A stretch of 34,994 bases of DNA. Source: an uncultured beta proteobacterium (GTDB lineage: Bacteria > Pseudomonadota > Gammaproteobacteria > Burkholderiales > Burkholderiaceae_C). Below are positions 1 to 34,994 of this stretch, in pieces. The position numbers and the translations under genes were made by a program. Positions within the stretch are counted from its first letter, which is position 1. The number at the start of each line of letters is the position of its first letter. The notes beneath the pieces are model-generated. The model worked only from the letters and a program-made list of their open reading frames with translations, made no database searches and was not told where the DNA came from. The stretch covers positions 1 through 34,994 of the forward strand of contig CAJBBZ010000253.1 in NCBI GenBank assembly GCA_903951445.1. Reading direction: 5' to 3'.

Positions 1-26
1 CACGGCCTTTGGCTCGCCTTTCTTTT

Positions 27-63
27 GCTTATCTTTTCTTTGGCGAAGCAAAGAAAAGTAAGG
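27..63. terminator. Hairpin downstream of uvrA, possible bidirectional terminator
   Basis: Perfect 10-bp inverted repeat CTTTTCTTTG (33-42) / CAAAGAAAAG (49-58) with loop GCGAAG. It extends outward by CTTA/TAAG with one bulged base. It lies about 60 bp past the stop of uvrA and has T-rich flanks, so it could end uvrA transcription. The rest of 1-120 shows no gene. The A/T-rich stem with a purine loop could also be a dispersed repeat unit. Confidence 0.5.
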
Positions 64-120
64 CCCGCGGCAGGCGCAAGCCCAGCAGCAAGCAAAAAAG
101 CCCGCTGCAAGCTAAAAGCC

Positions 121-3100
121 TTAGTTGCGCCGCGCCAACACCCGTTGCAGGTACGTACCCGTAAAACTCCCAGGAGTACCCGCAATATCCTCCGGCGTCC
201 CCGCAGCCACCAGGGTGCCGCCACCGGACCCCCCCTCCGGTCCCATGTCGATCACCCAATCGGCGGTTTTGATGACGTCCAGGTTGTGCTCGATCACCAC
301 AATCGTGTTTCCCGCATCGCGCAACTGGTGTAGCACTTTGAGCAAAAGCGCAATGTCGGCAAAGTGCAAGCCGGTAGTGGGTTCGTCCAGGATGTAGAGC
401 GTGCGCCCCGTGTCGCGTTTGGACAATTCAAGCGCCAGCTTCACCCGCTGCGCTTCGCCGCCCGAGAGCGTGGTGGCCGATTGGCCCAGGCGGATGTAGC
501 TCAGGCCCACGTCCATCAAGGTTTGCAGTTTGCGCGCCAACGTCGGCACGGCCTGAAAAAAGTCCAGCGCCGCTTCTACCGTCAGGCCCAGGATATGGGC
601 AATGTTTTTGCCCTTGTACAACACCTCTAGCGTCTCGCGGTTGTAGCGCTGGCCGGCGCAGACGTCGCAGGGCACGTACACATCGGGCAAGAAATGCATT
701 TCCACTTTCACCATGCCGTCGCCCTGGCAGGCTTCGCAGCGCCCGCCGCCGCTGCCTGCGGGCACGTTAAAGCTAAAGCGCCCGGCGCCATAGCCGCGTT
801 CGCGTGCCATCGGCACTTCGGCCATCAGCTCGCGGATGGGGGTGAACAAGCCGGTGTAGGTGGCAGGATTGCTGCGTGGCGTGCGCCCAATGGGCGACTG
901 GTCTACGTTGATAACCTTGTCGAAATACTCAATGCCTTCGATGCTGTCATGCGGCGCCGGTTCTTCGTGCGCGCGGTGGATGGTGCGCGCGGCAGCGGCG
1001 TACAAAGTGTCGTTTACCAGCGTTGACTTACCCGAGCCCGAAACGCCGGTCACGCAGGTCAGTAAGCCCACCGGAAAGGCCACGCTCACGTTTTGTAAAT
1101 TATTGCCACGCGCGCCCAGTACGCGCAGCGATTGCCATTCGCCCAAGGTGGCGCGGTGGCGCGCTTCGCGCTCGGCGCGCCGCTCGGCCGCAGGGCTGGG
1201 CGCAAAGCGCGACGGATTTTTGGCTTGGTAAGCGACGCTCTCTACCGTCGGTAACCACGCACGCCGTTGCGCGGGTACGGCAATTTGCAGCGCGCCCGAC
1301 AGGTATTTGCCCGTGAGCGAGTTAGGGTTGTCGCGCACCTGCGCAAAGCTGCCTTGCGCCGTTACCTGCCCGCCGTGTAAACCCGCGCCCGGGCCCATGT
1401 CGATCACGTAGTCGGCGGCGCGCATCATGTCTTCGTCATGCTCCACCACCAGCACGCTGTTGCCGATGTCGCGCAAATGCCGCAAGGTGCTGATCAGGCG
1501 GTCGTTGTCGCGCTGGTGCAGGCCGATGCTGGGTTCGTCCAGCACATACATCACGCCGGTCAGGCCCGAGCCGATCTGGCTGGCCAGCCGTATGCGTTGC
1601 GACTCGCCGCCGCTCAGCGTCTCGGCGCTGCGCGAGAGGCTTAAGTAACTCAGGCCCACGTCGTTTAAAAACTTCAGGCGTAGACCGATTTCACGCACTA
1701 CCTTGGCGGCAATCTCGCCTTTGGAGCCGCGCAGTTGCAGGCTCTCAAAATAGCTTTGCGCTTCTAGCAAAGTGCTTTGGCTGATCTCAAAAATCGCCCG
1801 CGCCTGGCTGCCTTCGCCCACCTTCACATGACGCGCCTCGGCGCGCAAGCGTGTGCCATTGCATTCGCTGCATGGGTGCGTGCTGCGCAAGCGGGCCAGG
1901 TCTTCGCGCACCAGGCTCGATTCGGTCTCGCGGTAGCGTCGCTGCAAATTGGGCAACACGCCTTCAAACGGGTGCTTTTTAGTCACCTTGCGGCCTTGCG
2001 AATTGCCGGACTCGATCACATAGCTGAACTTGATCTCCTCCTCGCCCGAGCCATGCAGCACCGCGTCTTGCACCTGCGCGGGCAGGTCTTCAAAAGGCGC
2101 TTCTACGTCAAATTTGTAATGCTTGGCCAGGCTCTCCAGCATGGCAAAGTAATAACCGTTGCGCCTGTCCCAGCCTTTGATGGCGCCGCTGGCCAGGCTG
2201 AGCGAGGGGAAGGCCACGACCCGCGCTACATCAAAAATATCTTGCTGCCCCAGCCCGTCGCACGCGGTGCAGGCGCCCACGGGTGAGTTGAAAGAAAACA
2301 AACGCGGCTCTAGCTCGCTGATGCTATAGCTGCACTGCGGGCAGGCAAATTTGGCGTTAAAGCGGTGCTCCACCAAGCTGCCGTCTGCGGCGCTGCTGTC
2401 CATCTCCAGCGCAATCGCGCGGCCCGCGGCCAGGCGCAGCGCGGCTTCAAAGCTTTCGGCCAGGCGTTGTTGCAACTCGGGGCGCACTTTCAGCCGGTCC
2501 ACCACCACATCGACATCGTGTTTTTCGTTTTTCTTTAGCAGTGGCAAGTCTTGCGCTTCATAGACCACGCCGTTGATGCGAAAGCGCACATAGCCTTGCG
2601 CCTGCATGTGCGCAAACACATCTAAAAACTCGCCTTTCTTCTCCCGCGCTACGGGCGCCACAATCATCAGCCGCGTGTCCTGCGGCAACGCCAGCACCGC
2701 ATCAACCATTTGACTGACGGTTTGTGCTTGCAGGGGCTGGCCGTGGTCGGGGCAGTAGGGCGTACCGGCGCGGGCAAACAGGAGGCGCAGGTAGTCGTGG
2801 ATTTCGGTGACCGTACCCACGGTAGAGCGCGGGTTGTGGCTGGTGGCTTTTTGCTCGATGGAGATGGCGGGCGAGAGGCCCTCGATCATGTCCACATCGG
2901 GCTTGTCCATCAGCTGCAAAAACTGCCGCGCGTAGGTGGACAGGCTTTCCACATAGCGGCGCTGGCCTTCGGCGTAGAGCGTGTCAAAGGCCAGGCTGGA
3001 TTTGCCCGAGCCGGACAAGCCGGTAATTACCACCAACTGGTTGCGCGGAATGTCCAGATCGATGTTCTTGAGGTTGTGGGTACGCGCCCCCCGAATGCTG

Positions 3101-3192
3101 ATGCTGGGCTGGCGCAAACTGCGCCCCAGATAGGTGCCGGCCTCCTCGCCCAGTTCGGCAGCCAAGTTGATCGGAGTGTGTGGAGTGTTCAA
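121..3192 (-). CDS. uvrA: UvrABC excinuclease subunit A
   Basis: DNA damage-recognition ATPase of nucleotide excision repair, acting with UvrB in the cytoplasm. Two ABC ATPase halves are visible: Walker [10 protein letters not shown] near the N-terminus and GVSGSGKST in the second half, each with its LSGGE signature. Zinc-binding Cys pairs appear in both halves (CPQC...CTAC and CEAC...CDVC). At 1023 aa it is longer than the roughly 940-aa E. coli protein. About 35 extra residues, rich in Arg, Ala and Glu, sit just before the second ATPase half. The longest reading begins at a TTG with no clear ribosome site, so the true start may lie somewhat downstream; homology begins near [16 protein letters not shown]. 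It is divergent from ssb across 164 bp, in which I saw no CTGT-N8-ACAG type SOS box. Confidence 0.97.
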
Positions 3193-3356
3193 AACGCGTG
3201 CGCCAAGCCAAACCGCGCATTATCGCCAAGCGCGGGTTTGCGGGCGCCGCAGCCCCGGCTTCGCCCTTGGGGTGCCCGCTAGCGGCCTAGGCACTTTCCC
3301 GCATCGCCAGCGCTTTTCAAAGGCGGGATAATGGCTGACTATCTTGGAGAAAACCC

Positions 3357-3842
3357 ATGGCATCCGTCAATAAAGTCATCCTCGTCGGCAACTGCGGCCG
3401 CGACCCCGAAATCCGTTACCTACCCTCCGGCCAGGCCGTGGCCAATGTCAGCATCGCCACCAGCAGCCGCCGCAAAGACAAAAACACTGGCGAGTCGATA
3501 GAAGACACCCAGTGGCACCGCGTCACTTTTTACGACCGCCTGGCGGAAATCGCCGGGGAATACCTCAAAAAAGGCCGCCCCGCCTACATCGAAGGCCGCT
3601 TGAAATACGGCAAATACACCGACCAGGCCGGAGTCGAGAAAAACACCGTGGACATCATCGCCACCGAACTGCAACTGCTCGGTGGCCGCGAAGGCATGGG
3701 TGGCCCCGGCGAAGGCGATGACGGCAGCCAACGCCGTGCTGCACCGGCTGCACGCCCCCCCGCCCCCGCCCCGGCCCGCACCGCGCCCGCCGCGCGCCCG
3801 GCCAGCGGCTTTGATGACATGGACGACGATATTCCGTTCTAA
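3357..3842 (+). CDS. ssb: Single-stranded DNA-binding protein
   Basis: Binds single-stranded DNA during replication, recombination and repair. The N-terminal OB-fold (residues about 1-110) begins ASVNKVILVGNCGRDPEIRY. A Pro/Ala-rich low-complexity linker (about 120-150) follows, then the acidic tip DDMDDDIPF that recruits partner proteins. The length of 161 aa is usual for the family. The ATG at 3357 follows a GGAG motif about 8 bases upstream. It is divergent from uvrA, an arrangement seen in many proteobacteria. Confidence 0.98.
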   Translation: MASVNKVILVGNCGRDPEIRYLPSGQAVANVSIATSSRRKDKNTGESIEDTQWHRVTFYDRLAEIAGEYLKKGRPAYIEGRLKYGKYTDQAGVEKNTVDIIATELQLLGGREGMGGPGEGDDGSQRRAAPAARPPAPAPARTAPAARPASGFDDMDDDIPF

Positions 3843-3856
3843 ACCCCGAGGGCAGC

Positions 3857-4303
3857 ATGACAGACCGCAGCGTTCATTTGCACCGCGTTCTGCGCGCCAC
3901 ACCCGACAAGGTGTATCGCGCTTTTATCGAGCCCACGGCCATGGCCAAATGGATACCGCCCTATGGCTTTAGCTGCACCGTGCACCACATGGATGCGCGC
4001 GTGGGCGGCAGCTTTGGCATGTCCTTTCACAACTTCAGCACCGGCGGCGCGCATTCTTTTGGGGGCGAATACCTGGAACTGGTGCCCGGCGAACGCCTTC
4101 GCTACACCGACCGCTTTGAAGACCCGAATTTACCCGGCACGCTGGAAGTGCTGGTTACGCTGCAAGGCGTCATCTGCGGCACAGAAATCAACATCACCCA
4201 AAGCGGCATCCCCGAGGCCATTCCGCTGGAAATGTGCTATCTGGGTTGGCAAGAATCGCTGGCGCAACTAGCCACCCTGGTGGAGCCCAATATCCCCGGC
4301 TAA
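3857..4303 (+). CDS. AHSA1/SRPBCC-domain protein
   Basis: A 148-aa protein of the START-like SRPBCC fold, AHSA1 branch. The family signature is visible at the N-terminus (HRVLRATPDKVYRAFIEP...MAKWIPPYGF), followed by GGSF and the central strand segments (FGGEYLELVPGERLRYTDRF). The C-terminal helix carries LGWQESLAQLATLVE, typical of this group. Members bind small hydrophobic ligands or act as Hsp90-like co-factors, but the ligand here cannot be told. It starts 14 bases after the ssb stop and may be read through from ssb. Confidence 0.85.
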   Translation: MTDRSVHLHRVLRATPDKVYRAFIEPTAMAKWIPPYGFSCTVHHMDARVGGSFGMSFHNFSTGGAHSFGGEYLELVPGERLRYTDRFEDPNLPGTLEVLVTLQGVICGTEINITQSGIPEAIPLEMCYLGWQESLAQLATLVEPNIPG

Positions 4304-4311
4304 GGCGCACC

Positions 4312-4524
4312 ATGGCAAACGTACCCAAGGTCCAAGGGCCTGCTTCTTACTTCCCGTCCATCGAAAAGAAATACGGCCAGCCCATGGCCCACTGGTTTGC
4401 GCTGGTGGAGACGCGCAGCGGCGCCAAGCACATGGAAATTGTGAATTGGCTGAAGGCCGAGCATGGAATGGGGCATGGGCATGCGAATGCTGTGGTGGCT
4501 TATTGCTTGGGGCTGAAGCGCTGA
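4312..4524 (+). CDS. Small DUF4287-like protein
   Basis: A 70-aa protein with the pattern PASYFPSIEKKYGQPMAHWFALVE...HMEIVNWLKAEHGMGHGHANAVVAYCL. This matches the short DUF4287 type, in which a Tyr-Phe-Pro-Ser-Ile-Glu start is followed by an H-x-E-x-V-x-W-L-K segment and a GHGHANA motif. These are often found beside SRPBCC/AHSA1 proteins, as here, where only 8 bases separate the two genes. The biochemical function is unknown. The ATG at 4312 was chosen because the longer reading from 4234 overlaps the upstream gene and lacks homology. Confidence 0.75.
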   Translation: MANVPKVQGPASYFPSIEKKYGQPMAHWFALVETRSGAKHMEIVNWLKAEHGMGHGHANAVVAYCLGLKR

Positions 4525-4590
4525 ACGGCACTGGCATTGGCGCTTGACGAAAAACTGCGCTTTTAACGCAAAAACAGTATTCCAAATCTG

Positions 4591-4639
4591 CGTCATCGCG
4601 AGGCGCGAAGCGACGTGGCGATCCATTCTGGCGTGACGC
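4591..4639. repeat. REP-like palindromic repeat, copy 1
   Basis: Begins CGTCATCGCGAGG and continues through GTGGCGATCCAT to GCGTGACG. The outer arms CGTCA/TGACG and inner arms ATCGC/GCGAT make it a compound hairpin. It is related to the element at 10439-10506 (see that entry). It lies between genes, as expected of a dispersed extragenic palindrome. Confidence 0.65.
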
Positions 4640-4821
4640 ATTGGCGGCAACTTGGCGTCGATGGGTGCGCCTATGAAACGCAGCATTTGAAGTCATCCTG
4701 ACTTGAACAGCCCTTCATTTTTGCGGCATTTAAATCTTGCTAAAAAACATATACTTGCCTAAATAGTATTTACATCAGCCCGATTTATCCACCCGGTCTG
4801 GATGTATCAACCGGGTTTTAC

Positions 4822-4840
4822 GATCTAGATTACGTTAGAC
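4822..4840 (+). other. Cassette left boundary; possible attI-like simple site
   Basis: GTTAGAC at 4834-4840 fits the integron core-site rule GTTRRRY. It is the exact reverse complement of the R'' box GTCTAAC at the far end of the cassette (5522-5528). The bases before it (GATCTAGATTAC) include ATCTAGA, a rough inverted copy of the core, as expected for a simple attI-type site. No attC-like folding is seen to its left. It could instead be a secondary site used once. No integrase gene is in view. Confidence 0.45.
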
Positions 4841-5644
4841 CTCGCAAACACACGCTTAGGAGTCTGCATGCCGAAGAAGAAGAGCAACCCGGACACGTAC
4901 AGGATCGCAATCAATGGCAACTGGTCCTTCGAGGATCTCTACGTCTTTCCACGCGCCTACGAACAGGTCTACTTCCTGGTTCAATCCCTTTCGCCTGAGC
5001 ATGACGAGCAAGACCTGGAGCGAATCAATCACTCGTTCAGAGCTTTCCCGTGGCGCGGTGGATATAGCGCCGTAAACTTCTACAACCAACTCAAGTTCGT
5101 CACTCCGGCAAAGGCACGGCCACAAATCGTTTCAATGCACAAGGGCTCGCCTGGATGGTTTGAACTCGCGCTAGTTGTCGCAGCGGCCATCTCTGTAGAA
5201 CGCCTCGTCAAGAGTGTCGCAAACTCAATTGACCACACTCACGGAATCTACGACAAGGTCGTTAAGGGGCTCATGGAAAGGAAGCTTCTTCGCCTTGACG
5301 TAAAGCGCAAAGAGCTTCAGTTTAAGCAAGAGGAACTGAATTACATTGAATCCTCGCTGAATCAAATGGCAAGGATTCTGGGCTTTGACAACTTGAAGAA
5401 AATCAACGAAAAGACTGGGCATCCATATGTTTCGTTGAAGATTCTCTTATCGCTATATCGCAGAGTCCGAAAGTTGGCGGACTACTCGGAAAAGGGAAAG
5501 GCAAATTTTGGTGACGGCGAGGTCTAACCCCTCGCTCAAGCGGAGCGCCAACGGCAGGCCACCAGGCCCGGTCTGGCGGTACGCGGTACATTTTCGCCAG
5601 CCCGGGCCTGGCGTCCTGCCGTCGTCGCCCGCTTAGCTCGAACG
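4835..5644 (+). mobile_element. Single integron-type gene cassette (810 bp)
   Basis: Bounded on the left by G/TTAGAC (cut between 4834 and 4835) and on the right by the attC core G/TTGAGG (between 5644 and 5645). It has the compact cassette plan: a 33-base leader with ribosome site, one gene, and an attC whose first box overlaps the stop codon. Base composition is lower in GC than the flanking core genes. No intI gene is found in the window, so this is an orphan cassette (CALIN-like) or a cassette inserted at a secondary site. Confidence 0.8.
4868..5527 (+). CDS. Cassette-encoded protein of unknown function
   Basis: 219 aa that I cannot assign to a family with confidence. Residues 1-110 form a globular part with the motifs FPWRGGYSAVNFYNQL (about 60-75) and VSMHKGSPGWFEL (about 88-100). 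A moderately hydrophobic stretch follows (about 97-117, rich in Ala and Val), then a long charged helix (about 128-170, KRKELQFKQEELNYIESSL), probably coiled coil. The hydrophobic stretch is short and may be a buried helix rather than a membrane segment. The ATG at 4868 has a good ribosome site (TTAGGAG, 4856-4862). The stop TAA lies inside the attC R'' box. Codon use is AT-richer than in neighbouring core genes, in line with transfer. Confidence 0.85.
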   Translation: MPKKKSNPDTYRIAINGNWSFEDLYVFPRAYEQVYFLVQSLSPEHDEQDLERINHSFRAFPWRGGYSAVNFYNQLKFVTPAKARPQIVSMHKGSPGWFELALVVAAAISVERLVKSVANSIDHTHGIYDKVVKGLMERKLLRLDVKRKELQFKQEELNYIESSLNQMARILGFDNLKKINEKTGHPYVSLKILLSLYRRVRKLADYSEKGKANFGDGEV

Positions 5645-5650
5645 TTGAGG
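5522..5650 (+). other. Integron attC recombination site (129 bp)
   Basis: R'' = GTCTAAC (5522-5528) and R' = GTTGAGG (5644-5650). Between them the two halves pair almost along their whole length. The 5' arm reads CGCTCAAGCGG...ACGGCAGG...CCAGGCCCGG, and the reverse complement of the 3' arm reads GAGCTAAGCGG...ACGGCAGG...CCAGGCCCGG. The L''/L' pair around TCAAGCGG/CGCTTAG carries the offset expected for extrahelical bases. The long variable terminal structure places it at the long end of known attC sizes. The last base of R' departs from GTTRRRY, which may mark where the next element (5651 onward) was joined. Confidence 0.88.
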
Positions 5651-5740
5651 CTGTAAAAAAAGTCCTTTTCTAACGATAACGCAGTCATCACTTCGAACGG
5701 TCATAACGTTGTATTGCAAGTCCCCTCACTTGGAAAACAA

Positions 5741-6115
5741 ATGGCCCGCTACAAACCCCAAGACCTCAACAGCCTGCTGCTACCCGTGGTCTTGTCTGAG
5801 CAAATTGTCCCCGGCACTTTCGCCTTCGCACTGAACTAGCTGGTCGATCACGAACTCGATCTCAAACCCTTAGATGCCCGGTTCAAGAACGATGAAGTCG
5901 GAGCCAGTGCGTACGACCCTCGCGTGATGCTCAAGATCGTCTTGCTGGCCTACAGCCAGGGCCTGATCTCCAGCCGCGCCATTGAGCAAGCCTGTGCGCG
6001 CAATGTCCAATTCATCGCCATCAGCGGCGACAGTCAACCCAGCCACACCCACATCGCCAAGTGCGTGGCCAACCTGGGCCATCAAATCAAACCTCTACGC
6101 CGACTCGATGGCTGA
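5741..6115 (+). pseudogene. IS1182-like transposase remnant (DUF772), broken
   Basis: The reading frame gives MARYKPQDLNSLLLPVVLSE, then an in-frame TAG at 5837-5839 (FAFALN*LVDHELDLKPL), then the typical N-terminal transposase block ASAYDPRVMLKIVLLAYSQGLISSRAIEQAC and HIAKCVANLGHQIKPL. After that the match stops and the frame ends at 6115. About the first quarter of a normal IS1182-type transposase is present; the catalytic domain is missing. The left end of the element probably lies in 5651-5740, directly against the attC site. A dead insertion sequence fragment is the simplest reading. Confidence 0.82.
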
Positions 6116-6197
6116 GCCACAAGACTAGGCGCGTATTCGCCAGCATTTCCAACGCGAGGGTTCAACCCAAAGAAAAAAATCAGAACTTGCCAAAGAC

Positions 6198-6226
6198 TTG
6201 CAGTCAGACGCTTGCACATCTAAAAT
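6198..6226 (+). promoter_or_regulatory. Predicted promoter of the HTH gene
   Basis: TTGCAG (6198-6203), a 17-bp spacer and TAAAAT (6221-6226) form a plausible sigma-70 promoter. The start of transcription would fall on the first operator palindrome just downstream. Confidence 0.45.
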
Positions 6227-6272
6227 GTCTGTAATAACAGTCAAATAATCGTTAAAGTCTGCAATTGCAGAC
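6227..6272. promoter_or_regulatory. Two operator palindromes for the HTH antitoxin
   Basis: The second palindrome is perfect: GTCTGCAATTGCAGAC (6257-6272). The first is imperfect, GTCTGTAATAACAGTC (6227-6242), with arms CTGT/ACAG. Their starts are 30 bp apart, about three helical turns, so dimers would bind on the same face of the DNA. They sit between the predicted -10 box and the GTG start of the HTH gene, as expected for autoregulation. Confidence 0.7.
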
Positions 6273-6280
6273 ATTAAAGC

Positions 6281-6622
6281 GTGAAAAGAAACGAAACGCC
6301 ACTATTGACCCCTGCCCGCCTGCAGGAATCCCGAGCCTTGGGCGAAAAGGTGGCACGCCTGCGCATGGCCCGCCAGTGGCGCCAGGCCGATGCCGCTGCG
6401 CGGGCGGGCCTATCGCGATCCACCGCCATCCTCATTGAGCAAGGCGACCCTGGCCGCACGCTGGCGCAAATCCTGCGCTACCTAGAGGCCATCGCGCCTG
6501 GGCTGCCTCTGCTGAACCTGCTGCAAGAAACAGACCCCTCGCTCACCGCGCTCGCCGCCCGTGAGCGCACACAGCGGGTGCGCGCCTTGAGCCAGGCCGA
6601 ACTCAACAAGCTGGATTTCTGA
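6281..6622 (+). CDS. XRE-family HTH regulator (HipB-like antitoxin)
   Basis: 113 aa. A helix-turn-helix of the XRE/Cro type occupies about residues 19-75 (LGEKVARLRMARQWRQADAA, ARAGLSRSTAILIEQG), and the C-terminal tail resembles HipB partners. The start is GTG at 6281, 8 bases after the second operator palindrome. Its stop overlaps the start of a broken hipA gene (TGATG), the usual antitoxin-then-toxin order. With the toxin destroyed, this antitoxin is probably a leftover that may still repress its own promoter. Confidence 0.85.
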   Translation: MKRNETPLLTPARLQESRALGEKVARLRMARQWRQADAAARAGLSRSTAILIEQGDPGRTLAQILRYLEAIAPGLPLLNLLQETDPSLTALAARERTQRVRALSQAELNKLDF

Positions 6623-7099
6623 TGGCCGCCACCCAAGATGAACTGGCGGTATTTGCCTGGCTGCCTGGCCCGCCTGGTGTTCAACATCTTCGTCAGCAAC
6701 GACGATGACCACCTGCGCAACCACGCCTTTGTGCGCGACCCGCGCCTGAGCGAAGCCCCCTCACAGCTCGGCGGCTGGCAACCAAGCCCGCTCTACGACG
6801 TGGTGCCCCGCCCCGGCGTGGCCCACGAGCGCATGCTTCATCTGGAGGTGGGCGACCAAGGCAAGCTCGCCACCCTGGACAACGCGCTCAGCCGCTTCGC
6901 GGCGTTCACGCCGTCGCGCGCACGGGCGCTGGAAATCATCCGACGCGTGTGGGGCGAAGTGCGGCAATGGAAAACCACGTTCGCGGCACACGGGGCCAGC
7001 GACTTGCTGGTAGACCAACTGGCGGGCGCGTTCCGGGTGCTGGAGGACATTGCCAGCCCGAAGTTGGTGGGGGAGATACGGGGTCGGGGGACGCTATAG
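6622..7099 (+). pseudogene. hipA-like toxin kinase with large internal deletion
   Basis: An ATG at 6622 overlaps the antitoxin stop and opens a normal-looking HipA start (MAATQDELAVFAWLPG). At about 6660-6670 the sequence jumps, in a different frame, to the HipA C-terminal half. That half reads LARLVFNIFVSNDDDHLRNHAFV with the kinase loop Asp, then GGWQPSPLYDVVP with the metal-binding Asp, running to 7099. Roughly 250 codons holding the fold and ATP-binding part are gone. Short GCCTGG repeats at the join may have mediated the loss. The remaining C-terminal frame (6638-7099, 153 aa) has no proper start. Confidence 0.82.
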
Positions 7100-7156
7100 C
7101 CGCAAGGCGGGGACTTTGCGCACGGGCCGGGAAAGTCAATTTGATCTCACGATACG

Positions 7157-7398
7157 TTTACCTTTGAAGATGACCGCTCTTCCTAGGCGAACAACGCTTT
7201 GTAACCCTTGGCTTGCTCGCTGGCATACCTGTTTCAGTCGTACATACAGAGAGTGAAAATGAAATCCGCATCATCTCGTTCCGAAAAGCAAGCAAGCGCG
7301 AGTCGCAAACCTATTACGATGAAATCCAAAACCGATTTGGCGCGACTGCAGTCCGACGTCGCCGATGTGAAGCTAACGCCAGAACACCCAGAGGCTGA
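7157..7398 (+). pseudogene. brnT-like toxin remnant
   Basis: The frame ending at 7398 encodes GEQRFVTLGLLAGIPVSVVHTE...IRIISFRKASKRESQTYYDEI. This matches the C-terminal half of BrnT (DUF497) ribonuclease toxins, including the RIISxRKAxKRE signature. Upstream, TFTFEDDRSS continues the family pattern but in another frame: one base is missing near 7184. No complete N-terminus is present. The toxin is therefore dead by truncation and frameshift. Confidence 0.65.
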
Positions 7399-7516
7399 CG
7401 TAAAGCACATTGTGCGTGGCACGGCGCGTACCCGGCAAGGCCTCGCCATTCGCATGCCGACCCAAGACGAAGACAAAGCGATTACTGCGGCAATCAAAAG
7501 CGATCCCGACGCGTAG
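7319..7516 (+). pseudogene. brnA-like antitoxin fragment
   Basis: An ATG at 7319 lies within the end of the BrnT homology (tyr-Asp-Glu-Ile codons), the usual overlap of brnT and brnA. The 65-aa product contains GLAIRMPTQDEDKAITAAIKSDPDA, like the middle of BrnA antitoxins. It stops at TAG before the DNA-binding C-terminal half (the ITIRLDxDVLxxFK type region). An in-frame longer start at 7259 exists but overlaps the toxin remnant. It is likely the decayed partner of the BrnT remnant. Confidence 0.5.
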
Positions 7517-7555
7517 CCGCGTAGCCACTTGCTTAAAGCAACTCAAAAAACGGGT

Positions 7556-7598
7556 TTCACCATAATACAGACACATGTAATATACGGGTTTCCGTATA
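7556..7598 (+). promoter_or_regulatory. Promoter and operator of the RHH/PIN module
   Basis: TTCACC (7556-7561), a 16-bp spacer and TAATAT (7578-7583) fit a sigma-70 promoter. An inverted repeat TATACGG (7581-7587) / CCGTATA (7592-7598) with a 4-base centre overlaps the -10 box. That is where a ribbon-helix-helix antitoxin would bind to repress its own operon. Confidence 0.6.
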
Positions 7599-7614
7599 GT
7601 CAAAGGAGCCCCGC

Positions 7615-7962
7615 ATGTCGAATACGAACTTCACGGTCGCCATTCCGGATGAGTTGCTGACCGCGGCCAAGGTGATGGCTGCCAAGTCGGGCACGTCTTT
7701 GAATTCCATCATTCGCAATTTACTAGACGGTTTTGTAAATAACGAGAGCACGCCGCTGTCCGGGAATTATGAAATCTTGCTCAAATATGCCTTGGGGCAG
7801 ATGGCGGCCAAAAAGGCAATCAAGCAACTGCATTTGGAAAATGTCAACGAGCTCAATGCCTTTACGATTCAGGCCGGGTTTCCGCTGCCCCGGGTGTCTT
7901 TGCAAGAAAATGAAGACATGCAAAAGCGCTTTGGCCAAATGCTAGACCGGGCTGGCGCGTGA
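7615..7962 (+). CDS. Ribbon-helix-helix-type antitoxin (putative)
   Basis: 115 aa. The N-terminus reads TNFTVAIPDELLTAAKVMAAKSGTSLNSIIRNLLDGFV: a short beta strand followed by two helices with a Gly-Thr-Ser turn, the MetJ/Arc/CopG (RHH) pattern. Residues 45-115 carry no motif I know and may hold the toxin-binding part. AAGGAG (7603-7608) is a strong ribosome site for the ATG at 7615. The stop overlaps the next start by 4 bases (GTGA), giving translational coupling with the PIN protein, as in antitoxin-toxin operons. Confidence 0.75.
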   Translation: MSNTNFTVAIPDELLTAAKVMAAKSGTSLNSIIRNLLDGFVNNESTPLSGNYEILLKYALGQMAAKKAIKQLHLENVNELNAFTIQAGFPLPRVSLQENEDMQKRFGQMLDRAGA

Positions 7963-8570
7963 CGGTTTGCAGCATTGTTATCGTCGATGCAGGCCCCTTA
8001 AAAACGCTTGCTTACTCCGGCAGGATAGACCTGCTACTTCGCTGCGGTGTGCCGGTGCAGGTCTCCGATATGGTGGTTCAGGAGATAAAAAATGGGCAGC
8101 AATTTCTTGGCAACACCATCGCACTTGCATTCATCGAGGGCCATCTTGGAAAAGGGATCACACTGGCCCTGACCGGTGTTCCCGCCATAGCAGACAAGCT
8201 TGCACAACTCAATGTTGACCCAGGCGACGAATCCATCCGCCGCTTAATTGCGCGCCTCGACGAGGCGACCGATGGGAATGAATACGCGCTGCTCGTCTCC
8301 GAAGACGATCGCTTGATGAAAACCGCAGACTTGAGCGGCATGACCTATTTCCTGACGACGCGCCCATTTCTCTTGGAAATGGAGAAACGTGGCCTGGTGG
8401 ATAACGCGGAATCATTGATGCTGATCGCCGAACGTGCCGCCGTGGCAGCAGGCGAAGGGCCAGGCCGTGGCCAGTTAAAACGCAAGCGGGAATGGAGCAG
8501 TCCCCCACGCCGAAATGCGCTGGCGCAGCCATTTCCAGGCAAGAAAAATGCTGATCCTGACTTTTCCTAG
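7959..8570 (+). CDS. PIN-like domain protein, putative toxin
   Basis: 203 aa starting at GTG 7959 inside the antitoxin stop. The start IVIVDAGPLKTLAYSGRIDLL holds the first PIN Asp. VSDMVVQEIKNG gives the conserved Glu, and DEATDGNEYALLVSEDDRLMK the later acidic residues. PIN domains are metal-dependent ribonucleases, so a VapC-like toxin role is likely. From about residue 165 the tail is rich in Gly, Arg, Pro and Lys and unlike a PIN fold; it may be an added or frameshifted end. Its target RNA cannot be told. Confidence 0.72.
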   Translation: MTVCSIVIVDAGPLKTLAYSGRIDLLLRCGVPVQVSDMVVQEIKNGQQFLGNTIALAFIEGHLGKGITLALTGVPAIADKLAQLNVDPGDESIRRLIARLDEATDGNEYALLVSEDDRLMKTADLSGMTYFLTTRPFLLEMEKRGLVDNAESLMLIAERAAVAAGEGPGRGQLKRKREWSSPPRRNALAQPFPGKKNADPDFS

Positions 8571-8585
8571 CCATTGACCTGCCCT

Positions 8586-8670
8586 TTTTAACTTGCAAGC
8601 TAGTGCGCCGCCCAGTGATGCAATGCGCCGGCCATAGCAGATCTGCGGCGCTGACATCTTTAAGTTGCGC
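8586..8670 (+). repeat. Symmetric inverted repeat, possible decayed attC
   Basis: AACTT (8590-8594) pairs with AAGTT (8662-8666), and GCGCCGC (8605-8611) with GCGGCGC (8645-8651). Both arms share one centre and have equal 10-base gaps. The outer ends TTTTAAC (8586-8592) and GTTGCGC (8664-8670) resemble degenerate attC R boxes. It begins 15 bases after the PIN gene stop, where an attC would sit. A transcription terminator or chance structure remains possible. Confidence 0.35.
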
Positions 8671-8674
8671 AGTA

Positions 8675-8741
8675 ATTTATCTATTTAAATAAACTTATTT
8701 ATCATTTAAGATGATCTATATATGCATCGAAATAGATAAAT
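8675..8741. promoter_or_regulatory. Operator/promoter region of the HipA-family module
   Basis: A perfect 12-bp inverted repeat ATTTATCTATTT (8675-8686) / AAATAGATAAAT (8730-8741) is separated by 43 AT-rich bases. A related half-site TTATTTATC lies between the arms (8695-8703). A -10-like TATATA (8717-8722) lies inside. The right arm ends two bases before the ATG, so a bound XRE partner could block both transcription start and ribosome access. Confidence 0.65.
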
Positions 8742-8742
8742 A

Positions 8743-10089
8743 ATGGAATTCCCCCAAAAAACCTTTATTGAGCTGCACTACGCGGGCGAGTGGCATGCCG
8801 CTGCGGAATTGACCGCGTTTTCCAGTAATCGCATTCGCGTGAACTACCTGGACTCCTATGTGTTTGGTGGAGTCGGCTTGCCGGTCTCGCTGCGGCTTCC
8901 GGTGGCTATCGCCGCCGAGCCCATGGTGGAGGGCTTGACGGGCCCAGAGCCTGATCGTCGCCCGGCGCCCTTTCTTTATGACCTGGTGCCGCAGGGCAGG
9001 GGCCGGGCTTATTTGCTGTCCAAGCTCCAGTTGGCCGATGCGGATGACGATGTGATTGCGCCGCTGCTGATGGCGGGCGCTTTCAATCCTGTCGGGAACC
9101 TGCGGATTAGCTCGGCGGTGTACTTTTACAAAGACGAAGCAGCAAAGGACCCGTCCGATGTAGCGGAAACAGGATTTGCCTTGCAAGACATCGCCGACCG
9201 AAGCGAAGAGTTTCTTGAACACATTACCCTGCACTCCATGCTGGCAGCCGGGACTACCGGCGTGCAAGGCGTGGCCCCCAAATTTTTGCTGACCACCAAC
9301 GCCGATGGTCGATGGTTCGCAGACCTGGCACTTGACGACAGCATGGCGCACGAACATTGGCTGGTAAAGCTCCCCCGAGGCCGCCATGAAGATGACCGCG
9401 CCGTGCTGCGCAACGAGGCCGCCTACCTGCGCTTGGCAGCGGCCTGCGGGCTCCATTGCAGGAATGACCACAAGCTAGTGGGTGAAATGCTTTTTGTGCA
9501 CCGTTTTGACCGGGTGCGCCAGCACGGAATACTCCATCGGCTGCACCAAGAAAGCGTGGCCAGCATCGTGGGCCAGCGCGGATTTGGGCACAGCCACACA
9601 CAGCAAACGCTGCTGGCCGGCATCCGCGATGTAGTCGATGACCCTTTGTCGCAAACCATCGAATTCATCAAGCGCGATGTTTTAAACCTTGCCATGCGCA
9701 ATACCGACAACCACGCGCGCAATACCGCTATCCAAAGGACGGTGGATGGCCGTATCGCTTTAACGCCCTTGTTTGACTTTGCGCCCATGTTCAAAGACCC
9801 CGAAGTGGTCGCCAGATCATGTCTGTGGCGCGACAAGCAGGGCGTGCGTCAAGATGACTGGACGCAAATAATCGAAAACCTCGAGCTGCCCGGCGACGAA
9901 ATCCCTCTGATTCAACACGCGCTCAATGAGTTTGGCCGGTCGTATGAGCTGGAAAAAATAGCCAAGGATTGCGGCGTGGAAGAAGACGTACTTGCGCAGT
10001 GCAAAAAGTCCATCGACAAGCAATGGCAGCAGTTGGAGCGACTACCGCGCTTGCCCACTAGCCCAGCACAGGTGCCACACCATGGATAA
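8743..10089 (+). CDS. HipA-family toxin kinase
   Basis: A 448-aa serine/threonine kinase-like toxin. The N-terminal domain (about 1-125) includes the FGGVGLPVSLRLP and PFLYDLVPQGRGR segments. The kinase core has K209 (HWLVKLPRG, ATP-binding position), the catalytic loop RNTDNHARN with D322, and PLFDFAP with metal-binding D345. The 23-residue spacing equals that of D309/D332 in E. coli HipA, so the enzyme looks intact. Known HipA proteins phosphorylate aminoacyl-tRNA synthetases; the target here is unknown. The ATG at 8743 has no ribosome site, so the message may be leaderless or poorly translated. The XRE gene follows with an 8-base overlap, the reverse of the classic hipB-hipA order. Confidence 0.88.
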   Translation: MEFPQKTFIELHYAGEWHAAAELTAFSSNRIRVNYLDSYVFGGVGLPVSLRLPVAIAAEPMVEGLTGPEPDRRPAPFLYDLVPQGRGRAYLLSKLQLADADDDVIAPLLMAGAFNPVGNLRISSAVYFYKDEAAKDPSDVAETGFALQDIADRSEEFLEHITLHSMLAAGTTGVQGVAPKFLLTTNADGRWFADLALDDSMAHEHWLVKLPRGRHEDDRAVLRNEAAYLRLAAACGLHCRNDHKLVGEMLFVHRFDRVRQHGILHRLHQESVASIVGQRGFGHSHTQQTLLAGIRDVVDDPLSQTIEFIKRDVLNLAMRNTDNHARNTAIQRTVDGRIALTPLFDFAPMFKDPEVVARSCLWRDKQGVRQDDWTQIIENLELPGDEIPLIQHALNEFGRSYELEKIAKDCGVEEDVLAQCKKSIDKQWQQLERLPRLPTSPAQVPHHG

Positions 10090-10435
10090 GCGAATCAAAG
10101 CCAAGCCATCGACCGATACGCAAATGGCGCGTCGCGACCAGTTTTACGCATCTATTCGCAAGGGCGAATTGTCTATCGCAGAGGCGGTGGTCGCTATGCG
10201 AAAAATGAGCCAGCTCACGCAGCCAGAGTTTGCCAAGCACCGCGGAATCAGCGTCCAGGCGCTGCGGCAAATTGAAAGCGGCACCGGCAACCCCACCGTG
10301 GAAACCCTCAACAAAATCGCCTCTATTTTTACAGTGCAAGTGGGGTTTTGCATTCCACCGGATGGGGCGGTCGGCAGCGCGCCAAAAGCACGCACCGCTT
10401 CAAGCCCAGGTAGTGCGCTTTCGCCAAAGCCATAG
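10082..10435 (+). CDS. XRE-family HTH protein, putative HipB-like antitoxin
   Basis: 117 aa. The HTH occupies about residues 36-88: AEAVVAMRKMSQLTQPEFAKHRGISVQALRQIESG, then NPTVETLNKIASIFTVQVGFC, which is close to the HipB core including its C-terminal beta strand. A Ser/Pro/Ala-rich tail follows. The ATG at 10082 lies inside the end of the toxin gene (overlap of 8 bases). It probably neutralises the HipA-family kinase and represses the module through the 8675-8741 repeats. Confidence 0.85.
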   Translation: MDKRIKAKPSTDTQMARRDQFYASIRKGELSIAEAVVAMRKMSQLTQPEFAKHRGISVQALRQIESGTGNPTVETLNKIASIFTVQVGFCIPPDGAVGSAPKARTASSPGSALSPKP

Positions 10436-10438
10436 TGC

Positions 10439-10506
10439 GCAGCGATGCGGCGATCCATGCAGGCATGGAGCCATGGATTGCCACGGCCTTCGGCCTCGCA
10501 ATGACC
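10439..10506. repeat. REP-like palindromic repeat, copy 2
   Basis: A compound hairpin: GCGATCCATG pairs with CATGGATTGC, and ATTGC (10477-10481) with GCAAT (10498-10502) around GGCC-TTC-GGCC. Read on the minus strand it gives GTCATTGCGAGGCCGAAGG then GTGGCAATCCATGG, clearly related to the element at 4591-4639. The two copies flank the accessory island. Confidence 0.7.
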
Positions 10507-10530
10507 AGTTTGCACTGGTGCATAGCTTAT

Positions 10531-10977
10531 TCAGGTAAACACGGCGCCCACGTACGGCACTCCAAGCGCCCGCAAACGCTTGGCCATGCATAACACCGCG
10601 TGGTCTTTACTCAGCAAACCGGCCCGTTGCGCCAGCGCCAGGTCGATAAAGCGCTGGTCGTCCGGATCTTTGCAGCGCAGCGGGGCGCGCTGAGCCACAT
10701 CTACTGTGTGGCTGTGCGTGTCGAAGTCGCGCAGCAAGTCCTCAAAGCTGCGCTGGTAAAAATCCATGCGCTTGGCGATATGCGGGTAGTCCAGCACGCG
10801 GGCCAGTTCCTCGCGCATGGGCGCGGTGCTGATCCAGCGGATGTGCGCTTGCGCCAGGGCCTCGCGCAGCGGCTGGGCGGCGGGGTCGGCGAAGAGAAAT
10901 ACATCGAGCACGATGTTGGTATCCAGCACCCACAGCGGGCGCTGCGCGTTATCTGCGGATGCGGTTGGCTGGCTCAA
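10531..10977 (-). CDS. PIN-domain protein (putative toxin, TIGR00305-like)
   Basis: 148 aa. A PIN domain begins at LWVLDTNIVLDVFLF (first Asp at residue 19), with STAPMREELARVL giving the Glu and KDPDDQRFIDLALAQRAGLLSKD the later acidic pair. This is the group often labelled 'putative toxin-antitoxin system toxin component, PIN family'. No antitoxin gene adjoins it. The apparent start is a TTG that directly follows the stop of the upstream methyltransferase gene, so it is probably translated by coupling in that operon. It may serve in RNA processing rather than as a toxin. Confidence 0.75.
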   Translation of the reverse strand: MSQPTASADNAQRPLWVLDTNIVLDVFLFADPAAQPLREALAQAHIRWISTAPMREELARVLDYPHIAKRMDFYQRSFEDLLRDFDTHSHTVDVAQRAPLRCKDPDDQRFIDLALAQRAGLLSKDHAVLCMAKRLRALGVPYVGAVFT

Positions 10978-12258
10978 CTAAGCGCTCGCGGGGCGGGTGC
11001 TAGTTTCCGCATCCGTACCCGCTTTGCTTTTATCCATACGCCCGGCCACCAAATCAAACTTGAACAATCGGCATTCAATAGGCCCGTTCCACAGCGGCAC
11101 GCGGCGCGATTCTTTCAGGCGCATCTTCCCAGGCAGTTTCAGGTCTGGCGTCAGCACCCAGGCGCTCCAGCCGCTGAAGTGCTTTTTCCAGTGGCTGGCC
11201 AGTTGGTTAAAAAATGCGCCACCTTCTTCGGTCTGCGCCACTTCGCGGGCGCCAAAGCGCGCGCCTTCGCCGGCCACGCCGCCCACTTCAATCCGCTCGC
11301 CATAGGGCGGGTTGAGCAGCATCACGCCGCCACCTTCGATGGGCGGCATACGCTGCAAAGCATCGCCGCCGCGAAAGCTGATGACCCCGGCCACACCGGC
11401 GCGCTGCGCATTGCGCTCTGCAAAATCGACCATGCGGTGCGACACATCGCTGCCGTAAATTAGGGGCGCGTCGCCGGGCTCTGGTTGGATGATGCGGGCT
11501 TTGGCCTCCTCGCGGATGGCCTGCCAAACATGGGCCTGAAAGGGCAGGTATTTTTCAAACGCAAACTGGCGCAACAGGCCCGGCGGAATATTGCAGGCGA
11601 TTTGCGCCGCCTCAATCGCCACCGTGCCGCTGCCGCAACACGGGTCGTACAGGGGCAGCAAATCTGCGTCGCCATCGGCCCAGCCGCTGGCGGCAATCAT
11701 GGCGGCAGCCAGGGTTTCTTTGAGGGGCGCATCGCCCGTGTCTTCGCGCCAGCCACGTTTGAACAGCGCTTCGCCCGAGGTGTCGATGTACAGCGCGCAT
11801 TGGTCGGTTGTCAGGTGCGCGAAGATGCGCACATCGGGCCAGCGGGTGTTCACGTCCGGGCGCACGCCATGGGCTTTGTCGCGAAAGCGGTCGCACACCG
11901 CATCTTTGATTTTGAGGGCCGCAAAGTTCAGCGAAGTCAGCGGGCTGTGCTGCGCCGTCATTTCCACTTTGATGCTTTGCTTGGGCGTAAACCAAATTTC
12001 CCAGGCCACGGCGGCGGCGGCGCGGTACAAATCTTGTTCGCTGCGGTAGTCGGTGTGCGAGAGTTGCACCATCACCCGCTGCGCCAGGCGGCAATGCAGA
12101 TTGAGCAACAACACCGCGCGCCACGAGCCTTGCAGCATCACGCCGCCGCGCCAGCGCTGAATCGACTGCGCGGGTAAGTCGGTAATCGTCTGCACCTCGC
12201 CGCACAAGTAGTCTTCCACGCCAGCGGCGCAGGGTAAAAAAATCTGTAACTGGTTCAT
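10978..12258 (-). CDS. THUMP-domain RNA methyltransferase (RlmL N-terminal-like)
   Basis: A 426-aa class I SAM-dependent methyltransferase acting on rRNA, most like the N-terminal half of E. coli RlmL (YcbY), which makes m2G2445 in 23S rRNA. A THUMP domain covers about residues 50-165. The SAM-binding motif DPCCGSGT is at 205-212 and the catalytic NPPYGER at 316-322. The C-terminal RlmK half of the E. coli fusion is absent, as is common outside gammaproteobacteria. It is likely co-transcribed with rpoN (49-bp gap) and followed without spacing by the PIN gene. Confidence 0.88.
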   Translation of the reverse strand: MNQLQIFLPCAAGVEDYLCGEVQTITDLPAQSIQRWRGGVMLQGSWRAVLLLNLHCRLAQRVMVQLSHTDYRSEQDLYRAAAAVAWEIWFTPKQSIKVEMTAQHSPLTSLNFAALKIKDAVCDRFRDKAHGVRPDVNTRWPDVRIFAHLTTDQCALYIDTSGEALFKRGWREDTGDAPLKETLAAAMIAASGWADGDADLLPLYDPCCGSGTVAIEAAQIACNIPPGLLRQFAFEKYLPFQAHVWQAIREEAKARIIQPEPGDAPLIYGSDVSHRMVDFAERNAQRAGVAGVISFRGGDALQRMPPIEGGGVMLLNPPYGERIEVGGVAGEGARFGAREVAQTEEGGAFFNQLASHWKKHFSGWSAWVLTPDLKLPGKMRLKESRRVPLWNGPIECRLFKFDLVAGRMDKSKAGTDAETSTRPASA

Positions 12259-12307
12259 GCCGTGGTGCTGCGCCGGGGCGCGTTGTGGAGTGCGTGGTGG
12301 GGCGCGC

Positions 12308-13963
12308 TCACAGCGCTTTGCGTAAGCTGGCCGGCGCGATCTTCAGGCCTTCGCGGTACTTGGCCACCGTGCGGCGTGCGCATTCAATGCCTTGCTCTTT
12401 CAGCATCTCGGACAACTGGTTGTCACTGAGCGGTTTCTTGGGATTTTCAGCCTGGATAAATTGCTTGATGATGGCGCGCACCGCCGTGCTGGAGGCACTG
12501 CCCCCGGATTCGGTATCCAGCCCGGAGCCGAAAAAATATTTAAGTTCAAACGTGCCATAGGGCGTGGCCATGTACTTGGCGGTGGTCACGCGGCTGATGG
12601 TGGACTCATGCAAACCCAGCTCTTCGGCGATCTCGCGCAGCACCAGCGGGCGCATGGCCAGTTCGCCATGGGTAAAGAAGTTTTTCTGGCGCTCCACCAC
12701 GGCAGTGCTGACGCGCAAGATGGTGTCAAAACGCTGCTGGATGTTTTTGATAAACCAGCGCGCCTCTTGCAAGCGCTGTTGCAAACCGGCGTGGCTGGAG
12801 CTGGCTTTGTGGTTGCGCAGCACATTGGCGTAAATATCGTGCACCCGCAAGCGTGGCATCACTTCGGGGTTGAGCTGTACCCGAAAGCGCGGCGTCATGC
12901 CTTCTTTGTGGATGGCGGTGACCAGCACATCGGGCACGATGATGTTGCGCTCCACATCCACAAAACGGCGGCCCGGCTTGGGCTCTAGTCGCGCAATCAG
13001 TGCAATCGCTTCGCGCACCAGACTGTCGCTGCCCACGCCGTTTTGCACCAGGCGCTTGATGTCGCGCCGCGCCAGCAAATCCAAAGGTTGCTGGCAAACA
13101 CGCAGCGCCACTTCCAGCACCTCCACACGGTGGCGCAAGATGGCGGTGTCGTCGTCGTCATCGGCCGGGTCTACCGGGTAGTCGTCTTCGTCCAGTTCTG
13201 CGCGGCTGTTGGCCAAGAGGGCTGCAATTTGCAAGCGCAGGCATTCGCCCAGGTCGCGCGCGCCCACGCCTACCGGGTCCAGGCTGTGCAAGAGCCCAAG
13301 CGCCACGGTGAAGTGGTGCACCAGGTCTTCCACCTGCTCGTAGTCGTCACCGGCCAGGCCCTGGGCCAGGCTTTCTAAGGTGTCTTCCAGGTAGCCGTCG
13401 TCATTGAGCGATTCAATCAAAAAGCGCAGCGCCGCTTGGTCACTGTCGCTCAGTCGCAAGCGCAGCGCCTGGCGGTGTAAGTGCGCTTGCAAAGACTCTT
13501 GCACCCGCGCCAGTTCGGTGGCGTCTTTGTCTTCGTCGTCGCCCAGGTTGTTGGATTTGGCTTTGGCGTCGCCGCCCCATTCGCCGTCGTCCGGCGTAGT
13601 CTCGGTAGTGCCATCGCCTTCCCAGCTGATAGCGTCATCGCCGCCGGGCTCAGCGGACAGTGGCGTGGCCTCTTCGTCGCGCGTGCTGTCGCTGGTTACT
13701 GTGTTGCTGTAGTCGCTGACCGTTGGCGTGGGCGCTTCGCTGAGTCGGTCGCCCTGGCTGACTAGGCTGTCCACCTGCTCCAAGCCAAATTGCTCGCGCT
13801 CGGCGGCCTCGTGGTCCATTTCCAGGAAAGGATTGGCCTCGAGCATTTGCTCGATTTCCTGCGACAGTTCCAGGGTGGAGAGCTGTAGCAGGCGTATCGA
13901 CTGCTGCAACTGGGGCGTGAGCGCCAGATGCTGCGAGACGCGTAGCGAAAGGCCTTGTTTCAT
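12308..13963 (-). CDS. rpoN: RNA polymerase sigma-54 factor
   Basis: 551-aa alternative sigma factor that directs polymerase to -24/-12 promoters with an enhancer-binding activator. The N-terminal activator-interacting region starts MKQGLSLRVSQHLALTPQLQQSIRLLQLS. A long acidic region II (about 75-155, rich in Asp, Glu and Thr) precedes the core-binding domain. The HTH segment and the RpoN box ARRTVAKYREG (about 529-539) are intact. It follows lptB by 4 bases, the conserved lptA-lptB-rpoN arrangement. Confidence 0.98.
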   Translation of the reverse strand: MKQGLSLRVSQHLALTPQLQQSIRLLQLSTLELSQEIEQMLEANPFLEMDHEAAEREQFGLEQVDSLVSQGDRLSEAPTPTVSDYSNTVTSDSTRDEEATPLSAEPGGDDAISWEGDGTTETTPDDGEWGGDAKAKSNNLGDDEDKDATELARVQESLQAHLHRQALRLRLSDSDQAALRFLIESLNDDGYLEDTLESLAQGLAGDDYEQVEDLVHHFTVALGLLHSLDPVGVGARDLGECLRLQIAALLANSRAELDEDDYPVDPADDDDDTAILRHRVEVLEVALRVCQQPLDLLARRDIKRLVQNGVGSDSLVREAIALIARLEPKPGRRFVDVERNIIVPDVLVTAIHKEGMTPRFRVQLNPEVMPRLRVHDIYANVLRNHKASSSHAGLQQRLQEARWFIKNIQQRFDTILRVSTAVVERQKNFFTHGELAMRPLVLREIAEELGLHESTISRVTTAKYMATPYGTFELKYFFGSGLDTESGGSASSTAVRAIIKQFIQAENPKKPLSDNQLSEMLKEQGIECARRTVAKYREGLKIAPASLRKAL

Positions 13964-13967
13964 GGCC

Positions 13968-14783
13968 TCACATCCTGAAATTCTCGCCCAGATAGACGCG
14001 CCGCACTTCGGCGTTCTCGACGATCTCGGACGGCAGGCCCTGGGCCAGCACCCGGCCCTCGCTGATGATGTAGGCGTGGTCGCAAATACCCAAGGTTTCG
14101 CGCACGTTGTGGTCGGTGATCAGCACGCCGATGTTGCGGCTTTTCAGGAAATTGATGATGCGCTGGATCTCGATCACCGCAATCGGGTCGATGCCGGCAA
14201 AGGGCTCGTCCAGCAGAATAAAGCGTGGTTGGGTCGCCAGCGCACGCGCGATCTCGACCCGGCGGCGCTCGCCCCCTGAGAGCGAGAGCGCGGGCGACAG
14301 GCGCAGATGCTCCACCCGCAAATCCTGCAACAAAGCGGTGAGGCGCGATTCGATGTCCGCCTTGGTAAAGGCTTTACCTTTTGCGTCGCGCTGCAACTCC
14401 AGCACCGCGCGCACGTTGTCTTCCACATTGAGCTTGCGAAAGATGGATGGTTCTTGCGGCAAATAGCCTAGCCCTAAGCGCGCGCGCCGGTGGATGGGCA
14501 TGTGTTCAATGGGCTGGCCGTCGATGGTGATGCTGCCGGCGCTGGCGCGCAGCAGGCCGACGATCATGTAAAAGGAAGTGGTCTTGCCCGCGCCGTTGGG
14601 GCCCAGCAAACCCACCACCTCGCCGGTACGCAACGACATGGACACGTCTTGCACCACTTTGCGCACGCCGTAAGACTTTTGCAAGTGCGCGGCTTCCAGC
14701 ACGCCTATGGCGGTGTTGGGTGCCGCTCCAGCAGGTGCGGCTTGGGCACCCATTTGCAGCACGGAAGCGCTATCGGCTTTCAT
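13968..14783 (-). CDS. lptB: LPS export ABC transporter ATP-binding protein
   Basis: 271-aa cytoplasmic ATPase that drives lipopolysaccharide extraction from the inner membrane with LptF, LptG and LptC. Walker A GLLGPNGAGKTTSFYM, the signature LSGGERRRVEIARAL, Walker B FILLDEPFAGID and the switch His (ITDHNVRE) are all present. The first 27 or so residues precede the family start and are low in conservation. Its start overlaps the lptA stop by 4 bases (ATGA), showing coupling. Confidence 0.97.
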   Translation of the reverse strand: MKADSASVLQMGAQAAPAGAAPNTAIGVLEAAHLQKSYGVRKVVQDVSMSLRTGEVVGLLGPNGAGKTTSFYMIVGLLRASAGSITIDGQPIEHMPIHRRARLGLGYLPQEPSIFRKLNVEDNVRAVLELQRDAKGKAFTKADIESRLTALLQDLRVEHLRLSPALSLSGGERRRVEIARALATQPRFILLDEPFAGIDPIAVIEIQRIINFLKSRNIGVLITDHNVRETLGICDHAYIISEGRVLAQGLPSEIVENAEVRRVYLGENFRM

Positions 14784-15340
14784 GGAGTTTTGCTGGCGGC
14801 AGGCGCCGGGCTGGTCTTTTCCGGCTTGGGCGTGATCACCGCGCGCACACGGCCCGGACCGGAGCCTGCCGCACTGCCATCGACCGCGAATTTTTCGGTA
14901 GTGTTTTCGTAATTAATGATCGCGCCGGTGACTTCATCGGCCAAGGTGCTGCCCCGAAAGCGGCGCATCACGGCATTAGTTTCAAAGCGCACCGTGTCGG
15001 CTTTGCCGTTGTAAATCAGGGTTTCGGCTTCGCCTTCGATAAATTCATCCACGCCTTCGCGCTTTTGCCGGAAAAAGGCGCGCTCTTTGGGTGTGCCGGT
15101 GACGGTGCCGTATTGGTTGCCTTCGGGGTCCTCGCGCACTTCGACTTTGGCGCCGCGAATCACGATCGTGCCTTTGGTGGCCACGACCTTGCCGGTAAAT
15201 ACCGTGAGTTGCTGCGCATCCTCGTAGCGCATGCTGTCGGACTCGATATGCATGGGCTTGTTGCGGTCGGCTTTTTCAGCCCAGGCGTTTTGCAGCAGCC
15301 CGCAGGCCAGTGTTACGCAGAGGATAAAGGTGAGTTTCAT
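14780..15340 (-). CDS. lptA: LPS transport periplasmic protein
   Basis: 186-aa periplasmic bridge protein that carries lipopolysaccharide between the membranes. A signal peptide MKLTFILCVTLACGLLQNAWA is followed by the OstA-type beta-jellyroll (DRNKPMHIESDSMRYEDAQQLTVFTGKV...GEAETLIYNGKADTVRF). A Pro/Ala/Ser tail ends the protein. The ATG at 15340 was chosen because the signal peptide begins there; the longer frame adds unrelated residues. lptC, which usually precedes lptA in related bacteria, is not found upstream. Confidence 0.92.
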   Translation of the reverse strand: MKLTFILCVTLACGLLQNAWAEKADRNKPMHIESDSMRYEDAQQLTVFTGKVVATKGTIVIRGAKVEVREDPEGNQYGTVTGTPKERAFFRQKREGVDEFIEGEAETLIYNGKADTVRFETNAVMRRFRGSTLADEVTGAIINYENTTEKFAVDGSAAGSGPGRVRAVITPKPEKTSPAPAASKTP

Positions 15341-15463
15341 AAAGGCACGAAAATTGCTGAAAGCATTATTCGTGCATTCTAGCCACCGCTTTTCAAAAAC
15401 CCAAGTATTTGACGGCCTCGGCTCCAAGAAAGTTGCACTGGCTAGCCAGCAGCAGTCCGGGAT

Positions 15464-16120
15464 TTAAGCGCGCTTGCCGCGCAGGTCGTCCACTAGCGAT
15501 TGCACTACTAGCAGCGCTCGCTCCATGCTGCGTGCCATGCTGCCGTCGGTATAAAACTGCCCGGCCACGCCCAGGGCCGGCACGCCTTCCACTTTGTAGG
15601 CGTTTTGCAGCTGTGAGCCTTTTTGCGCTTTGGTCACCACGCCAAAGGAGTTGTACTCTTTGACAAACTTGGCCTGATCGACACCATTTTTACCCACCCA
15701 TTCGACAATCGCTTCCGCTTTGGACAGAGTGAGCTTTTCCACATGGATGGCGGCAAACACCTTGGCGTGCAGCTTGTCGAGCAAGCCCATGGATTCCAGG
15801 GTGTAAAACAGTTTTTGCTGGGGTACGAAGCTGTCATTGAAGGCCACCGGCACGCGCCTGAAGGCTACGTCCTTGGGTAGCTTCTTGATCCAATCGCTCA
15901 GAGTCGGCTCAAAGGCATTGCAGTGCGAGCAGCTGTACCAAAAGAACTCCACCACTTCGATTTTGCCGGCAGGCGCTTCCACCGGCGCGCGCACTTCGAG
16001 CACTTGGTAGTCGGTGCCGGCCACCGGTTTTTTGAGTTGGGCCAGCGCCATGGCCGGTGCCTGCAAGGCGATCAGCCCCGCCAGGGCTTGGTGTCCGAAA
16101 TTACGCCGGGTGGGTGTCAT
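15464..16120 (-). CDS. dsbA: Thiol:disulfide interchange protein DsbA
   Basis: 218-aa periplasmic oxidase that puts disulfides into secreted proteins. The thioredoxin-like fold has the active site C64-S-H-C67 (FFWYSCSHCNAF) with a CxHC motif as in DsbA, and a cis-Pro segment VEGVPAL. The N-terminus has TRRNF followed by a hydrophobic stretch, close to a twin-arginine motif, so Tat export is possible. It lies in the argS-SPOR-dsbA run on the minus strand. Confidence 0.93.
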   Translation of the reverse strand: MTPTRRNFGHQALAGLIALQAPAMALAQLKKPVAGTDYQVLEVRAPVEAPAGKIEVVEFFWYSCSHCNAFEPTLSDWIKKLPKDVAFRRVPVAFNDSFVPQQKLFYTLESMGLLDKLHAKVFAAIHVEKLTLSKAEAIVEWVGKNGVDQAKFVKEYNSFGVVTKAQKGSQLQNAYKVEGVPALGVAGQFYTDGSMARSMERALLVVQSLVDDLRGKRA

Positions 16121-16159
16121 ACATACTCCGAAAAAATGATGCGTTTACGTGCGCCCGTG

Positions 16160-16777
16160 CTAGCGTTGCACTTTGATCAGGACAGTCTCTGCCCCGGTCT
16201 TGTCCAGTTTGTCTTTGGTGCGCTCGGCCTCTTCAATCTTTTCAAACGGCCCCACGCGCACGCGGAAAATGGGGCGTCCGCCTTGTTCGCGTTCGGTTAC
16301 TACCGCTTCTACGCCGGTCAGCGAGAGCTTGGCGCGCTGGCTCTGTGCATCGTCCATGGCGCGAAAAGCACCTAATTGCACGTAATACGTGGTTTGCCCC
16401 GTTGGCATGGCTGCAGAGGCGGCTTTGGCAGTGGCCAGAGCGCCGATGGGGTCGGCGGCAACCGCGGGCGCTGTGGGCATCGTGGTCACCGCTGATGCGG
16501 CGGGAGCGGGTATTGGCGCAGGCGGTACGCCGCCGCTGGCGGTATCCGTGGGCGCTGCGGCTTTGGCCGCTGGCTTGCCAGTGATCAGGGCGTTAGGGTC
16601 CCAATCTTTGTTCTTTTTGGTTTCGGCGTCGTTCTGGTCGGCGCTGCGGGTTTGGCCTTTGCTCATAAAGGGCAGGGGCACTTTGGTGACATACAGCGCC
16701 ACGCCAAGGGCAATGCCCAGGCCAACCACCAGTCCCAATACAAAACCCAAAAAGGTTCCGCCGCGTTGTTTTTGCAT
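16160..16777 (-). CDS. SPOR-domain membrane protein (FtsN-like)
   Basis: 205 aa. A single membrane segment lies at about residues 9-29 (FLGFVLGLVVGLGIALGVALYV), with the short N-terminus inside. A Pro/Ala-rich linker (about 60-130) is followed by a C-terminal SPOR domain (YYVQLGAFRAMDDAQSQRAKL...PIFRVRVGPFEKIEEAERTKDKL) that binds denuded peptidoglycan at the division septum. FtsN of E. coli has this plan, but the linker lacks its clear essential helix, so the name is not certain. The ATG at 16777 gives the normal start before KQRGG. It lies 19 bases after argS. Confidence 0.88.
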   Translation of the reverse strand: MQKQRGGTFLGFVLGLVVGLGIALGVALYVTKVPLPFMSKGQTRSADQNDAETKKNKDWDPNALITGKPAAKAAAPTDTASGGVPPAPIPAPAASAVTTMPTAPAVAADPIGALATAKAASAAMPTGQTTYYVQLGAFRAMDDAQSQRAKLSLTGVEAVVTEREQGGRPIFRVRVGPFEKIEEAERTKDKLDKTGAETVLIKVQR

Positions 16778-16796
16778 GTCTTGTTGCCTTGAATAA

Positions 16797-18494
16797 CTAC
16801 ATTTTGCGCGGTGCACTTACCCCCAGCACGGCCAGGCCATTGTGCAATACCTGCGCAGTGGCGGCCACCAGGGCCAGGCGCGCCAGGCGCACCGGCTCTT
16901 CGTCCACCAAAATGCGCTCGGCATCGTAATAGCTGTGGTAGCAGGCAGCTAGCTCGCGCAGGTAAAAAGTCACATCATGCGGCGCAAAGTCTTGGGCGGC
17001 GGCGCTCAGCATATCGGGGTATTTGGCCAGAAGCAGCATCAGCGCCTGCGCTTGGGAGCTGGTCAGCGGGCCCAGGTCTGCGCTGGCTAGTTGCGCGCTG
17101 TCGCCGCCCCATGCCGCCAGCACCGAGCAAATGCGCGCATGCGCGTACTGCACGTAATACACCGGGTTGTCGTTGTTTTTGGCCACCGCCAGGTCCACGT
17201 CAAAGGTGTATTCGGTGTCAGGTTTGCGGCTAAGCAAGAAAAAGCGCACCGCATCGGCGCTGGTCCATTCAATCAGGTCACGCAGGGTGACATAGCTGCC
17301 TGCGCGTTTGGAAATTTTCACTTCCTCGCCACCGCGCACCACGCGCACCATGGTGTGCAGCACATAGTCCGGGTAGCCCTGCGGGATGCCCACGCCAGCC
17401 GCTTGCAAACCGGCGCGCACCCGGGCAATCGTGCCGTGGTGGTCGGTGCCCTGGATGTTGACGACCTTGGTGAATCCGCGCTCCCATTTGGCGATGTGGT
17501 AGGCCACGTCCGGCACGAAATAGGTGTAGCTGCCGTCGCGCTTTTTCATGACGCGGTCTTTGTCATCACCGTAGTCGGTGGAGCGCAGCCACAATGCGCC
17601 GTCTTGCTCGTAGGTCTTGCCGGCGGCTTGCAATTTTTCTACTGCGGCGGCGACCCGCCCGCTGCTGTACAAGCTGCTTTCTAAGTAGTAGTTATCAAAG
17701 TGCAGGGAAAAGGCTTTGAGGTCCAGGTCTTGTTCGCGGCGCAAATAGGCCACGGCAAATTCGCGGATGTTGTCCAGGTCGTCGATATTTCCGCTGGCGG
17801 TAAATTGCCTATCGTCTGATACCACTGTCTTACCGGCTTTGAAGTCTTCGGCAATGTCGGCGATGTAGTCGCCGTTGTAAAAAGCTTTGCTGGCCGGGTC
17901 CTCGGGGTCGGTGGGCCATCCGGCATCGCCCGGGCGCATGCCGCGTGCGCGCAATTGGGTGCTGGTGGCCAAGGTGTTGATTTGCACCCCGGCGTCGTTG
18001 TAATAAAACTCGCGGTACACGTCCCAACCCTGGGTGTGCAGCAAATTGCAAATCGCATCGCCCAGCGCCGCCTGGCGGCCATGGCCTACATGCAATGGCC
18101 CGGTCGGGTTGGCGGATACAAATTCGACCAGCACGCGCTGCCCGTTGGCCGCTTGCCGTCCAAAACTGGCGGTGGTGTGCAAAATTTCCTGCACCACTTG
18201 CTGCTTGGCCTCAGGGCGCAAGCGCATATTGATAAAGCCCGGCCCGGCAATGTCAATGTCCTGCACCCACTGCACAAAAGCGGCTTGCGCCAGCAGCAGG
18301 CTGCGCAATTGCTCAGCCACCTGGCGTGGATTACTTTTGAGGGGCTTGGCCAATTGCATGGCGGCGGTGCTGGCAAAGTCGCCATGGGCGGCGACTTTGG
18401 GCGATTCAAGGGCTGCTTGGCTACCTGCGCCGGGAAGCAGGGTTTCCAGCGAAGCGGCCAGCGCTGCCAGAAGTTCGGTTTTGACGGAAGGCAT
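16797..18494 (-). CDS. argS: Arginyl-tRNA synthetase
   Basis: 565-aa class I enzyme that charges tRNA-Arg. An N-terminal Add1 domain precedes the catalytic core. The HIGH motif appears as HVGHGR (about residue 135, within [18 protein letters not shown]). The KMSKS-equivalent is VKISKRAG. The C-terminal anticodon-binding helical domain ends LGVSAPRKM. Length and motifs are normal. It heads the argS-SPOR-dsbA run and faces psiF across a 202-bp divergent region. Confidence 0.97.
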
Positions 18495-18635
18495 GGTGGC
18501 GATTTTAGGCGGTGGCCCTTACTCCTTGGGCGGCGCTGGGCGATGGATATGGCTTTTGCTTGTGCGCCGTCAAGAATAAGGAACCTAGGTGTCAGCGACT
18601 CTGTGCTTTGTTATGCCGCCGTTGTATGCTGGAGT

Positions 18636-18656
18636 CGACAGCGAGGATTGCTGTCG
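18636..18656 (+). promoter_or_regulatory. Hairpin in the psiF leader
   Basis: Perfect 7-bp inverted repeat CGACAGC (18636-18642) / GCTGTCG (18650-18656) with a 7-base loop, 29 bases before the ribosome site of the PsiF-like gene. It could be an RNA hairpin in the 5' leader or an operator. It is not followed by a T-run, so it is not a simple terminator. Confidence 0.4.
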
Positions 18657-18696
18657 CCGCGCAAGCGGTTTGTTGAATTAACTCAAGGAGGTTTGT

Positions 18697-19005
18697 ATGA
18701 AAAATAGTTTTATAGCGCTAGCCCTTTGCCTTGCTTTCGCCGCAGGCAGCGCAGTTGCCGCCAGTGACCAACAAAATAAAATGGGCAGCTGCAATGCTGA
18801 AGCCAAAACCAAAGAGATCAAAGGCGACGAGCGAAAAAAATTCATGAGCGAGTGCTTAAGCGCCAAGGCGCCGGCACCTGCCGCATCCGAAGCCGGCTCG
18901 ACGCAGCAAAACAAAATGAAGACCTGTAACGCGGACGCTAAGACCAAAGAGCTCAAAGGCGACGAGCGAAAAAAATTCATGAGCGAGTGTCTGAGCGCCA
19001 AATAA
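18697..19005 (+). CDS. psiF: Tandem PsiF-repeat periplasmic protein
   Basis: 102 aa with a clear signal peptide (residues 1-22, MKNSFIALALCLAFAAGSAVAA) and two near-identical PsiF units: QQNKMGSCNAEAKTKEIKGD...MSECLSAK (about 25-57) and QQNKMKTCNADAKTKELKGD...MSECLSAK (about 70-102). Each holds two Cys, which may form a disulfide. The E. coli PsiF is phosphate-starvation induced; the role is unknown. The repeats are also very similar in DNA (18808-18866 and 18943-19001), so the second unit arose by a recent 135-bp duplication. AAGGAGG (18685-18691) is a strong ribosome site. Confidence 0.85.
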   Translation: MKNSFIALALCLAFAAGSAVAASDQQNKMGSCNAEAKTKEIKGDERKKFMSECLSAKAPAPAASEAGSTQQNKMKTCNADAKTKELKGDERKKFMSECLSAK

Positions 19006-19205
19006 GCGCAAGTGCACGGGCCTTGTTGAAGCCCGGATAAAAAAGCACAGAAGCAGGCCGTGCGAGGTCTGCACCTTCACTAAAGCGCTTTTATCCGTCA
19101 GCTAGGCCGGCTTTTTTACTTGTGGCCCCGCTCGCCGGGTGCCAATGTAGCGGCGGCGCGAGCTTAGGCCTGCGCTGCCGCGCTTTTTTCTAGAAAGTGC
19201 AGACC

Positions 19206-19997
19206 ATGGCCAAGACCATTCTTATCACCGGCGCCGGGTCCGGCATTGGCCACGACGCCGCGTTGGCGCTGGCCGCGCGCGGCCACCAGGTGCTGGCGAC
19301 CACTATCAACGAGGACCAGGCCCAGGCCTTGCGCCAGGAATGCACCGCGCGTGGTTTGTCCATCGAAGTGTTCAAGCTGGATATCACCAACGCGCAAGAC
19401 CGCGCGCTGATCGCCGGGCGCGACATCGATGTCTTGGTGAACAACGCCGCTTTGGGCGAATCAGGCTCACTGGCCGAGGTGGACATGGACCGGGTGCGTC
19501 GCCTATTTGAAGTGAATTTGTTTTCTACCCTCGCGCTTACGCAAGTGGCCCTGCGCGGCATGATTGCGCGCCAGCGCGGCACCGTGGTGTTTATCAGCTC
19601 GATAGCCGGGCGCGTGCCTTTTCCTTTTGTGATGCCGTACTCGATGACCAAGTTCGCGCTATCGGCAGCAGCGGCGGGTTTGCGCGCCGAAATGGACCAG
19701 CTAGGCAAAGGCGTTGCGGTCTGCGTGGTCGAACCCGGCGCTATCCACACCGGATTTAACCAAAGCATGAGCGCCAGCAAATACGCCTGGATGGGCCCGG
19801 ACTCCTACTTCCATGACCAAAGAGAAAAAATGCAGGCTGAAGAGAAACGCACCTTTAGCTTTTTAGAAGCCAAAAGCACGGATTCGGTGGTCGCTGCGAT
19901 AGTGAAAGCCAGCGAAGCCAAGCGCCCCCGACTGCGCTATGTGGCGCCGTGGATTCAAGGTTTTGGCGTGCGTTTGGCACGCATCTTTGGTGTGTAG
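19206..19997 (+). CDS. Short-chain dehydrogenase/reductase (SDR)
   Basis: 263-aa NAD(P)-dependent oxidoreductase of the classical SDR type. The Rossmann motif TGAGSGIG is at 8-15, VNNAALGESG serves as the NNAG-like motif, and the catalytic Ser and Tyr-x3-Lys are in VVFISSIAGRVPFPFVMPYSMTKFAL. The C-terminal part (VEPGAIHTGFN...) is family-typical. The substrate cannot be told. The ATG at 19206 was preferred over a GTG three codons earlier because AKTILITG is the usual start. Confidence 0.9.
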   Translation: MAKTILITGAGSGIGHDAALALAARGHQVLATTINEDQAQALRQECTARGLSIEVFKLDITNAQDRALIAGRDIDVLVNNAALGESGSLAEVDMDRVRRLFEVNLFSTLALTQVALRGMIARQRGTVVFISSIAGRVPFPFVMPYSMTKFALSAAAAGLRAEMDQLGKGVAVCVVEPGAIHTGFNQSMSASKYAWMGPDSYFHDQREKMQAEEKRTFSFLEAKSTDSVVAAIVKASEAKRPRLRYVAPWIQGFGVRLARIFGV

Positions 19998-20074
19998 GTG
20001 CTTAAGCAGTCTGCCGACCGAACCCGGCGTGGGGTGCCTCTCAGGTGTGCGACGCGCTTGAATGCATAAGCGCG

Positions 20075-20965
20075 CTACCCGGGCAGGCTCAGCGCAATAC
20101 CCACAAACACCGCAAATCCTAGCCAATGGTTTTGCCTGAAAGCGGTAAAACAATCGTCCCGCTCCCGCAGGCGTATCAGCCGGTAATGCCACAGCGCTTG
20201 CGCAGCCGCCACCGCCAGGCCCGTTATCCAAGCGGGGTAGTGCAAGGCCTGCGCGAGTAAAAATCCCCAGATGCCTAAATAAGCGGCATAAAAAACCATT
20301 ACCGCCGCCACGTCCCAGCGCCCTAGCGTGATGGCCGAGGTGCGTATGCCGATGTGCAAATCATCGTCGCGGTCCACCATGGCGTATTCGGTGTCGTAGG
20401 CCAGCACCCAAAATAAATTGCCCACGAGCAGCAGCGCCGCCGTCCAGGGCACCGCCCCTTGCACCGCGCTATAGGCCATGGGAATGCCAAAACTGAAGGC
20501 CACCCCCAACACCGCCTGCGGCATAGACACGATGCGCTTGGCATACGGGTAGGCAATTGCCACCGCCAGGGCCGCAAACGATAAATAAATGGTGGCGGTA
20601 TTGGTGGTCAACACCAGACCAAAAGCCAGCAAGGCCAGCACCGTGCCCAGGGCCAGCGCTTCGCGCACTGGTAAGCGCCCACTCGTCACCGGCCGCTGCG
20701 CAGTCCGGCGCACATGCCGGTCAAACTCGCGGTCGGCCACGTCATTGACACAGCACCCGGCGCTGCGCATAAGCACCGTGCCCAGCGTGAACACCAGCAT
20801 CAAATGCCAACCCGGAAAGCCGCCAGACGCTAGCCACAAGGCGCTGAGCGTCGGCCACAATAGCAGCAGCCAACCGGCAGGGCGGTTCCAGCGAATGAGG
20901 TCCAGGTACAAAGTCAAACGCGCACGCCATGCGGGGGGTGCGGGCATCAACTCAGTCGTATCCAT
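20075..20965 (-). CDS. ubiA: 4-hydroxybenzoate octaprenyltransferase
   Basis: 296-aa integral membrane enzyme that attaches the polyprenyl tail to 4-hydroxybenzoate in ubiquinone synthesis. The first Asp-rich motif is [15 protein letters not shown] and the second [12 protein letters not shown]; both bind the Mg-diphosphate. About eight hydrophobic segments are seen. Length is normal. It lies 29 bases after oxyR on the same strand, within the recG-oxyR-ubiA order known from other Burkholderiales. Confidence 0.96.
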
Positions 20966-20994
20966 GGCTGCGGCAGGCGTAATGGCCCAGCAAA

Positions 20995-21954
20995 CTAAGA
21001 CAGCCGCGTCACACCCGGCAGTTCGCAGGCATAGACGGCGTTGCGCAGGGAGGCGATAGCTTCGTAGCGGGTAAAGCTGCGCCGCCAGGCCAGTACTACC
21101 CGTCGGGTGGGTGGGGCGATGCCTTTGCCGTCTTGCACCGGCAGGTATTTGACAAATAGTTTGGCGTCGCGCCGCTTGGGCGCTTGCAATGCCTGCGCGG
21201 GTACGCTCAAGCGTGGCACCAGGGTGATGCCCATACCGGCGGCGACCATGTGTTGTATGGTTTCCAGCGAGGAGCCTTCAAAGCTTTTGCGTATGCCTTC
21301 GGTGTCGCTGGAAAAGCGTGCGAACTCGGGGCAGACTTCCAGCACATGGTCGCGAAAGCAGTGGCCGTTGCCCAGCAGCAGCATGGTTTCGTTTTTTAAC
21401 TCTTGTGCGGTCACATGGTCTTTTTTGGCCAGCGGGTGGCTGCTGGGTACGGCGGCAAAAAACGGCTCGTCGTACAAGGGCGCAAGCGCCAGGCCGGCAT
21501 CGGGAAAGGGTTCGGCCAAGATGGCGCAATCGATTTCGCCGGTACGCAGCATCTCCAGCAATTTGACGGTGAAGTTTTCTTGCAACATCAGCGGCATTTG
21601 CGGTGTGCGGGTGATGACCTGGCGCACCAGGTCTGGCAGCAAATAGGGCGCAATGGTGTAAATCACGCCCAGCTTGAGCGCACCGGCCAGCGGGTCTTTG
21701 CCGCGCTTGGCGATGTCTTTGATGTGCGCTGCCTGCTCCAGCACGCTTTGCGCCTGGCGCACGATTTCTTCGCCCAGGGGCGTGACGTTGACCTCGTTGG
21801 CGCTGCGTTCAAACAGCTTGACGTCCAGCTCTTCTTCCAATTTCTTCACCGCGACCGATAGCGTGGGCTGGGACACAAAACAGGCGTCGGCGGCTTTGCC
21901 GAAGTGGCGTTCGCGGGCCACGGCTACGATGTATTTGAGTTCGGTCAGCGTCAT
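20995..21954 (-). CDS. oxyR: Peroxide-sensing LysR-type regulator OxyR
   Basis: 319 aa. The N-terminal winged HTH is [33 protein letters not shown]. The redox pair C199 and C208 ([15 protein letters not shown]) sits at the same residue numbers as in E. coli OxyR, where peroxide forms a disulfide between them. It should therefore sense hydrogen peroxide and control catalase or peroxidase genes. It follows recG with a 33-base gap and precedes ubiA. Confidence 0.95.
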
Positions 21955-21987
21955 GCGCGCATTATCCGCGCAGGGCTGCAGCGGGGC

Positions 21988-24105
21988 TCAGGCCTTCAGG
22001 AATTCGGCCTTGCTGCCCAGCCAGCGCTGCACATGCTTGGCGGCCAGCGCCGGGTGGCGCTCCAGCAGCAGAGGCGCCTCATTTCGCGCCCACTCCAGCA
22101 GTGCCGTGTCCTCTGCCAAGTCGGCAAAGCGCAGCATCTGGTCGCCGGACTGGCGCGCGCCCAAAAACTCGCCCGGCCCGCGAATCTCCAGGTCGCGCCG
22201 GGCGATTTCAAACCCATCGTTCGTCTCGGCCATCGCTTTTAGGCGCTCGCGTGCGGCCTCACCCAGGCGCGGCGCATCGCCGGTGGAATACATCAGCAAG
22301 CAAGCCGAAGCCGCTGCGCCCCGGCCAACACGCCCACGCAACTGGTGCAACTGCGACAGGCCAAAGCGCTGCGCGTTTTCAATCACCATGAGCGAGGCAT
22401 TGGGCACATCGACGCCCACTTCAATCACCGTGGTGCTGACCAGCACTGATATTTGACCGGCAACAAACTGCGCCATCACGGCTTTTTTCTCATCCGGCGG
22501 CAGGCGCGAGTGCAAAAGGCCGACCGCGTGTTGGCCATCGGGTATTTGCAAAGCCTCGGCCAGTTCGGCATGGGTGGCGGTGGCGTTGCTCAGGTCGAGC
22601 ATTTCGCTCTCTTCAATCAGCGGGCAGACCCAGTACACCTGCCGCCCTTGCGCCACTTGCGCGCGAATGCGCTCTATCACCTCGGCGCGCCGGTTTTCGG
22701 CCAGCACTTTGGTGACGATGGGCGTGCGCCCCGGCGGTAATTCGTCTAGGGTAGACACGTCCAAGTCCGCGTAATAGCTCATGGCCAGGGTGCGTGGGAT
22801 AGGCGTGGCCGTCATCATCAGCAAATGCGGCTCCATCGCCTCGTGCTGCAATTTGTTGCGCAGCGCCAGGCGCTGGGCCACGCCAAAGCGGTGTTGTTCG
22901 TCAATTACCGCCAGCGCCAGATTTTTGAAATGCACTTTGGTCTGGATGATGGCGTGCGTGCCCACCACCAATTGCGCTTGGCCGTTTTCAATAATTTCCA
23001 GCATGGCGCGCCGCTCTTTGGTTTTTTGTGTGCCAGTCAGCCAGGCGGTGGTAATGCCCAAGGGCTCCAGCCAGCCCAGCAGTTTGCGGAAATGTTGTTC
23101 GGCCAGTATTTCGGTAGGCGCCATGAGTGCGCATTGCCAGCCCGCGTCAATGCACACCGCAGCCGCCAGCGCCGCGACCACGGTTTTGCCCGCGCCCACA
23201 TCGCCTTGCAACAAGCGGTGCATGGGCGCGTGGCGCGCCATATCCAAAGCGATTTCCTCGCTGACGCGTGCCTGCGCGCCGGTTAGCGCGAATGGCAGGG
23301 CGGCGTGCAGGCGCTGGCGCAGCGCGGTGGGGCGGGCATCGGGCAGCAGCACTGGCGCACGCAAGGCAGCGCGGGCGCGGCGGGCTTGCAATTGCGAGAG
23401 CTGTTGCGCTAGCAATTCTTCGGCCTTCAGGCGCTGCCAGGCAGGGTGGCTGTGGTCCATCAAGGTATCGATAGCCACGTCTGGGCGCGGGTGGTGCAAA
23501 AACGCCAGCGCCTCGTGCAGCGTCCACAGGCCACCTTGGGCCTGCGGGTTGAGCGGACTCAGGTCGCCGGGTGAAAAAGTGTCGGACAGTTCGGCGCGCG
23601 CTAGGCCGCTGAGCACGGCCTTGCGTAAATAAGCTTGGGGTAGACCCGCCACCGTGGGGTACACCGGCGTGAGCGCGCTGGGTAGCTCGCCGCCTGCGGC
23701 CCGTGCAGTGGGATGCAGCATGGTCCAGCCGCTAAAGCCGCCGTTGATTTCGCCCCGTATGCGCAGGCGCTGGCCCACGGCCAGGGTTTTTTGCATGGAC
23801 GGGTAAAAGTTGAAAAAGCGCAGCGTGCAGGTGTCCGAGCCGTCGTCCACCGTGACGATCAATTGGCGGCGCGGGCGGTAGCTGATTTCGTTGTGCGTCA
23901 CCTGCGCCTCAATTTGCAGGGTATCGCCCTCGCGCGCGTCGCGCAGCTTGAGGATGCGCGTCTCGTCTTCGTAACGCAGCGGCAGGTGCAGCGCCAAGTC
24001 GATATCGCGCACCAGCCCCAGCTTTTCCAGCGCCTTTTGTGGCACAGATTTGACCGCAGTTTTGGGCGCTGCGGTTTGGGGGCTGTGGGTGGCGGGGGTG
24101 CGCAT
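21988..24105 (-). CDS. recG: ATP-dependent DNA helicase RecG
   Basis: 705-aa helicase that reverses stalled forks and resolves branched DNA. The N-terminal wedge/OB domain (about 55-130) precedes the helicase core. Walker A GDVGAGKT is at 301-308, the DEQH box at 402-405, and [11 protein letters not shown] plus the C-terminal motif [11 protein letters not shown] follow. Length and motifs are normal. It is divergent from queA across 105 bp. Confidence 0.97.
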
Positions 24106-24210
24106 GGATGGGCGGACTTGTTAGGTGGGTGCAACGATAGCAGAGCGGTCAGCGCATGCCACAATCGTGCCCTCTTTACTTGGAACGGGTCCGTCCGGCC
24201 CTCAAGCACC

Positions 24211-25302
24211 GTGTCTTCTACCTACACCCTCAGCGATTTTGATTTTGATTTGCCCGCGCATTTGATTGCGCAGCAGCCGGCGCCGCAACGCAGTGGCTCC
24301 AGGCTTTTGGATGCCAGCCCCAGCCCGCCGGTGGACCGCATTTTTCGCGACTTGGCGGACATTTTGCAGGGTGGCGATTTGCTGGTGATGAACGACACGC
24401 GCGTTCTCAAGGCGCGTTTGTTTGGCGAAAAGCCGACCGGCGGCAAGTTGGAGTTATTGATTGAACGCGTACTGGGCGGCAACCAGGTGGCAGCGCATAT
24501 GCGGGTGAGCAAAAAGCCCGAGATCGGGGCGACCGTGGCATTGCACAGCGCCTCGGGCCTGGCCGATGGCTTATGCGCCACGCTCTTGGGCCGCTGGCCG
24601 GATGCCGATGGGCCGTTGTTTCGTTTTGTGTTGTCCAATAACGCGGGCGATGACCCTTACACGCTGATGGAGCGCCACGGCCATATGCCTTTGCCGCCTT
24701 ACATTGAGCGCCAGCAGCAGGGCGAAAACGCGGATGCGGCGCAGGACGCCGAGCGTTACCAAACCGTGTTCGCCAAAGCCCCTGGCGCCGTGGCCGCGCC
24801 CACCGCAGCGCTGCATTTTGACGAGGCCTTGTTGGCGGCTTTGCAGACGCGCGGGGTGCAGAGCGCCTATGTCACGCTGCATGTGGGCGCGGGCACCTTT
24901 CAGCCGGTGAAAACCGAAAACCTGGCAGATCACCGTATGCACAGCGAGTGGTACCAAGTGCCTCTTGAAACCCAGCAAGCGATTGCCGATTGCAAAGCGC
25001 GTGGCGGCAGGGTGGTGGCCGTGGGCACGACCACGGTGCGCAGCCTGGAGTCCTGGGCTGCGACCGGTCAGGCACAGGGCGACACCCACATATTTATCAA
25101 GCCGGGCTTTGCGTTCAGGCACGTGGATTTGCTGGTGACCAACTTCCATTTACCCAAATCCAGCCTGATGATGCTGGTCAGTGCATTTGCCGGGTATGAG
25201 TCCATCCGCGCCCTGTACCGCCACGCGATAGCGCAGAAATACCGGTTTTTCAGTTATGGCGATGCCATGCTGTTGGCGCGGGCCACGCAAGCAACGGCTT
25301 AG
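24211..25302 (+). CDS. queA: tRNA preQ1(34) S-adenosylmethionine ribosyltransferase-isomerase
   Basis: 363-aa enzyme that adds the epoxycyclopentanediol ring to preQ1 in tRNA, the step after Tgt in queuosine synthesis. The family start [20 protein letters not shown] is followed by [11 protein letters not shown] and [34 protein letters not shown] and [11 protein letters not shown] are signature blocks. The GTG at 24211 (Val-Ser-Ser-Thr-Tyr) is the natural start; the longer open frame upstream is antisense to recG. tgt lies 700 bp downstream. Its stop overlaps that of the convergent vapC gene. Confidence 0.96.
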
Positions 25303-25673
25303 GTCTTTGGGAAGTAGTTCACCCCCACCAAGCCTTGGTAATCCGCGTCCTGCGTCCAGAAAGTGGCTCCGAATTCCTGCGCCATGCTGTACATCGCTGC
25401 GTCGGCCATAGCCAGTTGGTGGTGGGCCGCGATCTGCGAAGCGGCGATGGCGCGCACGTCGGTGAAATCGAGCACGCGGCCTAGGCGCATCACGTTCAAG
25501 CAGCGTTCCACCAGCTCGTAGGGCAGGCGGCGGCTGAGCACTTTGTGGACCTCAAACAGGGCGATGGTGGGCACCAGAAGGGAGTTGCGGTCTTCGACTG
25601 CGTCTGCAAACAAATCGGCGCGCGGCGTGTCTTGCAGGTATTCAATCCAGCCCGAAGAGTCAACTAGGTTCAC
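25299..25673 (-). CDS. vapC: VapC-type PIN ribonuclease toxin
   Basis: 124 aa. The four acidic PIN positions are visible: D5 ([12 protein letters not shown]), E41 (ALFEVHKVL), D91 ([12 protein letters not shown]) and D109/D111 ([10 protein letters not shown]). VapC toxins cut tRNA or rRNA. The start is GTG 25673, touching the vapB stop (TAAGTG), so the pair is coupled. It is convergent with queA and shares four bases (TTAG) with its stop codon. Confidence 0.9.
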
Positions 25674-25907
25674 TTAAAACTCCCGGTCCGGCTCTTTTTC
25701 AGGCTCAATATCGCCCAGGTCATAGCCCTTCAACATACCCCGGTAAGCGCTCATGGGCAATTCCGGCTTGATAACCAGTTCAGCCCCGCGCAATTCAAAG
25801 TGGATGTGCGAACCCGGTTTGATGCCCAGTTTGGCGCGCATAGCGGCAGGCAGGGTAACCTGGCCTTTACTGGAGACGATGGCCTCTACTTCTGCTATTT
25901 CCGACAT
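25674..25907 (-). CDS. vapB: VapB-type antitoxin (AbrB/SpoVT-like)
   Basis: 77 aa. The AbrB swapped-hairpin DNA-binding fold covers about residues 8-50: EAIVSSKGQVTLPAAMRAKLGIKPGSHIHFEL. The C-terminal tail (KGYDLGDIEPEKEPDREF) is acidic and disordered-looking, fitting toxin binding. The ATG at 25907 has a strong AAAGGAG ribosome site. It is co-transcribed with vapC and is controlled from the palindrome just upstream. Confidence 0.9.
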   Translation of the reverse strand: MSEIAEVEAIVSSKGQVTLPAAMRAKLGIKPGSHIHFELRGAELVIKPELPMSAYRGMLKGYDLGDIEPEKEPDREF

Positions 25908-25916
25908 TTGAAACTC

Positions 25917-25937
25917 CTTTACTTTATAAAAGTAAAG
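25917..25937. promoter_or_regulatory. vapBC operator palindrome
   Basis: Perfect 8-bp inverted repeat CTTTACTT (25917-25924) / AAGTAAAG (25930-25937) with the centre TATAA. One end overlaps the vapB ribosome site, and the AT-rich centre can serve as a -10 region on the minus strand. It probably binds the VapB/VapC complex for autorepression and lies between vapB and the divergent tgt gene. Confidence 0.7.
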
Positions 25938-25982
25938 CGAAGTCTACATAAAGCGCTGCTTTGCCGCAAGTGCCCCGCCTAA

Positions 25983-27203
<1,221 letters not shown>

Positions 27204-27232
27204 CGGTTTTGGCCGTGCAAAGCCTTTGCTAC
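27204..27232 (+). promoter_or_regulatory. Possible promoter for the trp leader
   Basis: TTGGCC and TACACT (about 27208-27234) stand 15-16 bases apart just before the short leader ORF. If used, transcription would begin within a few bases of the ATG at 27243, making the leader nearly leaderless, as reported for trpL of Sinorhizobium. The spacing is short and the boxes are weak. Confidence 0.3.
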
Positions 27233-27242
27233 ACTCAAACCC

Positions 27243-27347
27243 ATGTTTATTCACCGCAACAGCATCACAGGTCGTAGCGACCGGGGAGCCTGGCCCTGGC
27301 GTACCCGTACTGCTTTGCGCCGGTCCTTGTCCTCGCTGCTGGTTTAG
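27243..27347 (+). CDS. Candidate trp leader peptide (attenuator)
   Basis: A 34-codon ORF starts MFIHRNSITGRSDRGAWPWR, with two Trp codons (27291-27293 and 27297-27299) separated by one Pro. It sits between tgt and trpE. Tryptophan is rare, so a Trp-Pro-Trp in a short ORF right before trpE fits ribosome-mediated attenuation: a stall at those codons under Trp shortage would favour an antiterminator. Downstream, GGGA...TCCC and GCGC...GCGC can pair before a T-run (27391-27395), and GGGGAG (27283-27288) can pair with CTCCCC. I could not fix one exclusive fold by eye. No good ribosome site precedes the ATG. Confidence 0.5.
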   Translation: MFIHRNSITGRSDRGAWPWRTRTALRRSLSSLLV

Positions 27348-27499
27348 CTCCTTAGCGCTTCGCGCGGGACTGTTGCGCACCTCCCCCCTTTTTGTTTGAT
27401 TGAACGCGCCGCGCTTGCGGCCAGCGCCAATGCCCGGCGTGTGTGGCATATGCCACGTCCGGGCCGCGCTGTACCTAAGTTTTTGGGAAGGTGAATTGT

Positions 27500-29014
27500 G
27501 TGACTACCAAAGAAGATTTTTACGCCCTGGCGCGCCAGGGTTTCAACCGAATCCCCTTGACCGCCCAGGCGTTTGCGGACCTGGAAACGCCTCTATCGCT
27601 GTACTTGAAATTGACGGGCGATGCGCCCTATAGTTTTTTGCTGGAGTCGGTAGTGGGCGGCGAGCGCTTCGGGCGCTTTAGCTTTATTGGCCTGCCAGCG
27701 CGCACGCTTTTGCGCAGCAGCGGTTTTGGCGCTGCCGCCAAGACCGAAGTGCTGACTGATGGTGTGATGGTGGAAAGCGCAGCGGGCAATCCGCTGGACT
27801 TTATTGCCGCCTACCAGCAGCGCTTCAAAGTGGCGCTGCGGCCCGGCATGCCGCGCTTTTGCGGTGGTTTGGCAGGCTATTTTGGCTACGACGCGGTGCG
27901 CTATATCGAAAAGAAACTAGAGGCCAGCTGCCCCCCCGATGAAATCGGTTGTCCAGACATTTTGCTTTTGCAATGCGAAGAGCTGGCGGTGATTGACAAC
28001 CTCTCGGGCAAATTGCATTTGATGGTCTATGTGGACCCGGCAGTGCCTGATGCCTATGTGCAAGGCAGCGCGCGCCTGGCGGCACTTAAAGCCAAGCTCG
28101 CGCATGCAGTGCAAATACCGGCGGTAGTGCCCAGCCCGCCGCAAGCAGCGGTGCGTGATTTTTCTAAAGCGGATTATTTGGCTGCGGTGGCACGCGCCAA
28201 GGAATTGATTGCTGGTGGCGACTTTATGCAAGTGCAGGTCGGCCAGCGCATCAAGAAAAAATACACCGAATCGCCGCTGAGTTTGTACCGCGCCTTGCGT
28301 TCGCTCAATCCCAGCCCCTATATGTATTACTACAACTTCAGCGGCGCCACGGCGGACAGCGCGCCGGATTTTTATGTGATCGGCGCCAGCCCGGAAATTT
28401 TGGTGCGCCAGGAGATTGCCGACGGCCACACCAAAGTCACCATCCGCCCGCTGGCCGGCACACGCCCGCGCGGCGCCACGCCGGAATTGGACAAAGCCGC
28501 AGAAGACGAATTGGTAAACGACCCCAAAGAGCGCGCCGAGCATGTCATGCTCATCGACCTGGCGCGCAATGACATCGGGCGTATTGCGCAGACCGGTAGC
28601 GTCAGAGTGACCGATGCGTTTTGCGTGGAGCGCTACAGCCATGTCATGCATATCGTGAGCAATGTCGAAGGGGTGTTAAAGCCCGGCATGCAAAGCATGG
28701 ACGTGCTCAAAGCCACGTTTCCAGCGGGTACCTTAACGGGCGCGCCCAAAGTCCATGCGATGGAATTGATTGACCAGCTAGAGCCGGTCAAGCGCGGCAT
28801 TTATGGGGGCGCTTGCGGTTACCTGAGCTATGCGGGTGACATGGATGTGGCGATTGCCATACGCACTGGCATCGTGAAAAACCAGACCTTGTACGTGCAG
28901 GCGGCAGCCGGCGTAGTGGCCGACAGCGTGCCCGAGCTGGAATGGGCTGAGACCGAGCACAAAGCACGCGCCTTGCTGCGCGCCGCCGAATTGGTGGAAG
29001 AGGGGCTGGAATGA
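27500..29014 (+). CDS. trpE: Anthranilate synthase component I
   Basis: 504-aa chorismate-using subunit that makes anthranilate with TrpG. The Trp feedback site LLES is at 47-50, followed by the C-terminal catalytic core with [26 protein letters not shown] and [16 protein letters not shown]. The start GTG 27500 was chosen over GTG 27491 because GGGAAGG (27485-27491) is then a correctly spaced ribosome site. It heads the run trpE-trpG-aldolase-LysE-trpD-trpC and lies after a candidate attenuator. Confidence 0.96.
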
Positions 29015-29057
29015 GCAGTGCAAATCAAACGGTGCGTATCCATTAAGCGGGGGATAT

Positions 29058-29633
29058 ATGAAACTTTTAATGATCGATAACTACGACAGCTTCACCTACA
29101 ACATCGTGCAGTACTTTGGCGAACTGGGCGCTGAAGTGGAAGTGTTTCGTAATGATGAAATTACTATCCAAGGCATAGCGCAGCGCGCACCCGAGAGGCT
29201 GGTGATTTCGCCTGGCCCTTGCTCACCGGCTGAGGCAGGGATATCGGTAGCGGCTATCCAGCACTTTATGGGCAAGCTGCCTATTTTGGGCGTGTGCTTG
29301 GGCCACCAAAGCATAGGCGCTGCGCTGGGCGGCACCATCGTGCGCGCTCAGCAACTGATGCATGGCAAAACCAGTGTGATTCAAACCACCGGCGAGGGTG
29401 TGTTTGCCGGATTGCCCGAAAGCTTTACCGTGAACCGCTACCACTCGCTTGCCATCGACCGTGCGAGTTGCCCGAAAGAATTGGCGGTGACGGCCTGGAC
29501 CGAGGATGGCGAAATCATGGGCGTGCGCCACACAGGCCTGGCGGCGGAGGTACGCATGGAAGGCGTGCAATTCCATCCGGAAAGCATACTGACTGAGCAT
29601 GGTCACGCGATGTTGCGCAATTTTTTGCAATAG
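29058..29633 (+). CDS. trpG: Anthranilate synthase component II (glutamine amidotransferase)
   Basis: 191 aa; it supplies ammonia from glutamine to TrpE. The class I amidotransferase start is [21 protein letters not shown]80 ([10 protein letters not shown]) is the nucleophile, and the His-Pro-Glu triad is [20 protein letters not shown] gives a weak ribosome site. It is 43 bases after trpE. Confidence 0.96.
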
Positions 29634-29696
29634 CACCCGCTTAAAGCCACTCCTATAAGATCACCGACCTTTGAACCACCAACAGGACGTTTCAGC

Positions 29697-30743
29697 ATGA
29701 GCACCTTCGTTGATTTGCGCAGCGACACCGTGACACAGCCCACCGCCACGATGCGCGCCGCCATGATGGCTGCGCCTTTGGGCGACGATGTGTTCGCCGA
29801 CGACCCCACGGTCAATGCCTTGCAGGCGCGTATTGCCGACATGCTGGGCTTTGAAGCCGCGCTGTTTGTGCCCACTGGCACGCAAAGCAATTTGTGCGGC
29901 ATCATGGCGCATTGCGAGCGGGGCGATGAATTTATTGTCGGCCAGTTAGCGCATTGCTACCGTTGGGAAGGCGGCGGCGCAGCTGTGTTGGGCAGCGTAC
30001 AACCCCAGCCTTTGCAAAACCAAAATGACGGCAGCCTTGATTTGCAGGCGATTGAAGACGCGATCAAGCCCGACGATGCGCACTTCGCCAAGTCGCGCTT
30101 ACTCTGTCTAGAAAACACCTTGGGTGGCAAGTTGCTGCCTTTTGACTATGTGCAGTCGGCCACCCAACTAGCCCATGACAAAGGCTTGTACCGCCATTTA
30201 GACGGCGCGCGCTTGTTCAACGCAGCCGTGGCGCAAGCGGCGCATACGGGAAAGACGGCGCAGCAGGAAGCACGCCGCATCGCGCAGTGTTTTGACAGCG
30301 TGTCGGTGTGTTTTAGCAAGGGGCTGGGCGCGCCGGTTGGTTCGGCGTTGTGCGGTAGTCGGGAATTTATTGGCCGGGCGCACCGCGTGCGCAAAATGCT
30401 GGGCGGCGGCATGCGCCAGTCCGGCGTGCTTGCCGCCGCGGCCTTGCATGCGCTGGACCACCATATCGAGCGCTTGGCCGATGACCACGCGTTGGCAATG
30501 CGTCTGGCCCAAGGCCTGCAAGGGATTGAAGGCCTGGAGGTGGAAGCGCCGCAGACCAATATTGTGTTTGTCGATTTGCATGGCGCAGCGCGCCAGCAGT
30601 CGGCGGCTTTAATGGCCCACTTACAAGAAAGCGGTGTACGTGCGACGGGCCTGTACCGTCTGCGTTTTGTCACCCATTTGGACGTGGATGCCGCTGGAGT
30701 GGAGAAAGCCATTGCGGCCATCCGCGCTTTTTTCAGGGCCTAA
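29697..30743 (+). CDS. ltaE: Low-specificity L-threonine aldolase
   Basis: 348-aa PLP enzyme that splits threonine or allo-threonine into glycine and acetaldehyde. The family start VDLRSDTVTQPTATMRAAM is present. The PLP lysine lies in CFSKGLGAPVGSALCG, and HLDGARLFNAAVAQ holds the cofactor-binding Asp. It falls within the trp gene run, though it has no known role in tryptophan synthesis; it may simply share the transcript. Confidence 0.92.
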   Translation: MSTFVDLRSDTVTQPTATMRAAMMAAPLGDDVFADDPTVNALQARIADMLGFEAALFVPTGTQSNLCGIMAHCERGDEFIVGQLAHCYRWEGGGAAVLGSVQPQPLQNQNDGSLDLQAIEDAIKPDDAHFAKSRLLCLENTLGGKLLPFDYVQSATQLAHDKGLYRHLDGARLFNAAVAQAAHTGKTAQQEARRIAQCFDSVSVCFSKGLGAPVGSALCGSREFIGRAHRVRKMLGGGMRQSGVLAAAALHALDHHIERLADDHALAMRLAQGLQGIEGLEVEAPQTNIVFVDLHGAARQQSAALMAHLQESGVRATGLYRLRFVTHLDVDAAGVEKAIAAIRAFFRA

Positions 30744-30772
30744 GCGCCCGCATCACTCCCATCAATCGCACC

Positions 30773-31426
30773 ATGCAAAGCCACCATCTTGTTTTGTTCG
30801 CCCTGGCAGGCATTGTGCTGAACCTGACGCCAGGCCCGGATGTGCTGCTGGTGGTGCGCCATGCTTTGCGCTCCGGCGCGCGCGCGGGGTTCTTTGCCGG
30901 GTTGGGCGTGGCAGCGGGTTGCCTAGTGCATGTGAGCGCTGGCGCTCTAGGTTTGAGTGCTTTGCTCGCTGGCTCCAGCCAGGCTTTTACACTGCTGAAG
31001 TGGCTGGGCGCGGCTTATCTCTTGTACGTGGCTTGGGGTCTTTTGCGTTCTGCCCTCACACCCAGGCCGCCGTCATTCTTTGCTGATAGCTCCGTGCAAC
31101 CCATGGTGAGTGCGCGCAGTGTTTTCTTGCAAGGATTTGGCACCAACGTGCTTAACCCCAAAGTAGCACTTTTCTTTCTGGCCTTTGTGCCCCAGTTCAT
31201 TCCCACCGATGCCAATGACAAGCCCTTGTACTTTTTGGCGCTCGGTATTTTGTTCACGGTGAATGGTTTACTGGTGAGCAGCACCTATGCCTGGGGCGCG
31301 GCCTGGATGGCGCGCCGCGTCGCGCTATTGCAGTCGGCGTTACGCACGCTTGACGGTGTAGCGGCTTGCATGTTCATGGCTTTTGGTATTCAACTGGCGC
31401 TCTCGGATGCGCCTTCTTCGTCTTAG
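30773..31426 (+). CDS. LysE/RhtB-family amino acid exporter
   Basis: 217-aa inner-membrane protein with about six hydrophobic segments. The signature [39 protein letters not shown] is the LysE/RhtB start, and [23 protein letters not shown] the second conserved block. The substrate is unknown; its place between trpG and trpD suggests an aromatic or other amino acid, but this is inference. The stop overlaps the ribosome site of trpD. Confidence 0.9.
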
Positions 31427-31437
31427 GAGTTTTTGCG

Positions 31438-32502
31438 ATGTCACCCGTTCCAGCCGTCCCCAACAAAATTACGCCACAGGAAGCCTTGCAGCGCACTATC
31501 GAGCACCGCGAGATTTTCCATGACGAGATGCTGCATTTGATGCGCCAAATCATGTCGGGCGATATGTCGCCGGTCATGATGGCCGCGCTGATTACCGGCT
31601 TGCGCGTGAAGAAAGAAACGATTGGCGAAATTACCGCGGCGGCCCAGGTCATGCGTGAGTTTTCCACCAAAGTGGAAGTAGCCGACAAAAAACATTTGGT
31701 GGATATTGTGGGCACCGGCGGTGACGGTTCGCATACCTTCAACATTTCCACCTGCTCCATGTTTGTGGCGGCGGCGGCAGGTGCCAAAGTCAGCAAGCAT
31801 GGCGGGCGCAGCGTCAGCAGCAAAAGCGGCAGCGCCGATGTGCTCGAAGCGCTAGGCCTCAATATCAATTTACCCCCCGCTGCGATTGCCCAGTGCATAG
31901 AGAACTATGGCGTGGGTTTTATGTTCGCGCCCAACCACCATCCGGCCATGAAAAACGTGGCCCCGGTGCGCCGCGAGTTGGGTATCAAAACTATATTCAA
32001 TATCCTGGGGCCGCTGACCAATCCGGCATCGGCACCGAATATCCTGATGGGCGTGTTCCATGCCGACTTGGTCGGCATCCAAGTGCGTGCTTTAGAGCGT
32101 TTGGGCGCCGAGCACGCCGTGGTGGTCTATGGCCGCGACGGCCTGGACGAAGTCAGCCTAGGCGCGGCCACGCTAGTGGGCGAGCTGCGCGACGGGCACA
32201 TTACCGAGTATGAAATTCACCCAGAAGACTTCGGCCTGGTCATGGCCAGTAACCGCGCGCTGCGGGTCGAAACTGCCCAAGAATCCCTGGCCATGATGAT
32301 GGCGGTGCTGGACAACCAGCCCGGCGCGGCGCGCGATATCGTGACCCTGAACGCGGGTGTGGCGCTGTATGCGGCCAATGTCGCTGCCACGATGGCCGAA
32401 GGGATTGCGCGCGCCCAGGCCGCGATTGCGTCGGGCCAGGCCAAAGCGACAATGCAGGCCCTGGTGGCGTTTTCCAAGACTTTCCCGGTAGCCGGTGCCT
32501 GA
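31438..32502 (+). CDS. trpD: Anthranilate phosphoribosyltransferase
   Basis: 354-aa enzyme that joins anthranilate to PRPP. The PRPP-binding motif [14 protein letters not shown] is followed by [21 protein letters not shown] and [25 protein letters not shown] 31438 was chosen with TTAGGAG (31423-31429) as ribosome site; it starts [16 protein letters not shown]. The longer frame upstream overlaps the LysE gene in another frame. Confidence 0.97.
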
Positions 32503-32700
32503 GGCGCTATGGGTACTTTGCAGCAACCATTGCTGTCGGAGCGGATCCGGCCCAGCCATCTTTGTGTATCTGTATTCAAATCACCATGGATCGCCGCCTT
32601 AGCTTAGCTATCCGTGAAGACCCAGTTGTGCTGAACTTCTCTGGCGTAAGCGCTGACCCCTATCACACCGAAGCGCGGCCCCGGCCGCACGAAAGCAAAC

Positions 32701-33489
32701 ATGAGTGACATTCTGGACAAAATTGTTGCCGTCAAACGCGAAGAAATCGCTGCTGCGCAAAAGCGCAAATCCTTGGAAGCGGTGCGCGCTGACGCGCATT
32801 CGCGCGTGCTGACGCGTGATTTCGAAGCCAGCCTGCGTGCCAAAATTGTCGCAGGCAAACCGGCGGTGATCGCCGAGGTGAAAAAAGCCAGCCCGTCCAA
32901 AGGCGTGTTGCGCGAAGACTTTATTCCCGCCGATATTGCCCAAAGCTATGCCGAGCATGGCGCGGCCTGTTTATCCGTGCTTACCGATGTGCAGTTTTTT
33001 CAGGGCAGCGTGGATTACCTCAAGCAAGCGCGCGCCTCCTGCCATCTTCCGGTGTTGCGCAAGGACTTTATGGTCGATGCCTACCAAATTTACGAGTCGC
33101 GCGCCATGGGTGCCGATTGTGTGCTGTTGATTGCCGCGTGCCTGAGCGATACGCACATGCAAGAGTTCGAAGCCATTGCCCGCAGCCTGGACATGGCCGT
33201 GTTGGTGGAAGTGCATGACCAGCCGGAGATGGAGCGCGCCTTGCGGCTTAAAACACCACTGATCGGCATCAACAACCGCAATCTCAAAACCTTTGAAGTT
33301 TCTTTAGACACCACTTTGCAGTTGCGCGCCATGGTGCCCGCCGATCGCCTGGTGGTGACCGAAAGCGGCATCGTGCAGCGCGACGATGTGTTGCGCATGG
33401 GCGCTGCGGGTGTGAATGCGTTTTTGGTAGGCGAAGCCTTTATGCGCGCCCCGGACCCTGGCCTGGCCCTGGCCGCTTTGTTCGGCTAA
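32701..33489 (+). CDS. trpC: Indole-3-glycerol phosphate synthase
   Basis: 262-aa beta/alpha-barrel enzyme that closes the indole ring. The start [19 protein letters not shown] and the block [20 protein letters not shown] (substrate loop) are typical. [36 protein letters not shown] and VTESGI complete the barrel motifs. The ATG at 32701 has no clear ribosome site and lies 198 bases after trpD, with a 40-codon ORF running into it (32586-32708). ung follows at once. Confidence 0.96.
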
Positions 33490-33493
33490 GGTC

Positions 33494-34216
33494 GTGGATT
33501 TATTCCCCGAGGAAGCCGCTGCGGCGTGTTTGCAAAATGCCGATCCCGGGGACTGGCCTGTAGCACCGGACTGGCAGCCGGTAGTAGATCAATTCTTCGA
33601 GGGCGCTGAGGGTCAGACCTTGCTGGCATTTTTGAAGCGACGTACAGGCGCGGGCGCCGTCGTATTTCCGCCAAAGCCGCTGCGGGCCTTGGAATTGACG
33701 CCTTTGCACACGGTGCACACCGTCATCCTGGGCCAAGACCCGTACCACGGGCGCGGCCAGGCCGAGGGATTGGCATTTTCCGTCGCGCCCGGCCAGCCAT
33801 TGCCCCCATCATTGCGCAATATCTTCAAAGAACGCCAGCGCGATCTGGGCGAGGCTTGGCCCGTCCACCCCGAGCCCGGCGGAAGTCTTGTTGCATGGGC
33901 GCAACAAGGCACTTTGCTTCTGAACACCTGCTTGACTGTGGAAGAAGGCCTAGCCAACAGCCACCAGGGCCAAGGCTGGGAAACTCTCACCGACGCCCTG
34001 ATCGCGCAGGTATCGACCAATCTCCGGCCGGTTGCCTTCATGCTCTGGGGTGCTGCGGCACAGAAAAAGCGCAGCCTGATTGACGACCAGCGGCACCTCA
34101 TCTTGTGTGCCAACCACCCATCGCCCTTGTCCGCGCTCCGAGGCCCGGAACCTTTTATCGGCTGTAGCCACTTTTCTCGCGCACAAAAATGGTGCACGGA
34201 GCACGAAAAATCCTGA
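33494..34216 (+). CDS. ung: Uracil-DNA glycosylase
   Basis: 240-aa family 1 enzyme that removes uracil from DNA. The catalytic block GQDPYHG is at 80-86, FSVAPGQPLPPSLRNIFKE follows, and the C-terminal NHPSPLSALRG holds the active-site His loop. The start GTG at 33494 lies 4 bases after trpC, so it is probably coupled to the trp transcript. Confidence 0.96.
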   Translation: MDLFPEEAAAACLQNADPGDWPVAPDWQPVVDQFFEGAEGQTLLAFLKRRTGAGAVVFPPKPLRALELTPLHTVHTVILGQDPYHGRGQAEGLAFSVAPGQPLPPSLRNIFKERQRDLGEAWPVHPEPGGSLVAWAQQGTLLLNTCLTVEEGLANSHQGQGWETLTDALIAQVSTNLRPVAFMLWGAAAQKKRSLIDDQRHLILCANHPSPLSALRGPEPFIGCSHFSRAQKWCTEHEKS

Positions 34217-34341
34217 GAGTCCCCGTGCGCAATGGCAGGCAGAGTCAGGTTTGCCATGCGATCACACGTTCCCGGCCCGCGCTTTCAGGCCCTAAGCGCC
34301 GATAGTGCGCCTAGTACGGCAAAGTACGCCCAGCCCTCAGC

Positions 34342-34371
34342 TTGCCCACACAGGCGATACCGTGGCATAAT
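34342..34371 (+). promoter_or_regulatory. Promoter of the tRNA-tuf cluster
   Basis: TTGCCC (34342-34347), an 18-bp spacer and CATAAT (34366-34371), then a GC-rich stretch CGCGGGC as seen in discriminators of growth-controlled stable RNA promoters. The first tRNA begins 15 bases later. Confidence 0.6.
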
Positions 34372-34386
34372 CGCGGGCTCACGTTT

Positions 34387-34472
34387 GGAGAGGTGGCCGA
34401 GTGGTTAATGGCAGCAGACTGTAAATCTGCCCTCTTACGAGTACGCTGGTTCGAATCCAGCCCTCTCCACCA
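34387..34472 (+). tRNA. tRNA-Tyr (anticodon GUA)
   Basis: 86 bases with encoded CCA. The acceptor stem GGAGAGG pairs with CCTCTCC, a long variable arm is present as in class II tRNAs, the anticodon GTA is at 34421-34423, and the T-loop is GGTTCGAATCC. A substrate for the Tgt/QueA queuosine pathway because of its GUN anticodon. Confidence 0.97.
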
Positions 34473-34485
34473 GTGCTTGCTCTGT

Positions 34486-34559
34486 GCGGGGTTCGTATAG
34501 TGGTAATACCTTAGCCTTCCAAGCTAAAGCGAGGAGTTCGATTCTCCTACCCCGCTCCA
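34486..34559 (+). tRNA. tRNA-Gly (anticodon UCC)
   Basis: 74 bases with encoded CCA. Acceptor GCGGGGT pairs with ACCCCGC. The anticodon stem-loop TTAGC-CTTCCAA-GCTAA gives anticodon TCC. T-loop GTTCGATTC. It is 13 bases after tRNA-Tyr. Confidence 0.96.
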
Positions 34560-34634
34560 TGGAATGCCGGGCGTTGCACGCAGCGTCCCTGTTGAAGTTT
34601 GAAAGAAAAATCGCCAGCGAGTGCTGGCGTTTGC

Positions 34635-34709
<75 letters not shown>

Positions 34710-34795
34710 GAGTTTTATGGTTAGTCCATTGCGACGGTTACTGAATGTGGACAGGTTTTTTGTAGTTTGAACTCATTACTTTTCGGAGTCTGAAA

Positions 34796-34994
34796 ATGGG
34801 AAAAGAAAAATTTGCGCGTACCAAGCCCCACGTTAACGTGGGCACCATCGGCCACGTGGACCATGGCAAAACGACGCTGACAGCGGCCATCACCACTGTG
34901 CTGGCGGCCAAGTTTGGCGGCTCTGCAAAAGCCTACGACCAAATTGACGCGGCACCTGAAGAAAAGGCACGCGGCATCACCATCAACACTGCAC
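34796..34994 (+). CDS. tuf: Elongation factor Tu (5' end, cut by window edge)
   Basis: The first 66 codons are present: [37 protein letters not shown], with the P-loop GHVDHGKT, then [12 protein letters not shown] of the switch I/effector region. EF-Tu brings aminoacyl-tRNA to the ribosome as a GTPase. The ATG at 34796 has a CGGAG ribosome site. The gene continues beyond the window. Confidence 0.98.

Follow-up and report, generated by a model that had tools for sequence, protein, structure and literature searches.

A gene cassette encoding a lone PD-T4-10 B-type C-terminal domain on the attI of a probable integron remnant

How does an integron gene cassette come to stand in a chromosome with no integrase in sight, and what does it encode? 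The question is raised by a single cassette in a 34,994-nucleotide stretch of DNA from an uncultured beta proteobacterium (hereafter the window), which is contig C253 in a draft assembly of 3.6 Mb and 294 contigs. The original prediction, made from the sequence alone, called it an orphan cassette that was left by a lost or distant integron or inserted at a secondary site. Numbered labels with G, C, and L denote genomes, contigs, and loci, and feature coordinates are collected in Table 1.

Table 1. Features of the cassette locus, in window coordinates
Feature	Position	Strand	Evidence
Left flank, kept with attI in three orthologous loci (G090:C32, G100:C8, G035:C128)	4691..4781	+	BLAST
attI, core GTT 4834-4836	4782..4840	+	Agreement with consensus; 84% to intI-adjacent attI of G010
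Gene cassette (TTAGAC ... G)	4835..5644	+	Boundaries set by GTTRRRY and attC core
AGGAG, ribosome-binding-site-like	4858..4862	+	5 nt 5' of ATG
219-aa protein, almost certainly homologous to the PD-T4-10 B C-terminal domain	4868..5527	+	PADLOC PDLC04024, E=9.1e-40; 382 homologues at E<=1e-3
attC, R'' 5522-5528, core GTT 5644-5646	5522..5650	+	Covariance models R1 and R2; fold z -8.9
Insertion sequence (IS) remnant, end GAGGCTGTAAAAAA 5647-5660, broken transposase from 5741, stop 5837-5839	5647..6096	+	PF05598 (DUF772, transposase), E=3.8e-14 on 5840-6115

The cassette proved real, with the predicted boundaries of GTTAGAC at 4834 and an attC at 5522 to 5650, based on two covariance models, folding, and base pairing. 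GTTAGAC (4834 to 4840) and its exact complement GTCTAAC (5522 to 5528) each occur once on the plus strand of the 35-kb window, and of the 410 GTT sites on that strand, just the one at 4834 is complementary to the R'' box along its full seven bases. In the free circle the R'' and R' boxes are therefore complementary at 7 of 7 positions (GTTAGAC and GTCTAAC), as befits a cassette. The sole open reading frame ends with a TAA at 5525 to 5527, inside the R'' box, and has a GC content of 0.495 versus 0.594 for the window, so both the position of the stop and the AT-richer composition had been read correctly. The gene may be expressed; a search for sigma-70-like promoters between 4500 and 5700 found none. 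Finding the same gene fixed in all relatives without attC had been named as an outcome that would speak against a cassette, and we found it in 1 of 41 searched genomes of the genus, its own.

The attC was searched for with covariance models, as the original prediction had proposed, and the window was excluded from the training of both. Model R1 was trained on five attC sites taken from the integrons of G009, G021, and G059, three related genomes, and also detected more attC sites adjoining intI in the genus; in the window it matched 5522 to 5650 on the plus strand with 28.6 bits (E=1e-4), the runner-up reaching 16.7 bits (E=0.094). Model R2, built on 43 hits from 50 loci, with at least one site (G055:C15) entered twice via overlapping loci, matched the same interval and strand with 48.8 bits (E=1.4e-10) over model positions 1 to 89 of 89. 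An unpaired base in the L stem of the window attC matches the model in the R2 alignment, giving the interrupted L-box stem of an attC. R2 found no second attC in the whole window up to E=10. The bottom strand of the site folds with -52.3 kcal/mol (z -8.9), which none of 200 shuffles equaled. Its last four bases (5647 to 5650) already belong to the end of the IS.

The sequence in front of the cassette is an attI, and we are nearly certain that the attC cassette stands on it. When the 43 positions from -40 to +3 are compared with a consensus built from 32 other copies, the window copy agrees at 37. Among 33 copies aligned at the core, which include orthologous loci and so are not independent, the frequency of the commonest base is 0.87 from -40 to -1, 1.00 at GTT, 0.77 at the four positions after GTT, and 0.45 beyond; the alignment draws on 37 cores, from which L065, L069, L153, and L169 were dropped because the core was misplaced or nothing beyond a short core matched. 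Conservation up to GTT with a drop beyond it is expected of a recombination point loaded with varied cassettes. An attI thus precedes the first cassette, as in an integron platform; a functional intI next to it, also part of such a platform, was not found in the window.

The integrase gene adjoining this type of attI is intact in G072, where a divergent intI (444 bits) starts 170 bp from the core GTT. The same attI element adjoins a decayed divergent intI in G010, G027, and G090, and 11 further copies have remnants of the intI start at -168 to -171 (nine at E<1e-3, the others at 7e-3 and 3e-2). Two loci, L103 and L154, show weak or displaced intI similarity only. For the other attI copies, tblastn detected no intI at E<=0.05 over 3 kb; this includes the window copy, searched over 3 kb upstream, in line with the predicted lack of an integrase nearby. 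Our genome yielded a single intI fragment (C233:4-357) at a contig end, covering model positions 62 to 179 with 139.8 bits against a cut-off of 265, and four attI matches, on C276, C59, C145, and C253. Its integrase thus looks lost rather than distant. Since the assembly is a draft, an intact intI could sit in one of its gaps.

Dispersed attI copies are found across the genus. An intI above the family cut-off is present in 21 of 103 genomes, and attI is matched at least once in 26, several of them (G022, G029, and G096) over 26 to 30 bp only; G007, G020, G046, G058, and G072 have both. Besides its intact intI with its own attI, G072 carries two attI on other contigs, 84 to 90% identical over ~160 bp, and copies also lie between the attC sites of single arrays (G100:C13, G055:C15, and G001). 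Closed or nearly closed genomes carry dispersed copies as well: attI lies far from intI in G007 (one contig) and G058 (two contigs), and G001 (two contigs) has attI copies with no intI match at E<=1e-30. Dispersal is thus not only an artifact of assembly. The intI of G007 has a different attI, judged by eye, so the extra attI of that genome need not be served by that IntI.

The copies are associated with attC sites in a consistent orientation. R2 was run on the window and 37 loci, 38 sources in all, and reported 61 attC hits at E<=0.1, of which 59 remain when L150 and L159 are left out for having no mapped attI core, though attI matches are listed on those contigs. All 59 share the strand of the attI and 51 lie downstream of it in the same fetched stretch, in a count that includes four hits of G055:C15 twice through the overlap of L113 and L153. 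The other eight lie upstream of the sole attI of their stretch (five in L153, two in L169, and one in L108), those of L153 sitting behind an attI that lies in the part of their contig covered by L113.

How the copies spread bears on what the locus is a remnant of. The upstream sequence common to attI copies at different loci reaches ~55 to ~550 bp from the core, mostly less than 320, which would fit delta-attI-like units of varying length and would equally fit loss of intI from whole integrons. The strongest rival follows the latter course: the locus would be an entire second integron whose intI was lost in place, rather than an attI copy that moved without intI. We consider this a real possibility, with somewhat less than even odds. 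The decayed genes adjoining attI in G010, G027, and G090 are what it would lead one to expect, and a 2008 survey reported more than one integrase gene in 20% of integron-bearing bacteria (PMC2426708, accessible text). However, neither the window nor its three orthologues has an upstream trace of intI, the stretch that the window shares with attI at other loci ends, under the BLAST limit used, at about -67, and the copies inside the cassette arrays of G100:C13, G055:C15, and G001 also argue for movement of attI. A more ambitious joint reading would make the attI of this genus a dispersed element, with one integrase serving, or having served, several docking sites; attI would have spread by integrase recombination, as delta-attI cassettes, and the lone defense-toxin domain aboard would work without an antitoxin. 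Taken as a whole we hold this to be rather unlikely; if it is true, cassettes could be loaded at many places in the genome. Among the papers listed by our literature search for several or orphan attI, there was no account of dispersed chromosomal attI, within a coverage that leaves out most subscription journals.

The protein, which the original prediction had been unable to place, found its match in PADLOC. Residues 4 to 217 align with positions 133 to 349 of the 353 of the PD-T4-10_B profile, and two further profiles, PDLC04025 (4.4e-24) and PDLC04026 (7.7e-23), also match; Pfam, NCBIfam, and PDB sequences gave nothing usable. Based on these profiles, the protein is almost certainly a homologue of the C-terminal domain of PD-T4-10 B and not a full-length B, as its match starts at profile position 133 of 353 and an alignment with five long forms agrees. 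The general remark in the prediction that some cassette genes are defense or toxin genes fits this homology. All eight family members tested, including that of the window, match PD-T4-10_B. A 244-aa B model is also part of PADLOC, and the cassette protein aligns with it starting at position 24; earlier counts of B may therefore have included short forms. The AlphaFold model of the protein has a mean pLDDT of 84.9.

No Pfam domain was found among the 120 matches listed for the 382 homologues, and a family profile detected at least 786 members at E<=0.01 among the best 7996 candidates. Across 14 short and long forms, residues W19, Y35, W62, G65, S67, S94-P95-G96, K191, R198, and R199 (window numbering) do not vary. 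In 398 genomes of the phylum, the family occurs at E<=1e-6 in 10: five long forms (profile start 1 to 17), four short forms including that of the window (133 to 140), and one N-terminal domain only. At L196 (G155:C125, 1 to 1932, minus strand), the N-terminal domain of PD-T4-10 B (DUF6575) is fused to an M78 peptidase domain; from the sequence of this single case, the C-terminal part of B appears to be exchangeable.

Several relatives of the protein are also associated with attC. Among 15 further family loci, an attC at E<=0.01 directly adjoins the gene on one side at L170 and on both sides at L171 and L177; at L181 it is ~1 kb off, L173 has weaker matches only, and the remaining 10 gave none. 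R2 is remote from other phyla and lineages and bound to overlook attC sites there. In another set of five family loci, an attC immediately precedes the gene at L189 (E=4e-6), and that of L185 stands at a different place in the array (E=0.0015); no match at E<=0.1 was obtained for L186, L190, or L191. At L185 (Vibrio sp. HDW18), a 27% relative stands among genes each followed by 124- to 131-nt repeats that are 77 to 92% alike, apparently as in a Vibrio cassette array. A 26% relative is encoded at L186 (5986 to 6627, a Salmonella record), where a P2-like prophage ends: its gene directly follows ogrK and neighbors fieF. A second defense-rich locus in P2-like phages is described in the accessible text of PMC9519451 and may or may not be the place beside ogrK.

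What the lone domain does has to be weighed against its full-length relatives. As far as the available text of the source shows, PD-T4-10B acted as a toxin in E. coli experiments and PD-T4-10 A neutralized it as its antitoxin, the pair giving abortive protection against T-even phages (PMC9519451). We found an overlapping upstream open reading frame in all five long forms (129 to 158 aa) and in the G155 fusion, the six together spanning 128 to 158 aa. Four of those in long forms match PD-T4-10_A in PADLOC, one strongly (E=9.5e-33) and three weakly (2e-5, 6e-4, and 7e-4); the fifth and that of the G155 fusion do not. The cassette has no room for an overlapping A-like frame, and no antitoxin was found: PD-T4-10_A (PDLC04023) had no match in our genome at E<=0.1, nor did A match any of 11 open reading frames neighboring nine short-form loci at E<=0.01. 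Given the homology, the missing N-terminal domain, and the lack of a detectable A, the cassette therefore carries a lone toxin-family domain.

For a phage-defense role of the protein we see about an even chance, and whether the C-terminal domain is the toxic module is likewise evenly balanced. If it were toxic alone, lone cassettes without A should be lethal, yet they have spread, which hints that the C-terminal domain may be non-toxic by itself; toxicity could instead reside in the N-terminal domain. In the next rival, the C-terminal domain would not be the toxin but would sense PD-T4-10-like toxins or regulate them dominantly, and the cassette would be an antidote or decoy protecting its host from elements that carry them. 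The domain is tolerated without a detectable A, both in our genome and at the nine short-form loci, and in the long forms seen A accompanies the N-terminal domain, as this proposal would have it. G155, however, keeps the N-terminal domain and a similarly placed upstream frame and has its C-terminal part replaced by M78, an arrangement that, in this one case, resembles the swapping of an effector. We judge the antidote or decoy proposal improbable, with perhaps one chance in four.

The locus was also compared with related genomes. A search with the left-flank DNA showed that its last ~57 bases recur in the genus and on another contig of our genome, with matches that stop at the cassette start; 4782 to 4838 is 84% identical to the attI adjoining the decayed intI of G010 (E=3.4e-11). 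The window attI has orthologues in G090, G100, and G035, where the upstream DNA is the same and the sequence past the core differs: the three loci are 81 to 88% identical over 4691 to 4838 (4696 to 4838 in G035), and G090 matches the window at 94% across 2352 bp upstream. That an integrase active at another locus instead placed the cassette in a secondary site of the chromosome (attG), one of the origins named in the original prediction, and that the upstream similarity is a coincidence, could be argued from the variability of the region and the lack of an attI match at this locus in the near relatives G010, G002, G019, G050, and G027, but this is very improbable and largely refuted by the 57-bp attI match; three orthologues also retain attI.

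Other features were noted in and around the locus. At the equivalent place in near relatives without an attI match, GTTAGAA and attC-like pieces occur in L053 (G002; 3863 and ~2480, minus strand) and L052 (G027; 1781), possibly traces of older cassettes; R1 gave no attC match in L052 or L053 at E<=5. A dispersed repeat of ~30 to 54 bp at 4582 to 4640 is frequent in genomes of the genus and also lies on C16, C133, and C244 of our genome. Positions 6281 to 10977 form a variable region with HTH and HipA-domain genes (PF07804; one short HipA at 6638 to 7099), bordered by what we take to be DUF4287-like and PIN/RlmKL-like genes.

An IS lies directly behind the attC core; we set its right limit where similarity to G010 resumes (6097). 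Its end GAGGCTGTAAAAAA has four exact copies in the genome, none of them outside two integron arrays: that of the window contains one and that on C276 the other three (L103; 3815 to 3828, 4759 to 4772, and 4904 to 4917). GTT precedes three of the four; the remaining copy forms the other end of one element and has GTT after it. One IS remnant of ~160 bp has GTT on both sides. With the IS in this position and integrase function lost, the cassette has probably become a fixed gene of the chromosome and looks frozen.

We therefore return to the reading that the locus is the remnant of an integron platform, with an attI-borne cassette that encodes a lone C-terminal domain of the PD-T4-10 B type, and assign it as a whole a probability of roughly 80%. 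A circular cassette would have been recombined into attI by an integrase of the IntI type, as its anatomy and established integron biochemistry suggest; integrase function would then have been lost from the genome, and an IS would have landed straight behind the attC core. The most likely role of the protein would be that of a solitary antiphage effector, quiet without A through the absence of the perhaps regulatory N-terminal domain, and, once triggered, could act by abortive infection.

Integrase-less arrays are usually recognized by attC alone and read as degraded integrons. A defined attI heading such an array marks the loading place, and attI can be present in several copies per genome. 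A protein unplaced by general family libraries proves to be the C-terminal domain, standing alone, of a phage-defense toxin discovered only recently, and in several lineages that domain is encoded by integron cassettes that lack the antitoxin. Such cassettes offer a way to ask which of the two halves of PD-T4-10 B is the toxic one, and how cells tolerate a toxin-family domain on its own.

Relative to the PD-T4-10 system, the cassette protein is homologous to B over nearly its own whole length but consists of the C-terminal domain only, without the N-terminal domain or a detectable A, and is carried by an integron. IS1111-attC insertion sequences target attC, and the IS here likewise ends at attC core sites, but its transposase piece is of the DUF772 type (PF05598) and its ends are GAGGCTGTAAAAAA. 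CALINs share with this locus attC cassettes without a neighboring integrase at fixed chromosomal loci; in Xanthomonas, seven separate loci with CALINs were described in addition to the one with intI (PMC12444791, accessible part). The IntegronFinder 2 default for a CALIN is at least two attC without intI (PMC9024848, accessible part), whereas the window has one attC and the remnant still starts at attI. The same text has it that IntegronFinder 2 does not detect attI outside class 1, so attI-headed remnants could be missed. In the delta-attI-type cassettes of class 1 and 2 integrons, too, attI sequence stands away from its intI-proximal position, with a varying length of up to 244 nt according to the accessible text of PMC12901181. 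In those cassettes, however, which lie within a mobile integron, a piece of attI takes the place of attC, whereas in this genus attI copies head arrays at separate loci.
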